Shown: positions 1 to 64,000 of the stretch, piece after piece
Layout of the letters: each line of letters starts with the position of its first letter
Position numbering within the stretch: position 1 is the first letter of the stretch
NCBI RefSeq assembly: GCF_019891175.1
Contig: NZ_CP072600.1
Coordinates: forward strand, 1,240,001-1,304,000
DNA: 64,000 bases
DNA from: Leptothermofonsia sichuanensis E412
GTDB lineage: Bacteria; Cyanobacteriota; Cyanobacteriia; Leptolyngbyales; Leptolyngbyaceae
Reading direction: 5' to 3'
The notes under the pieces: model-generated
Database searches by the model: none
What the model saw: only the letters and a program-made list of their open reading frames with translations
What the model was told of the DNA's origin: nothing
Program-made: the position numbers and the translations under genes

Positions 1-2
1 AA

Positions 3-392
3 ACCATCACGGTGGACTGTGACCTGCCTGATCAAGCCGTCATGGTTGTTGCCGATCCCGATTTACTGGGTCAGGCAATCACGAACCTGACCGATAATGC
101 GATTAAATATTCGCCTCCCAGTAGCAGGGTGCAACTGCGGTTGATAACTCAGGGGCGTTGGGCCGTGGTTCAAGTGAATGATAATGGATCCGGTATTCCT
201 GCCGACGCATTGCCCTATATTTTCGATCGCTTTTATCGGGTCAATGCCACCCGATCGCATTCAGAAGGATTTGGGTTAGGGCTGGCGATCGCCCAACAAA
301 TTGCTCAGGCTCACGGCGGGCAGATCACCGTTCGGAGTGAACCTGGTAAAGGTTCCTGTTTTGAACTTGCCTTACCCCGTCAAACGCTCTAA
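3..392 (+). CDS. Sensor histidine kinase, C-terminal ATPase domain (5' end outside window)
   Basis: The window opens inside this gene; the frame is open from base 3 and stops at 392, so only about the last 129 residues are present. They form a HATPase_c domain with the N box (NLTDNAIKYSP), G1 box (DNGSGIP), F box (YIFDRFYR) and G2 box (GFGLGLAI), the ATP-binding module that phosphorylates the H-box histidine of a two-component sensor. The sensor and dimerisation parts are upstream and unseen, so the stimulus is unknown. It resembles the C-terminus of the complete kinase at 12677-14002, so the two are probably paralogues. A GTG at 12 could be mistaken for a start, but the open frame before it and the missing H box argue for truncation by the window edge. 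Confidence 0.9.
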   Translation, partial: TITVDCDLPDQAVMVVADPDLLGQAITNLTDNAIKYSPPSSRVQLRLITQGRWAVVQVNDNGSGIPADALPYIFDRFYRVNATRSHSEGFGLGLAIAQQIAQAHGGQITVRSEPGKGSCFELALPRQTL

Positions 393-1170
393 TCGATGCG
401 CGATCGCCATTTCACCCAAGAAGTTTCCCTCAGGTAGCTAGTAGCTTGTCAAGAAAGAATTGAGGGATAGAGTCGCTTAAGTTTGATGCGAGCATCTTCA
501 GTCGTAAATTGCCAATCAATGGTGCGAGATTGATCATTTCTGCGTTCTTCCCAAGCAGCAATTTCCCGTTTCAACGTATCTTGATCTGGGATGCGACGAT
601 CCAAGCACTGACGGGCTAAAACACTGAGTTCAATTTCTGCCATGTTAAGCCAACTGCCATGTTTTGGTGTGTAATGAATCTCTAATTTGTCTAGAATCCG
701 CTTGGCTTCTTGAGGTGCAAACGTCTCATACAAGGCAGATGGGTCATGAATATTGAGTTGGTCATGCACGATGGTAATCCATTCGGCATCGGGGTAACGC
801 ACATCCACCAGATATACTTTGCCGGGGTATAGATTTTACCCTCTAGATAAAGTAGAAATGAGGTAGACCGTTGAGTGTTGAGCACGGTGCCTCCCAATGA
901 TCCAACTGAGCTTTAGTGCCGAAGAGATTGAGCAACTACATTACGAACGCTTTCACCATCCACATCCGCGTGTGCAACAAAAAATGGAAGCGTTGTATCT
1001 CAAAAGTCAAGGATACTCGCATCAGGAAATTACCCGGTTGCTTCGGGTGACAAAACCAACGTTGTTGAGCTATCTGCGAGATTATGAAACTGGGGGGATC
1101 GGCAATCTCAAAGAATTGACCTTTTATCGACCCCAGAGTGAACTGAAACAACATCAACAGACTTTGGAAG

Positions 1171-2582
1171 GTAATTGCTCAACTCAGCGGGAATAGGGAT
1201 TGGTGAGGGTTTAAGGCCGCAGAAATGGACTCAAAAGCAGAAAGCCCTTGACGCTTACCCGTATTCACCACAGAACGAATATCGGCGAACAAATCTTTGC
1301 CCCACTCGGAGCGAAACCCATTGGTCACCTTGCGAAAAATCACACTCATCCGCAGCGCCTGTTCACTGGCATTATTGGTCGGCGCAATCGTTGTGTCTGC
1401 CAAAAATAGAAACAGATGCTCCCGCAAGTTTCGGTAGCGCGTTTGCAGCCGAATGCCATCGGCTTGAGTCGGACACAGGGCGAGTGCTTGGTCTAATTCT
1501 CGGTTGATCCGGCAGCGATATTGATATTGCGTCGAAGCAGACAATTGCTCCCAGCGTCGATGCCAAGCACAAGCGCGTAAGACTAACCGCTTCATCCGAG
1601 GCGAAAAGATCGTATCCCCGGCATCAATGCCATACTGACAATCGCGCAACTGATGGGCTAAGCAGACTTGCCAATCTGACGCAGGATGTTTCTTTTGAGC
1701 GCTGAACAAATCCGACACCCAAATCTCAGGACGATGCCCTGCCATCACGTGCTCAATCACCTCTGCCCCACGGGACGGGCGAATCACATGCAAGCAGACT
1801 TGAGCATTTTGAAACACCCATTCCCATACCGTCTTGCCTCTCAGCCGCGCACTGGTTTCATCGCTGCCGACCAGTCGGGAACTGCGTAAGCGCTGCACAA
1901 TCGCCGCAATCGATGGGTCTAATTGCGTTTTGACTCGTTGAAAGAGACTTGCCAAAGCACCTTCGGAAATCGCTAAATTGAACACCTCCGACATCAGTTG
2001 ACTCAGCCGCGCATAGCTGATTGCATGACCGTAGCGCAACGTCGTGACTAAGGCCGCCACCCCATCGCCGAAGGGACTGCCGGGTTCTAGTCCCACCGGA
2101 ACTGGAGCCAATTGAACTTCTCCACAACCCGGACAGGTGCAACCATACCGTTCCACTTGAGTCACAACCGGGCGAATCGGTGGAATCTCCACTTTTTCAT
2201 AGCGTTGCAGCAATTGCTGAAGGGTTCCAGACAGACTCACACCACAAGTTTTGCACCTGTTCACTTCGGCGCGGATAATTTGGTCGGGATTCGGAGTCAG
2301 CTTACGCCCACCACCACAGCGTCCCACACTCGCACTTCGATTTATCTCTTGGGAGCCAGAAGGCTCGCTAACTGCTGCTTTGAATCCTTGAGCAGGGGGT
2401 AAACTGGAATTCTTGGATGTCTTTTTCGGCTTCTTTTGTTGCAACTTTTGCAGCTCATCCCACAGTGTCTGGATCAGCCTGTCCTTATCAGAGTCTGTGA
2501 GTTGCTTGAGGTCTGGAAGCTCTTTCATGCCTTTAACTCTAGTGTTCTTTCTCGCCTTGTCAACCCCCAGTTGAGCAATTAC
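1171..2582 (-). mobile_element. IS66-type element E, copy 1 (inserted in B1)
   Basis: The termini are inverted repeats beginning GTAATTGCTCAACT. The flanking 8-bp direct repeat TTTGGAAG at 1163-1170 and 2583-2590 is present once at the corresponding place in B2 (24409-24416), so it is a genuine target duplication; 8 bp is characteristic of the IS66 family. Length is 1412 bp with a single transposase gene and no tnpA/tnpB-like accessory genes, as in the short single-gene IS66 group. Confidence 0.92.
1179..2528 (-). CDS. IS66-family transposase (element E1)
   Basis: About 449 residues from the ATG at 2528 (MKELPDLKQL). It has a coiled-coil-like N-terminus, a glycine-rich linker, a C4 zinc-ribbon (CKTCGVSL then CTCPGCGEV) and a DDE core with LVGSDETSARLRG (first Asp), WVSDLFSAQ (second Asp) and NNASEQALR (Glu). 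The frame is open further upstream into element B, but that part is not element-encoded. The TGA stop lies inside the left inverted repeat. This copy looks intact and could supply transposase to the broken copy E2. The C-terminal stretch differs from E2 by at least one residue (TTIAPTNN here, TTIPPTNN there). Confidence 0.93.
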   Translation of the reverse strand: MKELPDLKQLTDSDKDRLIQTLWDELQKLQQKKPKKTSKNSSLPPAQGFKAAVSEPSGSQEINRSASVGRCGGGRKLTPNPDQIIRAEVNRCKTCGVSLSGTLQQLLQRYEKVEIPPIRPVVTQVERYGCTCPGCGEVQLAPVPVGLEPGSPFGDGVAALVTTLRYGHAISYARLSQLMSEVFNLAISEGALASLFQRVKTQLDPSIAAIVQRLRSSRLVGSDETSARLRGKTVWEWVFQNAQVCLHVIRPSRGAEVIEHVMAGHRPEIWVSDLFSAQKKHPASDWQVCLAHQLRDCQYGIDAGDTIFSPRMKRLVLRACAWHRRWEQLSASTQYQYRCRINRELDQALALCPTQADGIRLQTRYRNLREHLFLFLADTTIAPTNNASEQALRMSVIFRKVTNGFRSEWGKDLFADIRSVVNTGKRQGLSAFESISAALNPHQSLFPLS

Positions 2583-5342
2583 TTTGGAAGCATACTTCCG
2601 GGCAAATCCTCCAAAGACCCTAGCGCAGGCTTGCGCCAAGATCGAAGAACTGACTGGTATTGTCCGTAGTCGGGAGCAAGTGAGGGTGTTTCTCAAATCG
2701 ATGGGGATGCGTTGTCGGCGAGTGGGGATGTTGCCCGCCAAAGCTGATGTAGAAGCGCAGGAGGAGTTCGTCAAAAAAAACTAGACCCACGACTGCAAGA
2801 GGCAAAAGCAGGTCAGAGAGCCGTCTTCTTTGTCGATGCTGCCCATTTTGTTCTGGGGGCCTACTTAGGGTTTTTGTGGTGCTTTGAACGCTTGTTTATC
2901 AAGTCGGGGGCAGGAAGGCAACGGTTCAATGTCTTAGGGGCCCTCAACGCCGTGACTCATGCGTTAATCACCGTCACCAATGAGACTTATATCAACGCTC
3001 AAAGTGTCTGTGAATTACTGCACAAACTGGCAGCTCTGGGATTAGACATTCCGATTACGCTTGTGTTGGATAACGCTCGGTATCAGAAGTGTGCGGTTGT
3101 GATGGAGTTGGCTCAATCATTGAACATTGAGTTGTTGTATCTAACGGTCTATTCTCCCAATCTCAACTTGATTGAGCGCTTGTGGAAGTTTGTCAAGAAG
3201 CAATGCTTATATTCGATTTATTATGCTGACTTCTCTGCATTTAAGGAGGCGATTACTGCTTGTCTCAACCAGTGTCATACGACGTATAAACCTGAGTTAG
3301 ATTCACTGTTAACCTTGCGTTTTCAGTCCTTTAAACAAGTAAAAACTATACCCTGACAAGGTATATTTCATTTGTTTGGCATAGTCTTGTTTGGTGCGCC
3401 GTTCAGTGACTTCTACATGCCGCCATCCAGCTAAGGGTTCAGAAATCATGAAGAGATTACAGACCCCATTGCGTTCATATTCATAGTCATAGCGCTTCGG
3501 TTGACCGGGTTGGGGGGGGAGGGGAACTTGCGTTTCGAGGACTAATTGTTTGCTGGTTTCATCGGTAATTGCTCAACTGGGGGTTGACAAGGCGAGAAAG
3601 AACACTAGAGTTAAAGGCATGAAAGAGCTTCCAGACCTCAAGCAACTCACAGACTCTGATAAGGACAGGCTGATCCAGACACTGTGGGATGAGCTGCAAA
3701 AGTTGCAACAAAAGAAGCCGAAAAAGACATCCAAGAATTCCAGTTTACCCCCTGCTCAAGGATTCAAAGCAGCAGTTAGCGAGCCTTCTGGCTCCCAAGA
3801 GATAAATCGAAGTGCGAGTGTGGGACGCTGTGGTGGTGGGCGTAAGCTGACTCCGAATCCCGACCAAATTATCCGCGCCGAAGTGAACAGGTGCAAAACT
3901 TGTGGTGTGAGTCTGTCTGGAACCCTTCAGCAATTGCTGCAACGCTATGAAAAAGTGGAGATTCCACCGATTCGCCCGGTTGTGACTCAAGTGGAACGGT
4001 ATGGTTGCACCTGTCCGGGTTGTGGAGAAGTTCAATTGGCTCCAGTTCCGGTGGGACTAGAACCCGGCAGTCCCTTCGGCGATGGGGTGGCGGCCTTAGT
4101 CACGACGTTGCGCTACGGTCATGCAATCAGCTATGCGCGGCTGAGTCAACTGATGTCGGAGGTGTTCAATTTAGCGATTTCCGAAGGTGCTTTGGCAAGT
4201 CTCTTTCAACGAGTCAAAACGCAATTAGACCCATCGATTGCGGCGATTGTGCAGCGCTTACGCAGTTCCCGACTGGTCGGCAGCGATGAAACCAGTGCGC
4301 GGCTGAGAGGCAAGACGGTATGGGAATGGGTGTTTCAAAATGCTCAAGTCTGCTTGCATGTGATTCGCCCGTCCCGTGGGGCAGAGGTGATTGAGCACGT
4401 GATGGCAGGGCATCGTCCTGAGATTTGGGTGTCGGATTTGTTCAGCGCTCAAAAGAAACATCCTGCGTCAGATTGGCAAGTCTGCTTAGCCCATCAGTTG
4501 CGCGATTGTCAGTATGGCATTGATGCCGGGGATACGATCTTTTCGCCTCGGATGAAGCGGTTAGTCTTACGCGCTTGTGCTTGGCATCGACGCTGGGAGC
4601 AATTGTCTGCTTCGACGCAATATCAATATCGCTGCCGGATCAACCGAGAATTAGACCAAGCACTCGCCCTGTGTCCGACTCAAGCCGATGGCATTCGGCT
4701 GGGTCGTGTTCTAGACTTGTTGTTTTAGGTTAGATAGCAAAACCAAACTCATAACGGTTAATAAATAGCCCAATCACAATGTCATGCATCAGAATGGACT
4801 TAGAAAAGCAAATAGTTTTGCGAGCTAATCGCTTCAAGCGCGTGCGTAAAGTCAAATGCTTACGCTCAATCTTCTGCGTGTTCTGTTTGCCAACGGTATG
4901 AAGACTTGGGTCAAGCTGCCGCTCATAGGTTCCCCAACCATCTGTGTAAAACTGCATAATTCCAAACGGTTCTAATAACGCTTTGAGTTGGAGGAATGCT
5001 TCATCTTGATGCGTCGCCAACACATAAGCTAATATTTTTCCACTGTGATGGTCAATTGCATGCCATAACCAACGTTGCTGGGCTTTAGACTGGACAAAAC
5101 TCCACATTTCATCGGCTTCTGCCTCTGTATCTTCCCCCTGGCAAAGCTTTACGATGCTTTGAGCGGGTTCCAACTCAGCCAGTTTGAGTTCATTCACGGC
5201 TTTGAGTTGACGATCTTTTTTTTTAATTCCTCAATCACCGTCGTTGGACTAATGTGAAGGACACGGGCAGTGTCTCGAATCCCACTCCCATTCATTGCCA
5301 TATCGCTGATTTGTTGCTTGACTTCAGGCAGATACCCTTGAT

Positions 5343-6507
5343 CTCAGTACAGGACAAAACTTGTCAATTGAGGCACACAGAGGGTTGAAAACTTAGGCGG
5401 GAAGGGGTTTCCTAGGAATAACAACAAACCAACGAAACCCCCATGCAACAGATTACCGAATTTCGCCAAGTTTTGCAGCCCCTCCTCGGTTGGCATGGTG
5501 CGCGGCTGGCATTTGTGGCTCAATTTCTGATCGCCCTGCTACGAACCCGTACGGTGAATCTGAGCGAATTGGCTGCTAGCTTTTGTGGTTCCGCCCAAAT
5601 TCCGTCGAACTACAAGCGTCTCCAGCGCTTCTTTAGCGACTTTGATCTCGATTATGCGGCGATTGCCCGTGCCGTGGTCTGCCTGATGGGGATCCCGCAG
5701 CCTTGGGTGCTCGCCATAGACCGCACCGAATGGAGCTTTGGCGGTAGCGTTTTCAACATTCTCACCCTGGGCATTTGCCATCAGGGTATTTCCTTTCCGG
5801 TGGTGTTTCTGATGCTGGACAACCGCGGCAATTCCAACACCCAAGAGCGCATCGATTTGCTCAACGAATTCTTCACGATTTTTGGCGAGGATGTCCGCCT
5901 GCGGTGCCTGACGAGCGACCGCGAATTTGTTGGGCGGGAGTGGATTGGCTATTTGCTCGAAGATGAGCCAATCCCGTTTCGGGGGCGGATTCGCGAAACT
6001 GAAACGCTCAGTGATGGCAGCAAAGCCCTGAATGGCCGCGTCCTCTTTGCCGATCTCAAAGCGGGTGAAACCAAGATTTTACGCAAACGCCGTCAAGTGT
6101 GGGGACATTGGGTGTATGTCGTTGGTCTGCGGCTTGACACCCAGGAATTACTGATTTTGGTCACCAACCATTCACCCCATTCAGCCCTCAAAGATTACGC
6201 CCTGCGGTGGAATTTAGAAACCCTGTTCGGTGCGTTCAAAACTCGGGGCTTCTGCCTCGAAGCGACCCATTTTATTGATGACTACCGAGTCCGCAAGCTC
6301 TTTGCGCTCCTCACATTGGCGTTATGTTGGGTGATGCGAACGGGGGTGTGGCGGCAGGCGCACAAAACGATTCAACTCAAGTCCCATGGGCGCAAAGCCC
6401 AGAGTCTATTCCGATATGGCTTAGATTACTTGCACAACCTACTCGTTAATCTTGACCATAAATTAGATGAGTTCTTGGACAATCTCAAACTTTTGTCCTG
6501 TACTTAG
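5343..6507 (+). mobile_element. IS4-type element D, copy 1 (inserted in C1)
   Basis: 1165 bp with inverted repeats CTCAGTACAGGACAAAA (left) and, inverted, CTAAGTACAGGACAAAA (right). It is flanked by the 9-bp direct repeat ACCCTTGAT (5334-5342 and 6508-6516), present once in the intact C2 copy. It is the innermost and therefore youngest element of the nest, and it is nearly identical to D2 (I noticed two single-base differences). Confidence 0.93.
5443..6507 (+). CDS. IS4-family transposase (element D1)
   Basis: 354 residues, start ATG at 5443. The DDE core is visible: LAIDRTEWSFG (first Asp), LTSDREFVGREW (second Asp) and the YREK signature YALRWNLETLFGAFKTRG (Tyr, Arg, Glu, Lys) that defines the IS4 family. 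The TAG stop is made by the last three bases of the element, so the whole right inverted repeat is coding. The protein matches the D2 protein; one of the two base differences noticed (GGG/GGA in a GRI codon) is silent and the other is just upstream of the start. Probably functional and able to move both copies. Confidence 0.95.
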   Translation: MQQITEFRQVLQPLLGWHGARLAFVAQFLIALLRTRTVNLSELAASFCGSAQIPSNYKRLQRFFSDFDLDYAAIARAVVCLMGIPQPWVLAIDRTEWSFGGSVFNILTLGICHQGISFPVVFLMLDNRGNSNTQERIDLLNEFFTIFGEDVRLRCLTSDREFVGREWIGYLLEDEPIPFRGRIRETETLSDGSKALNGRVLFADLKAGETKILRKRRQVWGHWVYVVGLRLDTQELLILVTNHSPHSALKDYALRWNLETLFGAFKTRGFCLEATHFIDDYRVRKLFALLTLALCWVMRTGVWRQAHKTIQLKSHGRKAQSLFRYGLDYLHNLLVNLDHKLDEFLDNLKLLSCT

Positions 6508-6638
6508 ACCCTTGATAGGTGTATTGCAAAATAAAGGTGCGCCGATGGCATCCTGAGTTTTGACAAAAGTAGCGCTGTTTGCCGTCTGGTGTTGTGCCGT
6601 GTTTGATCACCTCAATCCCATCACACACAGGGCAGTGA

Positions 6639-6674
6639 ATTGGTTCTAATACCATAATTGGTTCTAATACCATA
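6639..6674 (-). repeat. 18-bp tandem duplication in the IS1 transposase of C1
   Basis: The unit ATTGGTTCTAATACCATA occurs twice in a row here and once in copy C2. On the coding (minus) strand it adds six codons (MVLEPI) without changing frame. Confidence 0.9.
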
Positions 6675-7715
6675 ACTTGAGTTCCCGCAACTACTGACTT
6701 CTCCATCTAACCAGTTCTTCGTAAGGAAAACAACAAACCTAGAACATTACCACTTGCGGGAGCATCTGTTTCTATTTTTGGCAGACACAACGATTCCGCC
6801 GACCAATAATGCCAGTGAACAGGCGCTGCGGATGAGTGTGATTTTTCGCAAGGTGACCAATGGATTTCGCTCCGAGTGGGGCAAAGATTTGTTCGCCGAT
6901 ATTCGTTCTGTGGTGAATACGGGTAAGCGTCAAGGGCTTTCTGCTTTTGAGTCCATTTCTGCGGCCTTAAACCCTCACCAATCCCTATTCCCGCTGAGTT
7001 GAGCAATTACTTTCATCGAAACAAACGACTGGGTAGCGCGGGTCATAAGGGCGTGTATAAACGCTCAAAACATCTTCCATGTAGTAAACAAACTCGCCAT
7101 TGGACTTCGGCGGAATTACCCAGCATTCCTGCAACCAGGGTTTGAGTTCGTTTTTTTCAGCGTTTGCCGCACGGTTTCATGCGAAATGCTCTCTACATAT
7201 CCCAACTCAACCAGTTGGTCTGCTAACAGGCGAACGCTCCATTTCCCTTGTCCTTCAGGAGTCTCGGCACACGCCAGCGCAATCAAATGCGCTTCTTGTT
7301 CGCCATCGAGTAAGCGGGGCTTGGTTCGACTTGGAGTTTGACGCCCTAAGGCAGCCTCTAAACTCTGTGCAACAAAGCGTTGCCGGACTCGTTCAATCGT
7401 AGATACCCTAATATCGAGTGCATCACTGATATCTTGATCCCGCCAACCGCCGCCTTCCTGGTTGATGTCAGCTTTCAGCAAAATTCGAGCATGATTGAGT
7501 TTATAAACGGATGTTTTTCCGGTTGTTGTCAGACTTTCTAAAGTCTCCCGCTCTTCACAGCTAAGGGCTACGATGTATCTCTTTTGGGGCATGGTTGGTA
7601 AGAGGTATCTGCCTCTCCATTCTCCCCTAATCTATCCATCAAAACAAAGTTGACAGACTACTAGTAAAATAAGTTTAGAGACGCTTTGCTCTGCCCTTTG
7701 TGAGAGGACTCATCC

Positions 7716-8417
7716 ATGGTTACATCTCCGAAAAGTCCCCTGTCGCTGCCGCCTTTGGAAAATGGTGATCGCCTCACCCGTGCCGAGTTTGAGCAGCGCT
7801 ACCAGGCAATGCCACCGCACAAAAAAGCAGAATTGATTGAAGGCAGAGTATTTATGGCATCTCCCGTCCGGGCGAGAAAACACGGAAAACCCCATGCTGC
7901 GATTATGGGTTGGCTATTTACCTACTGGCAGGCAACCCCTGGTATCGAACTGATGGATAATCCTACTGTGCGCCTCGATAATGACAATGAGCCACAACCG
8001 GATGCCTGCCTGCGAATTGAGGAAGCAATCGGGGGGCAATCTCGCGTCACAGAAGATGACTACATTGAAGGTGCGCCAGAACTAATTGTCGAAATTGCTG
8101 CCAGCAGTGTGTCTTATGATCTGCATGACAAAAAGCAAGTCTATCGCCGTCATGGAGTGCAGGAGTATCTGGTGTGGCGAGTGCTGGATCAGGCTTTTGA
8201 TTGGTTTGTGTTGCAGGATGGAGCTTATATAGATCTGCCTGTTGATGCTGATGGAATTCTGCGCAGCCAGGTGTTTCCGGGGTTGTGGTTGGCGGTGAAT
8301 GATTTGTTGGCGGGTAACCTGGCTGAAGTAGTGGCGGTATCCCAACGGGGGCTGGAGTCTTCAAACTACCGATTGTTTCAACACTCCTTAAGCACAAAGT
8401 TGAATCAAGGGGCTTAA
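7716..8417 (+). CDS. Uma2-family (DUF820) putative endonuclease
   Basis: 233 residues, ATG at 7716. Features of the Uma2 PD-(D/E)xK nuclease-like fold: AELIEGRVF near residue 37, a PDACLRI strand near 97 (candidate acidic ligand), APELIVEIAASS near 120 and DKKQVYRRHGVQEYLVWRV near 142 (candidate Glu and Lys). This family is greatly expanded in cyanobacteria; its cellular function is unknown, although restriction-endonuclease-like folds and links to mobile DNA are established for it. It begins just 51 bp to the right of the end of element A, so its promoter may lie partly in or next to that element. Nothing suggests it is broken. Confidence 0.88.
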   Translation: MVTSPKSPLSLPPLENGDRLTRAEFEQRYQAMPPHKKAELIEGRVFMASPVRARKHGKPHAAIMGWLFTYWQATPGIELMDNPTVRLDNDNEPQPDACLRIEEAIGGQSRVTEDDYIEGAPELIVEIAASSVSYDLHDKKQVYRRHGVQEYLVWRVLDQAFDWFVLQDGAYIDLPVDADGILRSQVFPGLWLAVNDLLAGNLAEVVAVSQRGLESSNYRLFQHSLSTKLNQGA

Positions 8418-8628
8418 ACGGCGATCGCTCCAGGTTCGAGCACGATTCTCCACACATGACCAGGTACCTGTTATGTTCTGGTTATATTTCTCTGCCACAC
8501 TCTCTAGTGGTTCAACTGCCGTGAGGGAATGAATTTCCTGCCTTTATTCAGCACGGCTACATCCACAATCCTTTGAGAGCACGAGAACACTGTTGACCCT
8601 GAATCATTTCCAATGACGAGGACTCACA
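8418..8628. other. Spacer upstream of the TonB receptor gene
   Basis: A HIP1 octamer at the left edge and ordinary sequence otherwise. I looked for a Fur-type AT-rich palindrome upstream of the receptor gene and did not find a convincing one. A GAGGA ribosome-binding sequence ends about 8 bases before the GTG start at 8629. Confidence 0.5.
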
Positions 8629-11145
8629 GTGAGCAGACGAACACTTGCTTTAACCGTTGGTTTAACTGTTTATTTAGTTGGGGGATTATCGATCGCAAGC
8701 AATGCTGAAACTGTTTCCAAGACTGTGAAAGAGTGGATGGCACAGATAGAAGCATCTGAAGCCACGGCCACTCCAGTTTTGATTACCAATATTCGGCTCG
8801 ATCGCCTAGAAGGGCGATTGCAAGTCATTTTGGAAACATCAACCGGAACGTTGGTGCCAACGACTCGCGAAGCGGGGAACTCACTCATCATTGAGATTCC
8901 GAACGCGGTGTTGTCCCTAGCAACTGGCAAGGAGTTTCGGGCTGAAAAACCATTGGAGGGCATTTCCAGTATAGTGGCGCTGCAATCAGGGGTTAGCAAT
9001 GTGCAGATCGCGATCGCTGGAACGGCAGCAGTTCCTGTGTTGGAAATCATTCCCAGTCAAACTGGCTTGCAATTGAGCCTAACTCCTGATGATGACTTAC
9101 CAGAAGAAGAGATCTTAGTCACTGGAGAATCATCTTTGAGTAATCCAGTCCCTCAAGTTGGAGTATCACGAGAGGTCTTTGAGAATCGTAATAATCGTCG
9201 TTTAGGAGACATCTTAAGAAGGCTGCCGGGAGTGACGATCGAGGGGCCACCCGGAGAAAGTAATGATGCCCGATTGAGAGGCTTGGATAAAGAGTTTACC
9301 CGGACTCAAATTGATGGGTTAACACTGCCAGATGGGGGTGAAAAGCGAGAGTTTCAAGTCAATCGGTTGCCCTCCTTTTTGGTAGAAGATGTCACGATTA
9401 TTCGTAACCCGACGGCTGAATTTGAAAGTGATGGCATTGCAGGGCGTATCAGTGTCAAAACTCGACCCCTACCCAAAAAATTCTTCTTTGAAGGACGAGG
9501 TGCCTTTGGGGGGCAGAATACCTTAGGCGGTGATTGGTTAAATTTAGAAGCAGGCATTGGCGATCGCCCTGTTCCTGGCTTTGCCTACCTGGGCGGCATC
9601 AGTGTCCTCAAAAGCCCGATTACGGTGACCAAACTCCAAACGTTTTCTAATGGAGAGAGAGAGACCGAGCGGGAAGATAAAGCCTTAAAATTTACTGACT
9701 TTACTGCCACCTTAGGCTTCCCCTATCAAAACGGCGAAGTGCAAATTAAGCCTTTATTTTTGCAGCTCGATAACTCTAAAGATAAATTCAAGCTGTTCGA
9801 GCGTCCGAGACGACCCGCAACTCGCGAAGAAGAGCGGGAATCAGACAAGCGCCGCACCATTGGGATTAGCGTCAACCATACGCATCGCTTTAACTCTGGA
9901 GCTTCGATTGAAAGTGCTGCGGGAGCGTTTGAAGCCACAGAAGATAAGGACAAGACTCGCGTTGCATTCACGGCCAATAATCGAGGCATTTTTGTACAGA
10001 ACAATACCAGACTGGAGCAGGAGGAAAAAAGTGACGCAACTTATAGTTTTAAGACGACATTAACCGTTCCGTTCAAAGCTGGATTGCGCCATGAACTGAA
10101 AGTAGGCACTTCCCTGCGCTGGCGCGATCGCTTCCGAGACAAAACGGTGCAAGACATTGATGCCAGAGGTCGTGTCCGAACTGTATTCAATGCTAAAGAT
10201 ACTTATTCAATTTCAGAAGACTACTATGCTGGATTTATTCAGGATGAAATCTGGTTGAGCGATCGCTTTAGTGTGCTGCCCGGTGTGCGGTTAGAGCATG
10301 TGAATCTCACGAGTGCGGATAGCACCGGACGGGAAGGGAAAAAATCGATTACCGATCTGAATCCTTCACTGCACTTGCTTTATCGCGTTACCGATAGTTT
10401 GAGCCTGCGGGCAGCCGTTTCCAAAGGGGTAAACCGTCCGAAGTTTGACGAGTTATCACCCTTTGAAAATGAGCAGGGCGATCGCTTCGTCATCGGGAAT
10501 CCTGACCTTGACCCTGCCCGGTCTTTGAACCTGGATGTAGGAGCAGAATACGATACCAAACACCTCGCCCTAGGAGTCAATTTCTTCTACCGCGATATTA
10601 AAGGGGTGATCGAAGAAGTTGATACGGGCTTAGTCCGCAACCGGAAACGGATTTTCCAGGTGCAGAATGTAGGGGATGGTTGGACAAGTGGATTTGAGTT
10701 GCAACAACGCCTAAATCTGGGATTCACCGGAGAAAAGGCACTGGAAGGCTTTACCCTGTGGGCAAACCAGACTTTTTTAGATTCTGAACTTACCGATGCT
10801 TCCGGGCGATCGCGTCCGTTCAAGGAGCAACCTAAATTCATCAGTAATTTGGGACTGGATTACACCTATGAACCCTGGGGCACAACGTTTTCAATTGGTT
10901 GGACCTATGTCTCCGATCGCACGGAGTTAAAAGCTGATGGCGGCACCAAAATCATCCAACCGGCATCCTTTGTCACGCTGGCGGCGCGGCAACGCATCAC
11001 TCCCAACCTGTTTGTGTTCTTTGAAGCCAGTAATCTGACGAACTCCAAAAAAGTAGAGCAGGAAACTGCTGCAAATGGAGTTTTAACTCAGCGGACTCAA
11101 GATCCAGGACAAACGTTTCTGCTGGGGATCAGTTGGAAGTTTTGA
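8629..11145 (+). CDS. TonB-dependent outer-membrane receptor with AMIN domain
   Basis: 838 residues, GTG start at 8629 with GAGGA upstream. Order of parts: signal peptide (1 to about 26), AMIN domain (about 45-150, ILITNIRL-type strands and repeated hydrophobic beta strands), a TonB-box-like EEILVTGESS near 160, a plug domain (about 175-290, with RRLGDILRRLPGVTIEG and ARLRGLDKEFTRTQIDG), and a beta-barrel to the C-terminal phenylalanine (ISWKF). Cyanobacterial receptors of this build import ferric siderophores or other metal chelates across the outer membrane with energy from TonB. The two-component system, FTR1 permease and ABC exporter downstream support an iron role; the ligand is not determinable. 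The terminal Phe and full length indicate an intact barrel. Confidence 0.93.
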   Translation: MSRRTLALTVGLTVYLVGGLSIASNAETVSKTVKEWMAQIEASEATATPVLITNIRLDRLEGRLQVILETSTGTLVPTTREAGNSLIIEIPNAVLSLATGKEFRAEKPLEGISSIVALQSGVSNVQIAIAGTAAVPVLEIIPSQTGLQLSLTPDDDLPEEEILVTGESSLSNPVPQVGVSREVFENRNNRRLGDILRRLPGVTIEGPPGESNDARLRGLDKEFTRTQIDGLTLPDGGEKREFQVNRLPSFLVEDVTIIRNPTAEFESDGIAGRISVKTRPLPKKFFFEGRGAFGGQNTLGGDWLNLEAGIGDRPVPGFAYLGGISVLKSPITVTKLQTFSNGERETEREDKALKFTDFTATLGFPYQNGEVQIKPLFLQLDNSKDKFKLFERPRRPATREEERESDKRRTIGISVNHTHRFNSGASIESAAGAFEATEDKDKTRVAFTANNRGIFVQNNTRLEQEEKSDATYSFKTTLTVPFKAGLRHELKVGTSLRWRDRFRDKTVQDIDARGRVRTVFNAKDTYSISEDYYAGFIQDEIWLSDRFSVLPGVRLEHVNLTSADSTGREGKKSITDLNPSLHLLYRVTDSLSLRAAVSKGVNRPKFDELSPFENEQGDRFVIGNPDLDPARSLNLDVGAEYDTKHLALGVNFFYRDIKGVIEEVDTGLVRNRKRIFQVQNVGDGWTSGFELQQRLNLGFTGEKALEGFTLWANQTFLDSELTDASGRSRPFKEQPKFISNLGLDYTYEPWGTTFSIGWTYVSDRTELKADGGTKIIQPASFVTLAARQRITPNLFVFFEASNLTNSKKVEQETAANGVLTQRTQDPGQTFLLGISWKF

Positions 11146-11195
11146 AGGATGGCTGCCAGACTGACAGAAATTCATGCTCTCTAAATCTGACAATT

Positions 11196-11585
11196 TTAAC
11201 GTTTGATTTCATACTGAATCCGCGATCGCACCTGGGCGCGGGACATCCCTAACTCCCGGGCGATCGCCGCTTCCACTTGCTCAAACTCCAACAGTGGAAA
11301 CTCATACTCCAGCTTTTTGAGGGCTGGATTGGTGGTTTTTACCCCGACCTTTGAAAATCCGCGTTTGCGATGAATTTCGACCTCGATCGCCACAATCGAT
11401 ACTGGAATCTGGGTCTGCATCTGCTGACTCGCCTGCAAAGCCGTATTTGTGGCCTGGGGACGTGCCATCGTCCACTCGGCCACCCAACCGCCCCCAAACC
11501 AGAACAGCAATCCTAGCAAAGGCAGCGGTAGCCAGAACTCTAGCCCCAAACTGGCGAATCCTTTGAACCAGGGAAAAGCTTTCAT
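11196..11585 (-). CDS. Small membrane-anchored protein of unknown function
   Basis: About 129 residues if started at the ATG at 11585 (MKAFPWFKGF); the frame is open to a TTG at 11639. One strong transmembrane stretch (LGLEFWLPLPLLGLLFW, roughly residues 12-30) is followed by a soluble part ending in a basic segment (AIARELGMSRAQVRSRIQYEIKR region) that looks helical. Not recognised as a named family. It is convergent with the TonB receptor gene and divergent from the two-component genes, so it may be transcribed from the same 11.6-11.97 kb spacer. No ribosome-binding site clearly decides the start. Confidence 0.55.
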   Translation of the reverse strand: MKAFPWFKGFASLGLEFWLPLPLLGLLFWFGGGWVAEWTMARPQATNTALQASQQMQTQIPVSIVAIEVEIHRKRGFSKVGVKTTNPALKKLEYEFPLLEFEQVEAAIARELGMSRAQVRSRIQYEIKR

Positions 11586-11639
11586 GGTTGCCAATTGGGA
11601 AAGGTTTGTTTTGAATGTTGAAGGGGAAGACACGCGCAA

Positions 11640-11967
11640 CTCAAGGGATTGAGGACAGGGATTGGCGTGTTCAACCGATGAGAAGACTCTTCATTGAACA
11701 CGCATCTTTTTCTGTTAAGAATACAGATTAATCAGGCTGTGAAACTGCTGCAAGAGTACTCAGCATAAGGATCACCGGGGAGTTGCTTTCTGTTCTGTCT
11801 TTGGAATCGTGAATTCAAGGGACTGAAAACCTTATGGCTTTACCCCAGAGACACGGAGGGCACCGGAATATGGCTCTATGTTCTCTGTGCCTCTGTGGTA
11901 AGGTTTCAGGTTATAGAATCCTTATTCCTTACTATCGTGGCAGGGATTTGATTCATCCACAACTGCT
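11640..11967. other. Spacer with divergent-promoter position and a CTTTGTG-type repeat
   Basis: Lies between divergent genes and so must hold promoters in both directions, but no box stands out. At about 11838-11899 a pair of short inverted copies of the repeat CTCTGTGCCTCTGTGGT appears, a variant of the repeats at 14594-14720, 36553-36578 and 47554-47579. Confidence 0.5.
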
Positions 11968-12684
11968 ATGCGAATTTTATTGGTTGAAGACGATCGCGAC
12001 TTGCTGGAGCCACTGCGCGAAGCCCTTGACGCCAGTGGGCATGGGGTTGATGCCGTGGATAACGGCTCTACGGCTGAGTGGCTAATCACGCAAAAAGAGT
12101 ATGACTTGCTGATTCTCGATTGGTTGCTGCCAGGTGTCAGTGGTCTGTATCTCTGTCAGCAGTATCGGCAACTGGGGAAAGGCTCGCCCGTGTTGATGCT
12201 GACATCTAAAGACACAACCTTGGACAAAATCACCGGCCTGGATGCCGGAGCAGATGATTACCTGGTCAAACCCGTTGACATGCTAGAGTTCCTGGCACGG
12301 GTGCGGGCACTGGGGCGACGCTCTCCCCTCTGGCGAGGAGATGTCCTCACCCTGGCGGATCTGAGCCTGCATCTCAACCAACTCACCATCGAGCGGGCGG
12401 GCACTACCGTCGAGCTATCGGGGCGAGAATTTCAACTGATGGAATATTTTATGCGTCACCCCCAACAGGTTTTGACCCGTGCTCAGATTGAGGAGACGAT
12501 CTGGACCTGGGGAGAAGAACCGGAAAGTAATGCCATCACAACCCTGGTGCGCCGACTGCGACGACGGCTGCGCGAGGTTGATGCCGATAGCTGGATTGAA
12601 ACGGTTTATGGCATTGGCTATCGCCTCCGTCCGTCCCCCAGCTCAGATCCATCTACTACCCAGGAGGGTTCGTCCGATGGTTAG
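11968..12684 (+). CDS. OmpR-family response regulator (RppA/NrsR-like)
   Basis: 238 residues. Receiver domain with the acidic pair Asp8-Asp9, phosphoacceptor Asp51 (LLILDWLLPG), Ser80 and Lys101 (DYLVKP), then a winged-helix DNA-binding domain (about 125-225; LSGREFQLMEYFMRHPQQV and the recognition-helix region TTLVRRLRRRLRE). It overlaps the kinase gene that follows by 8 bases, so the two are co-translated partners. In cyanobacteria this architecture includes the metal- or redox-responsive RppA/NrsR regulators; next to a TonB receptor and an iron permease a metal signal is a reasonable inference, not a proof. Confidence 0.94.
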   Translation: MRILLVEDDRDLLEPLREALDASGHGVDAVDNGSTAEWLITQKEYDLLILDWLLPGVSGLYLCQQYRQLGKGSPVLMLTSKDTTLDKITGLDAGADDYLVKPVDMLEFLARVRALGRRSPLWRGDVLTLADLSLHLNQLTIERAGTTVELSGREFQLMEYFMRHPQQVLTRAQIEETIWTWGEEPESNAITTLVRRLRRRLREVDADSWIETVYGIGYRLRPSPSSDPSTTQEGSSDG

Positions 12685-14002
12685 CGCCCGATCTGGCTCC
12701 CTGTTTAACCGCAGTCAGCGGAATCTCGCTCGCTGGTTTACAGGATCGATGGGTAGCATCCTGGTGGTGTTTGCTGGCACAATGTTCTTCCTGGAAACCC
12801 AGGAACAGATGCGATCATTCGACCAACAATTATTGAACAAAAGTCGAACGATGGCCGCTGCTGTGAAATATCGCTTGCATGAAGGGCGCTGGCGGGTGGA
12901 ACTGGATGATGTGCCGGTGTTGGGCAGCAATTCGATTCCCTATGATCATGAGGTGCGTTATGTCCGCTGGTATGACCGCGATGGGCAGTTAGTTCGGTTT
13001 GTTGGAACGGTTCCCCCCGAACAATTGACGATCGCCCCTGGCTTTGTCAGCCTGTCAACCCCCCAATCTCTACGCCAAATTACCTTACCGGTCTTTCAAA
13101 ATCAGCAATTGCTGGGCTACTTGCAGGTAGCCCTTCCCCTTAATCCGGTGCGATCCGATCTCCAACAGTTGCGGCTCTTTCTGGCGTTGGGTGTACCGCT
13201 GGCACTGGCATTGATTGGCATCACTGGCTGGTTATTGGGCGGCTTTGCCATGCAACCGATTCAAACCGCCTACGAACGGTTGCAACGCTTCACGGCGGAT
13301 GCCTCCCATGAGCTGCGGGCACCGCTGGCTGCCTTGCTGGGCAATATTCAGATTGGCTTGGTAAAACCCACAACAGACCCCAACCTTCACGAACAACGAC
13401 TCCGCAAGCTGGTAGAGATTACAAAATCCATGACCACCCTGGTCACCAATCTATTGCTGCTGGCACGCCACGAACAGTCCTTACCGCCCAATACAGTACA
13501 ATCCGTCGATCTGGTGGCTTTCCTAAAGGAGATGGTTGAAACCTTTGCGGCGGAGGCCAGCGCGCAGGATTTGCAGTGGCAGGATGACTTACCCGATACA
13601 CCGATCAGGATCATGGCCGATGCGGATTTGCTGCGTCAGGCGATCGCCAATCTGCTCAACAATGCCCTGAAATATACCCCTGCTGGGGGCACTGTTGAAC
13701 TGCACCTGAGTGTCACCCCCCACCGCGCCCTGATTCAGGTGAAAGACACCGGAATTGGTATTCCAGCCGAGTGCCTGCCCCATATTTTTGAACGGTTCTA
13801 TCGGGTTGATGCGGTGCGCACCCCGGACCGCCAGCAGCCTGAAAAAGCCGGTGGGTTTGGTTTAGGATTGGCCATCACCCAGCAAATTATCCAGGCCCAC
13901 GGCGGTACCGTTCAGGTCACCAGTACTGAAGGGCAAGGATCCTGTTTTGCGATCGAGCTGCCCCTCCTCAAACAGAAATTCCGTCACCATCCAACCCGGT
14001 GA
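12677..14002 (+). CDS. Two-component sensor histidine kinase
   Basis: 441 residues from the ATG at 12677, chosen because AGGAGG lies at 12662-12667 and the start overlaps the regulator stop (coupled translation). Parts: transmembrane helix 1 (about 19-40), an extracytoplasmic sensor of about 130 residues, helix 2 (LALGVPLALALIGITGWLLGG region, about 172-195), H box FTADASHELRAPLAALLG, N box NLLNNALKYTP, G1 DTGIGIP, F box IFERFYR and G2 GFGLGLAI. It autophosphorylates on the H-box histidine and passes phosphate to the regulator encoded just upstream. No clear HAMP domain between helix 2 and the H box, which is short. Resembles the truncated kinase at the left window edge. Confidence 0.94.
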   Translation: MVSARSGSLFNRSQRNLARWFTGSMGSILVVFAGTMFFLETQEQMRSFDQQLLNKSRTMAAAVKYRLHEGRWRVELDDVPVLGSNSIPYDHEVRYVRWYDRDGQLVRFVGTVPPEQLTIAPGFVSLSTPQSLRQITLPVFQNQQLLGYLQVALPLNPVRSDLQQLRLFLALGVPLALALIGITGWLLGGFAMQPIQTAYERLQRFTADASHELRAPLAALLGNIQIGLVKPTTDPNLHEQRLRKLVEITKSMTTLVTNLLLLARHEQSLPPNTVQSVDLVAFLKEMVETFAAEASAQDLQWQDDLPDTPIRIMADADLLRQAIANLLNNALKYTPAGGTVELHLSVTPHRALIQVKDTGIGIPAECLPHIFERFYRVDAVRTPDRQQPEKAGGFGLGLAITQQIIQAHGGTVQVTSTEGQGSCFAIELPLLKQKFRHHPTR

Positions 14003-14063
14003 CACATTGATGTCACTTTTGTTTTTAATACTCATTCTGAAGCGTGAAGGAGAATCTTCAACA

Positions 14064-14459
14064 ATGAGATACTCGACTTTGCTGGCATTGACCCTGATCC
14101 CATTAACGCCGGTTGTTTACCCACCAACTGCCCACGCTCAAATGCGCATTCGCGATCTACAGCAAACTCCACCAGGAATCACAATTTCTGGCACGGTGAA
14201 TCAAGCCATCGGAAACTATTTCGTGTTAGACGACAGTAGCGGACAAATTATCGTCGATGCGGGACCACGCTGGTGGCAGCCTATTTCGCTGACACCCGGT
14301 GAACGGGTAACCGTGCGAGGAAAAGTGGGGCGTTCTGGTGAATTGGATGCTTTCTCAATCACCCGCTCCGATGGCACCGTGATCAACATCCGCCCTGATT
14401 TCGGTCCTCCGCCCTGGGCGGGTGGCTCCAACCGGCGCGGGATGCCTCCAGGTCGCTGA
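14064..14459 (+). CDS. Small secreted OB-fold-like protein
   Basis: 131 residues from the ATG at 14064, selected because AAGGAGA lies about 10 bases upstream and a clean signal peptide follows (MRYSTLLALTLI, cleavage near AHA-Q). The mature part has a compact beta pattern (GITISGTVNQ, NYFVLDDSSGQIIVDAG, GERVTVRGKV, DAFSITRSDG) typical of the bacterial OB-fold (YgiW/YdeI-like) group of periplasmic stress proteins, with a Pro/Gly-rich tail. It follows the kinase gene by 61 bases in the same direction, so it may be part of that transcription unit or its target. Ligand unknown. Confidence 0.75.
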   Translation: MRYSTLLALTLIPLTPVVYPPTAHAQMRIRDLQQTPPGITISGTVNQAIGNYFVLDDSSGQIIVDAGPRWWQPISLTPGERVTVRGKVGRSGELDAFSITRSDGTVINIRPDFGPPPWAGGSNRRGMPPGR

Positions 14460-14989
14460 GCATACCTTCATTACATCTATCTGGATGCATTTTCATTGAT
14501 TCAGAAGATGTATTGCGATTGATTTAGCAGTTACCAGGTGTAATCTTTGGTGAAATCGGAAATCAGATAGTGCGCATTGTGGCATAGGTTTCTCACCACA
14601 AAGGCACGAAGGGGCACAACGTTTCCTAAAGCCTATCCGAAAAGCCCCAATGGGCAAAGCCCAAACTCAGACTGAGGAAGTTTTCGGATAGGCTTTTAGT
14701 GCGCTTTGTGTCTTTGTGGTTGAAGCCAAAACTGGTGGGTTATTTTGGGCAACCCACACTAGACTTAATCGGTAATAAATCATCCATGCTCTGAGTTGAT
14801 GAAAAGACTGCCAGAATTGACGAATTTACGTCAAGAATTTACAGCTTTCCTTGTTTCCGATTAAGTCTACTAGCTAATCAGTTGGTTGCTACACCCATTG
14901 AATTCTGCTCTCCACTTACGGCGATGTGTATGCAGAAATTATCGCAATCGTCATCATCATTGACTGTTTCTCAAATCAGGAAATTTATT
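14460..14989. other. 530-bp spacer with two repeat families
   Basis: Holds inverted copies of the CACAAAG/CTTTGTG repeat at about 14594-14613 and 14704-14720 flanking a copy of the TTAAAGCCTATCCG repeat at 14627-14698. A stretch from 14755 to 14880 contains short A/T-rich direct repeats (GACTTAATCGG and its inverted form CCGATTAAGTC). No gene seen. Confidence 0.6.
14627..14698. repeat. Palindromic repeat with TAAAGCCTATCCGAAAA ends, copy a
   Basis: 72 bp; both ends carry TAAAGCCTATCCGAAAA in opposite orientation, and the interior includes CTCAGACTGAGGAAG. Related copies lie at 31780-31852, 46024-46100, 46316-46378 and, as a short remnant, 22221-22250. Confidence 0.8.
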
Positions 14990-15685
14990 ATGCTTATCCA
15001 ACGACTCAAATCACTCAAAGTAGCGGCAATACTGCTTGCTGTTGTATCAATCCCAGCCACGCCATTAGTAGCGTATCAAACCTCCAATGTTGTTCCCTTA
15101 GCTTCCACTTCGCGGCGATCGCAGACTCCCCTGCAGCCACTTCCTGCTGAAAACATTCCACAAGCAGATGGTTACTACAGCCGGAAAGCCGCCCGCGATC
15201 TTCAACGAGCTCAGGAAAAAGCCTTCTCGATTCAATACCTTGCCAGTCAAGCCAATTCTGAGCCTGCGGCTGATTTTGTCCGGCTGGCGCAGCAAACGTT
15301 GAACCAAGCTGAACGCAGTTATCAGGCAGGGCAGTTCTTCGCGGCTGAGAAGCAAGCCAAAGCCGCCAATGCCCTCTATAAAGCGGCAGAAACCCTCTAC
15401 GAAGGCCAACTAGGGTATGCGATCGGACGCCACGGATCGAAGAAGGCCAGCAAACGCTGGTACGAAGCACCCTATCGTGCACAGGAACGCATTGCGCGGG
15501 TGGAGGCGGCGATCGCTTACTACCAGGTCAATCCGGCAACGGCAACAAAGCTGTTGCAACAGGCCAGACAACTGACCCAATCAGCACAAAATGCAGCCCC
15601 CCTGGCATCGTTAGCCAACTATCGGGCTTCTGAACACTTAGCCAATGCGGCTCTTCATTTAATTGAAGCGCAAAGAGGCTTGTAA
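14990..15685 (+). CDS. Secreted helical protein of unknown function
   Basis: 231 residues from the ATG at 14990 (AGG at 14978 as a weak ribosome-binding site). N-terminal signal peptide (MLIQRLKSLKVAAILLAVVS, cleavage near residue 28), then a proline-containing linker and an alanine/glutamine-rich, almost wholly alpha-helical body with TPR-like spacing (AARDLQRAQEKA, LNQAERSYQAGQFFAAEKQAK, ATKLLQQARQLTQSAQ). Likely periplasmic. No enzyme motif seen. In the middle of the putative iron locus and in its direction, so a role in that system is possible. A MITE has inserted exactly behind its stop codon. Confidence 0.75.
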   Translation: MLIQRLKSLKVAAILLAVVSIPATPLVAYQTSNVVPLASTSRRSQTPLQPLPAENIPQADGYYSRKAARDLQRAQEKAFSIQYLASQANSEPAADFVRLAQQTLNQAERSYQAGQFFAAEKQAKAANALYKAAETLYEGQLGYAIGRHGSKKASKRWYEAPYRAQERIARVEAAIAYYQVNPATATKLLQQARQLTQSAQNAAPLASLANYRASEHLANAALHLIEAQRGL

Positions 15686-15766
15686 GGGGTTGCTGATTCT
15701 GGGTATGAATCAAAGGGTGTATGAATTGAAACCCTGTTCCAATTCATACGGCTATTCAGCAACACC
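15686..15766. repeat. GTTGCTGAAT-type MITE, copy a
   Basis: 81 bp with inverted ends (GGTTGCTGATT and, inverted, GGTGTTGCTGAAT) and an internal inverted pair built on TATGAATTGAA. Flanked by the direct repeat GCTTGTAA (15678-15685 and 15767-15774), which covers the TAA stop of the gene before it. Confidence 0.85.
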
Positions 15767-15803
15767 GCTTGTAATGACTGTCTCTTTCAAGGACCCTAAG
15801 CCA

Positions 15804-16763
15804 ATGCGAAACCTGCGAAAGTCAATTCTGTGGGATATGTTCCAGGTGCTGTTAAGCTATCCTGGCTGGTTTGCGGCTTCCATTCTGTCAACGATTGTGG
15901 TAGTCGCTCTGGAACCCAGTCTGGCCTGGCTCAGCAAAACGGTTGTAGACGACCTGAAAAAGGAAACGGTGAATTTAGATGCCTCCTTGCTGCAATACGG
16001 CCTGATATTTGGTGGGTTGCTATTGGGCTTAGGGTTGCTCAGGTTTGGCGACAAGCTCATCGACAAAATCTATGAGCTAAAGCTGGTGATTCGCCTGCAA
16101 CGGATTTATCTGCAACGACGCACCGAAGATCGAGGGGTGGAAGATATTTCCCGTGTAATTTTTGACTGTGAAAGGTCAAAAGCTGGGTTGGATATTATCC
16201 ACAAAGATGCCGGGAAGATTATCTTTCAGACAATTTCGGTGATTGCCTGGCAGTTTTCCCTGGCTCCGCAGTGGTTACCAGCTCTGTTAATTGCTGTGTT
16301 TCCACCAATTTTTACCGGATTTATCTTTGGCCCGTTTATTCAACGAGCGAGTCTCAATCGCTTGAAAGCCCAGCAGGCGATCGCGTCTTCTACGGGCATC
16401 CATCAGCAATATGAGTTTCAACAGAGCCAGCATCAGTTTTTTCGCAGCACATTGCGAATGGAAATCTTTAAATCCAGCACTGAAATTTTGATGGATCTGG
16501 TCACCTGGTTTGGTTTGTTAATGCTGGTTGTAGTGAGTTCCACGTTTCATCTTGGCTTATTGCCAAAAGAAATCGAAGCTGGGGATTTAGCCTTATTTTT
16601 TGTCAATCTCAATCTCCTCTCCAAGCCATTAGGTCAGATCGTCAAGGTTTATAACAAAGGACGAGAAGCCTATCCAGCATTAGTGCGTGTGTTGCGTCCA
16701 GAAACCCAAATCTCAGATCCTCTCAAGAACCTGAAATCAAAACCTCGTGAATTGCATTCTTAA
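15804..16763 (+). CDS. ABC-transporter transmembrane-domain protein lacking an ATPase domain
   Basis: 319 residues from the ATG at 15804 (AAGGA about 11 bases upstream; an earlier in-frame ATG at 15777 has no such site). Six-helix exporter-type transmembrane domain can be traced: helices near residues 10-40 (FAASILSTIVVVALEP), 65-90, 140-175, 225-250 and 275-290. The sequence ends after a short post-TM segment without Walker A, signature or Walker B motifs. Either a natural transmembrane-only half that uses an ATPase encoded elsewhere, or an old truncation; no remnant of an ATPase domain was seen before the next gene. Sits directly before the Tat-signal peptide and FTR1 genes. Confidence 0.7.
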   Translation: MRNLRKSILWDMFQVLLSYPGWFAASILSTIVVVALEPSLAWLSKTVVDDLKKETVNLDASLLQYGLIFGGLLLGLGLLRFGDKLIDKIYELKLVIRLQRIYLQRRTEDRGVEDISRVIFDCERSKAGLDIIHKDAGKIIFQTISVIAWQFSLAPQWLPALLIAVFPPIFTGFIFGPFIQRASLNRLKAQQAIASSTGIHQQYEFQQSQHQFFRSTLRMEIFKSSTEILMDLVTWFGLLMLVVVSSTFHLGLLPKEIEAGDLALFFVNLNLLSKPLGQIVKVYNKGREAYPALVRVLRPETQISDPLKNLKSKPRELHS

Positions 16764-16782
16764 AATCCAGGAAGTCCACAAA

Positions 16783-17127
16783 ATGAATCGGCGATTTTTT
16801 CTAGAACAGACCACCCAAGCGATCGCGCTTTTGATTGCATCTACCGTCTTACCGACCCAATCAATTTCAACCAAACCCCTCTCTGACAGTGCTACATCTA
16901 CTGCCAATCCGGTGACTGCAAAGCCTGAAATGACCTCCAAACCTGAAACAGTTTCTGCTGCTAAACACAGTGAATTGCCCGATACTGAAGATGAGCAAAA
17001 AACCCGCAAAAAGCCTGGGAAAAAGCAGCAAAAAAAGAAGAAACAAAAACAGAAACAAAAACAGCCAAAGCATGAGCTGGATAAAGGGAAAATCGCTGAA
17101 CAGGCTGAACATAAAGTAGAAATCTGA
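16783..17127 (+). CDS. Small Tat-signal, lysine/glutamine-rich protein
   Basis: 114 residues from the ATG at 16783 with CAGGAAG upstream. It opens with a twin-arginine motif (MNRRFFLEQ) followed by a hydrophobic stretch (AIALLIASTVLP), a Ser/Thr/Pro linker, and a strongly basic tail (KKPGKKQQKKKKQKQKQ). Tat export is usually reserved for folded or cofactor-bearing proteins, yet nothing here looks like a folded domain. It is 104 bases upstream of the FTR1-type permease gene in the same direction. Function unknown; it could accompany the permease or act at the cell envelope. Composition makes homology hard to judge. Confidence 0.6.
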   Translation: MNRRFFLEQTTQAIALLIASTVLPTQSISTKPLSDSATSTANPVTAKPEMTSKPETVSAAKHSELPDTEDEQKTRKKPGKKQQKKKKQKQKQKQPKHELDKGKIAEQAEHKVEI

Positions 17128-17230
17128 TCTGGTGGGGACGGAGTGGAGGGGTGGAAGTTAATCTGGACACAGGTAACAATCTAACAGGTAACAATCTAAA
17201 AATCTCACGTGTCATAAAGGAACTGAACTG

Positions 17231-18160
17231 ATGGATTTGAGTCTGGCGTTTCCGACATTTCTAATCACCCTGCGCGAAGGCGTGGAGGCTGCACTGGTGG
17301 TGGGCATTGTGCTGGCCTGTTTGCGGCAGGCAAAGCGATCGCAATTCATCCCCTATGTTTACTACGGCATTGGAGCCGGATTGGCTGCCAGCGTTCTGGT
17401 GGGCGGACTGCTCCTGCACCTGTTACAGCAAGTACCAGTGACAACCTCACCGGATGTGATTCTGTTGCGGCAACTCCTGGAAACGGGATTGGGGGTACTG
17501 GCCATTACCATGCTGAGCTGGATGTTAATCTGGATGACCCGACAGGCGCGATCGCTGAAAGCCGAAATTGAAGGCTCGGTACAGTCAGCCGTCACAGGGG
17601 ATGGAGTCGCCGCCTGGGGCATTTTTAGTTTGATTGCCACGGCGGTGCTGCGAGAAGGGTTTGAAACCGTGTTATTTTTAGCCGCACAATTTGAGGCAGG
17701 CTGGACTCCTGTGGTAGGGGCAATTGCGGGCATTGCAGGAGCTGTGGTCATTGGGGTGCTTCTGTTCAAATGGGGCATCAAAATTAACCTCAAACGGTTC
17801 TTTCAAATCATGGGGACATTGCTGTTACTCATTGTGTCTGGCTTAGTGATTTCAGCCTTGCGACACCTGGACGCTGCCGCGATCGCATTCGTGCAATTAC
17901 GTCCCCAATTTGCCGCGCTCTGCTGGTCAACATCCCCCACTTGTTTATTAGGACCGCTCGTCTGGGATGCCCATGCCGTGTTGCCTGACAACCAGTTTCC
18001 TGGCATCCTCCTCAAAACCCTATTCGGCTATCGACAGACACTCTATACCGTACAGGCGATCGGCTATCTGCTGTTCTTGAGTGTGGTGGGAAGCCTTTAC
18101 TTTCGCAGCTTTGCTCCGCCCAAACCCATTTCCTCTACCCCTGATCTCGCACTCAAATAA
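17231..18160 (+). CDS. FTR1-family iron permease
   Basis: 309 residues. Two copies of the REGxE iron-binding motif are present: REGVEAALVVGIVLA (near residue 15) and REGFETVLFLAAQ (near residue 138), each inside a transmembrane helix, the hallmark of FTR1/EfeU permeases that move iron across the plasma membrane. Seven helices are plausible. Canonical EfeO and EfeB partners are not adjacent; instead the gene is flanked by a Tat-signal peptide and an ABC exporter. A Cys pair (ALCWSTSPTCLLG) sits in a loop near residue 245. An iron role for the whole locus rests mainly on this gene and the TonB receptor. Confidence 0.92.
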   Translation: MDLSLAFPTFLITLREGVEAALVVGIVLACLRQAKRSQFIPYVYYGIGAGLAASVLVGGLLLHLLQQVPVTTSPDVILLRQLLETGLGVLAITMLSWMLIWMTRQARSLKAEIEGSVQSAVTGDGVAAWGIFSLIATAVLREGFETVLFLAAQFEAGWTPVVGAIAGIAGAVVIGVLLFKWGIKINLKRFFQIMGTLLLLIVSGLVISALRHLDAAAIAFVQLRPQFAALCWSTSPTCLLGPLVWDAHAVLPDNQFPGILLKTLFGYRQTLYTVQAIGYLLFLSVVGSLYFRSFAPPKPISSTPDLALK

Positions 18161-18217
18161 GCAAGGATGTCCAAATTGGTTGTTGACTCCAAAATCTAAA
18201 ACTCAAAACCGTAGCCT

Positions 18218-20098
18218 ATGCATGCAGAGATGATTCGCAAGATTGCCAAAAGCGATCCGGCGAAGCTTAAAACGGAAACACCCCTCTGGCAGCTTTATCA
18301 GCGGCTACTGGGCTATGTCTGGCACCATAGACTGGCAATGGCAGGGAGCATCATCAGTATCTTTGCGTTGTCATTCTTGCAAATTCTGATTCCCCAGATC
18401 ACACGCTATGTGATTGATGTGCTGATTCCCGCACGGCGATTTGATGGGTTGCTCTGGGTAGGAGTCAGTATTATCAGCATTGCTCTATTACTCGGACTGC
18501 TCAACTTTGTCCGGAACTATTTAATGGCCGTGGTCGGACAGCGCACCGTATTTGCCCTGCGACGAGATCTGTACGAACATCTGCAAGCCCTATCGCTGGG
18601 GTTTTTCGAGAACCAGCGCACGGGGACGTTAATGAGTCGCCTGACTCAGGATGTGGATGCGTTGCAGGGGCTGATCACCTCAGAGTTGGCGGAATTAGCC
18701 GCAGAACTGGTGACATTCTTCGTCATTGTCACCTATTTGTTGTATGCCGATTGGCGACTGACGCTACTGATTCTCACAACTCTCCCTGGGATGGTGCTGC
18801 TGTCCCAATTCTTTGGCACCCAGATGCGTCCAGCCTATCGAACCGTGCAACAACAGGCCGCAGAGGTGAACAATCATCTGCAAGAGACGATCGCTAATAT
18901 CAAAATCATCAAAGCCTGTGCCAATGAGAGCCACGAAATCGAGCAATTTGGGGAACGCAATCAGAACAATATGACTGCCAACATTCACGTCGTGCGATTG
19001 TGGTCAGCCTTTTCTCCTGTGATTGATTTCATGAACCACCTGGGACACCTGATTGTGCTGGTATATGGTTCCTGGGAAGTGATGCACAGTGCCCTGACGG
19101 TGGGTGAACTGGCGGCATTTCTGGCTTATCTTAACCAGGTGAACCAACCCGCCAAAAAATTTAGCCGCATCATCCATACGATTCAAAGGGCTGCCGCTGC
19201 CTGTGAACGCATTTTTGAAACCCTGGATGAGCAACCGGATGTGCAAGAAAAGCCAGACGCGATCGCCCTGCCCCCCATCCAGGGGCACCTGCACTATGAC
19301 GCTGTTGATTTCGCCTATCAACCCGATCGCCCCGTCCTCAAACAGTTTTCGCTGGAGATTCCACCCGGAAAAACGGTGGCGTTAGTTGGCCCCTCCGGCG
19401 CGGGCAAAAGTACGATCGCCAACCTTGCCATGCGGTTTTATGATCCCCAGTCTGGCTGCATCCGGATCGATGGTCAGGATTTACGAGAGGTGACGTTCCA
19501 ATCCCTTCGCAGACAAATCGGCATCGTGTCCCAAGAAACACTCCTGCTCTACGGCACTGTGCGTGACAACATCACCTATGGTAAACCTGATGCCGATGAA
19601 GAAAGCCTGATTGCCGCCGCCAAAGCCGCCTATGCCCATGACTTTATTCTGGAATTGCCGCAAGGCTATGACACCGTGATTGGCGAACGGGGGGTAAAAC
19701 TTTCTGGCGGACAACGCCAGCGACTGGCGATCGCCCGCGCCCTGATCAAAGATCCCAAATTATTACTACTGGATGAAGCCACTTCTTCTCTCGATACTGA
19801 ATCGGAACACCTGATTCAGCAGGCATTGGCTGCGTTGATGCGCGATCGCACCAGCCTCGTCATCGCCCATCGACTATCCACCATTCAGAATGCTGATCTG
19901 ATTGTCGTCATCAACAACGGCACCATCATCGAAACCGGAACCCACACTGAACTCCTGGCAAACGGTCAACTCTATGCCCACCTTTACAACCTCCAGTTCC
20001 CCAAAACCCTGCCCCCCGACCTGGATCCAGCCTTAGTTGATCCAGCCTCAAAAGTCCGCCCGGAAGTTACCTCCAATCCCACCCTTTCGCTTGTATAA
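18218..20098 (+). CDS. ABC exporter, fused transmembrane and ATPase domains
   Basis: 626 residues. N-terminal six-helix exporter domain (about 35-320, with LGFFENQRTGTLMSRLTQDV, the coupling region typical of type IV exporters) and C-terminal ATPase: Walker A GPSGAGKST, Q loop, signature LSGGQRQRLAIARAL, Walker B LLLLDEATSSLD, H loop IAHRLST. Works as a dimer in the plasma membrane. Such exporters near siderophore receptors often move siderophores or lipids outward, but the substrate is not shown by the sequence. Starts 57 bp after the FTR1 gene and is followed by the PepSY gene 19 bp downstream, so one operon is likely. Confidence 0.93.
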   Translation: MHAEMIRKIAKSDPAKLKTETPLWQLYQRLLGYVWHHRLAMAGSIISIFALSFLQILIPQITRYVIDVLIPARRFDGLLWVGVSIISIALLLGLLNFVRNYLMAVVGQRTVFALRRDLYEHLQALSLGFFENQRTGTLMSRLTQDVDALQGLITSELAELAAELVTFFVIVTYLLYADWRLTLLILTTLPGMVLLSQFFGTQMRPAYRTVQQQAAEVNNHLQETIANIKIIKACANESHEIEQFGERNQNNMTANIHVVRLWSAFSPVIDFMNHLGHLIVLVYGSWEVMHSALTVGELAAFLAYLNQVNQPAKKFSRIIHTIQRAAAACERIFETLDEQPDVQEKPDAIALPPIQGHLHYDAVDFAYQPDRPVLKQFSLEIPPGKTVALVGPSGAGKSTIANLAMRFYDPQSGCIRIDGQDLREVTFQSLRRQIGIVSQETLLLYGTVRDNITYGKPDADEESLIAAAKAAYAHDFILELPQGYDTVIGERGVKLSGGQRQRLAIARALIKDPKLLLLDEATSSLDTESEHLIQQALAALMRDRTSLVIAHRLSTIQNADLIVVINNGTIIETGTHTELLANGQLYAHLYNLQFPKTLPPDLDPALVDPASKVRPEVTSNPTLSLV

Positions 20099-20711
20099 TC
20101 CACCCTTCCCTCCTCCCATGCGCTATAAACAAATTCGCCAGTTCATCTTTCCCCTGCATCGCTACCTGGGTTTAGGGGTTGGAATCATTTTCGCGATCGT
20201 GGGGTTAACTGGCAGTATGCTCGTGTTTCAGCACGAACTGGAGCAGGCAGCCATCACGTTCCGGTACAACGCCATTGTTCCCCAGCCCCATCGCCTGTCT
20301 CCTGAAGCGGTGCTCAAACACGTCGAAACTCATTATGGGAATCAAGAAAATATCACGATCGCGGCGATCGACCTGGCACCCACTCCCACCACTCCCGATA
20401 AAGTCAAAATCAAACCACTCAATCACCCATCCCTTGAGCTATTGGTCAATCCTTATACCGGGGAAATTATCGGAGAGGTCAATGAAAACAAATTTTTCAA
20501 ATGGATGCATAAGCTCCATGATCGTTTACTCATTGGCAGGATTGGCAGTTTCGACCCAGGCAAGATCATTGTTGGAGTTTCGGCTTTTCTGGTTCTTGTG
20601 ATCAACCTTACAGGAGTTATCCTGTGGGATGGTTGGCGCAGGCTCCATCAAGGGTTCCAGGTTAAGTGGCAGGCCAAACCCCTTCGTCTCAATTACGACA
20701 TTCATAAAGTG

Positions 20712-21569
20712 GGTCGTGTTCTAGACTTGTTGTTTTAGGTTAGATAGCAAAACCAAACTCATAACGGTTAATAAATAGCCCAATCACAATGTCATGCATC
20801 AGAATGGACTTAGAAAAGCAAATAGTTTTGCGAGCTAATCGCTTCAAGCGCGTGCGTAAAGTCAAATGCTTACGCTCAATCTTCTGCGTGTTCTGTTTGC
20901 CAACGGTATGAAGACTTGGGTCAAGCTGCCGCTCATAGGTTCCCCAACCATCTGTGTAAAACTGCATAATTCCAAACGGTTCTAATAACGCTTTGAGTTG
21001 GAGGAATGCTTCATCTTGATGCGTCGCCAACACATAAGCTAATATTTTTCCACTGTGATGGTCAATTGCATGCCATAACCAACGTTGCTGGGCTTTAGAC
21101 TGGACAAAACTCCACATTTCATCGGCTTCTGCCTCTGTATCTTCCCCCTGGCAAAGCTTTACGATGCTTTGAGCGGGTTCCAACTCAGCCAGTTTGAGTT
21201 CATTCACGGCTTTGAGTTGACGATCTTTTTTTTTAATTCCTCAATCACCGTCGTTGGACTAATGTGAAGGACACGGGCAGTGTCTCGAATCCCACTCCCA
21301 TTCATTGCCATATCGCTGATTTGTTGCTTGACTTCAGGCAGATACCCTTGATAGGTGTATTGCAAAATAAAGGTGCGCCGATGGCATCCTGAGTTTTGAC
21401 AAAAGTAGCGCTGTTTGCCGTCTGGTGTTGTGCCGTGTTTGATCACCTCAATCCCATCACACACAGGGCAGTGAATTGGTTCTAATACCATAACTTGAGT
21501 TCCCGCAACTACTGACTTCTCCATCTAACCAGTTCTTCGTAAGGAAAACAACAAACCTAGAACATTACC
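20712..21569 (-). mobile_element. IS1-type element C, copy 2 (in the PepSY gene)
   Basis: 858 bp, ends GGTCGTGTTCTAG and, inverted, GGTAATGTTCTAG. Flanked by the 9-bp direct repeat CATAAAGTG at 20703-20711 and 21570-21578. This is the uninterrupted reference copy for C1. Confidence 0.93.
20740..21524 (-). CDS. IS1-type transposase, two frames joined by -1 slippage
   Basis: InsA-like frame from 21524 (MEKSVVAGTQV; CPVCDG and CQNSGC zinc-finger pattern, HTH region GIRDTARVLHISPTTV) overlaps the InsB-like frame ending at 20740. The overlap holds a run of nine A on the coding strand (about 21226-21234); slipping back one base fuses EELKK to DRQLKAVNELKLAE and gives one full DDE transposase of about 260 residues, as in IS1. 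Catalytic region residues are visible in EADEMWSF, YTDGWGTY and ERKHLTLR. Probably active. Confidence 0.9.
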
Positions 21570-22220
21570 CATAAAGTGGTTGGCATCCTTGCCGCTCTGT
21601 TCCTTTCCCTGACAGCCCTGACTGGCTTTCTCTGGAGTTTCAAACTGGATAAGCCCCTCGCTCATTGGATCACCGCATCTCCACCCCATCTGTCTATCCA
21701 AAGACCAGCATCAGTTGGCAGGCCAGGGCAGTCAACGCTCAGCATTACAGAAATCTTGCATATTGCCGATACGGCTTTACCCGCTGCGGTTACAACCAGA
21801 ATCAGGCTCCCAGAACAGTCTAATCAGGTTTTTAAGGTACACAAAAAATTGTTGCAAGAGAAATCCACAATGGGACATAGCTAGGTTGTGATCGATGGAT
21901 ATAGCGGTAAAATACTCGAAATCAAAAATGAGCTACACCGGTCTTCCCATGAACAAGTTTTGAATATCTTTAAGAAAGTTCATGATGGAACCTTTGCAGG
22001 CTTCCCAACTCGAATCTTGTATCTGTTGATTGGCATTACACCCCTGATGCTACTGGCCACAGGGTTCTTCATGTATGGCTATCGTCGTCCTGGCACTTTA
22101 AAGTCGCCCATGGTTGCCCATAATACAGTCACCCATCATCTAAACTTGCCGCCTGTAGATAGAGTAGCTGGAAATTAAAAGATTATGAGGTGATGCACCA
22201 ATTGAGCGTGAACTTAGCTG

Positions 22221-22250
22221 GACTTTAGCCATTGCCCCTTTTCGGATAGA
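22221..22250. repeat. Remnant of the TAAAGCCTATCCG repeat family
   Basis: Only one arm is recognisable (CCCCTTTTCGGATAG, inverted CTATCCGAAAAGGGG). It abuts the MITE at 22251. Confidence 0.5.
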
Positions 22251-22350
22251 CTGATGGACTGTCAGCCTTAAATTTGTGAATCTGGAATCAGGAAGAGGTT
22301 ATTATTTGGGGGTTTTCAACCCACCAAATAATTCTTGACAGGATCACTAA
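22251..22350. repeat. IS630-derived MITE, copy 1
   Basis: About 100 bp, no coding capacity. Left end CTGATGGACTGTCAG, right end (inverted) CTTAGTGATCCTGTCAAG. Internal blocks shared with the copies at 41476 and 45880: CCTTAAATTTGTGAATCTGG and GGGTTTTCAACC-like. The ends resemble those of element A (CTAGTAGYYTGTCAA). Confidence 0.75.
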
Positions 22351-22386
22351 GTAGCTAAGGGTTAAAAAGCTCAGGTATGTAATGGT

Positions 22387-22885
22387 TCATGAATGAGCCA
22401 ATTTCGAGGGAAATCGGAATCGTTCAGCTTGATACCCTGCCGCTTGCGCTCTGGCCTCGACCCCATCAATGACGGCATAGGCTAAGTCCAGTTCATGTTC
22501 AAACATATGTCCTCGCAATTCGTGCGTTTTTAACTGATGCCACTCGATTTCAATCGGATTGAGTTCGGAGCAGTATTTCGGTAAGAAAAAGCAATACAGT
22601 CCGCAAGTTTCCCACTCTACCCATTTCGCCTGCATCTGTTTGCTGGTATGAGTGGGGCTGTTATCTTGAACGATGACCCGGATCTTGCCCGTTTGTGCCA
22701 ATTGGAGTTTGGCTTGCCGAGCCTGTTCATCCATCATCGTGATGTAGCGAGTGCTATCGAAACTGCCCACCACCAAGCCATAGACGAAACTTACCAAGGG
22801 TTGCAACAATCCCAAAATGCTAATCCGTTTGCCTCGCCGTGAGGTTTGTTCAAGGCGCTTCTGTTCTCCCACAAAGAAATAGCTA
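22387..22885 (-). pseudogene. IS630-family transposase fragment (C-terminal DDE half)
   Basis: About 165 residues covering GKIRVIVQDNSPTHTSKQ (second catalytic Asp), LPKYCSELNPIEIEWHQLK (catalytic Glu) and a C-terminal helix, ending in KLAHS at 22387. The 5' half is missing: the sequence is cut at the left end of element B2 (22886), and what lies beyond B2 is an IS5 remnant, not the rest of this gene. A different IS630 lineage from elements A and B. The open frame runs on into B2 and D2 but that part is not original. Confidence 0.85.
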
Positions 22886-22908
22886 TACTTTGCCGGGGTA
22901 TAGATTTT

Positions 22909-24073
22909 CTCAGTACAGGACAAAACTTGTCAATTGAGGCACACAGAGGGTTGAAAACTTAGGCGGGAAGGGGTTTCCTAGGAATAACAACAAACCAACG
23001 AGACCCCCATGCAACAGATTACCGAATTTCGCCAAGTTTTGCAGCCCCTCCTCGGTTGGCATGGTGCGCGGCTGGCATTTGTGGCTCAATTTCTGATCGC
23101 CCTGCTACGAACCCGTACGGTGAATCTGAGCGAATTGGCTGCTAGCTTTTGTGGTTCCGCCCAAATTCCGTCGAACTACAAGCGTCTCCAGCGCTTCTTT
23201 AGCGACTTTGATCTCGATTATGCGGCGATTGCCCGTGCCGTGGTCTGCCTGATGGGGATCCCGCAGCCTTGGGTGCTCGCCATAGACCGCACCGAATGGA
23301 GCTTTGGCGGTAGCGTTTTCAACATTCTCACCCTGGGCATTTGCCATCAGGGTATTTCCTTTCCGGTGGTGTTTCTGATGCTGGACAACCGCGGCAATTC
23401 CAACACCCAAGAGCGCATCGATTTGCTCAACGAATTCTTCACGATTTTTGGCGAGGATGTCCGCCTGCGGTGCCTGACGAGCGACCGCGAATTTGTTGGG
23501 CGGGAGTGGATTGGCTATTTGCTCGAAGATGAGCCAATCCCGTTTCGGGGACGGATTCGCGAAACTGAAACGCTCAGTGATGGCAGCAAAGCCCTGAATG
23601 GCCGCGTCCTCTTTGCCGATCTCAAAGCGGGTGAAACCAAGATTTTACGCAAACGCCGTCAAGTGTGGGGACATTGGGTGTATGTCGTTGGTCTGCGGCT
23701 TGACACCCAGGAATTACTGATTTTGGTCACCAACCATTCACCCCATTCAGCCCTCAAAGATTACGCCCTGCGGTGGAATTTAGAAACCCTGTTCGGTGCG
23801 TTCAAAACTCGGGGCTTCTGCCTCGAAGCGACCCATTTTATTGATGACTACCGAGTCCGCAAGCTCTTTGCGCTCCTCACATTGGCGTTATGTTGGGTGA
23901 TGCGAACGGGGGTGTGGCGGCAGGCGCACAAAACGATTCAACTCAAGTCCCATGGGCGCAAAGCCCAGAGTCTATTCCGATATGGCTTAGATTACTTGCA
24001 CAACCTACTCGTTAATCTTGACCATAAATTAGATGAGTTCTTGGACAATCTCAAACTTTTGTCCTGTACTTAG
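22909..24073 (+). mobile_element. IS4-type element D, copy 2 (in B2)
   Basis: 1165 bp, same ends as D1, flanked by the 9-bp direct repeat ATAGATTTT (22900-22908 and 24074-24082), found once at the matching position of B1. Confidence 0.94.
23009..24073 (+). CDS. IS4-family transposase (element D2)
   Basis: 354 residues, same protein as the D1 copy at 5443-6507: LAIDRTEWSFG, LTSDREFVGREW and the YREK stretch beginning YALRWNLETLF. Stop codon made by the last three bases of the element. Two single-base differences from D1 were noticed: one just before the start codon and one silent (GGA for GGG). The near identity argues for recent transposition. Confidence 0.95.
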   Translation: MQQITEFRQVLQPLLGWHGARLAFVAQFLIALLRTRTVNLSELAASFCGSAQIPSNYKRLQRFFSDFDLDYAAIARAVVCLMGIPQPWVLAIDRTEWSFGGSVFNILTLGICHQGISFPVVFLMLDNRGNSNTQERIDLLNEFFTIFGEDVRLRCLTSDREFVGREWIGYLLEDEPIPFRGRIRETETLSDGSKALNGRVLFADLKAGETKILRKRRQVWGHWVYVVGLRLDTQELLILVTNHSPHSALKDYALRWNLETLFGAFKTRGFCLEATHFIDDYRVRKLFALLTLALCWVMRTGVWRQAHKTIQLKSHGRKAQSLFRYGLDYLHNLLVNLDHKLDEFLDNLKLLSCT

Positions 24074-24141
24074 ATAGATTTTACCCTCTAGATAAAGTAG
24101 AAATGAGGTAGACCGTTGAGTGTTGAGCACGGTGCCTCCCA

Positions 24142-25181
24142 ATGATCCAACTGAGCTTTAGTGCCGAAGAGATTGAGCAACTACATTACGAACGCTTTCA
24201 CCATCCACATCCGCGTGTGCAACAAAAAATGGAAGCGTTGTATCTCAAAAGTCAAGGATACTCGCATCAGGAAATTACCCGGTTGCTTCGGGTGACAAAA
24301 CCAACGTTGTTGAGCTATCTGCGAGATTATGAAACTGGGGGGATCGGCAATCTCAAAGAATTGACCTTTTATCGACCCCAGAGTGAACTGAAACAACATC
24401 AACAGACTTTGGAAGCATACTTCCGGGCAAATCCTCCAAAGACCCTAGCGCAGGCTTGCGCCAAGATCGAAGAACTGACTGGTATTGTCCGTAGTCGGGA
24501 GCAAGTGAGGGTGTTTCTCAAATCGATGGGGATGCGTTGTCGGCGAGTGGGGATGTTGCCCGCCAAAGCTGATGTAGAAGCGCAGGAGGAGTTCGTCAAA
24601 AAAAACTAGACCCACGACTGCAAGAGGCAAAAGCAGGTCAGAGAGCCGTCTTCTTTGTCGATGCTGCCCATTTTGTTCTGGGGGCCTACTTAGGGTTTTT
24701 GTGGTGCTTTGAACGCTTGTTTATCAAGTCGGGGGCAGGAAGGCAACGGTTCAATGTCTTAGGGGCCCTCAACGCCGTGACTCATGCGTTAATCACCGTC
24801 ACCAATGAGACTTATATCAACGCTCAAAGTGTCTGTGAATTACTGCACAAACTGGCAGCTCTGGGATTAGACATTCCGATTACGCTTGTGTTGGATAACG
24901 CTCGGTATCAGAAGTGTGCGGTTGTGATGGAGTTGGCTCAATCATTGAACATTGAGTTGTTGTATCTAACGGTCTATTCTCCCAATCTCAACTTGATTGA
25001 GCGCTTGTGGAAGTTTGTCAAGAAGCAATGCTTATATTCGATTTATTATGCTGACTTCTCTGCATTTAAGGAGGCGATTACTGCTTGTCTCAACCAGTGT
25101 CATACGACGTATAAACCTGAGTTAGATTCACTGTTAACCTTGCGTTTTCAGTCCTTTAAACAAGTAAAAACTATACCCTGA
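24142..25181 (+). CDS. IS630-family transposase (element B2), -1 frameshift product
   Basis: The first frame (24142-24609, 155 residues) has the HTH region YSHQEITRLLRVTKPTLLSY and a second HTH-like stretch (TLAQACAKIEELTGI). It ends in VKKN at an A8 run (about 24599-24606). A -1 slip gives KKKLDPRLQEAKAGQ and continues through RAVFFVDAAHFVLG (first Asp), LVLDNARYQKC (second Asp) and SPNLNLIERLWKF (Glu) to 25181, in all about 345 residues, a normal IS630 length. Both frames are open and the slippery run is intact, so this copy should be able to make transposase, although its own promoter region is now separated from the left end by D2. Confidence 0.9.
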
Positions 25182-25190
25182 CAAGGTATA

Positions 25191-26050
25191 GCCGATAAAG
25201 TAAAGGGGTCGATTGAAGACCCCAGAAATGACACGACTAGCTTACCGTAGCGATCTCACAAATGCCCAGTGGAAACTCCTGGCACCCCATCTGCCTGCGG
25301 CTAAACCCGGTGGACGACCTCGAACGCTGAACCTGCGAGAAGTCTGTAATGCCATTTTTTACCTAATCCACAACGGTTGCCAGTGGCGAGACTTGCCCCA
25401 TGACCTGCCGAAGTGGCAAAGCGTCTACTCTTACTTTCGCGCCTGGAGTCGCGATGGCCCTTGGCAGAAACTCAATGACCTGCTGCGAGTTCAACTCAGG
25501 CAGCGAGCAGGACGCCATGAGCAACCAAGTGCTGGCAGTATCGATAGTCAATCAGTCAAAACCGCTGGAGCCGCCGATGAGAAAGGGTTTGATGGCGGTA
25601 AGAACGTCAAAGAACGCAAGCGCACGATTTGAGTTGATACGATGGGGTTGCTTTTGGCGGTCTGCGTTCATAGTGCTGGTCGCTCTGACCATGCGGGGCT
25701 GACCTTGTTAGCGTTTTTCTGCGCCTCATTCTGGGCTTGCCTGCCACTTATTTAGGTTGATCGTACCTTTGGCGGCAAGGACTTTATCGCCAAGGTCAAG
25801 CAGCGCTACGGTTGGAATCTGGAAGGGGTTAAACGCTCGGATGCCGCTAAGGGCTCCGTTCTGCTTCCCAAGCGTTGGGGGGTTGAGCGCACGTTCTCCT
25901 GGTTTGGCCATTTTCGGCGTCTCAGTAAAGATTACGAATACTTGCCAACTCGGAGTGAAGCCATGATCTATGCAGCGATGGTACATCTTAGGCTCAGGCG
26001 TTTAGCGCCTGCTGATACGACTGCTTAACTTTTCAAACAGCTTCTTAGAG
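25191..26050 (+). mobile_element. IS5-type element remnant
   Basis: Right end looks like a terminal repeat (inverted: AGAAGCTGTTTGAAAAGTTA, at about 26029-26048). No matching left repeat is found: the left side runs directly into the TA next to B2. The element is therefore truncated at its left, and its transposase is also broken. Confidence 0.6.
25213..26028 (+). pseudogene. IS5-family transposase with two in-frame stops
   Basis: One continuous frame from 25213 to the TAA at 26026-26028 interrupted by TGA at 25630-25632 and TAG at 25753-25755. Parts: LTNAQWKLLAPHLP and FYLIHNGCQWRDLPHDLPKW (N-terminal, typical of the IS5 group), SIDSQSVKTAG (first Asp), VDRTFGGKDFI (second Asp, just after the TAG), and RWGVERTFSWFGHFRRLSKDYE (the R-x-x-x-E-R-x-F-x-W glutamate signature). 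Not frameshifted, so the damage is point mutation only. Inactive. Confidence 0.88.
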
Positions 26051-27211
26051 CATTATCGCCATGAGTATTTTCAGAAACCTGCCCGAAAGGTTTTAGAAGC
26101 GGTAGCAGATTCTCATCGGGCAGTGATTTTAGGTGACCCCGGATCGGGTAAGTCGAGCCTGTTGCAGTATCTGGCACTGGAGTGGGTCGAGTCTCAGACC
26201 TCGGAGGTTTTGAAAACCTCCGAGGTCTCCAGGTTGCCGTTATTGATTGAGTTGCGGGAATTTGCCATTAATCCATCTGCTAACTTCCTCGAATTTCTGC
26301 ATCGAGGTCGGGGTGTAGATTGGCAATTTGACCAGCAGCAACTTCATCAGCATTTGCTTGAGAATCGAACGCTGGTGATGTTTGATGGCTTGGATGAGGT
26401 GTTTGATCGCGCCACTCAATCGACCGTTACTGATGATATTATTCGGTTTTCTCAGCAATATCCCAAAGCCCAGGTGTTGGTCACATCCCGAATTATCGGT
26501 TATAACCCCGAACGACTTCAACACAGTGGGTTTCAGCACTTCACCATTCAATCCCTCAATACCGACGAGATTCACGAGTTTATTGATCGCTGGTATGACC
26601 TATCAATGGGCAGCGATCCCGATAAAGTGCGGCTGAAACAACGATTGCAGAATGCGATCGCCAATTCCAAAGCGATCGCCAACCTGGCGGACAATCCGCT
26701 GTTGCTGACGATGATGGCAATTCTGAATCGGCGGCAGGAGTTACCCCGAGATCGCGCTGATCTCTATGACCAGGCTTCGCGCGTGTTGCTCTACCATTGG
26801 GATGTGGATCATAAGCGATTACAGATTCCGATAGATGCGATCGGGCGACGAGAGAAGCAAGAAATGCTTCGCCTGATTGCCTATGAGATGCAGGCAGGTG
26901 AAGAAGGGCTGAAGGGAAATTTGATTAGGAGCGATCGCCTCACCCGCATTTTGACCGACTATTTACGTGATCAGGGTTTCAGCGAACCCCGCGAAAAAGC
27001 CAATCTGTTGATTCAACAACTGCGCGAACGTAACTTCATCCTCTGCTATCGCGGAGCCGACACCTACGGCTTCATGCACCGTACCTTCTTAGAATATTTC
27101 TGTGCTGTTGAAATTGTCCATCGCTTCGAGAAACACCGTTTCAATTTTGAGCGTATGCCTGTCCTGAATGTGTTCTGTCGCAATGCAGGCAAAAGCTACA
27201 GGATGCCATAG
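26051..27211 (+). pseudogene. NACHT-type STAND NTPase, truncated at both ends
   Basis: The open frame contains a full NTPase core: HYRHEYFQKPARKVLEAV before it, Walker A GDPGSGKSS (from 26132), Walker B LVMFDGLDEV, sensor VLVTSRIIGY, and the winged-helix-like NACHT tail with RTFLEYFCAVEIVHRF. The N-terminal effector or recruitment domain is missing because the IS5 remnant ends immediately upstream. After VEIVHRFEK the sequence departs from the family and its last residues are antisense to the end of the Rieske gene, so the C-terminal repeat or sensor region is also lost. A GTG at 26123 could start a short product but would lack the flanking domains. Family members act as signalling or anti-phage NTPases; this one is a relic. 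A 33-bp palindrome lies in frame inside it. Confidence 0.8.
26196..26228. repeat. 33-bp compensatory palindrome inside the NACHT frame
   Basis: Left arm AGACCTCGGAGGTT, loop TTGAA, right arm the exact complement. Being 33 bp it adds 11 codons (read as TSEVLKTSEVS) without shifting frame, just after the Walker A motif. Same 14-5-14 layout as 36355-36387 and 39498-39530. Confidence 0.85.
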
Positions 27212-28242
27212 GTAATCCCCAATTGTTTTAGCCACTTGCGGTACATCAACGAGGAGCGATCGCTCGGTACGTGAAACTCTACCTGTGAGTCCAGGGGTAG
27301 TTTCTTGGGGGTGTGAGATTCCAGGTTATCTAAATCCTGGAAAACAATTTCATCCTGAAATGCCCGGATCGCCTGATCTGAAATGTCGTGGGCATAATTG
27401 AGGGAACCCAGCATCCAGCCAACGCATTCCTCCTCGCTCACAGGGGTCACATTGTAAAGCAACGTAAGGCATTCCCCGGTAGGACTATACTTGCGCAAAT
27501 AGGCGGTTAATGGACGAAATGCCCAGTAATCATAGATAACATAGTCCCCCTGACCAGTACCGTAGGGATCAGGCTGCCAGACGCGGATATTGCTGGCAAA
27601 TACGCCGTCATCGTTAATCACTACCGGGTAGTCCTCAATTTCTGGCCTGTCTCGATCGCCCAGAATGCCCTCATGCAGAAATGGGAAGTGAGCCACATCC
27701 AGAAAGTTTTCAATCGCTCGATAGCCATTGGAACGGATGAAATAGGGTCCTGTTAAATAGCAGCGATAGGCTGGTTCATTCCACTCTGGAAATACCACGA
27801 TGTCCTGCTGGGGTTCGCCCAGACAGACATAAATCAGCCCATAGCGCTCTTTCACTTGAAAGGTGTGGGCACAGGCTTGTTTCGGTGGGATGTAACCCGG
27901 ATGGGCGGGTACCTTTATACACTGCCCTGCCGAGTTGTAGGACATGCCATGGTAGGAGCAAACCAGGGTATTCCCGACCACGTTGCCCGCTGACAGACGC
28001 ACACTGCGGTGCGGGCAACGATCCTCCCAGGCCTGCACCTGTCCATCGTCTCCACGCCAGATCACCAGGTCTATATCCAACAATCGAAATTTTATTAATG
28101 ATCCCGGTTGCAAATCCTGTGTTCTGGTAACGGCGTACCAGTCGTTGAGCAAAACCGGATCATTCCTTTTTTCACCCTTACCATTCTGCATGGATAGAGC
28201 GGTATTGGAATTAGAAGTCGTTGGAGTCATCAGGAGATTCAA
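27196..28242 (-). CDS. Rieske-type oxygenase, alpha-subunit-like
   Basis: 348 residues. The Rieske [2Fe-2S] motif is complete (DRCPHRSVRLSAG and LVCSYHGMSY: Cys-x-His and Cys-x-x-His) near residues 70-92, and the mononuclear iron site is visible (ENFLDVAHFPFLHEG: Asp and two His) near residue 165. These are single-component-terminal oxygenases of the ring-hydroxylating/vanillate demethylase-like group, which need a separate reductase. The substrate is unknown. It lies 277 bp downstream of a BMP-type lipoprotein gene on the same strand; if transcribed together, oxidation of a nucleoside-like or other imported compound would be one idea, without further support. The C-terminal 5 codons overlap the end of the NACHT relic. 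Confidence 0.9.
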   Translation of the reverse strand: MNLLMTPTTSNSNTALSMQNGKGEKRNDPVLLNDWYAVTRTQDLQPGSLIKFRLLDIDLVIWRGDDGQVQAWEDRCPHRSVRLSAGNVVGNTLVCSYHGMSYNSAGQCIKVPAHPGYIPPKQACAHTFQVKERYGLIYVCLGEPQQDIVVFPEWNEPAYRCYLTGPYFIRSNGYRAIENFLDVAHFPFLHEGILGDRDRPEIEDYPVVINDDGVFASNIRVWQPDPYGTGQGDYVIYDYWAFRPLTAYLRKYSPTGECLTLLYNVTPVSEEECVGWMLGSLNYAHDISDQAIRAFQDEIVFQDLDNLESHTPKKLPLDSQVEFHVPSDRSSLMYRKWLKQLGITYGIL

Positions 28243-28261
28243 GGTAAAGGGAACACAGAAC

Positions 28262-28335
28262 AGGGGACAAGACTATGGGGACAAGACTATAGGGTATAGA
28301 GTATAGGGTATAAAGTGTGGGGTATGGGGTACAGG
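28262..28335. repeat. Short tandem GGGTATA/GGGACAAGACTAT repeats
   Basis: Two adjacent copies of GGGGACAAGACTAT followed by imperfect GGGTATA(G/A)AGT units, in the spacer between the BMP lipoprotein and Rieske genes. Looks like slipped-strand expansion. Confidence 0.7.
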
Positions 28336-28442
28336 ATACAAAAGGGAAAGGAGCAAACCAAAGCCATGGAGCGTTTTCGCTCAAAGTTCAAAACTCCCAA
28401 TCCTCGATATAGTGTTTCTCAATTGAGTGAGATACGGAGATA

Positions 28443-28482
28443 TGAGGCGCAGTGGGGTGTTCCGCACCCTCGCTGCGCCTCA
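28443..28482. terminator. Strong GC-rich stem-loop after the BMP lipoprotein gene
   Basis: TGAGGCGCAG pairs with CTGCGCCTCA, and the inner GGGTG with CACCC; a 40-nt hairpin 38 bp beyond the minus-strand stop at 28520. It has no uridine run on either strand, so it may be a processing or attenuating structure or a REP-like element instead of a classical terminator. Confidence 0.45.
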
Positions 28483-28519
28483 CACCCTTGAAAAGGGCTA
28501 TATCCTGTATCCGGTTCCC

Positions 28520-29578
28520 TTACTTTGGTACAAATGGCACCTTCAGTTCACCAGAGGCGATCTGGCTGCGGGTTTTTTCGATCGCCTGAATGGTATCTGC
28601 ACCAACTTTGTCTTTGAACGCAGGTGGAATGTCCACCCGAATCACGCCTTCAGGGACTGCCATTTCATAATATTTATTCGCAAAGGTTCCTGAGGCGGTG
28701 TCTTCCAGCATTTTGCTGAAAAGAGGTTCCATGTTCCAGATCAAGTTTGCCGCCACTACTTTAGGTCCCTGGGAAGACATATCCCCCACATAACTCGTGA
28801 CGTAGCCCCCTTTGGTGTTAGCCGCCTGAATCGCACCCAACACTGGACCGATACCACAGCCAATCCAGAAATCCACGCCAGTATCAGCCTGGGCGATCGC
28901 AGCTTCCCTGGCCTTCGTTGGATCATACCAGTCCCCGGCTGCCGAAGCGACCAGTTGGACATTGGGGCGAGTGGTTTTAGCACCCGCTAACATCGCTTCT
29001 CCCATCGCGTGACAGACGGGAATATCAAAGCCATAAATCGCTCCCAACTTGCCCGTTTTGCTCAGTTTTGCGGCAACCAGCCCCACCATGTAAGCGCCCT
29101 GGTAAAAGGGCTGGTCGTAATCTGCGACATTTGATCCTGTTTTTTTGATCCCGCCCGCCCAGGCAAAGTTGATATTGGGATAGTCTTTCGCCACCTGAAA
29201 AACTGCATCCTGGAAGTTAAACGAGTGGGCAATGATGGTGGTGTACCCGGAATCCGCAAATTGCCGCAGGATTCTGGGGGCATCTGCCGGTGAAACGGAT
29301 TCCGCGATCGCCACCTCCACCCCTTTTGCCTTCAATGCCTGGGCCGCTTCATAGGCGGCCTGATCCCAGGACTGATCATTGGGAAGCCCTGGCAGGACAA
29401 CAGCCAGCCGCCCCTGTTTGCCGACGGGCGTCGAAGCTGCTTCACCCGGAGTTGGTGAGGTATTTGTTTGAGGCGGCTGTTGGGGACCACAGCCGGAGGT
29501 CAGGACCGTGATGGGGATAACCAGGGCAAAACCGAGAACGGCAAATTTCAAGCATCTGGAAGCATTCGCAAAATTCAT
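28520..29578 (-). CDS. BMP-family ABC-transporter substrate-binding lipoprotein
   Basis: 352 residues. Lipoprotein signal peptide with lipobox LTSGC (Cys30), then a Pro/Thr-rich tether, then the periplasmic-binding fold of the BMP/PnrA group (GRLAVVLPGLPNDQSWDQAAYEA, GGYTTIIAHSFNFQDAVF-like region read here as YTTIIAHSFNFQD, AWAGGIKKTGSN, GAYMVGLVAAKLSKTGKLGAIYG). Family members bind purine nucleosides or, in some bacteria, other solutes and deliver them to an ABC importer. No permease or ATPase gene is adjacent in this window, so the partner is elsewhere. It is upstream of the Rieske gene on the same strand. Confidence 0.9.
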   Translation of the reverse strand: MNFANASRCLKFAVLGFALVIPITVLTSGCGPQQPPQTNTSPTPGEAASTPVGKQGRLAVVLPGLPNDQSWDQAAYEAAQALKAKGVEVAIAESVSPADAPRILRQFADSGYTTIIAHSFNFQDAVFQVAKDYPNINFAWAGGIKKTGSNVADYDQPFYQGAYMVGLVAAKLSKTGKLGAIYGFDIPVCHAMGEAMLAGAKTTRPNVQLVASAAGDWYDPTKAREAAIAQADTGVDFWIGCGIGPVLGAIQAANTKGGYVTSYVGDMSSQGPKVVAANLIWNMEPLFSKMLEDTASGTFANKYYEMAVPEGVIRVDIPPAFKDKVGADTIQAIEKTRSQIASGELKVPFVPK

Positions 29579-29752
29579 GAACTACACTCCTTCACCCGAC
29601 AAAAACGTTTTCCAGGGGAGATGCCTTCCAGCATACCCAGATTGAGGACACCGTAATTGAGGCATGGCTGAATAGTAACGCGAAGTGCGCCAATCTTCAG
29701 ATCCCCGGTGTCTGGGAAGGTTGGCCAGTCAAGAGGACACAGCAATCGATGC

Positions 29753-30319
29753 TCACTTGCCCATACTGCGTCTCAGTTGGTCTAATTCTTCCTCTGCTTC
29801 CCAGCGCCTGAACTGCTGCTCCAGGGAATTAAGATTTCCACTGGGTGTTTGATTCCAGCTTGGAGATGACCAGCCTGGAGTGGTTTGGTCAGTGGTGCGT
29901 GCCTTCTGGGCCGCTGCCACTTTTGCCTGAACTTCCTTGCGGCGGGTTTCTACTTTTCGCTGCAACTCCTGAGTCTGCTGGATGCGCTCCTTCAGCATTT
30001 CCATCTGCCCCCACTTCTGATTGCCCTGCCGCAACAGATTTGCTTCATGTGCTTCCGCAGGTTCTGCCAGATCAAGCCGATTAGCTGCCTTTGCCTTCTC
30101 AATCCGGGCGTGCCAGAGCTGAATTTCTCTTGCCAGCGCCAGAATCTCATCCTGCATTTGCTTTTCCTGACGCCGTAGATCCGTCATCAGATTGAGGGTT
30201 TCTTCCTCCTGTTCCCGCAGTTTCTCCTCCAACACCATCAATTCCAGGTGTGGATTGTTTCGCAGATACTCATCAAGCCGATCTTCTAAAAAGCGGCTGA
30301 AGTCATCAAAAATGCCCAT
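29753..30319 (-). CDS. TIGR04376-like cyanobacterial coiled-coil protein
   Basis: 188 residues. The start MGIFDDFSRFLEDRLDEYL and the following NNPHLELMVLEEKLREQEEE are characteristic of a conserved cyanobacterial family of unknown function (TIGR04376, from memory). Residues about 25-140 form a long charged coiled coil; the tail is a Ser/Thr/Pro linker (WSSPSWNQTPSG) and a short helix ending EELDQLRRSMGK. No signal peptide or membrane span, so cytoplasmic. Separated by 106 bp from the next upstream gene on the same strand. Confidence 0.8.
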   Translation of the reverse strand: MGIFDDFSRFLEDRLDEYLRNNPHLELMVLEEKLREQEEETLNLMTDLRRQEKQMQDEILALAREIQLWHARIEKAKAANRLDLAEPAEAHEANLLRQGNQKWGQMEMLKERIQQTQELQRKVETRRKEVQAKVAAAQKARTTDQTTPGWSSPSWNQTPSGNLNSLEQQFRRWEAEEELDQLRRSMGK

Positions 30320-30425
30320 GCACTACTCCCGGCAGTTAGAAATTAGTTGTTAGTTCTAGAAAACGCGATCGCCCTCCCTAAAACCTAACAACTAACCGCT
30401 AACAACTCACACCGTTTAACACCCC

Positions 30426-31577
30426 TTAAAAGTTTTGACCAATAAAAACAGATCGCACTTCCCCATTCCGCCGGATGATTGCCTGGTTTTTAGAGACTTC
30501 CACCAGTGTCCAACCACTGGACCCAATGCTTTCACCTAGCCGAAAACGTTGCGCCACTCCATTCACCTCTACCAGAATGGCTGATTGTTCACCCAGGTCC
30601 ACAACGCCCACCAGGGTACGGGCTACGCCAGGAACCTGAAGCGGCACTGGAGGGGTAACCGGGGCGGCACTGGTCCGGGGCGGCATGGCAGGCAGGGGCG
30701 CGACGGTTGGGGCAGACGCTCCACCGGGAGAATACAGGCTTTGGGGCAGATTGGAGAGCGAACCATAGAGCCGATCTAAACCAGCCGATGTCCGGGGGGG
30801 GGTATAAGCCGTTGAGCCACCAACGATTGAGCCACCAACGACCCCTGCCGCACCTGATGCTGTTCCTGGAGTTATACTCCCAGGAACGGTGACCGTGGGC
30901 AGTCCGGTAGGGGCTGCATTGTTCTGTGCTACCGGGGAACCCGCCGTCTGATTTTTCTGGTCAATTGCCTGGAGCGATCGCTGCATGTACTCAGCAAACT
31001 GATGGCTGGCATTCAGATTCTCACGGGTACCTGTTTGGGCAGGTACAGGAACTGTAGCCGTCTGTCGGGCGGCTTCCTGAAATAACAACCACAAGGTCAG
31101 GGTTGTGATCAGCGAGATACAGCCAACCGCCAACAGCAGGCGATCATAGGATCGAGCAGTCTGACGGGTATTTTCAGGGGAACCTGCTGTTTTCACCAAG
31201 CGGGAATCTGAGAAGTCTGATCCGGCATCATCCCTGAATCGATGATGGGGTGCCGGTTCAGGGTGAGCATCGGCGGCGGCTGGCTGGTCTGAATTGGAGA
31301 ACCGTGCAGCCAGGGCCATCCCCAGCAACGTAGAGGGACCCGGCGATCGCGGAGCTGGCTCTTCTATCAACGCTGGTGCAGAAGGAGGCTTCAGACCATC
31401 TCCCAACAGCCCTTCTACTTCTTCAAACAGATCGTCCATCAAGCGATCGGCATAGGACTCGACGGGGAAATTCCCTGACGCACTTACAGCGCCAGCGCCA
31501 GGAACCGCTTCTGACAGATCGTCAGATGGCTCACCCTGGGAGAGTTTGAAAAGACTGGTGCTAGCATCCTGGAACAT
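30426..31577 (-). CDS. Membrane-anchored Pro-rich protein with C-terminal GspC/PilP-like beta domain
   Basis: 383 residues. Acidic cytoplasmic N-terminus (SYADRLMDDLFEEVEGLLGD), one transmembrane helix (LLLAVGCISLITTLTLWLLF, about 145-165), a long Pro/Ala/Gly/Thr-rich periplasmic linker, and a compact C-terminal domain (about 315-383: LVGVVDLGEQSAILVEVNGV, RFRLGESIGSSGWTLVEV, QAIIRRNGEVRSVFIG). The last part resembles the small beta domains of type II secretion GspC and type IV pilus PilP proteins (inference from pattern). The overall layout fits a periplasm-spanning connector in cyanobacteria, possibly pilus- or secretion-related. No partner genes adjoin it. Confidence 0.65.
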   Translation of the reverse strand: MFQDASTSLFKLSQGEPSDDLSEAVPGAGAVSASGNFPVESYADRLMDDLFEEVEGLLGDGLKPPSAPALIEEPAPRSPGPSTLLGMALAARFSNSDQPAAADAHPEPAPHHRFRDDAGSDFSDSRLVKTAGSPENTRQTARSYDRLLLAVGCISLITTLTLWLLFQEAARQTATVPVPAQTGTRENLNASHQFAEYMQRSLQAIDQKNQTAGSPVAQNNAAPTGLPTVTVPGSITPGTASGAAGVVGGSIVGGSTAYTPPRTSAGLDRLYGSLSNLPQSLYSPGGASAPTVAPLPAMPPRTSAAPVTPPVPLQVPGVARTLVGVVDLGEQSAILVEVNGVAQRFRLGESIGSSGWTLVEVSKNQAIIRRNGEVRSVFIGQNF

Positions 31578-31954
31578 AAACGCCTGTTAGGGATTGAAAG
31601 GGATTGAATTAAGACACGCCAGAAGTATAGAAGATACCGTTCATCTTGAACGGAAATTTTGATTTGCCAGTAGATGCAATCCCTTACCTGGTTGTCGAAG
31701 ATGATTCAATTTAACAAAAGACCGCCAGAATTCTTCATGTTTGTAGAAGCTGTTAGAAAACTTATAAATCAGCAGATACTTAAAGCCGATGCGAAAACTT
31801 CCTCACTCTGGGTCTGGGCTTTGACAGTGTGGGCTTTTCGGATAGGCTTTTACCCCGATTTTTCGACTGTATGCAGATTGAATCAACCCCTGTCACAACA
31901 CACCTTAAATCCCCGCTAAGATAGCTGTTAAGATGGCTGTAAAATCTCTCAGGA
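31578..31954. other. Spacer with one palindromic repeat
   Basis: Between two minus-strand genes. Holds the TTAAAGCC...GGCTTTTA repeat at 31780-31852 and otherwise A/T-rich sequence. An A/T-rich direct repeat (ATTGAAAGGGATTGAATT) lies at about 31594. No gene recognised. Confidence 0.5.
31780..31852. repeat. Palindromic repeat with TTAAAGCC / TTCGGATAGGCTTTTA ends, copy b
   Basis: 73 bp. Interior CTTCCTCACTCTGGGTCTGG and GGCTTTGACAGTGTGGG are shared with copies c and d at 46.0-46.4 kb. Confidence 0.8.
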
Positions 31955-32419
31955 TCAAAGTTTGATTGCCTGGATTGAGCGGGGGACATGAACAAAGAGA
32001 CAGCGGCTATTCATTGGATTCTGACCAAGATACTTTAAAATTGAGTAATAAAGAAAATTACAGACAAATTGTCCGGCATCATCGCTCACCTGAGTCGCCA
32101 TTAGAGGCTTCACTAATTTTGCAAGATTGATGGTTGTTTTGAGAGTTTCTCCTCCATAGCAACCGTTGGATTCTACGGTTAATACCGTGCGCGACTCCGC
32201 CATCCCACAGCAGACAATTACATCTGGCTGCAAGAGATTGATGGTAGAAATAACTTGTGCAGGAGCCTGCTCAAAATCTACAGGTAACTTTCGGAGACAA
32301 TAGGTGTGGTCGGGCAGTCGCTTTTGACTTAGCATTTCTGCCAGCAGATCATCAGACGAGTTAGAGACCTGATGGGGCATCCAGACATCAAAGGATGTCA
32401 AAAGAATTTTTCTTGCCAT
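31955..32419 (-). CDS. Pyroglutamyl-peptidase (C15) family-like protein, divergent
   Basis: 154 residues. N-terminal ILLTSFDVW aligns with the LLTGFEPF start of pyrrolidone-carboxyl peptidases, but the usual GFEPF is lost. PDVIVCCGMAESRTVLTVE covers the acidic region, DDAGQFVCNFLYYSIL carries the nucleophilic cysteine and CLFVHVP the histidine. So Glu/Cys/His candidates are all present, yet the protein is about 50 residues shorter than typical (about 200-215) and ends soon after the His. A related cyanobacterial clade may use this short form. Lies 128 bp downstream of the polysaccharide co-polymerase gene on the same strand; no link to it is evident. Confidence 0.65.
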   Translation of the reverse strand: MARKILLTSFDVWMPHQVSNSSDDLLAEMLSQKRLPDHTYCLRKLPVDFEQAPAQVISTINLLQPDVIVCCGMAESRTVLTVESNGCYGGETLKTTINLAKLVKPLMATQVSDDAGQFVCNFLYYSILKYLGQNPMNSRCLFVHVPRSIQAIKL

Positions 32420-32442
32420 CGGTATAATCTACATCATTTGTA

Positions 32443-32473
32443 ATACCGTTTTGGATTTTGGATTTGCAATTTT
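32443..32473. repeat. 31-bp repeat, copy 1 of TTTTGGATTTTGGATTTGC type
   Basis: Sequence ATACCGTTTTGGATTTTGG continuing to GCAATTTT; an inverted near-identical copy lies at 41884-41914. Confidence 0.75.
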
Positions 32474-32547
32474 AGATTGCAGAAGCCGTGGAAACGAGGT
32501 ATTCTCAGGATTTATCTTCTTCAACAGTGATGAAAGCTGGTGTATTT

Positions 32548-33936
32548 CTACAACCATTTTCTTCCTGGAGGAATTTTACGCAGGTAGAGTAGGAGCAAAG
32601 CAGCCGTACTCACCAGAGACGCGATCGCAGCACTGATCAAGTAGGGTTTTTGCCGGGGAATCCTCCCCTGCTCTGGCAAAGTTGGATCGGCAATCATCTG
32701 AACGGGCGGATAAAAATCTAAAATATTCAGATTGCCTGCATTCAACTCTTTTAACTGGGCAGAGAACACAGCTTCTGCAATTTGCATGTCCCGATTCAAG
32801 GCATCAAGCGTCGAATTTCGCTGTGCCAGAATGTTGAGGCGCTGTTCTAACTGATAGAGCTGGCGATCGAGTTCTAAAATACGAGCAGCTAGTCCCTGGC
32901 GTTCCAAATTGTTAGTGACCACATCCTTAAACAAGCTTTCACGGGGAGTCGTTGCCTGCGAATCACCCGACAGGTTCAGGCGGGCGATCGCAGCCATATC
33001 TACTGGTTGTCCCAGCAAAGCGGCTCCCCGCTCCAATAAAGCTGTTTGCGCGGCTGACTGACGGGCAGACTCCCGTAAAACAACCGGATGGTTTGGACCA
33101 AATTTGGTTGAAACGTTGGTCAGAGTGGTTGTTGCCGCGTTGTATTCCCGTAGATATTGCTGAAACAGGGAATCCGACCGTAAGGTAAAGGCATTCGCTG
33201 CCTGGTGAGAAGACAAATTTAAATCCGTCGCCAGTTGCCTCGACCGAATGCTGGCGTCCTGCTGTTGGGCAGCCGCCTCTGCCCGCAGTCGTCTCAAGGT
33301 TTCAATATTGCTGGCAAGCTCATCAATCTGATCCTTAGAAGCCAATCCAGCTCGTACCTTGTAGTCAGAAAGACGAAATTGGGCAGCCTCCAGGCGTTTT
33401 TTAGCGATGCCGAGGGAATTTTCAAACTCAGCTTCCTGCATTTCTGCCTGTTGCATCCTCAACTGGTGCAACCGATCCTGAAACGCTTCATTAAGGGCAT
33501 AAGCCTTTTTCCGAGCTTCCTCACGGGTAGAGCCTGTCATTGTAAAGTGCATCAGCTCAGTACCCGGAATTACTTCCACGTCAGGCTTACCAAATTGCTC
33601 AGTGGTCATGCCCAGCTTGGCTGCGGCTGTTTTTCGAACCAATTCGGTTGTTGCAATAACCTGGTAGGTAGCTTTGGGATCAGAAGGATTACCCGCGAAG
33701 GTGAGGGTTCCGTTGTCAGCCGAACCAGCATCAACCCCTGGCTTAGGAGTTTTGCCCAAAAACATGACAGACCACTGGCTGGCGTAGACACGAGGAGCGT
33801 CCTTCAACAAAAAGAGAACTACACTCCAGATTGAAAGATTGGCTGCCAGCGCCAACGCCAAATAGCGTAGTTTCCGCTCTCGGTTAGCCGAGACTGCCGG
33901 GGTAGCGGGCGAAATGGGAGGATACTCATTCGTCAT
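32548..33936 (-). CDS. Polysaccharide co-polymerase / chain-length determinant (Wzz/GumC-like, no kinase domain)
   Basis: 462 residues. Two transmembrane helices: about 27-45 (LALALAANLSIWSVVLFLL) and about 435-452 (LISAAIASLVSTAALLLLYL). Between them a large periplasmic region with the Wzz-type N-terminal beta-alpha domain (VIATTELVRKTAAAKLGM) and long coiled coils (about 165-230 and 345-400). No tyrosine-kinase domain or Walker motifs. Such proteins control exopolysaccharide chain length and link to the outer-membrane export channel, whose gene (33926-35038) overlaps this one by 11 bases upstream. Together they form the export part of an extracellular-polysaccharide system; glycosyltransferases are not in this window. 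Confidence 0.82.
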   Translation of the reverse strand: MTNEYPPISPATPAVSANRERKLRYLALALAANLSIWSVVLFLLKDAPRVYASQWSVMFLGKTPKPGVDAGSADNGTLTFAGNPSDPKATYQVIATTELVRKTAAAKLGMTTEQFGKPDVEVIPGTELMHFTMTGSTREEARKKAYALNEAFQDRLHQLRMQQAEMQEAEFENSLGIAKKRLEAAQFRLSDYKVRAGLASKDQIDELASNIETLRRLRAEAAAQQQDASIRSRQLATDLNLSSHQAANAFTLRSDSLFQQYLREYNAATTTLTNVSTKFGPNHPVVLRESARQSAAQTALLERGAALLGQPVDMAAIARLNLSGDSQATTPRESLFKDVVTNNLERQGLAARILELDRQLYQLEQRLNILAQRNSTLDALNRDMQIAEAVFSAQLKELNAGNLNILDFYPPVQMIADPTLPEQGRIPRQKPYLISAAIASLVSTAALLLLYLRKIPPGRKWL

Positions 33937-35038
33937 GCCTCAACAATCCCGGAATCAGGAAGAATGGGCTAAAAAGGGTACCAACAGAGCGGAGAATGCT
34001 GGCAATGTTGGTAATTCTTGAATCGTAACAAACGACCCCATCCTGGGGCATGAGAAATGGGTTTTCCTGATCGTTGGAGGCATGGTTCAGCAACCGTTCC
34101 ACAGGACGATCCATCGCGGCAGTTGCACCCGTCAGCCGGTCAGTCCGAATCAGGGCAACCTTGCGGCGGGCATTCGTAGACCGGGTCCCTCCAGCACAGC
34201 CAGCAGCAACGACAACCTGGGAAAGACGAGTGCCGTACTCCAGTTTCACAATTTGCCCACCCTTACCCTGGTTGGGCATGTGAGGAACTGTCAGATTCGA
34301 CAACAGAACAGGAATTTCATGGGGGGTTAACTGAGAGGGACGGACCAGCTCACTCTGGGCGATCGCCCCGGCTGGCACCACCACCTGATCACCTGCAACC
34401 AGGGGAATATCTGGAACAGGCTGCCCGGTGATTACTCCCGACAGGTCAACCACGCGCTCTTGCTTTTTACGCACCAGACGCACCTGGCGAATGTCAGCAG
34501 TGGGCTTCAGTCCACCCGCCTGCCGGATCGCGGCTGTCAGATAACGTCCTGGCGGATTATCGCCTGTGATCGTTGCCCCGAATTCTCCTGGGGCAGACTC
34601 TCCACTTTTTTCTGCCCCATCGTTGACCAGCACCCGACCGGGACGAAACACCTCCCCAGACACCGTAACCTGAACGGGTGCCCAGTGAGCAACCCTGACA
34701 CTCAGTGCCAAAAACTCAGGCCGGAAATAGCCTTGCTTGACCAGCGCTTCAGCCAGATTCTTTTCCACCTGGGAGACGTCGAGTCCGACCACAGGTTGGG
34801 GGGGTAAAAATGGAATTTGCAGTGTTCCGTCCAGGTTAACTTCATACAGACCACTGAGACGAAAACGGCTGTCAGCAGGCAGTTCATCGTCTAAAGGGGT
34901 GAACATCCGGACGCGATCGCCCGGCGAAAGTGGCAGAGTCAAACCGGGAAACACCGCACTCGCTGAAACCACTGCCCCCAGAAGCATTGAGATGGTAAAT
35001 CTGTTAGCCAGCATCACGGTGTTTTGTTGAAATATCAC
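33926..35038 (-). CDS. Polysaccharide export outer-membrane protein (Wza/OPX-like)
   Basis: 370 residues from a GTG at 35038; an ATG at 35014 (MLANRFTISML) gives a better signal peptide and is an alternative start. Poly_export domain (LSPGDRVRMFTPL, YEVNLDGTLQIPFL) followed by SLBB-type domains (VQVTVSGEVFRPGRV, and GTRLSQVVVAAGCAGGT). Acts as a periplasmic/outer-membrane channel for exopolysaccharide. No lipobox cysteine follows the signal, unlike Wza itself. It overlaps the chain-length determinant gene by 11 bp, so translation is coupled. The 5' region carries a MITE and, on the opposite strand, a candidate small RNA. Confidence 0.85.
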   Translation of the reverse strand: MIFQQNTVMLANRFTISMLLGAVVSASAVFPGLTLPLSPGDRVRMFTPLDDELPADSRFRLSGLYEVNLDGTLQIPFLPPQPVVGLDVSQVEKNLAEALVKQGYFRPEFLALSVRVAHWAPVQVTVSGEVFRPGRVLVNDGAEKSGESAPGEFGATITGDNPPGRYLTAAIRQAGGLKPTADIRQVRLVRKKQERVVDLSGVITGQPVPDIPLVAGDQVVVPAGAIAQSELVRPSQLTPHEIPVLLSNLTVPHMPNQGKGGQIVKLEYGTRLSQVVVAAGCAGGTRSTNARRKVALIRTDRLTGATAAMDRPVERLLNHASNDQENPFLMPQDGVVCYDSRITNIASILRSVGTLFSPFFLIPGLLRHDE

Positions 35039-35090
35039 GTTATAGATCTAAATCCACCCCAATTTCGCCACCATTGACACATCAGTGCAC

Positions 35091-35171
35091 GGCGCTGCTG
35101 AATAGCAGTATGAATTGGAACGAAGTTTCAATTCATACACGCTCTAACTCATACCCAGATTCAGCAATGCC
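35091..35171. repeat. GTTGCTGAAT-type MITE, copy b
   Basis: 81 bp, ends GGCGCTGCTGAAT and, inverted, GGCATTGCTGAAT. Flanking repeats CATCAGTGCAC (35080-35090) and CATCAGTACAC (35172-35182): 11 bp with one mismatch. Confidence 0.9.
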
Positions 35172-35329
35172 CATCAGTACACAAACCAAAACAAAAGGCT
35201 AATATTTAGCTTCTCACTTTTTATAAAGTAGCTGTGAAGAATTTAGAGACTTTTATGAAGTTGTCGTGAAGTTAAGGGAGATTGGGAATGTGCGGTTAAA
35301 GTTGTCACTGTTCAAATTGGATCTAAAAC

Positions 35330-35495
35330 AGGCGACCAGTCTCCAAAACTCCCGCTGGTTAGAGGGAACCACTTAACCAGCGATAGAAGAGTCTGATCCC
35401 CTGAGAAGATTAAGTTAGAACCAGATCCAAAGATCCAGCAATGGATGTTCACGCCTGTAGCCTTCCAGTAAACCATTGGAGGCTACTTTTTCTAT
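35330..35495 (+). ncRNA. Candidate small RNA with stem-loop and intrinsic terminator
   Basis: No reading frame of note. A perfect 9-bp stem (CGCTGGTTA with TAACCAGCG, 35353-35382) is followed about 75 bases later by a GC-containing hairpin and a run of T (35457-35492). No plus-strand gene follows for 10 kb, so this terminator would have nothing to end except a short transcript starting in this spacer. The 5' end is a guess; I could not match the sequence to a known RNA such as 6S or Yfr types. Confidence 0.4.
35457..35492 (+). terminator. Intrinsic terminator
   Basis: GTAGCCTTCC pairs with GGAGGCTAC (one G-T pair) across the loop AGTAAACCATT-like bases and is followed by TTTTTCT. Confidence 0.6.
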
Positions 35496-35578
35496 GGGAA
35501 AAATTGAATAAACGTCTTAAACCCTCAATTTCATTTCACGAAACTGAGGGTCTAACGCAGGACAGATAAATTTTTAGT

Positions 35579-35653
35579 GGTGCTGAATAGAGGTATGAAT
35601 TGAAAGTCTTCAATTCATACAACCCTCAATTCATACCCAAAATCAGCCACACC
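35579..35653. repeat. GTTGCTGAAT-type MITE, copy c
   Basis: 75 bp, ends GGTGCTGAAT and, inverted, GGTGTGGCTGAT. Flanked by an exact 11-bp direct repeat AAATTTTTAGT (35568-35578 and 35654-35664) whose right copy contains the stop codon of the GlsB-like gene. Confidence 0.92.
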
Positions 35654-35659
35654 AAATTT

Positions 35660-35935
35660 TTAGTAGGAAGTGCCACGACGAGTGATGGCGTAGTAAATGA
35701 ACAGCGCAATAATGGCACCCAGCACAGCCAGCACAACACCACCCACGCTCAAGCCAGTTGCTGTGATGGCAAGGGTCCCCTCCGTCAGAAGAGTCCAAAC
35801 TGAACCACCCACAAATGCCCCAATAATTCCCAAGATCAGAGTGCCCAGAATACCACCACCCTGACGACCAGGATAGATTGCTTTTGCAATTGCCCCTGCC
35901 AGCAAACCCAAGACGATCCAGGCAAGAATATTCAT
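35660..35935 (-). CDS. GlsB/YeaQ/YmgE-family small membrane protein
   Basis: 91 residues with three transmembrane helices (about 2-18, 30-52 and 62-85) and the family pattern GLLAGAIAKAIYPGRQGGGILGT near residue 12 (shown in parts: GLLAGAIAKAIYPG and GGGILGTLILGIIGAFVGG). Called transglycosylase-associated or general-stress protein; no enzymatic activity is known. GGAGAAA precedes the ATG at 35935. A MITE has inserted directly at its stop codon. Confidence 0.9.
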   Translation of the reverse strand: MNILAWIVLGLLAGAIAKAIYPGRQGGGILGTLILGIIGAFVGGSVWTLLTEGTLAITATGLSVGGVVLAVLGAIIALFIYYAITRRGTSY

Positions 35936-36001
35936 TGTTTTTTCTCCATTAAGTTAATGCTTTTGTACCGAACTTTTCCCAAACCGATTGATGATTCCGA
36001 T

Positions 36002-36081
36002 GACATTGCTGAATCTGGGGATGAAAAAGATGCTGGATGCTTGAAACTTCGTTTCAATTCATCCCGCTTTTCAGCAACGCC
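36002..36081. repeat. GTTGCTGAAT-type MITE, copy d
   Basis: 80 bp, ends GACATTGCTGAAT and, inverted, GGCGTTGCTGAAA. Flanked by the 10-bp direct repeat TGATTCCGAT (35992-36001 and 36082-36091). Confidence 0.9.
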
Positions 36082-36330
36082 TGATTCCGATAGGTCTGCA
36101 CTGGCTCAATATCAGATGCTTGCTCAAATGGCTAAGATTGAAGCGGTAAACTCCTATCTGTACCAGCAATCAAGCGCTGTCATTTCATTTCAGTGCAACT
36201 TATTGTTAATAGATTACCAATCTGCTTCCGCAGCCAATACCTCCGGAGGGCAGGGAAACATCTATCCTCCAGGTAGCACTCCAGAGAGATAGCCTGCCTA
36301 TCCCTGTGGTAGAGAAAAGCGCTACAGCAG

Positions 36331-36420
36331 AATGGCACTGACCTGAGAAGTGAGAGATCTCCAACTTCTTGAAGAAGTTGGAGATCTGAGCCATCGCGTC
36401 TGGCTTAATCCAGTGCCATT
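36331..36420. repeat. Nested palindrome containing a 33-bp compensatory palindrome
   Basis: Outer arms AATGGCACTG (36331) and CAGTGCCATT (36411). Inside, at 36355-36387, arms AGATCTCCAACTTC around the loop TTGAA form a perfect 14-bp stem. Similar 33-mers are at 26196 and 39498. Confidence 0.85.
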
Positions 36421-36552
36421 CCACCCCAGCAGCTCTACATAAACTGCATAGACTGCCAAAAGGATGAGTCTCAGAAATTCAAGGATCGTGAATGAAATAA
36501 ACCTAAAAACTTAGGACTCTACCACAGATACATAGAGGACAGAAAGCCATTC

Positions 36553-36578
36553 CTTTGTGTCCTTTGTGCCTTTGTGGT
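36553..36578. repeat. CTTTGTGTCCTTTGTG repeat
   Basis: 26 bp, identical to the copy at 47554-47579 (CTTTGTGTCCTTTGTGCC then TTTGTGGT). Shorter or variant copies at 11883-11899, 14594-14613 and 14704-14720, always intergenic. Confidence 0.8.
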
Positions 36579-36637
36579 TATGTCTGATACAGGTGAGAAT
36601 GCCTGAACCGACACATCACAAAACTGATGAATACCAA

Positions 36638-36722
36638 CGGAGAGGGGGGGATTCGAACCCCCGTTGGGTTGCCCCAAACCTGATTTCGAGTCAGGCGCAT
36701 TCAACCACTCTGCCACCTCTCC
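36638..36722 (-). tRNA. tRNA-Ser (anticodon CGA)
   Basis: 85 nt on the minus strand. Acceptor stem GGAGAGG pairs with CCTCTCC plus a discriminator G; anticodon stem-loop CCTGACTCGAAATCAGG gives CGA; long variable arm (GGGGCAACCC region) typical of class II tRNA-Ser; T arm GGGGGTTCGAATCCCCC. The terminal CCA is not encoded. Confidence 0.96.
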
Positions 36723-36868
36723 AGGGAGTTATTAAGGTTAGGAGTTGAGAGTAAAGAGTAAACCATGAAAAATCGATTCAGAGATCTCAAGGTTGCAGTC
36801 TCAACGCTTCACGATTAACGCCCAGTGCTCTGCTTACTTGCGACCTTTACACTCAACTCTTAACTATC

Positions 36869-39121
36869 TTACAGGGGGGATGGGCGATTGTCTTTAGCTG
36901 CAAGCATTGTTTTGAATCCATCGGTTGGTGTCCACTGAATTGCCCCATCCCGTCCCGTCCAAAAGAGTTGAATCGCTCGCTGCTGAAGTTGACCGGCGGT
37001 ATCAGGAGCAACGCTTCTGCCAGTTGCGATCGCCACTTTCGGCTGCAAGGCTGCGATCAACTTTGGATTGAGCACCCTACCATCCCATCTGAGAACCTGA
37101 ACTTTGGGCAGGGTCCCTGTGGCTAACAATGCCTCCTGTTGCTCTGGTGAAGCTCCATCAAACCAGAGCCATATCTGGTTTCCTATCTGCATCTCAAGCA
37201 CGGTAGGTTCTCGATTAAGCTGGCGAAATTGGATTCCTCCAATTCGGGCAAACTGGTGGGTAGGGATCGACTCTTGCTCCAATCGGACAGGTGAGGTCTG
37301 AGGTGAATTCTTTGAACGAACTGACGGGGTATAGAGTTGTTTGACTGGTATTTGGTTCCCAATCTTGCCTGCTGGTAAGAGGGGTTGAGTCTGAGTAAAC
37401 ACAGCTCCCTGCACTTGATTGACCCCTTCCTTTTGTAAAAACGGCAGCGTGCTGACGCGGATAGTCGATTCATTGCTTGCGCCCACCAGAGCGGTGTGCC
37501 ATCCCTGCTGAATTACCATCACAGGTTGCCCGGTGGTTGCCAGCACCGTGACCCGGAATAGGGACGCCCTTGCCTGCCATGCAGGAATTACAATCAGTCC
37601 CAGTCCCAACAATAGCGCCAGCCAGCACCGTTGCCGCCACCAGGGCTGTAGCCAGGTTAGTCCTATCAGGGCATAAAGTGCGATCGCCGTCAGGGCTGAA
37701 ATAGTTCCCACAGCATAGGCATTTCCAGGTAACTGGCTGAACCCATCAACAATTGCGATTAGCCCCTGAGCCGGATACTTCAACAACCATGCCAGAGCGC
37801 TCCCTGCCGGGGACCAGATCACAGCCGCCAGTGCACTCACCATCCCACCCAGACTCAGCATTGAAATAAGAGGGGTGGCCACCAGGTTAACCAAAATACT
37901 GTAAGGCGACAGCACCCCAAACGTGTAGAGCTGGAGCGGGAGGGTCCACAGGTAGGCAGCGATTGGCACTGCAACCAGGGGAGCGATGGCGCTAGGCATC
38001 CAGTCTAACCATTTGGTCAGTGGAGGCACCGTCACGATCAGCCCCACAGTTGCCAAAAAGCTGAATTGAAACCCCAGGTTCCAGATCCAGAGTGGATTGT
38101 AAATCAGCAACAGAGTAGCAACAACCAGAAGTGCTCCCAGAGGTTTGATCTTGCGCCGGAGCAGCAAGGCCACCAGTCCACCGAATCCCATTAAGGCAGC
38201 TCGCAAGACCGAAGGTTGCAATCCCGTCAGTCCAACAAAAATGATTAAAGCCAGTGTGCCCAGGACAAACCGGGTACGTTCCGAAAAACGGCGCGTCAGG
38301 GTAAGCACCACACCCAAAATCAGGGAGGTATGAAACCCGGAGGCTGCCAGCGCATGAGCCAATCCAACCTGGGTAAATTTATCCTTTAAGTCATAGGGCA
38401 GATCTACTCCCCGACTACCCAGTACCATCGAGCTAACCAGGGGAGCTTCAGGGCTGCCTAACCAGCGCATATGCGATCGCACAATCCGCTGCTGTATCAT
38501 CCACCAACCCCAACCCGCAGATTTTTCCAATGGCTCAATCTGTCTTCCTCGCAGTCCAGCAAAACAACCTTCCTGTGCCAGGTACCTGGCAAAATCGAAT
38601 CCACCAGGGTTGGTCGCAGGCTGCGGTTTGTAAAGAGAACCCTCCACGCTTATCCGCTGTCCGGGATGGATGCCAGTCGCCTGCAAACTGGAAACGGTTA
38701 CATAAAGCTTGCCTGCCAGGGGCTGACCCCCATCTCCTGCTACCTTTCCTTGTCTTACAACCGTTTGCACCCGTAACCAGAACTGAGCTTTCTGGCTGCG
38801 GGTCAAACGGGGCAAACTTTCTACCCGTCCCTGAACGTTGACGACTAGTTCCTGCCTATTTCCTCTCACAGGAATCAGGTTACTGATATCGTTACTTGCC
38901 GGCTGAGGAACTCTGCTCTGAAAGTACAGACTTGCCCCCAATCCAATCACACCTGCTATCAGCCACACCCTTGAACGAGGTGCCATCCTCCAATAGCGAG
39001 GAATCACCAGAGCACAAATTACTCCCAACCCCAGAACAACCCATCCACCCCATGCCACTCCTGTAGACAACAATCCCAAAATATATGCCAGGCAGCCAAT
39101 AATTCCATACGCCAGCCCCAT
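36869..39121 (-). CDS. comEC: ComEC/Rec2-family DNA-uptake channel protein
   Basis: 750 residues. N-terminal helices and DUF4131-like OB region (ELVVNVQGRVESLPRL, TGIHPGQRISVEGSLY), then the Competence domain with VGLAHALAASGFHTSLILG and LTGLQPSVLRAALMG and about ten transmembrane helices (about 240-500). In natural transformation ComEC carries single-stranded DNA across the plasma membrane. The C-terminal 230 residues occupy the place of the metallo-beta-lactamase nuclease-like domain, but neither the DVGQGDA-type nor the HxDxDH metal motif is present (LATTGQPVMVIQQGWHTAL, PKVAIATGRS), so metal binding is unlikely. Full length, no frameshift. Located between tRNA-Ser and a repeat-rich spacer. 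Confidence 0.92.
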   Translation of the reverse strand: MGLAYGIIGCLAYILGLLSTGVAWGGWVVLGLGVICALVIPRYWRMAPRSRVWLIAGVIGLGASLYFQSRVPQPASNDISNLIPVRGNRQELVVNVQGRVESLPRLTRSQKAQFWLRVQTVVRQGKVAGDGGQPLAGKLYVTVSSLQATGIHPGQRISVEGSLYKPQPATNPGGFDFARYLAQEGCFAGLRGRQIEPLEKSAGWGWWMIQQRIVRSHMRWLGSPEAPLVSSMVLGSRGVDLPYDLKDKFTQVGLAHALAASGFHTSLILGVVLTLTRRFSERTRFVLGTLALIIFVGLTGLQPSVLRAALMGFGGLVALLLRRKIKPLGALLVVATLLLIYNPLWIWNLGFQFSFLATVGLIVTVPPLTKWLDWMPSAIAPLVAVPIAAYLWTLPLQLYTFGVLSPYSILVNLVATPLISMLSLGGMVSALAAVIWSPAGSALAWLLKYPAQGLIAIVDGFSQLPGNAYAVGTISALTAIALYALIGLTWLQPWWRQRCWLALLLGLGLIVIPAWQARASLFRVTVLATTGQPVMVIQQGWHTALVGASNESTIRVSTLPFLQKEGVNQVQGAVFTQTQPLLPAGKIGNQIPVKQLYTPSVRSKNSPQTSPVRLEQESIPTHQFARIGGIQFRQLNREPTVLEMQIGNQIWLWFDGASPEQQEALLATGTLPKVQVLRWDGRVLNPKLIAALQPKVAIATGRSVAPDTAGQLQQRAIQLFWTGRDGAIQWTPTDGFKTMLAAKDNRPSPL

Positions 39122-39339
39122 AATGCACCCGAATAGTTAGTCAATAGTCAGTCAGTTTTGTATGTGTCAAGCCTGAAAAGCGCCATCAGAACAGAGGGCT
39201 TCAGCCCCTTGTTGATTCCAGCCTTTGCCCTGTCTGAAAAAGTTGGTGCTGAATATAGCAATCCATCTGGATTGCGATAAAGGATTCCCCAGGAATCCTT
39301 TCTCACAAAGCCTCTCACTCTCACAACTGATTTAGGACT

Positions 39340-39415
39340 GCTATAGCAACAATATGAGTTGAACGTCTTCAATTCACGCAACGCTCAAGTCATGCCCAAA
39401 ATCACCAATGCCCCG
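39340..39415. repeat. GTTGCTGAAT-type MITE, copy e (degenerate)
   Basis: Internal blocks ATGAGTTGAACGTCTTCAAT and CTCAAGTCATGCCCAAAATC match copies b and c, but the outer ends have decayed and no flanking direct repeat is clear. Confidence 0.65.
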
Positions 39416-39497
39416 AAGGATGATATAGCAGTCGCCATTCAGGTCAGGATAAATTAGAAAAACACCTGATCCTTTCCCCTGCTATATTTATTGCGAT

Positions 39498-39530
39498 ATA
39501 TCCCCAGAATCTTTGAGATTCCGGGGATAT
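39498..39530. repeat. 33-bp compensatory palindrome
   Basis: Arms ATATCCCCAGAATC and GATTCCGGGGATAT (one mismatch) around TTTGA; same 14-5-14 layout as 26196-26228 and 36355-36387. Lies 50 bp beyond the stop of the Asp-rich protein gene; no T run, so not a classical terminator. Confidence 0.75.
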
Positions 39531-39580
39531 AGGGTGAAAAATTAACCAGATTCCACCGCTACGTAACGATGACCAGGCAA

Positions 39581-41356
39581 CTATGGGGTTGGTGTGGTGT
39601 TGGAATCTGTCGTAGTCCCAGTGGTGGTATTTGGTGTACTGGTAGTTTCTGAGGTAGCATCATCCCCATTGTCGTCAGACAGGTTGGTATTAGCAGATTC
39701 GGGTGGAAGTTGTCTTAAGCCAACCAATCCGGGGAATACCCGGCTGGGCAAGCCCACTTCTTGATAGACGGCAACCACCCGCCGCCGTTGCCCCAGTGCT
39801 CGACCACGCCCGCGCTCACGTTCCACAAAAATAATGCGACCGGATCTATCACGCTCGACTACGACCACGACTGGAGCACTGCCTCGATAAATCGTGTAGG
39901 TCAGATTGCCGTAGACGGTGTCATCATCATCGTCATCCCGGTCATCGTCATCACTGCGACCAACCCTCCGACGGCCCCGATCATCATCATCATCGCGATC
40001 ATCGTCCCGATCATCGTCATCGCTGCGACCAACCCTCCGACGGCCCCGATCATCATCATCATCATCATCGTCATCCCGGTCAACAACCAGACGGGAGGGA
40101 TTGAACAAACGAATGTAGGTGACTGAGGGATTGAGCACAACGTTTGTAAAGGCAATCCGGTCTACAGTGGTGGTGCTGGTAGAAGAAACCGTGACGTTGT
40201 TCACTACAGTTGTGTTGTTGAGCAATGTTTGGGTCTGGACAGCATTAAATTCTGTGCCGCTGTTGTTTACTCCAACAAATGGAACAAAGTTCACTCGATC
40301 ATCCACACCGGTTGTCAAGTTAAATGCCGTGTCTCCACTGCTTTTGCCCTCAAACTTGCGATCGCCCTGCTCAAATTTAAAGCTGGTGTCTCTTCTGGAG
40401 GTACCTGTAAAGCTGACTGAACTATTGCCAAAAGCCACAAACCCAGGACCTTCCCCCTTGATATCGTAGCTCAAAGGACCTGCGGCGGTCGAGAGATCCA
40501 GTGAGTCGCGTTTAATGTCAAAAGGCCTGGTCAATTGAATATCCAGATTGGCGATCGTGCCTTCAATCTTGAACTCACGGGTTCCTGGAGTACCCACACT
40601 TTGAACCTTAAAGCTGGTTGTAGGACCCGTAAATGCCAGCGTATTACCATCAAAACTGGTAGAGTCAGGCAGCACATTGCGGCCTTCAAAATCAAACTTG
40701 ATCCGACGTCCCAGCACAACCGGCACGACTGTCACATCCCCAGAAGAACGGAATTGCAGGTCAGAGGGAAGTCCAATTCTGTCTCCAGTGAGATCGGCTG
40801 AAAACGGGCCAACCGACAACAGACCCCGATCAGCCGAGAAATCGTTGCTGGATCGGGAGGATAACGTAATCGGAGCTACGGGCAGGAACACCAATGGTGC
40901 GGCCCCCTGTTCCTTAGGGCTGATCAGTGTTCCACCCTGAAGTAAAACCGGGTCAAAGGAATTGAGTGTAAATCTAAAGTCGGTGGGAACCCCCTGGAAG
41001 AAAACCGGGTTGCCGCTGGTGGAGAAAGCAACGCCTGACAATGTTCCTACCAGACGACCAGTGTCTCCTCGATCGGGAAGATTGTTGCCATTGGTATCGG
41101 TAAAACTAGCCGCGTTTGGAATGAAACGAGACGTGGTTGATGTGCCGTTGGGCGTGACAATTCGCAGTGTTTTAATCGCCGTGTCAAACAAAACAGGAGA
41201 ACCACTGGGGGAGGTCACTCCAGGGACAAAAAAGGCGGCATCCCCAGTGACTCGACCGCCCGTGACTGGAATCTGAGCCTGGGCAGCCGTAGCGATCGCC
41301 AGGCTTCCTGCCAGCACTCCTAAACAAACCACCGATCGAGAAGCACAATTCTTCAC
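39581..41356 (-). CDS. Secreted protein with Asp/Arg-rich tandem repeat
   Basis: 591 residues from the GTG at 41356, chosen because GGAGGA lies about 8 bases upstream and a signal peptide follows (KNCASRSVVCLGVLAGSL, cleavage near AQA-Q). Residues about 30-400 are beta-rich (TGGRVTGDAAFFVPGV, FRFTLNSFDPVLLQGGTLIS, VVLGRRIKFDFEG). Then comes a low-complexity block (about 425-485) with two copies of RGRRRVGRSDDDDRDD separated by Asp runs, then DTVYGNLTYTIYRGSAPVVVV and a Thr/Ser-rich tail. The beta-rich part has no named family that I recognise. The acidic block suggests divalent-cation binding outside the cell (inference). The DNA under the block is an unstable GAT/GAC microsatellite, so length variants are likely. 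Confidence 0.75.
   Translation of the reverse strand: MKNCASRSVVCLGVLAGSLAIATAAQAQIPVTGGRVTGDAAFFVPGVTSPSGSPVLFDTAIKTLRIVTPNGTSTTSRFIPNAASFTDTNGNNLPDRGDTGRLVGTLSGVAFSTSGNPVFFQGVPTDFRFTLNSFDPVLLQGGTLISPKEQGAAPLVFLPVAPITLSSRSSNDFSADRGLLSVGPFSADLTGDRIGLPSDLQFRSSGDVTVVPVVLGRRIKFDFEGRNVLPDSTSFDGNTLAFTGPTTSFKVQSVGTPGTREFKIEGTIANLDIQLTRPFDIKRDSLDLSTAAGPLSYDIKGEGPGFVAFGNSSVSFTGTSRRDTSFKFEQGDRKFEGKSSGDTAFNLTTGVDDRVNFVPFVGVNNSGTEFNAVQTQTLLNNTTVVNNVTVSSTSTTTVDRIAFTNVVLNPSVTYIRLFNPSRLVVDRDDDDDDDDDRGRRRVGRSDDDDRDDDRDDDDDRGRRRVGRSDDDDRDDDDDDTVYGNLTYTIYRGSAPVVVVVERDRSGRIIFVERERGRGRALGQRRRVVAVYQEVGLPSRVFPGLVGLRQLPPESANTNLSDDNGDDATSETTSTPNTTTGTTTDSNTTPTP
39917..40085. repeat. GAT/GAC microsatellite and 81-bp-type tandem unit in the Asp-rich gene
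   Basis: Runs of ATC/GTC triplets on the plus strand flank two near-identical copies of CTGCGACCAACCCTCCGACG followed by GCCCCGATC. The units encode the Asp/Arg repeat. Confidence 0.9.
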
Positions 41357-41475
41357 AGCAGAATCCTCCAGCGTTGGGTGAATAAACAAACGGAATAGAG
41401 CTTGCTCAAATTTCTTTTCAGTCAAAAGCTGTCCTGTTGTCAGCAACCAGCTTTAACAGGGACTCCATCATGCAT

Positions 41476-41574
41476 CTAGTGGCTTGTCAGCCTTAAATTT
41501 GTGAATCTGGGATAGAGAAGGAACTATTATTTTGTGGTTTTTAACCCTCAAAATAATTCTTGACAGACCACCAG
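41476..41574. repeat. IS630-derived MITE, copy 2
   Basis: 99 bp. Left end CTAGTGGCTTGTCAG, right end (inverted) CTGGTGGTCTGTCAAG. These match the ends of element A (CTAGTAGCTTGTCAA / CTAGTAGTCTGTCAA) at nearly every base. Best-preserved copy of the family. Confidence 0.85.
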
Positions 41575-41883
41575 TCGATAAAAGGATTCCCAATTTGACA
41601 TCAGAAGTAAGCAAGTTAGTAGCAAAAAGCACCTAGTCTCACAATTTGAGTCTGATTTCCAAATCGAATTACAGGTTTTCGATTTTACTCATGCCTCTTA
41701 AGAGCAAAAGTTCTTGGAAAGGTTCCTTTCTGACCCTGAGTTCATCAAAACTTTATGGATTAAGCTAATAAACAAGATTTTGGGAAATCAGATTTATTTC
41801 GAAGAAATCTTATACCGATTTAAATTCAGGGGATACAGCAGATACCCGATCAAATGCTTTGCGCCGTGGAGTTTCTACACTCT

Positions 41884-41914
41884 AAAATCGCAAATCCAAA
41901 ATCCAAAATGGTAT
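41884..41914. repeat. 31-bp repeat, copy 2 (inverted relative to 32443)
   Basis: AAAATCGCAAATCCAAAATC and the continuation to GGTAT; inverted it differs from the 32443 copy at two positions. Confidence 0.75.
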
Positions 41915-42072
41915 TATCTACCAGCCATTTGAGTCCTTGCACTGTTACACGAATCACAAAAGACGTTCCAGCACGATTGGGGTAGTTATCCCTCTACACA
42001 AAAGAGGAGTGTAGGCGTGAAAATACGGAAACTTTCCCTACACTCCATGGAATAAATACAGAGAATTGGCCT

Positions 42073-43836
42073 TTAGAAGGTGAAGGTTGTACGGAGAACG
42101 CCAATTTTAATGGTGTCGTTATTGTCATTGTGTCTGGGGTTAAAGATGACAATAAACCCAGGCGTGAGACTGATATTATCCGTCAGGCGGAGACGATAGA
42201 ATGCCTCAACATGGGTGGTTCGACCAGGCTGATCACCAGGCCCAGCAGAGAGGTCACCCCCAGTCACAAAACTGGGGACATTTCTACCGGCAGGCAGGTC
42301 ACTGCTGATGATGCGCGGAGGTTGCCCCACATAGATGGCACCCAGGTTCCCGGCCCCTCCCAGGTCAGGGAAGTTAAGAAAGCCCATCCAGTTGAGAGTT
42401 TCTACACTCCCTCCAAACCCTTTCAAATCAGATGTGGTGTAGCCAACCCAACCCCCCACCGTCAGCCAGGACGCAACCCTCCAGGCAACCGTTCCACCAA
42501 AGGCATTGGTTTTAATCGGCGCACGCAGGCTGAAAGGGTTGGGGAGTGCCAGTTGATCATCCCCAACACTGGTTCCCAAAAAGCCTGAGGGAGAATAGGC
42601 GTTGACATAGTTGAGGGCAATGTCAACGGTGTTAAAGGCATTAATTGTCAACTGAGCACCGACCGTCGTCGCCCCATTTTGTCCACCGAACAACCCCCCA
42701 TTGGCAGGATCGGATGCCCGGTTAGAGGTGTAAACCCCTTGCAGGGAGATGGCTGGGGTAATCTGCCAGTCAAAGCCAGCCCCGGCACCATCTCCGCCAA
42801 TATTTAGAATCGGGTTGCGCTGGGCAAAGCGCGAGATGGGACCAAACCCGGCACTCTCGACCCGGTTTGCCCCCCGAAAGACGTTCACCATGTTGACACC
42901 CGCTGCCCCGGCAACCACAGCGAAGTTGTTGCCAATCAGGTGACGATAGGTAAGGTCACTGATCTGGACTCGTCCCCCGGTGTCTCCCTCATAGCCCAAC
43001 AGGACATCATTGGTTAAAAGTTGATCGCCAAAGCTTCTGCCCAATCCAGCCTGAAGCCCTGTTAGTAAGAGGCTACGCTCGCTAAACTGAGTGTACAAAC
43101 TTAATTGAACGTTAGTAATCACATTGATCTGATCAGAGTCATCACTGAATCGGAACCCTGCCAGGTCAACCTTTGCCTCATCCCGTCCCTGAACTCCAAG
43201 AATCACCTGACCAAAGAGTTTTGTGGTTGTTGAGAACTGCTGTTTTTCGAGGGTGGCGGTACGGACTTCCAGCGCATCCACCCGTCCCCGTAAAACTGCC
43301 AGTTCGGCAGCAAATTCTTCTTGAAGTTTTTGTAAAGCGACCAGGTCTTCCTTTCTTGCCAGATCAGCCGTTCCAGCCGCAATTAGTTCGTTGATTCGAT
43401 CCATACAGGCATTCAACCCGGCGGCGAACTCATACCGGCTGAGGGCACGGTTGCCCCGAAATGTTCTATCGGGATAGCCCACAATGCAACCATAGCGTTC
43501 CACCAGGGATTGCAGTGCCTGGAATGCCCAATCGGTTGGTTGAACATCTGTGAGTTGGGAAACGGAAGTGACCTGATCCATGCCGTCCAGATGATTGCCC
43601 GTGTCGGCAGCCAGCAGGTTTGCTGTGCTGTTGACGGGTTCTGCCAGGCTGGCATCAGCGATCGCTGGCGCAACAGAAACCTGAGAAATGTGGACTGACG
43701 AAGACTGAGCTTGAGCGTCTGTATCAGAAACGGTCTGAGCAACTACCGGACTACCTGCCATTAAAAACCCCAGTACTGCAGATGCCAGCACTGGGGAATG
43801 ATTAATGGTAATTACAGGTAAATTTTTCTTAACCAT
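42073..43836 (-). CDS. SLH-domain OprB-type porin (cyanobacterial iron-uptake porin family)
   Basis: 587 residues from the ATG at 43836, which has GGAGAAGGAG about 7 bases upstream (the frame is open further but without a site). Signal peptide (to about VVA-Q), a linker, one SLH domain (about 95-150: DVQPTDWAFQALQSLVERYG, CIVGYPDRTFRGNRALSRYE), a coiled coil (about 165-210: RKEDLVALQKLQEEFAAELA) and a beta-barrel (about 215-587) ending in phenylalanine (RTTFTF). The SLH domain anchors it to peptidoglycan-linked pyruvylated polymer. Homologues form the main outer-membrane channels of cyanobacteria and several import inorganic iron. Monocistronic here. Confidence 0.92.
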   Translation of the reverse strand: MVKKNLPVITINHSPVLASAVLGFLMAGSPVVAQTVSDTDAQAQSSSVHISQVSVAPAIADASLAEPVNSTANLLAADTGNHLDGMDQVTSVSQLTDVQPTDWAFQALQSLVERYGCIVGYPDRTFRGNRALSRYEFAAGLNACMDRINELIAAGTADLARKEDLVALQKLQEEFAAELAVLRGRVDALEVRTATLEKQQFSTTTKLFGQVILGVQGRDEAKVDLAGFRFSDDSDQINVITNVQLSLYTQFSERSLLLTGLQAGLGRSFGDQLLTNDVLLGYEGDTGGRVQISDLTYRHLIGNNFAVVAGAAGVNMVNVFRGANRVESAGFGPISRFAQRNPILNIGGDGAGAGFDWQITPAISLQGVYTSNRASDPANGGLFGGQNGATTVGAQLTINAFNTVDIALNYVNAYSPSGFLGTSVGDDQLALPNPFSLRAPIKTNAFGGTVAWRVASWLTVGGWVGYTTSDLKGFGGSVETLNWMGFLNFPDLGGAGNLGAIYVGQPPRIISSDLPAGRNVPSFVTGGDLSAGPGDQPGRTTHVEAFYRLRLTDNISLTPGFIVIFNPRHNDNNDTIKIGVLRTTFTF

Positions 43837-44086
43837 GCTAACTCCTTCTCCTCGACACAAAAAGCGGCTCAACGGGAGATGCACACACCACACCTTTGAG
43901 TTTCCGGTTCAGTATTGACAACTCATTTCAAAATCTAACGCTTTTAACTGATTTTTCAGCCGTTTTAGGATTGAGGTTCATCAAACGTTAACTGCGGAAA
44001 ACCCATGTGCCTGTGACGATTAAGATTGGAAAAGGTTTCCTGGAAAAATTGAGGATAGTGCAGGAAAATTCACCTGACACCCCCGA

Positions 44087-45838
44087 TCAAGACCGCTGAG
44101 ATTGACTCCAGAGGAGGGCGATCGCTAATCTAACAGCCTCCCCCACAGTCGATAGGCGAGCAGATTCAGTTGCATTTTTTTCCCATCGCAACAGGAGATC
44201 TCGGAAACTGTTATCGCGCTTTGCTCGCTGCACAATAATTTGCCCGATGATCTTTTTTTGAATGTGTTCGGTGGAAATACCCTGACGGTTCAGAAAGTTG
44301 AGCAAATGTTGCACACTTTCAACAAACTGTTCTGGTGCCTGAGACATCATAATGTGCTGAATTTGACGGACCACTTCCTGGTAGAGGCGTTCCCGCCGAT
44401 CTGGGGACGGTAGGGGCTTGGGGGTGGCAGTCTCCTGTTGGGGAGATGGTTCCAGCGCCAAATCTAAGGTTTTGGATGGGGTCCCAATCTCTAACAAGCG
44501 GAACATGTCAGCCTGCCGCAATGACAGTCGCTGCAATATGTCTGGATAGATTTGAAAGATGCGTCGAGTTAACACTTTGGCATTCACCAGACGATTTGCC
44601 ACCAGTCGAAGCAGATAGTTATCGTCTACCTGTTCATAGGACTTAACTGTAAGGCTAAGTTCGTGGCTTTCCAGTTCCAACTGTGCCAGAGTAAAGACCA
44701 GTGCCTGCCAGTTGGGCGGTTCAGTGAAATATACCTCAACCGTGGGTCCATCCTGCCGATACTGTTGCCCTAACTCTCCCGCCTTCAACTCGCGCCCAAC
44801 CGGGTAGCGGTCTATAGGACTTTTCGTTTGAAAGTTAAACTGCGTAAAAAGATAACGGCAGTTGACTTTGGACAGTTCCAGGTCTTCAATATGCCAGTTG
44901 TAAATACAACAGCCGGTCATTTCTGCCCCATCCAGATTCGTGCGAATCAGATGGCTCTCTAGCAAATAGGCATCAGTCAGGTCAGCTTCGCTTAAAGTCG
45001 CATCGCTAAGATAGGCACCACTCAGATCTGCTCGTCGCAGGTCTGCCCCCCGTAAATTGGCCTCTTTTAAGTCTGCTCGTAGTAAAAAGACATCCTGGAG
45101 ATTTGCCCTCAACAGATACGCCTTTTGCAGGCTGGTTTTAAGTAAGTAAGCCCCAGCCAGGTTTGCCCGACTTAAGTCGGCACTTTCTAACCTTGCCTCG
45201 CTCAAATCTGCGCCAGTTAGAACAACCCGATGCAAATCTGCTTCCCGCAGGTCTGCCTGACGTAAATATCCTCCACTGAGATTGGCTTCAATCAGGTTTG
45301 CTCCAACTAAAGAAGCTTCCCGCAGATTTGCTTCCTCCAGATGTGCTTCGCGCAGATTTGCCCGATCTAACCTGGCGTTGGCAAGATTGGTACGTCGCAG
45401 GTTCGCTTCCATCAATTCAGCCGCGACGAGACACGCACTACCAAGTTTTGCTCGCTCCAAATTGCCCTGATCCAGTTTGGCAGCTTGAAGATTGGCATTG
45501 GTGAGATCGGCTTCTTGCAGCACTGCCCAGTTTAAGTCCGTATTCTGAAGGTGCGCCATGCGCAAATCTGCTTTACTTAGATTGGCTCCGCTCAGTAGAG
45601 CCTGGTTGAAAATGGCATAGTTCAGGGATGCACTGCGAAGGTCTACACGTCTAAGGCAAGCCCCCGTCAAATTAGCACGGCTTAGAAATGCCCAACTCAG
45701 GTTTGCCCCAGTCAGATCTGCTCCGGTGAAATTGACATCACGCAGGTTCACTCCACTCAAACTGGCTCCACTCAAGTCAACCTGGGAAAAATCCCGCTCT
45801 CCTCGCTGATAACGCTCTAACAAATCCTTTACTTGCAT
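44087..45838 (-). CDS. Pentapeptide-repeat protein with conserved C-terminal region
   Basis: 583 residues. Residues about 15-320 are tandem pentapeptides A(D/N)LxX (for example ANLSKADLRMAHLQNTDLNW), about 58 units, which build a right-handed quadrilateral beta-helix. The rest is not repetitive: a segment with KSPIDRYPVGRELKAGELGQ and PPNWQALVFTLAQLELESHE (about 330-430), then a Pro-rich linker and an alpha-helical tail (about 480-583). No signal peptide, so cytoplasmic. Such repeat proteins in cyanobacteria have mostly unknown roles; the C-terminal part looks like an effector or docking domain and is not recognised. Confidence 0.85.
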   Translation of the reverse strand: MQVKDLLERYQRGERDFSQVDLSGASLSGVNLRDVNFTGADLTGANLSWAFLSRANLTGACLRRVDLRSASLNYAIFNQALLSGANLSKADLRMAHLQNTDLNWAVLQEADLTNANLQAAKLDQGNLERAKLGSACLVAAELMEANLRRTNLANARLDRANLREAHLEEANLREASLVGANLIEANLSGGYLRQADLREADLHRVVLTGADLSEARLESADLSRANLAGAYLLKTSLQKAYLLRANLQDVFLLRADLKEANLRGADLRRADLSGAYLSDATLSEADLTDAYLLESHLIRTNLDGAEMTGCCIYNWHIEDLELSKVNCRYLFTQFNFQTKSPIDRYPVGRELKAGELGQQYRQDGPTVEVYFTEPPNWQALVFTLAQLELESHELSLTVKSYEQVDDNYLLRLVANRLVNAKVLTRRIFQIYPDILQRLSLRQADMFRLLEIGTPSKTLDLALEPSPQQETATPKPLPSPDRRERLYQEVVRQIQHIMMSQAPEQFVESVQHLLNFLNRQGISTEHIQKKIIGQIIVQRAKRDNSFRDLLLRWEKNATESARLSTVGEAVRLAIALLWSQSQRS

Positions 45839-45879
45839 GATGATCCTTAGAGGCGGGATAAAAGGCGCTGGTATGGCAG

Positions 45880-45955
45880 GGGACAGTTGAAAACCCCAAA
45901 ATAATAACCCCTTCTCTATCCCAGACTCACAATTTCAGGGCTGACAAGCCACTGG
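45880..45955. repeat. IS630-derived MITE, copy 3 (inverted, internally deleted)
   Basis: Read on the minus strand it begins CCAGTGGCTTGTCAG and contains TGAGTCTGGGATAGAGAAGG and GGGGTTTTCAAC. Compared with copy 2 about 20 bp before the far end are missing. Confidence 0.75.
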
Positions 45956-46023
45956 AAGCCTGGAGAATGCTGGTTAGAATTTTTCCGGCAGAAGTAAACA
46001 GAAAAGGGATGATGTGGATGTTT

Positions 46024-46100
46024 CTTAAAGGCTATCGGCAATCTTTCTCAGTCTCTGTTTGAGCTTTGACAGTTGGAGTTTTTCGGACAGGCCCTTAAAG
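46024..46100. repeat. TAAAGCCTATCCG-type palindromic repeat, copy c
   Basis: Ends CTTAAAGGCTATCGGCAA and TTTTTCGGACAGGCCCTTAA; interior GAGCTTTGACAGTTGGAG as in copy d. Confidence 0.7.
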
Positions 46101-46315
46101 GGCATATTTGATTTTGTGGCAGAGCTTTATTAACTTGATGAAGTCAGGATCAACTATACAAGGGAGCAGGGGATAAGGGATGAGGGGAGGGAATTTTTTC
46201 AGTGATTTTTTAAAAATTGGAGGCCAGTAGTCTGCCAGGCAGATTTTGCAGGGTTTGCCACCTTTCAAAACCTCATAAATTGGTTTTCCTGGGTTTAGAT
46301 GCCCAGGCAAGGTTC

Positions 46316-46378
46316 CTTAAACTTCCTCAGTCTGGGTTTGAGCTTTGACAGTTGGGGCTTTTCGGATAGGCTTTAAAA
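46316..46378. repeat. TAAAGCCTATCCG-type palindromic repeat, copy d (left arm shortened)
   Basis: CTTCCTCAGTCTGGGTTTGA followed by GCTTTTCGGATAGGCTTTAA; the left terminal arm is missing. Confidence 0.7.
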
Positions 46379-46397
46379 TGATCAGTAATGAGTTTTG

Positions 46398-47486
46398 ATG
46401 AGGTTGAAAGGCTTGCTGGCAGCGTTATTGTATGGCAAAGAAGACTTGCGCCTGGAACGGGTTGAAGACCCTATTCCTGAAGCGGGAGAAGTCGTTTTGC
46501 GCGTAGGGACGGCAACCACCTGTGGGACTGACCTGAAAGTATGGCGCAGGGGGGGACATGCCCGGATGCTGAAGCCGCCAACCTTATTTGGGCATGAAGC
46601 TGCTGGAGAAATTGTTGCGGTGGGGAACGGTGTAACCCACTGGAAGGTGGGCGATCGCGTCGTTGCCAATAATTCGGCTCCCTGTATGGCGTGTTTTTTC
46701 TGCCAGAAAGAAGCCTATTCCCTCTGCCAGAACTTGCTGTTCAACAATGGCACTTTTGCCGAGTATTTGAAAGTTCCAGCCGCTATTGTGCAACACAACT
46801 TGCTGCCCATTCCTGATGGGATACCGTTCTCGCTGGCGTCTATGACGGAACCGTTAGCCTGCGTATTACACGGAGCCGCCCGGTCCAATGTCAAACCAGG
46901 CGATCGCGTTGTTGTGCTGGGGGATGGGGCAATTGGCTTAATGTTTGTGGCAGCCCTGGCTTCCGGACAGGGAGACTGGAGCCAGACTTCTCATCCATCA
47001 CCTCAAAGCCATCCATTTGCCCATGTTTTTCTGTTTGGGGGCAGCGATCGCCGCTTACAGATTGGGGAGAAATTGGGAGCGGTTAAAACATTTAATTATC
47101 ACCACATAGGGGATGTGCCTGCGCTGGTAAAAGACCTGACCGATGGTTGGGGAGCCGACGTGGTGATTGAAGCAACAGGGGTACCCCCGGTGTGGGAGAC
47201 TGCGATCGCCTGTGCCCGTCCAGGCGCAACGGTTAACCTGTTTGGTGGTTGTCCCCGTGACACGACTATTACGGTCAGCACCGAACAACTCCACTACAGT
47301 GAACTCACGTTGAAAGGCGTGTTTCACAATACCCCTCAATATGTCCGGGCTGCGCTTAACTTACTGGCAAGCCAGACATTACCATTTGACTTGCTGATTA
47401 GCGAAGAGCGACCTTTAAGCCAGCTAGGACAGGTATTTGAAGCGATGAAGCAGCGACAAGTGATTAAGGTGGCTATAGTCCCTTAA
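46398..47486 (+). CDS. Zinc-dependent medium-chain dehydrogenase
   Basis: 362 residues from the ATG at 46398 (a TTG lies one codon earlier). Catalytic zinc region TTCGTDLKVWRRGGH (Cys) and LFGHEAAGEIVAVGNGV (the GHExxG motif); structural zinc cysteines CMACFFCQKEAYSLC (four Cys). The nucleotide-binding motif is VVLGDGAIGLMFVA (GxGxxG-like). Family members oxidise polyols, alcohols or threonine with NAD(P). An insertion of about 20 residues (QGDWSQTSHPSPQSHPFAH) sits just after the Rossmann glycine motif, where relatives have none that I recall. Substrate unknown. Monocistronic. Confidence 0.88.
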   Translation: MRLKGLLAALLYGKEDLRLERVEDPIPEAGEVVLRVGTATTCGTDLKVWRRGGHARMLKPPTLFGHEAAGEIVAVGNGVTHWKVGDRVVANNSAPCMACFFCQKEAYSLCQNLLFNNGTFAEYLKVPAAIVQHNLLPIPDGIPFSLASMTEPLACVLHGAARSNVKPGDRVVVLGDGAIGLMFVAALASGQGDWSQTSHPSPQSHPFAHVFLFGGSDRRLQIGEKLGAVKTFNYHHIGDVPALVKDLTDGWGADVVIEATGVPPVWETAIACARPGATVNLFGGCPRDTTITVSTEQLHYSELTLKGVFHNTPQYVRAALNLLASQTLPFDLLISEERPLSQLGQVFEAMKQRQVIKVAIVP

Positions 47487-47833
47487 GCATGGGAATTATT
47501 AAGATACCGTCCTGAAACAGAGCCACAAAGACACCAGGCCCACCAGGAGCTGACTTTGTGTCCTTTGTGCCTTTGTGGTGAGTTTTATAAGTTATTACAT
47601 CCTCGATTCTTAAAGGAATGAAGAATTTTGCAGGGCTGACCATCGAGTAACCGTTTGGCCGGGTTCACCCATGAAACAAGATATCACCCAAACCCTTGCC
47701 TGTTCAGTTCATATGTACTAAAATAAAGTCACGATCGTCCTTTGGCTAATGGGGGCGATCGATTTTTTCTTTTTCTATGCTCTTTTTGCCAGAAAGACAG
47801 GGCATACTGCTTTCAGGGGCTTGAAGTGAAGTC
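47487..47833. other. 347-bp spacer with CTTTGTG repeat and a T-rich hairpin
   Basis: Copy of the CTTTGTGTCCTTTGTG repeat at 47554-47579 and a terminator-like hairpin at 47732-47775. Nothing else recognised. Confidence 0.55.
47732..47775 (+). terminator. Terminator-like hairpin with T run
   Basis: CGATCGTCC pairs with GGGGCGATCG (one G-T pair) and is followed by ATTTTTTCTTTTTC. It is 245 bp beyond the dehydrogenase stop and 60 bp before the next gene, so it either ends the dehydrogenase transcript or attenuates the downstream gene. Confidence 0.55.
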
Positions 47834-48844
47834 TTGAAACAAAGCTATGCCGTGATGACACCGTCTGACCTTGAAGAACTGGCAAACCAGGGTGACACAG
47901 GGGCAATCGCTGCTTTGCTCGCGCAAGTTGTGCGGGGACGGGGGATTGTGGTCAGAGTCCATCAACGGGAAGACTGTTTGCATATCCTCCTGGAAGCTGA
48001 TCTGGTGCCCGATCAGGTAGCTGCCGTTCGGCTAATTCGCAAACGACTGGTTGACCTGGGACTGGCGATCGCTCGTACCGTCAGAATCTATGGGCGGCAG
48101 CGAGGTGAAACAAAACCTGCCTGGACTGTTGCCTTTGAGCTGGTCAAGCCCCCAGGTTCCAACCCAGACGAGAGCCATCCAGCCGTCCAGAGGGTTGGGG
48201 CTAATCGGCTTTCCTCCCCTGGGCAAAAATCCCTACCTGGTACACTCCTGTTCCAGATCGGACAGTTCACCTACACTACAGGCGATCTTCAGAATCTGCT
48301 GACCAGGCTGGATCCAATGAAGGTGGCGTTTGTTGTTGTGCTGGCACTTTACGGGCTGTTTGGGGCTTCCAGCTACACCGTGGAGCGATTTCTGGAAGGA
48401 GGCGATCGCATCATGATGTTTCTGCATGGTGTGAATCTGATCTTTCATGAGGCAGGGCACGTTATCTTTGCAATTTTTGGGCGGTTTTTACACATTCTGG
48501 GCGGATCGCTGATGCAATTCTTAGTGCCTGCTGGCATTGCAGGATATTTCTTTTTTCATCGTCAGCTTTATGCTAGTGCAGTTACCCTTTGTTGGGCAGC
48601 CCAAAACCTGTGGGATGTTTCCATCTACATCAAAGATGCTCAGGAACGAGCACTTCCACTATTAGGAGGCGAGGCTGTTTTGCACGACTGGCATTTTCTG
48701 CTGCTGGATTTGAATTTACTGACACAGGATCAGTTGATTGGCAACCTGGTGTTTTGGATAGGTACCCTGCTCTATCTGGCAGCCATTTTGGCGGGCCTTT
48801 ACTATGCGCAAATCAGATGTCAATCCCTGGCAGACAACCCCTAG
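47834..48844 (+). CDS. Membrane protein with HEAGH motif and a cyanobacterial N-terminal module
   Basis: 336 residues; start TTG at 47834 or ATG at 47855 (MTPSDLEEL). The N-terminal 100 residues (LEELANQGDTGAIAALLAQV, CLHILLEADLVPDQVAAVRL, RKRLVDLGLAIARTVRIYGR, AWTVAFEL) are a module that I recall recurring in many cyanobacterial proteins, of unknown role. After a linker come transmembrane helices (about 172-192, 205-240, 240-290, 305-328). The second contains LIFHEAGHVIFAIFG, the HExxH zinc-protease signature inside a helix, as in intramembrane (site-2-type) proteases; HDWHFLL near residue 287 offers further ligands. Not identical to the classic M50 pattern (no NPDG seen). Either a new intramembrane metalloprotease or an inactive relative. 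Confidence 0.7.
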   Translation: MKQSYAVMTPSDLEELANQGDTGAIAALLAQVVRGRGIVVRVHQREDCLHILLEADLVPDQVAAVRLIRKRLVDLGLAIARTVRIYGRQRGETKPAWTVAFELVKPPGSNPDESHPAVQRVGANRLSSPGQKSLPGTLLFQIGQFTYTTGDLQNLLTRLDPMKVAFVVVLALYGLFGASSYTVERFLEGGDRIMMFLHGVNLIFHEAGHVIFAIFGRFLHILGGSLMQFLVPAGIAGYFFFHRQLYASAVTLCWAAQNLWDVSIYIKDAQERALPLLGGEAVLHDWHFLLLDLNLLTQDQLIGNLVFWIGTLLYLAAILAGLYYAQIRCQSLADNP

Positions 48845-48967
48845 CCTTCAAAATGCAGAATTCAGGGATGCAAAAAGTTAAAAATCGTATCTTTTGCTAC
48901 AAAATGACGGATGTATCAATGAATGCGCCATAAAATCAGTATCAAGAAATACCATTTTCTGGATGCT

Positions 48968-49252
48968 ATGAGCGCTGATGCAGATTTTGACTGGGAAGAA
49001 GCTTTTACCTATCGTCCAGGGCTGACCGTAGAGTTAAAGGCTAAACCAGGCACATATGACACCATTGCCCGTTATGAAGCGATGATGGTGCCATCTATCT
49101 GGTTAGAGAATGACCCGGTTCCTCGCTATCCCCATGAACTGTACGTGGTGTGCCCATTACCCAATGGGGTATCCTTTGTTGGCTCCCATACCCATCCTGA
49201 CTTGCCACTCCGTGTAGCCAACCTGCCACCATGCCCAACGCCTGGATTTTGA
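48968..49252 (+). CDS. Small uncharacterised protein
   Basis: 94 residues from the ATG at 48968 (MSADADFDWEEAF); the frame is open from 48923. Looks like a compact globular protein (YRPGLTVELKAKPGTYDTIA, PVPRYPHELYVVCPLPNGV) with no signal peptide or membrane span. Not recognised. Follows the HEAGH gene by 123 bp. Codon use looks like the neighbours. Confidence 0.55.
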   Translation: MSADADFDWEEAFTYRPGLTVELKAKPGTYDTIARYEAMMVPSIWLENDPVPRYPHELYVVCPLPNGVSFVGSHTHPDLPLRVANLPPCPTPGF

Positions 49253-49362
49253 CTTCTGCCTCCTTCAGAACGGTTTCTATAAAGGTTGCTCTTCTTATGG
49301 CAGAGTACGAGGGGTTAGCACTAAATTTTTTGTGAGGTCAGGAATTTCTGTGGAGTCAGGAA

Positions 49363-50256
49363 TCAAGCCATAAATTCAGATGCCACAATCATGGAGCCGA
49401 TACCAGAATCTGTGAATATTTCCAACAGCAGGGAATGGGGAATCCGACCATCGATGATGTGGGCGGCACGGACTCCCTGGGCCAGCGATCGCACACAGCA
49501 GGTTACCTTTGGAATCATACCGCCAGCTACAATTCCAGTCTCAATCAACTTCCGTGCTTCCTGAATGTCCAGCTTGGGAATCAGGGTTGATAGATCTTTG
49601 AAGTCTCTCAGAATGCCCGCCGTATCCGTCAGTAGAATCAACTTTTCTGCCCCCAGGGCCGCCGCAATTTCCCCGGCAACCGTGTCTGCATTAATGTTGT
49701 ATGCCTGCCCGGTATTATCTGCTGCCACACTGGAGACAACCGGAATGTAGCCACTACTGACCAAAGACTCCAAAATACGGGTATCTACACTGGTGACTTC
49801 CCCCACGAAACCAATGCCTTCCTGATCTGCCGGGCGAGCTTTAATCAGATTGGCATCCTTGCCACATAACCCGACTGCTTTGCCCCCCGCCTGATTAATC
49901 AGAGCAACCAGCTCTTTATTGACACGACCCACCAGCACCATTTCTACCACATCCATTGTGGGCGCATCGGTCACCCGCAACCCATTCTTAAACTGGGGTT
50001 CAATGCCCAGCTTGTCCAGCCAGGCATTGATTTCTGGGCCTCCCCCATGCACGACCACCGGACGAATACCCACACAGGACATCAGTACAATATCCCGGAT
50101 TACCTTATCCTTCAAACTGCCATCCTTCATGGCAGCACCACCATATTTAACGACGACCGTTTTTCCAGTTAATTGCTGAATGTAGGGCAGGGCTTCGCTC
50201 AGAATCCGAACTCTGGTGGCTTCAGTTTCTTGGATGAACTCGTGGGTGGTAGTCAT
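49363..50256 (-). CDS. argB: Acetylglutamate kinase
   Basis: 297 residues, normal length. Phosphorylates N-acetylglutamate in arginine synthesis, in the cytoplasm; in cyanobacteria the enzyme is feedback-inhibited by arginine and relieved by the PII protein. Motifs: [13 protein letters not shown] (ATP-binding Lys and glycines), [20 protein letters not shown] (substrate loop), [27 protein letters not shown] and [27 protein letters not shown] is the substrate/ATP lid. Stand-alone gene, 97 bp upstream of nothing on its strand; the M48 gene lies on the same strand further right. Confidence 0.96.
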
Positions 50257-50355
50257 AGACAGAAAATCAAAACATGATGATACGCAGTTTAGAGGAAACT
50301 GCGCCGTTCAACACTCTCAATGGCAACAATTTTGGCGATCGCCCCTGAATGCAAA

Positions 50356-50384
50356 ATCCCCGGCATCTTGAAGCTGCCAGGGAT
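50356..50384 (-). terminator. Terminator after the TPR-M48 gene
   Basis: On the minus strand ATCCCTGGCAGC pairs with (TGCCGGGGAT) around a TTCAAGA-like loop and is followed by TTTTGC. It begins 33 bp beyond the stop of the gene at 50417. Confidence 0.5.
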
Positions 50385-50416
50385 CTCAGGAGGCTGGGAG
50401 TTAATTCACAAATGCA

Positions 50417-52912
50417 CTACAGGCTTGACATCATCGAAGGCAGCAAGAAGCCGAGGGCAATTGAACCAATGCCCAACACCAAGAGCCAGAAACGGGGATG
50501 GCTGGTGACATTCCATTTGCTGGGGCAATCCATCTTCACCAGGTCGATCCAGGGCATGATGCCGCGCCGAAACCATCCAACTACGGAAACTTCGCGACTG
50601 ACAAAACTATCCGCCTGACTCATGCCAAACAGGAAGTTCCCCAATGGACCAAAGCGGGATGTATAGTGCAGATAAATCATGCCCGTGGAATCCTGCATTT
50701 TCAAATCCGAGCCGAACTTATAGCCAGCGTCGCCTCGACCAATCACAATTCCAGCCAATTTCACGGCACGACCCCGTAATGGACTGGCATAGGGATCAGA
50801 CATCAGGGCTAAAACATCCGTTTCAGGGGCACGGTTGAAGTCGGGGTACATAAAGACCATTTTCAGCAGAGTGCCCAATCCAAAGCCAATCAATGCAGGC
50901 GAGAGCGCAAGCCCTGGATTCCGATTGACAACAGCGAACGCGGCTCCAATCAACAATCCGACGAAACCCAGCACTTTGTCTGCCCATAGGACAATGACAT
51001 CTGTGGCAAAACTGCCGTAGAGTTTCTTCTTATTCAGACTGCGTCCTTCGCGCATGACCACACTCATGTCGAATTCAGTATCCAGTCCCAGTTGTTCGGC
51101 ATAGGTGCTGAGGGCGCGGACTCGTTTGCCTGTCAGAGGATGGGTAGAATTCAGTTCCATCCACCAGGCCCAGGGGTTGAACATATCCCACAGGAAGACT
51201 CGACCAATTTTCTGTGGTTCGGAGGCAACTCGGTAAGCTGTACCTGTAAAGGCGGCTGATTTGGGGTCAGCGATGCCCAGGGCACGGGTTCCCTGAAGCA
51301 CTTTACTGGGTTCTTTGCTGCGTTTGCCTTCTTCTAAAATGCCATAGGCAATTTTGACCAGCGCACGCGACAGTCCATTTGGGTTTCCGGTCACTTCAGC
51401 CGCAAAGTGATCGGCGTAATACTCCCGGGTGCGGGAGAGATATAGCAGCAGATATTCCCCAACGACATAAAAGACATAGGCCATGATGGTAATGCCGCGG
51501 GCACTGCTTTTGACCTGGCTGTTATCAACTCTGTCAGCGATCGCATCGATATAGACATAGAGGAGATAGGCGATCTGCACCAGAGTCGATGCCAGGGTCA
51601 TGACCGCAAAGTCCCAGTGGACGATGTGCCCTAGCTCATGGGCATAGACCGTAGCAATTTCATCATCATCCAGGTAGGTAAATAAACCTCGACTCACCAC
51701 CAGCCGGGCGCTATTAGGGAGAGAGCCGTAGGTAAAGGCGGTCGGGTTCTGGTCTTCAATAATGCCCAGACGGGGCTGCTTAAGGTTCTTTTGCTGGCAG
51801 ACTTCCCGCAGAATTCTTCCAGTCTCAGGGCTGTAGCGCTCAACTTCAGAGAGAGACATCCAGCGTATGCCATAGAGCCAGCCCTGGATCAAATCCATAA
51901 TGAACGGCGAAAGAAAGAAGATGGCGGCATTGGCAACCACAGTCAGGATGACCGCGATCGCAAATCCTAAGGTTGGGTTTTCACTCTCCACAATCAGCAT
52001 CAGGCTGAGAAACAGCACCAGAATCATCCCAGCTAGGAGAGAAACCGTGACCCCCGATGCCATAGACAGGCTGGCAGCAACTCCCTTCATCGGTAGCTTC
52101 ACGCCACGCCGATCGGATCTGCCTGCTTTGGGAATCGAGTTTTGGGTAGCCTGGGGAGTGGCACCCCGGGCATTTCTGGCAAAGGAAGGTCTGGAAGAAG
52201 TACCAGCGTCCACAGGGGCTACACTCAATTCTGTCAGTTCAGTATCTTCCTCTGGCTCCTCGGCTGGAACCATAGTCAGGAGAAACTGCTTTGCCCAGAT
52301 GCGGACATATTCTTTTTCGCTATTCATCAGTTCACGACAGAGGGCAATCGCCTGGGCCGTCTGTTCGCTCCCCTTATACGCTTTGACCAGCCACATTTGG
52401 GCCTGAGCGTAGTTACTTTCACCCGGACTGGTTCCCCGACAGTACTGTTCCAGATAATTCACCGCATCAACAAACCGCCGGGTCTTGAGTGCCTGGTTTC
52501 CTGCTTTGAGCAGTTCTGCTGAGCGCTCGGCGGAAAGTAAATTTTGGGGGAGAGCTGAATCCCTCACAGATTCTGATACCGCCGGATCTATGACTGGTTG
52601 ACTGGTTGAATCTTCTGCAACTGTCTGGGCATTTCCTTCCTGATGGGAGAGCGTCGGCAGTGTGCGTTGTGCCCACTCCCGTACCTGGGTGTGTTCACAG
52701 GCTGTCATTTGCTGACAGAGGGCGATCGCCTGCGAGATCTGTCCACTTTCCTGGTAAGCCCTGACCAGGTACATTTGCGCCTGAAAGAACTCTTTAGACC
52801 GATAGTTGGATTGACTTTGACAGAATGTTTCAAATGCCTGAACTGCTTCCGGGTAACGCCTTTGTTTCAAAGCATCCACCCCAGCTTGCAGCAAACCCGA
52901 AGGGGAAGACAT
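50417..52912 (-). CDS. TPR-fused M48 family membrane metalloprotease
   Basis: 831 residues from the ATG at 52912 (MSSPSGLLQ), with AGGAG about 10 bases upstream; the open frame runs further but without a site. Two TPR-like blocks (ALKQRRYPEAVQAFETFCQ and ALKTRRFVDAVNYLEQYC, residues 10-110 and 140-230). Then two transmembrane helices, and the HtpX/Ste24-type protease: YAHELGHIVHWDFAV (HExxH zinc site), and TREYYADHFAAEVTG (third ligand Glu region), further helices and a C-terminal part with about three membrane spans (WADKVLGFVGLLIGAAFAV, and WLLVLGIGSIALGFLL). M48 proteases degrade damaged membrane proteins. The TPR front is typical of cyanobacteria. Confidence 0.88.
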   Translation of the reverse strand: MSSPSGLLQAGVDALKQRRYPEAVQAFETFCQSQSNYRSKEFFQAQMYLVRAYQESGQISQAIALCQQMTACEHTQVREWAQRTLPTLSHQEGNAQTVAEDSTSQPVIDPAVSESVRDSALPQNLLSAERSAELLKAGNQALKTRRFVDAVNYLEQYCRGTSPGESNYAQAQMWLVKAYKGSEQTAQAIALCRELMNSEKEYVRIWAKQFLLTMVPAEEPEEDTELTELSVAPVDAGTSSRPSFARNARGATPQATQNSIPKAGRSDRRGVKLPMKGVAASLSMASGVTVSLLAGMILVLFLSLMLIVESENPTLGFAIAVILTVVANAAIFFLSPFIMDLIQGWLYGIRWMSLSEVERYSPETGRILREVCQQKNLKQPRLGIIEDQNPTAFTYGSLPNSARLVVSRGLFTYLDDDEIATVYAHELGHIVHWDFAVMTLASTLVQIAYLLYVYIDAIADRVDNSQVKSSARGITIMAYVFYVVGEYLLLYLSRTREYYADHFAAEVTGNPNGLSRALVKIAYGILEEGKRSKEPSKVLQGTRALGIADPKSAAFTGTAYRVASEPQKIGRVFLWDMFNPWAWWMELNSTHPLTGKRVRALSTYAEQLGLDTEFDMSVVMREGRSLNKKKLYGSFATDVIVLWADKVLGFVGLLIGAAFAVVNRNPGLALSPALIGFGLGTLLKMVFMYPDFNRAPETDVLALMSDPYASPLRGRAVKLAGIVIGRGDAGYKFGSDLKMQDSTGMIYLHYTSRFGPLGNFLFGMSQADSFVSREVSVVGWFRRGIMPWIDLVKMDCPSKWNVTSHPRFWLLVLGIGSIALGFLLPSMMSSL

Positions 52913-53127
52913 AGGATCTTTCTCCTGACTGGTTGATGAGTGAATTCCGGGGGCATAACCTGATAATTCCCTGAATTCAGCGTTATTTATCAACTTCAGC
53001 CCGGAGGAGGATGTTTCAGGAATAGAAGCCTGTACTTCATCCTTTAAATAGAAAACAAACCAGTCCCATACCATCATGGGACTGGCACAACAGAAACGGC
53101 GGTGTTTCAAGCTGGTTACTTAAGGCT

Positions 53128-56100
53128 TCACCACTCTGCGGGTTTTTCTGAGTTTTCCTCAGCCATCTCTTTGTCAGCGAAGTCTGTCTCCTTAAAAGCT
53201 TCTTCAAGACTAATTTCGGTACCTGCCAGATTATCTGAAAAAGCGGAATCCAGATCTAGAGAGGCATCGTCAGTTGGTGTATCCTCAAAAACCCCCCTCA
53301 GATTATTTAAATCAATGGTTCCATCGGGACCAAAGTAAATCTCAATCTCTTCGGTGACGGCGAAACTTCCTGCCATTTCTTCATCCTGAGCAACATCCTC
53401 TAAACCAAAGTCTCTAGAAATGACGGCTTCGCCTGCAAACAGGTCGTCCGCTTTGAATGCAGGTTCCTCCAATTCAGTTGCTCCTAAAGGCTCCCCAAGT
53501 TGGGAGAAATGAGAGTCTAATTCCTCTGAAGCCAGTTCTGCCGTTGGTTCTTCAAAAGGAGCACTGACCTCTGGAAAAGCTTTGGATTCTTCATCGGACC
53601 AATCCAGATTCATGTCTGGATTGGTTTCAGGAGAGTTCTGGAACAATGCTGTAGCGCTAGAGATTTCCTCAGTCTCCGCTCCAGGCAATTCCAGGCTAAA
53701 TTCTGGCGATGTCTCCTCAATTTCGGTTCCAGACGGCTCCAGATGCAGTTCTGGCGTACTTTCGGGAGATTCCTGGAACAAAGCACTCACATCTGGAAAG
53801 GCTGCTTCGGGTTCCTCTGCGGTCAATTCCAGATTCATGTCTGGAGTGAGTTCAGAAGATTCCTGGAACAAGCCACTGATATCCAGATTGGTTGCAATTT
53901 CCTGCTCAACAGGTTCCAGGCTGAGTTCTGGAGCACTTTCAAAGGATTCCTGGAAGGAAATGTTTACGTCAGGGATCCCTTCAGTTTCCCCTTCAAGTGC
54001 CTCCAGGCTGAGTTCTGGCGTACTTTCAGGGGCTTCCTGGAACAAGGCACTCACATCTGAAAATGCGGCTTCAGGTTCCTCATCCGAAATTTCTAAGTTT
54101 ATTTTTGGCGTGGGTTCAGAAGGTTCCTGGAACAAGACATCCCCGTTAGAGGTGTCTTCTGCTTCCTCTTCAACAGGTTCCAGATTCAGTTCTGGGGTAC
54201 TTTCAGGAGCTTCCTGGAACAAAGCGCTCACATCTGGAAAGGCTGCTTCAGGTTCCTCTGTGGTCAATTCCAGATTCAGGTCTGGCGTGGGTTCAGAGGA
54301 TTCCTGAAATAAAGCATTCATATCCAGGTTTGCTGGGATTTCCTGCTCAACGGGTTCCAGGTTGAGTTCTGGAGCAGGTTCAGAGGATTCCTGGAACAAG
54401 GCACTCACATCTGGAAAGGCTGCTTCGGGTTCCTCTGCGGTCAATTCCAGATTCATGTCTGGAGTGAGTTCAGAAGATTCCTGGAACAAGCCACTGATAT
54501 CCAGATTGGTTGCAATTTCCTGTTCAACAGGTTCCAGGCTAAGGTCTGGAGTACTTTCAGAGGATTCCTGGAAGGAAATATGAATGTTAGCGGTTTCTTC
54601 TGCTCCCTCTTCAACAGGTTCCAGATTCAGTTCTGGAGCAGGTTCAGAGGATTCCTGGAACAGGGCACTCACATCTGGAAAGGCTGCTTCGGGTTCCTCT
54701 GCGGTCAATTCCAGATTCATGTCTGGAGTGAGTTCAGAAGATTCCTGGAACAAGCCACTGATATCCAGATTGGTTGCAATTTCCTGTTCAACAGGTTCCA
54801 GGCTAAGGTCTGGAGTACTTTCAGAGGATTCCTGGAAGGAAATATGAATGTTAGCGGTTTCTTCTGCTTCCTCTTCAACAGGTTCCAGATTCAGTTCTGG
54901 AGCAGGTTCAGAGGATTCCTGGAACAAGGCACTCACATCTGGAAAGGCTGCTTCGGGTTCCTCTGCGGTCAATTCCAGATTCAGGTCTGGCGTGGGTTCA
55001 GAGGATTCCTGAAATAAAGCATTCATATCCAGGTTTGCTGGGATTTCCTGCTCAACAGGTTCCAGGCTGAGTTCTGGAGCACTTTCAAAGGACTCCTGGA
55101 AGGAAATATCAGCGTTCGAGGTGTCTTCTGCTTCCTCTTCAACAGGTTCCAGATTCAGTTCTGGAGCAGGTTCAGAGGATTCCTGGAACAGGGCACTCAC
55201 ATCTGGAAAGGCTGTTTCGGGTTCCTCTGCGGTTAATTCCAGATTCATGCCCGGAGTGGGTTCAGAGGATGTCTGGAAAGAATCACCTTCATCCAGGGAA
55301 CTGATTTCAGGCTCCTGCTCAATCGCTTCCAGATTCAGGTCGGAAGGGTTTTGAGCGGCTTCCTCAAAAATAGCACTGACATCAGGAAGCGCTTCCTCTT
55401 CAATCCCTTGAGAAAAGTCGAAGCCTAAAGCGGGTGATACTTTTGCTTGTTCTTCAAAAAAAGCATCTATACTGGCTGAAAGTTCTTCAGCACTGGCTGA
55501 AAGTTCTTCAGCACCATCATAGGAGGGTTCTGAAGTGATATCGATAACGTCTTCAGGTGGCTCCTGAAAGAGTCCGCTAGGATCGGGGAAGATGTCTGCG
55601 ATCGCCTCAGCCGGGACTTCCAGACTCAAGTCGGGCGTCTCTTCCAATGGTGCTGGAAAGATTTCATTCACATCAGGGAAGCCCTCTGCAACGACGCTAA
55701 AGGTTCCTGCTGGGTCAATTAAGGATTCTGACACTGACCCGGAATCCATTTCAAAATTGACTTCTAAAGGCAATTCAGACGCCGTTTCTATTCGTTCTTC
55801 TTCTTCTGATAATTTATCGCCTAATAATTTATCGCCTAAGTTATCAACATTAGGGGCATCCGTATCAGGAGCCAGACTTTCAGCCAGGGCTACCTCCAAA
55901 ATCTCTTCCATCGCGGGATCGATCATGTCCTCGGACTCAAGCTGAAGGGGTTCCTCCATCACCTCAGAGATTTCTTCAATGATGGGCACCTCTGCTTCAT
56001 CCTCAAAGGTCGCTTCGTCATCCAAGAGATTGTCAGAACTGGCATCGTTCAAACTGGCTTCATCCAGATCAACCTGATTTGAGCCGATCTCATTCAGGTC

Positions 56101-57318
56101 AATTGCATTCAGGTCAACTGCATTCAGGTCAATTGCATTCAGATCGATTTGATCTGAATCATTCCCGTGCTCCTGACTTGGAGCTTCCTCATGCAACCAG
56201 GTATCCCCAGAGTCCATCGGTGCTTCCATACCCAATGCATTGGTTGCTGAAAGAGTGACTTCTGCGATCGCCCCATTGGTAACTGCTTCAGAAATCCCTG
56301 CCTGGCTGACCGTTTCGGTCAGAGTCGCAGCTTGATTGACCTGTTCATCGATCTCAACCGGGCTGTTTTCCTCAGTGGCTGTCCGAAATTGCTTCCTGAC
56401 ATAAGTGGGCTTGCTCTCTTTCTTTTGGAACAACCCTTTAATCACATCCGAAATTACTGCAAACATGCCAGTCCCCTTTTCTTTTAAGGTAGAGCGCGAG
56501 TTTTCTGCACTTTTCGCCAGAGGAGAAGTGCTTTGCTTGGGTTCCTTTTCAACCTGACTGGTAACTGTTTGGACCTTTTCAGCAATGTCTTGAACTGTCG
56601 CTTCAGCCTGGTCAGCCAGGGTTTCAAAGGTTTCACTCAGGGAACTTTCTATTGATTGAGCAGTATTGATCGCATCTGAAATAACCTCATCCGCAGATTC
56701 GGTTATGGTTTCGATCGCGTCATTCAGGGAATCTTGATTGGGCTGAAGTTCAGCGATCGGGTCGGAAGCCCCTGCCTCAAACTCGGCGATGGTTTCTTCA
56801 ACCTCGATGGGCGGCTCTGCCAGATGTCTCCGACGAGCGGAAGCAAAATCTGCTGGACTCAGCGGCACATAGGGTTCATCCACCCTGGATTTCAGGGTTG
56901 CCCTTGGTTGACTTTTTCCTGTGATCAGATTCTGAACTTTTTGTTTCAGGTTCTCAAATTGGCTGACTGCTTGTCCAGAGAGATTGGAGAGCGTTTCAGG
57001 ACGGACCAGGTTTCCCAGAATTGACTGCCACTCTTCTGAAGTTGGGATCGCTGTCTGCTCTTCCAAAGGCACCACCTGTCGCCTCAACGTCAGCGTTTGC
57101 CAGCCAAACCAGGCTAACAAAGCGACCCCTGCCGCCTGCCCCAACAACAGCCCACCTTTGATTCGTTCCGCACAGATCCACAAAACAAGAGCGTAGAACA
57201 ATCCAATGCCGCTCCAGATAAAATCGTTTTTGCGGTGTATCTCTGGAAAAAAGAAGGCAGCCATGTAAAGGGCAAAACTGCCTAAGCCAACCACAAGTGC
57301 CAGGAGATAAGTCAGCAT
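53128..57318 (-). CDS. Ycf66-type membrane protein with a giant acidic tandem-repeat extension
   Basis: 1396 residues from the ATG at 57318 (MLTYLLALVVGLGSF; GGAG about 9 bases upstream). The first 90 residues are a Ycf66 membrane module: three helices with FFFPEIHRKNDFIWSGIGLF and ALLAWFGWQTLTLRRQ. Ycf66 is conserved in cyanobacteria and some plastids, function unknown. The rest is a very acidic soluble region: linker (90-300), NAIDLNAVDLNAIDL short repeats (about 405-425), then from about 680 to 1230 some 19 units of about 28-30 residues built on FQESSEPxPELNLEP and EExEAAFPDVSALFQ. Ordinary Ycf66 proteins are far shorter. The repeats are also near-identical in DNA, so the length is probably variable. 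Confidence 0.85.
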   Translation of the reverse strand: MLTYLLALVVGLGSFALYMAAFFFPEIHRKNDFIWSGIGLFYALVLWICAERIKGGLLLGQAAGVALLAWFGWQTLTLRRQVVPLEEQTAIPTSEEWQSILGNLVRPETLSNLSGQAVSQFENLKQKVQNLITGKSQPRATLKSRVDEPYVPLSPADFASARRRHLAEPPIEVEETIAEFEAGASDPIAELQPNQDSLNDAIETITESADEVISDAINTAQSIESSLSETFETLADQAEATVQDIAEKVQTVTSQVEKEPKQSTSPLAKSAENSRSTLKEKGTGMFAVISDVIKGLFQKKESKPTYVRKQFRTATEENSPVEIDEQVNQAATLTETVSQAGISEAVTNGAIAEVTLSATNALGMEAPMDSGDTWLHEEAPSQEHGNDSDQIDLNAIDLNAVDLNAIDLNEIGSNQVDLDEASLNDASSDNLLDDEATFEDEAEVPIIEEISEVMEEPLQLESEDMIDPAMEEILEVALAESLAPDTDAPNVDNLGDKLLGDKLSEEEERIETASELPLEVNFEMDSGSVSESLIDPAGTFSVVAEGFPDVNEIFPAPLEETPDLSLEVPAEAIADIFPDPSGLFQEPPEDVIDITSEPSYDGAEELSASAEELSASIDAFFEEQAKVSPALGFDFSQGIEEEALPDVSAIFEEAAQNPSDLNLEAIEQEPEISSLDEGDSFQTSSEPTPGMNLELTAEEPETAFPDVSALFQESSEPAPELNLEPVEEEAEDTSNADISFQESFESAPELSLEPVEQEIPANLDMNALFQESSEPTPDLNLELTAEEPEAAFPDVSALFQESSEPAPELNLEPVEEEAEETANIHISFQESSESTPDLSLEPVEQEIATNLDISGLFQESSELTPDMNLELTAEEPEAAFPDVSALFQESSEPAPELNLEPVEEGAEETANIHISFQESSESTPDLSLEPVEQEIATNLDISGLFQESSELTPDMNLELTAEEPEAAFPDVSALFQESSEPAPELNLEPVEQEIPANLDMNALFQESSEPTPDLNLELTTEEPEAAFPDVSALFQEAPESTPELNLEPVEEEAEDTSNGDVLFQEPSEPTPKINLEISDEEPEAAFSDVSALFQEAPESTPELSLEALEGETEGIPDVNISFQESFESAPELSLEPVEQEIATNLDISGLFQESSELTPDMNLELTAEEPEAAFPDVSALFQESPESTPELHLEPSGTEIEETSPEFSLELPGAETEEISSATALFQNSPETNPDMNLDWSDEESKAFPEVSAPFEEPTAELASEELDSHFSQLGEPLGATELEEPAFKADDLFAGEAVISRDFGLEDVAQDEEMAGSFAVTEEIEIYFGPDGTIDLNNLRGVFEDTPTDDASLDLDSAFSDNLAGTEISLEEAFKETDFADKEMAEENSEKPAEW
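54320..54847. repeat. 264-bp tandem duplication in the Ycf66-type gene
   Basis: Two adjacent units of 264 bp (54320-54583 and 54584-54847), nearly identical, each covering three protein repeats (88 residues). Further diverged copies of the same units fill about 53.6-55.3 kb. Confidence 0.85.
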
Positions 57319-57743
57319 AATTGCTACTCCAACCATGCCTGAAGATTACCTATTAACTCTACTCCGCCAGGGGAGGATGGGGTTTAAGTTTTGAGTGATT
57401 GTGTTAAGAAACTCAAAGATCCAGCAAAAAATCGATTGCTCTCTATGATTCTCAGCGCCAGAGATGTCAGGTGATATTAACAGAAGATTGGGCGATGACC
57501 GGACATCAGATATTCTGCCTCCTGCTGAAATAGCCCTGCCAATAGTTCTCCTGCAACTTTCAATCTCTCAATGATGCTCCTTCTTCCCTAGACTTTCCCC
57601 TTCATATTTCCCTCATTTCCCCGTTCCCTAACAAGAAAGACTTTGCGACAGCTTAATGTTATCTTCCAAGCTTTCCTGAGGCGATCGGGCTACGCTGTGT
57701 AACATAGTCAGCCCCGGCACTTGCAGAGTTCTCAGGAAAACTT
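57319..57743. other. Divergent spacer between the Ycf66-type gene and gnd
   Basis: 425 bp that must contain both promoters. GTGTAACATAGT at about 57698 could be an extended -10 (TAACAT) for gnd. No repeat or RNA structure seen. Confidence 0.45.
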
Positions 57744-59189
57744 ATGGCACAAAGCTTTGGTGTGATTGGTCTTGCTGTGATGGGTGAAAACCTGGCGCTT
57801 AATGTAGAGCGCAATGGGTTTCCTGTCGCTGTGTATAACCGCAGTCGTGAAAAAACAGATACGTTTATGGCGACGCGGGCGAAGGGTAAAAATTTTGTTG
57901 CCGCCTATACGCTGGAAGAGTTTGTTGCTGCGCTGGAACGCCCACGCAAAATTCTGATCATGGTCAAGGCTGGGGCACCAGTCGATGCCACGATTGAGCA
58001 ATTGAAACCCCTCCTGGATGAAGGTGACATTTTGATTGACGGCGGTAACTCGCTGTTCACGGATACCCAACGTCGTGCTGCTGATTTGGAATCCGCCAAG
58101 TTCACCTTCATTGGTATGGGGGTGAGCGGCGGCGAAGAAGGTGCTCTCAACGGTCCTAGTCTGATGCCTGGGGGAACCCAACAGGCCTATCAGTACCTGG
58201 AACCGATTCTGACCAAGATTGCCGCTCAGGTCGATGATGGTCCCTGTGTCACCTACATTGGTCCTGGCGGAGCTGGTCATTATGTCAAGATGGTGCACAA
58301 TGGCATTGAGTACGGCGATATGCAGCTTATTGCCGAGGCCTACGATCTGTTGAGAAGTGTGCTAGGTTTAAGTGCTCAACAGTTGCACGAAATATTTGCA
58401 GAATGGAACACTACGGATGAACTCAATTCTTATTTGATTGAGATTACGGCAGATGTTTTCAAGGTGATGGATCCTGACACCGGGAGTCCTCTGGTAGACC
58501 TGATCCTTGATGCTGCTGGACAGAAAGGCACTGGGCGTTGGACAGTGGCTGATGCTCTGGAAGTGGGGGTTGCCATTCCAACGATCATTGCCGCAGTCAC
58601 TGCTCGCATTATGTCTTCCTACAAACAGGAGCGTGTCGCTGCATCCAAGCAGTTAACAGGTCCCACTGCCAGCTTTAATGGCGATGTGCAAGCCTTTGTG
58701 ACTAAGGTACGGGATGCGCTGTATTGCTCCAAGATGTGCTCCTATGCTCAGGGCATGGCATTGCTGAGTAAGGCTTCTGAGGTATATGGGTTCAACCTCA
58801 ATCTGGGTGAATGTGCCCGCATCTGGAAAGGTGGATGCATTATTCGGGCCGGATTTTTGAATAAAATCAAGCACGCCTTTGATGAAAATCCCAGTCTGCC
58901 GAACCTGCTACTGGCACCTGAATTTAAGCAAACGATTCTGGATCGGCAGGCGGCCTGGCGTGAAGTGATTGCGGTGGCAGCAACGATGGGTATCCCAGTG
59001 CCAGCATTTAGTGCTTCCCTGGATTACTTCGACAGTTATCGGCGCGATCGCCTGCCCCAGAACCTGACTCAGGCACAACGCGATTACTTTGGTGCCCATA
59101 CCTACGAGCGTGTAGACAAGCCGGGGACTTATCACACGGACTGGATTCATGTTGCCGATCAGTCTCTTGAACCCGCGATGGCAAAGTAG
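57744..59189 (+). CDS. gnd: 6-phosphogluconate dehydrogenase (decarboxylating)
   Basis: 481 residues. Third enzyme of the oxidative pentose phosphate pathway: oxidises 6-phosphogluconate to ribulose 5-phosphate with NADP and loss of CO2, the main route of sugar breakdown in cyanobacteria in the dark. Motifs: [15 protein letters not shown] (Rossmann), NRSREKTD (NADP 2'-phosphate Arg), [20 protein letters not shown] (substrate), [20 protein letters not shown] (catalytic Lys and Asn), and the all-alpha C-terminal half. Length is normal. AGGAAAA precedes the ATG. Followed by a terminator. Confidence 0.97.
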
Positions 59190-59213
59190 TCAAATTTCAG
59201 GCAAATTAAAGCT

Positions 59214-59251
59214 AAAGCGGGATAGGGACTGTTTCCTGCCCGCTTTTTTAT
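59214..59251 (+). terminator. Terminator between gnd and the WD40 gene (possibly bidirectional)
   Basis: AAAGCGGG pairs with CCCGCTTT and is followed by TTTT on the plus strand (end of gnd). On the minus strand the stem is followed by AGCTTTAATTTG, a weaker T stretch, for the convergent gene ending at 59253. Confidence 0.7.
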
Positions 59252-59252
59252 C

Positions 59253-62200
59253 CTATTTCTTCACCTCCAGAGGGGGACATGCATTGGGGGGCAGGCGTAA
59301 ATAGCGGAGGCATTCTTCGGGTTGAAGCTGGCGCAGGCTGCGATCGCGGGCAACCCTCAGCAATCCATCCCAGGTGGTTGCCCACACATAGAGTTTGCCG
59401 CTCTGACTGAGGGTTGCAATGTACTGGCCATCAGGACTAAAGAACGCCTGTTGAATCGGTTCGCTATTGTCTTCAACCGGGCGCAGAATGGCTTCTTCAG
59501 TTCCCGTTTCAGCATCCCACAGGCGGGCGGTGCCATCTGCGCTGGTAGTCACTAATCGCTGTCCATCCGGGCTAAATTTAGCATCCAGAACCGGCCCTCG
59601 ATGTCCTGCGAGTAAAACACGCATAGCTCCTGTTTTGGCATCCAGCACTCTGGCTGTTCCATCCAGACTGGCCGTGATGACCAGTTGGTTATCCAGACTG
59701 AACTGGATGCTACTCACGGCGTTCCGGTGGGGCAGGGTGTTGAGTAATGCACCATTGGATACCTGCCAGATACGGGCTGTGCGATCGCGGCTGGCGCTGA
59801 CTACGAGTTGCCCATCTGAACTGAACTGGGCCTGCTCGATTGCCGCCGTATGCCCCTTCAAACGAGTCATTAACTTACCCGATTGCACATCCCACAGATA
59901 AATCAGCCGGTCATCCCCCACACCAAGTAGTTTCTGAGCATCCGGGGTAAATGCAAGTTGACGAATTGATTGAGCTGGTGCCTGGTGCGACTGGGCTGCC
60001 TGTGTTTTGCGCCTGAAGGGTGAATCAATCTGCCGCAGAGCGCTAACACTCCCATTGGATTGAATGCTCCAGATCTGGATGTTGCCTGACTCTGTCGCGG
60101 TGGCCATCTGGTGGCCATCTGGACTAAATCCGACTCCGGTCAATTTTGTTCCGGCAGGCAATTTATTTAAAACCTTTGCTGTGGTTGTCTGGTGAACAGG
60201 GGATCGAGACGAATCACCCGTCGATCCCGTTGGTATCCCATCAGCCGTTGGGGAGGCTGTCTGCAAGACCGCCTGAGATTCCCCTTTGATCCTGGACATC
60301 ATCCAACGGGCTGACTGCCCTTCGTTTTTTGGCTTAAGCAAGGAAATCGATTCACCAACCCATTTGAGGAAGTTAGACCCCGTATTTTTCAGCGATTCGG
60401 GGGAATGGAGTTCAGCCAGGGAATGAGATGAATAAGTCCTGGAGGCATTACCTGAGGGGGGGGTGTGGGGAAAGCTCCAGTTACGGATGGTACCATCCAT
60501 TGCTACAGTCACCAGTTCTCCAAAGCCTCTGGGACTGAGAGGCTCCACGTTGGACTGGTTCTTGGTAATAGCATGACGGCTGGATGCGATCGCTGCCGTT
60601 GTTCGAGACGGATCGAATTTCTCTACCATCTGCTCAGATCTAGGGTTGCGAAACGTCACCCATTGGATTTTTTCTCCTGCCATCTTCAATGTTGGAAACT
60701 CGCTGCCGACTTCCGTTGCCCAGAGGCGGATAGAGCCATCCGCACTGGCAGTGGCGATCAAAGCGCCATCACTACTGAACTGCACCGAACTAATGGCATC
60801 CGAATGCCCTTTCAGGGTTTCAACCAGATGAGCCGTGTGTAGATTCCACAAACGGGCTACAGGAACTGGCTCCTGATTGTCGATGGCGAATCCAGCCGTG
60901 ACAACGTACTGGTTATCCGGGCTGAAGGCGATCGCAGTCTGCCCAGAGGAAACATCCCCCTTCCCTATCTGAGTATTCTTCAAACGCAACCGTCCAGAAC
61001 GAATATCCCATAGCCAAAATCGGTGATGTTGATCGATAGCTGCTACCACCGTTCCATCGGGGCTGAACACAGTTTGCTCCAGAGATTCGGAATGGGTTGT
61101 AAATTGTTCAACGATACGGGCGGCCCGCGGCTGAGGTGAGGAGTTTGATGGGGATGATTTAGTCTCATCGATTTGCCACAGGCGAACCATGCCATCATTG
61201 GACACCGTCGAAACTTGCAATCCAGAGGGACTGAACGCCGCATGTCTGACCTTGCCAGGCTGGGACAGGACTTGTTGCGCCTGCCCAGTACTGACTTGCC
61301 AGAGCTGAACGGTATTGCCACTTACCGTTAAAACCTGCTGTCCATCCGGGCTAAAGGCAATATTCTGAACCTCAGCTTTGTGGGAAAGCTGTCTGCCAGG
61401 CTTACCCTCGTTGACCTGCCAGATGCGAACCGACGGCTGGTCATCGACCGTAGCAATCCACTCACCATCGGGGCTAAAAACCAGTTGTTTGATAACTCCG
61501 CCAGCCGCTTCCAGTTGATACAAAAGTGCCCCGGATTCCACTGACCAGACTTGAGCAACACCTGAGTTGACCGCGATCGCCGCCAGTAACCGCCCATCCG
61601 GGCTGAAGCTGATAGTTTTGATGGCAGAAGAACTGCGAGGTTCCGACTGTGAATTTTCGGACTCCTGCTCGCCATCTCTTTTCTCTGCCCACCGCAATAC
61701 CTTCTCAACCGATTCGGTCTTGAGCGACCACAGTTGAACCGTGCCATCTTCACCAGCAGTCGCCAGATAGGGCTGATTTGGACTGAAAGCGACCTGATTA
61801 ATTTTGCCCTGTTTCCCCTGCAGGTAGGCTTGAAGCCGCAGCCTTTTCAGTGCCGAGCGCAGGCTTGCCTGGGCTTCATAGGTGCGCCCGCCCTTTTCTG
61901 CCGCCAGACGGCTGATTAACAGTGCCGTTGTGGGGTCGCCATCCGGTTCTTGCAAAATTGATTGGGCGATCGCTGCCTGCTGGCGCGATGTGGCAATTTG
62001 AAGCTGGTAATCTTTCTCAGTCTGACTTTTGAGTGATGTCATGTACTGGTTTAAGGTCACTCCCAGCGCTACCAGCAGGGTACAGGGAATAACCATCTGC
62101 AACAGGCGCAACTCTTTCTGGATGCGACGAGTTTCTTCCCGACTGACGGTGATGAACCGATGCGCCAGCGCAGAAAGTTCGTCTGGGAAGGTTTTCAGAT

Positions 62201-64000
62201 AATCCTCAGCATCAATCAGGCGATCGCCATGCAACAGATAATCATTCGAGCGGGGTTCGTCTGCGTTCTGCCATTCCCTGGCGGCATGTTCAATCCGACG
62301 CTGCCGTCTCAACATCTCCCGATTTTCATCTAACCAGAACCGCAGCATTGACCAGTGCCGGATTAAGGTTTCGTGGGCAACATCAACTGTTTCCTGATTG
62401 ATTGCACAGGATGTTTGAGTGTAGCAGCGCTCTGCCAGATGGTTGGTCGGTAGTTGAGTAATGCGATTGAGCAGGTGTTCTCCTTGTAACCCAACCGATT
62501 GCAGTCTCGTAGAAAATTCTGGGGTGGCTGGATTGGCTTTAGGAAATTTGCCCTGGCACATTTGAGCCAGACGCAGTGCTGTAGAAACACTGGCAATGCT
62601 CTGGTCAACCCGCTCCTGGTAGCGGTTTGATACAATCTGGTTGGTGACCACCAGCTTGGCGGTGACCAGCTTTTCCAGGACCCGGTCTACTAACTCTACT
62701 GGAAACCGGGGGCTGACCAATTCTGATTTGAGTACCCGGCGGCGGGTATCTTCTGTGCCGTCGCCGAGCTGGGTGAGTGCAATAAAAATGCGTTTGGCAA
62801 CCTGTTGCTCTTCCAAACTAAGGCTGTAGAAGATTTCATCTGCCCGCTTTTGCAGCGTTCCGCGCACACCACCTAATTCCGTGTAGGCATCCAGCGTGAG
62901 CCGATCAGGGCCTCCATCCGGATCTGGTTGCCGCTGTCGCCACAGTTCTAGCAGCGTGTACTGAAGCAGAGGTAACTCACCAGGGGCACCAACCACATCT
63001 AACAGGATGTTGTAAACTAGATTGGGGTCACAGATGGCTCCCACCTTCTGGGCAGGTTTGACGACAGAAGCTTTGATCTGTTCATAGGTCAGGGGAGTCA
63101 CTGTCACCAGGTTTTGCTCTATTTGCTCTGCCAGCCCGTTATACAGGGAGCACTTACCAAAAAAGTCTGCTCGCAGCACGATGATAATGCTGAGACAATC
63201 ACTGGCTTCTAGCATTGCGGTCAGCAGACTGTTAAAGAATCGGTGGCGATCGCGTTCTGCCTGGGGTCCCTGACACAGGGTAAACACTTCCTCAAACTGG
63301 TCAATAATCAGCAGCAGGCGCGAATTTCTCCCATATTTAGACGAGATCAGACTGGCACGCACCAGGTGAGAAAGTCCGTTCCCCCCTTCCTGGAGCAACG
63401 CCTCTGCCCGGCGCAGATGTTCCGCCCGGTCTACGGTGGGTGCCTGGGAGTTGACAAATGCACTCGCTAGACTTCTGAGGGGCTGATCTGTCGGAGTAAT
63501 GAGCTGAATCCGCCAGCGATCGCTACCAGAAAACTTATGTCCCTGTCGCAGTTGGTGAATCAACCCGGCTCTGACCAGGGAGGATTTACCACTCCCGGAC
63601 GCGCCTACAACTGCTACAAAGTTACGAGTTTTAAGTTTTTCAATCAGTTGATCTGTCAGGTCTTCCCGGCCAAAAAAATACTCAGCATGGGCTTCATCAA
63701 AGCACTCCAGTCCCCGGTATGGGCAAATTTCCTGAGACAGTTCTGTTTTGAGCAGGGTCGGTGCTCCCTGGCAGCGAGTCAGAACAATTTCACTCCCGGA
63801 GTTTTCAAACAGTGGCTGTTGGGTTTCCGTTTTCAGAGCATTGCTCACCCAGTCTGTGAGGGCATAGTTTGTCACTGTTCCCGTGGGAACCCGGCCTGGA
63901 TCCAACCCTTCAATTAAGGCTTGAGTGAACACACTATATTTGCCTTCGATTGCCTCGTATGCCATTTCGTATTCCCGCGAGGCTGCCATGAACAGGCGAT
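59253..64000 (-). CDS. Caspase-like / STAND NTPase / WD40 repeat protein (N-terminus outside window)
   Basis: About 1581 residues are visible; the gene enters from beyond the right edge. The first part (RLFMAASREYEMAYEAIEG, YSVFTQALIEGLDP) is the end of a caspase-like (C14) domain whose catalytic His/Cys are not in view. Then comes an nSTAND1-type NTPase: CPYRGLECFDEAHAEYFFGR, Walker A GASGSGKSS, Walker B LLLIIDQFEEVF, and a winged-helix tail (VDVAHETLIRHW). A transmembrane-like helix (VIPCTLLVALGVTL) near residue 690 precedes about 14 WD40 repeats (for example IKTISFSPDGRLLAAIAVNS, GTARLWDAETG). Members of this group are cyanobacterial signalling or programmed-death proteins, some anti-phage. 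Intact as far as visible. Confidence 0.9.
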   Translation of the reverse strand, partial: RLFMAASREYEMAYEAIEGKYSVFTQALIEGLDPGRVPTGTVTNYALTDWVSNALKTETQQPLFENSGSEIVLTRCQGAPTLLKTELSQEICPYRGLECFDEAHAEYFFGREDLTDQLIEKLKTRNFVAVVGASGSGKSSLVRAGLIHQLRQGHKFSGSDRWRIQLITPTDQPLRSLASAFVNSQAPTVDRAEHLRRAEALLQEGGNGLSHLVRASLISSKYGRNSRLLLIIDQFEEVFTLCQGPQAERDRHRFFNSLLTAMLEASDCLSIIIVLRADFFGKCSLYNGLAEQIEQNLVTVTPLTYEQIKASVVKPAQKVGAICDPNLVYNILLDVVGAPGELPLLQYTLLELWRQRQPDPDGGPDRLTLDAYTELGGVRGTLQKRADEIFYSLSLEEQQVAKRIFIALTQLGDGTEDTRRRVLKSELVSPRFPVELVDRVLEKLVTAKLVVTNQIVSNRYQERVDQSIASVSTALRLAQMCQGKFPKANPATPEFSTRLQSVGLQGEHLLNRITQLPTNHLAERCYTQTSCAINQETVDVAHETLIRHWSMLRFWLDENREMLRRQRRIEHAAREWQNADEPRSNDYLLHGDRLIDAEDYLKTFPDELSALAHRFITVSREETRRIQKELRLLQMVIPCTLLVALGVTLNQYMTSLKSQTEKDYQLQIATSRQQAAIAQSILQEPDGDPTTALLISRLAAEKGGRTYEAQASLRSALKRLRLQAYLQGKQGKINQVAFSPNQPYLATAGEDGTVQLWSLKTESVEKVLRWAEKRDGEQESENSQSEPRSSSAIKTISFSPDGRLLAAIAVNSGVAQVWSVESGALLYQLEAAGGVIKQLVFSPDGEWIATVDDQPSVRIWQVNEGKPGRQLSHKAEVQNIAFSPDGQQVLTVSGNTVQLWQVSTGQAQQVLSQPGKVRHAAFSPSGLQVSTVSNDGMVRLWQIDETKSSPSNSSPQPRAARIVEQFTTHSESLEQTVFSPDGTVVAAIDQHHRFWLWDIRSGRLRLKNTQIGKGDVSSGQTAIAFSPDNQYVVTAGFAIDNQEPVPVARLWNLHTAHLVETLKGHSDAISSVQFSSDGALIATASADGSIRLWATEVGSEFPTLKMAGEKIQWVTFRNPRSEQMVEKFDPSRTTAAIASSRHAITKNQSNVEPLSPRGFGELVTVAMDGTIRNWSFPHTPPSGNASRTYSSHSLAELHSPESLKNTGSNFLKWVGESISLLKPKNEGQSARWMMSRIKGESQAVLQTASPTADGIPTGSTGDSSRSPVHQTTTAKVLNKLPAGTKLTGVGFSPDGHQMATATESGNIQIWSIQSNGSVSALRQIDSPFRRKTQAAQSHQAPAQSIRQLAFTPDAQKLLGVGDDRLIYLWDVQSGKLMTRLKGHTAAIEQAQFSSDGQLVVSASRDRTARIWQVSNGALLNTLPHRNAVSSIQFSLDNQLVITASLDGTARVLDAKTGAMRVLLAGHRGPVLDAKFSPDGQRLVTTSADGTARLWDAETGTEEAILRPVEDNSEPIQQAFFSPDGQYIATLSQSGKLYVWATTWDGLLRVARDRSLRQLQPEECLRYLRLPPNACPPLEVKK

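Follow-up and report, generated by a model that had tools for sequence, protein, structure and literature searches.

The window, a stretch of 64,000 nucleotides of Leptothermofonsia sichuanensis E412, encodes a Ycf66 protein of 1402 codons in which an N-terminal membrane module is followed by a long acidic tail, and this tail carries an amplified LF-[QE] motif that recurs in two other genomes. The reading we prefer, to which we give close to an even chance, is that of a membrane-anchored, multivalent docking tail in the cytoplasm, with the LF core as its putative contact site. An initial annotation of this DNA, made from the letters alone, had described a giant acidic repeat extension on a Ycf66 module and suggested that it looks like a docking tail; its observation is confirmed here, and its interpretation is partly supported. 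The parts of the gene are as follows.

53128..57336, minus strand: Ycf66-A gene of 1402 codons, with a second possible start at 57318; assigned by Pfam and by tree placement in clade A
57082..57309, minus strand: Ycf66_N module, residues 10-85 (Pfam); three predicted helices, taken as membrane helices
56845..56871, minus strand: linker motif YVPLSPADF (residues 156-164), with a similar pattern in 16 of 115 family proteins
56383..56472, minus strand: short segment, amphipathic by eye, with the KPTYVRKQFR motif, residues 289-318
56091..56142, minus strand: IDLNAVDLN array, 3.5 copies of 15 bp (Tandem Repeats Finder)
53617..55587, minus strand: LF-[QE] motif repeat region, residues ~584-1240
54340..55278, minus strand: tandem array with a period of 264 bp (88 residues), 3.6 copies, 93% matches (Tandem Repeats Finder)
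53194..53349, minus strand: block near the C-terminus (residues 1330-1381) that is conserved in the genus relative L078

The frame is open throughout. It had been drawn only as far as 57318, where an in-frame ATG (residue 7) does agree better than residue 1 with where most aligned relatives start, but the open frame reaches 57336. The proposed anchor is borne out by a match of residues 10-85 to Ycf66_N (PF07444; E=1.9e-31, 108.5 bits against a Pfam cut-off of 22.3). AlphaFold2 places helices of the module at 2-23, 32-50 and 56-82 (numbered from the second Met; modest confidence), in a weak model of residues 7-329 (mean pLDDT 68.2, pTM 0.30) in which module and linker are helical without an overall fold. 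With this model, Foldseek returned no matches at E<=0.001 and eight at E<=10, and a search of the PDB with the N-terminal 112 residues gave no sequence relatives (best E 0.79). As a general rule, positively charged flanks mark the cytoplasmic side of membrane helices (the positive-inside rule). Because HRK lies between helices 1 and 2, and LRR follows helix 3, the tail would be expected to lie in the cytoplasm.

Ahead of the acidic tail, the region of KPTYVRKQFR forms a basic island. The pattern Y[VI]RK[QDE][FY] falls between linker and tail at residues 312-318; it is found in 34 of the 115 proteins and marks a subgroup, while YVRK is present in 36. Beyond residue 100, the protein contains 18.3% E and 7.1% D as against 1.8% K and 0.9% R, over a length that agrees with the roughly 1300 acidic residues first described. 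Its computed pI is 4.05, the acidic C-terminal extension that goes with type A (see below) is present, and in net negative charge per residue it ranks 5th of 115. All three tail segments lie on the disordered side of the charge-hydropathy boundary, and the tail is probably disordered.

The tail holds 20 F[QE]E[SPA] sites, 14 LFQE sites and 18 P[EDG][LMI][NSH]LE sites, in good agreement with an earlier count of some 19 repeats. Units are mostly 29 or 30 residues long, so that three of them make up the 88-residue period. More diverged tandem arrays extend across 53738-55278 (Tandem Repeats Finder). The 264-bp array supports the recent tandem expansion that had been proposed, although its units, described as nearly identical, are a little less alike than that; a separate NAIDLNAVDLN array is real but tiny. 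Downstream of YVRKQFR, [LIF]F[QE] occurs 17 times against a shuffled mean of 2.4 (z 9.6), a count that none of 300 shuffles attained. Tandem duplication accounts for much of this enrichment by raising copy number; the sites that lie outside the array number four against 0.95, a modest excess that 1.3% of 5000 shuffles also reached. A Pfam match to SpoU_methylas_C at residues 707-728 (E 4.9e-5, 23.4 bits, cut-off 25) falls inside the repeats and is regarded as spurious. The possibility that the repeat is a mobile or shared domain was set aside, as all 11 matches of the 90-aa repeat in its own genome (E<=10) fall in this one frame. A plasmid search gave no match.

To place this protein in its family, two types of Ycf66 have to be distinguished, for which the names type A and type B were coined in the present analysis. 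A tree of 43 N-termini (20 of type A and 23 of type B; bootstrap not fully settled) separates the types into two clades with 100/100 support, and the window gene groups with the 20 A rows, apart from the 23 B rows. Lengths and tails were compared in a set of 115 distinct proteins, made up of the window protein, the best 80 of 112 loci from a contig search with the N-terminus as query, and 34 of 46 regions picked as likely A copies from a search of 58 genomes (the other 12 duplicated contig-search loci and were dropped); its members were not typed individually, and it is skewed to type A and to relatives of the window. These proteins are 191 to 1402 aa long (one, L063, is truncated by a contig end), with a median of 418, and the window protein is the longest. 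The 5th and 95th percentiles, 234 and 624 aa, correspond to a usual type-A tail of roughly 140-530 residues, and to call Ycf66 a normally short protein, as the initial annotation did, is misleading for these type-A-leaning proteins. Ycf66 was also found in 232 of 242 genomes drawn from the class (E<=1e-12), where, among the matches listed, the longest frame has 1405 codons and the next two 923 and 691.

Of the 115 proteins, 112 have a tail with a net negative charge, the exceptions being L091 and L077 (0) and L074 (+27). In addition, the DNA coding for the tail holds tandem arrays (Tandem Repeats Finder score >=50) in 48 of the 115, with periods divisible by three in 103 of 105 rows (overlapping rows counted separately, no control genes run). 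A long acidic tail is a habit of the family, often accompanied by in-frame tandem duplication, and the window protein is its extreme in this set. These same figures feed the strongest rival to a docking tail, namely that selection has favored length and charge alone, producing a long, soluble, negative and disordered cytoplasmic brush in which the exact motif is incidental. Such a brush might serve as a spacer, in crowding, or in binding cations or polybasic surfaces, and would grow by tandem duplication; negative charge maintained across greatly differing sequences, arrays of varied period and the wide range of lengths are all in keeping with it, and we regard it as possible but doubtful.

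Where this explanation falls short is the motif itself. The genus relative L078 (a MAG whose contig is the same as in G001) carries [LIF]F[QE] nine times downstream of YVRKQFR, compared with 1.3 in shuffles, and L036, from genome G006 of the same family as the window, has seven against 0.94, in each case with none of 300 shuffles as high. No other member of the 115 set reached the cut-off of two [LIF]F[QE] sites or three sites of the looser form hFx[ED]. The looser form occurs 18 times in the window tail, 10 times in L078 and four times in L036, where it is weak (4 against 1.5, with 13 of 300 shuffles as high). LF-[QE] therefore exceeds what composition predicts in three tails, in one of them at sites that no detected array covers, and these tails contain 4.6-5.3% F, against a median of 1.8%, for which a pure charge brush has no need. 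The tail of L062 has 4.7% F, yet falls below the motif cut-off. Because the enrichment is confined to three related genomes of the set, LF-[QE] cannot be a general function of Ycf66-A.

The setting of the motif differs among the three genomes. The L078 protein has 913 aa and a single short array (7278-7465), and all nine of its LF sites lie outside this array. DNA around these sites has a mean identity of 37% and a maximum of 47%, as against 29% in random windows (95th percentile 38%); the excess over random is due in part to the motif itself, and at such identities a recent duplication is unlikely, whereas an old one may have occurred. L036, on the other hand, has an array of its own with a 99/297-bp period (33 residues) and SLEIDELFEAEPETPLAEV-type units, for example SLEIDELFEAEPETPLAEVKFE and SLDTNDLFEQEPELSLTEAELD; as assembled, its frame breaks after residue 737, and the array runs on for over 500 codons in a different frame. 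A unit of the window is 21-34% identical to units of L078 and L036, compared with 38-62% to the other units of the window. Together with the difference in period (29-30 against 33 residues), this low identity between genomes points to separate amplification in the window and in L036 around a shared core, and one ancestral motif may have seeded both. Indirect support for the multivalent docking first suggested for the window protein comes from this core, which is found again in two relatives whose repeat units differ or are absent.

In a tree of 41 N-terminal halves, the window protein, L078 and L036 group together (SH-aLRT 89), with the window protein and L078 joined at 98; in the 43-row tree, built on a shorter alignment, G006 did not group with the window and L078. 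A profile of 14 units matched three of the 58 genomes (E<=0.01), always in the Ycf66-A gene; as it was built from these same three genomes, their own matches arise by construction, and the information lies in the absence of others. In a sample of the class, it matched 2 of 291 genomes at E<=1e-4. G006 is absent among the matches listed from that sample; given its match in the search of the 58 genomes, it was presumably not drawn.

We postulate that the docking tail would work as follows. The three-helix module would anchor the protein in the membrane with its C-terminus in the cytoplasm, and the linker and basic YVRKQFR motif would lead into an acidic tail of ~1080 residues. Along this tail, a short motif of the approximate form D-[IVM]-x-x-LF-[QE]-E-x(2)-E-x(2)-P-[DE]-x-NLE would be presented many times over. 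The LF core probably contacts a cytoplasmic partner, and the flanking acidic residues may keep this core exposed and soluble. Many weak sites on one membrane anchor could then increase avidity and concentrate the partner locally. It is tempting to go further and to regard LF-[QE] as a new short linear docking motif of bacteria that has undergone separate amplification on a membrane anchor in two lineages of cyanobacteria and that clusters a photosynthesis- or metabolism-related cytoplasmic partner at the membrane, possibly with the Arg-rich type-B Ycf66, but this fuller picture is, taken whole, unlikely.

A different view is that the repeats have grown in a nearly neutral manner within a tolerant disordered region, so that the added residues do nothing. 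The recent 88-residue copies and the shorter protein of the genus relative would fit this view, as would the dN/dS of 0.45-0.63 obtained when longer stretches are compared with a shift, in part out of register. In the two best-defined unit types, however, pairwise dN/dS is 0.35 (seven A-phase units) and 0.27 (seven B-phase units), and units with the same core were amplified in two genomes. Array periods almost always divisible by three also argue against neutrality, though they are expected of any gene kept in frame. Past the array, the C-terminal block of 52 residues is still 56% identical to L078 (pS 0.75, pN 0.27), compared with 81% for the N-terminal 100 residues (pS 0.60, pN 0.10). With all 1402 codons open and this block conserved, a pseudogene is ruled out; the gene is maintained, and the reading frame passes across the array to the end of the gene. 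We consider neutral growth quite improbable. The initial annotation had named tail-less relatives, together with signs of decay in this gene, as evidence that would count against it, and the opposite was found, the relatives being tailed and the gene intact to its conserved end.

The window genome also encodes a second Ycf66, of type B, which has 270 aa and a tail that is Arg-rich (20% R) yet charge-balanced (net -1). At E<=0.001, Ycf66 was found in 57 of 58 genomes (this one and its relatives), and two or more Ycf66_N matches are present in 52, with types not assigned for all. Type-B proteins, taken from the 41 of 42 loci that matched a B query (L207, without a match, was left out), are 222-401 aa long, and their tails are net positive in 12 cases, zero in 7 and net negative in 22. 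That acidic A tails bind Arg-rich B tails to form a membrane-bound network or condensate, an idea invited by the two well-separated clades, by the frequent occurrence of two copies and by the arginine content of this B tail, is very unlikely, as B tails are balanced rather than basic, which weakens simple charge complementarity, and as the sole strong Ycf66 match in G035 is of type B.

Compared with the Ycf66 family (PF07444) at large, the docking tail proposed here shares the N-terminal module and stands apart by its 1402 aa and LF-[QE] repeats. Likenesses to other systems are by description. The disordered carboxysome linker CsoS2 is not known to be a membrane protein. It shares the principle of a disordered linker, as far as the available part of the source describes it (PMC10484944). 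Tic62, a plant FNR-docking protein, likewise joins a conserved N-terminal module to a lineage-specific C-terminal docking module, although, in the portion of the account available, the former is NAD(P)-binding (PMC1847441); it is unrelated to Ycf66_N. Borg tandem-repeat proteins, according to an excerpt of their description, also have in-frame repeats that create disordered regions and are often membrane or extracellular proteins (PMC9879509). The window gene differs from these in that it belongs to a conserved family and lies on a bacterial chromosome.

The literature naming ycf66, by title and the start of the abstract, consists mostly of plastid-genome papers, and, to the extent of this incomplete coverage, contained no functional study of Ycf66. 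We take slr0503 to be the ycf66 gene of Synechocystis. This gene appears in a list within a proteome study of the hexane response, in the part of that study available. For a protein so widespread in cyanobacteria, whose gene also occurs in plastids, and for which we found no functional study, the amplified motif gives a direct handle: it can be made as a peptide, PDVSALFQESSEPAPELNLEPV, and any binder would be a first partner of a Ycf66 protein. Furthermore, the division into A and B copies with very different tails offers a concrete frame for studying the family.

Two further features border the gene.

53059..53086, minus strand: intrinsic-terminator-like hairpin of 12 pairs, just past the stop codon
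57744..59189, plus strand: gnd (6-phosphogluconate dehydrogenase), divergent neighbor of the Ycf66-A gene

Downstream lies an M48 peptidase gene, and no M48 cluster is among the 22 neighbor clusters listed, each present in at least four loci. An operon of the two genes is not favored, given this and the hairpin between them, which comes from a scan with no more sites than shuffles (4 such sites overall against 6.2). Upstream, by contrast, a gnd relative lies near at least 53 of the 115 Ycf66 loci, the window included (a lower bound, since a good number of loci do not extend far enough to include it), and it is nearly always upstream and divergent.

Arginine makes up 10.9-20.9% of the tails of the second Ycf66 paralogue, type B, across a sample of 41 loci (L002 and 40 others), and a Y-x-[DE]-Y-x-P motif, counted by eye, lies within the last 25 residues at 36 of them. 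The net charge of these 41 tails is positive in 12, zero in 7 and negative in 22. At L036, the locus of the acidic-tailed paralogue Ycf66-A in genome G006, the reading frame is broken within its own repeat array and resumes in a different frame, possibly reflecting an assembly error or a real frameshift.

Genes noted within the window, besides its Ycf66-A gene:

47834-48844, plus strand: 336-aa protein, no Pfam family at E<=1e-5
50417-52912, minus strand: M48 peptidase, 831 aa, with an N-terminal TPR region
59253-63989, minus strand: large NTPase that matches Pfam nSTAND1 at E=1.3e-117 and carries numerous WD40 repeats

The 336-aa protein, for which the Pfam search returned no family at that threshold, looks like a membrane protein when judged by eye. 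The nSTAND1 NTPase gene lies close to the window edge, and its upstream portion may extend past it.
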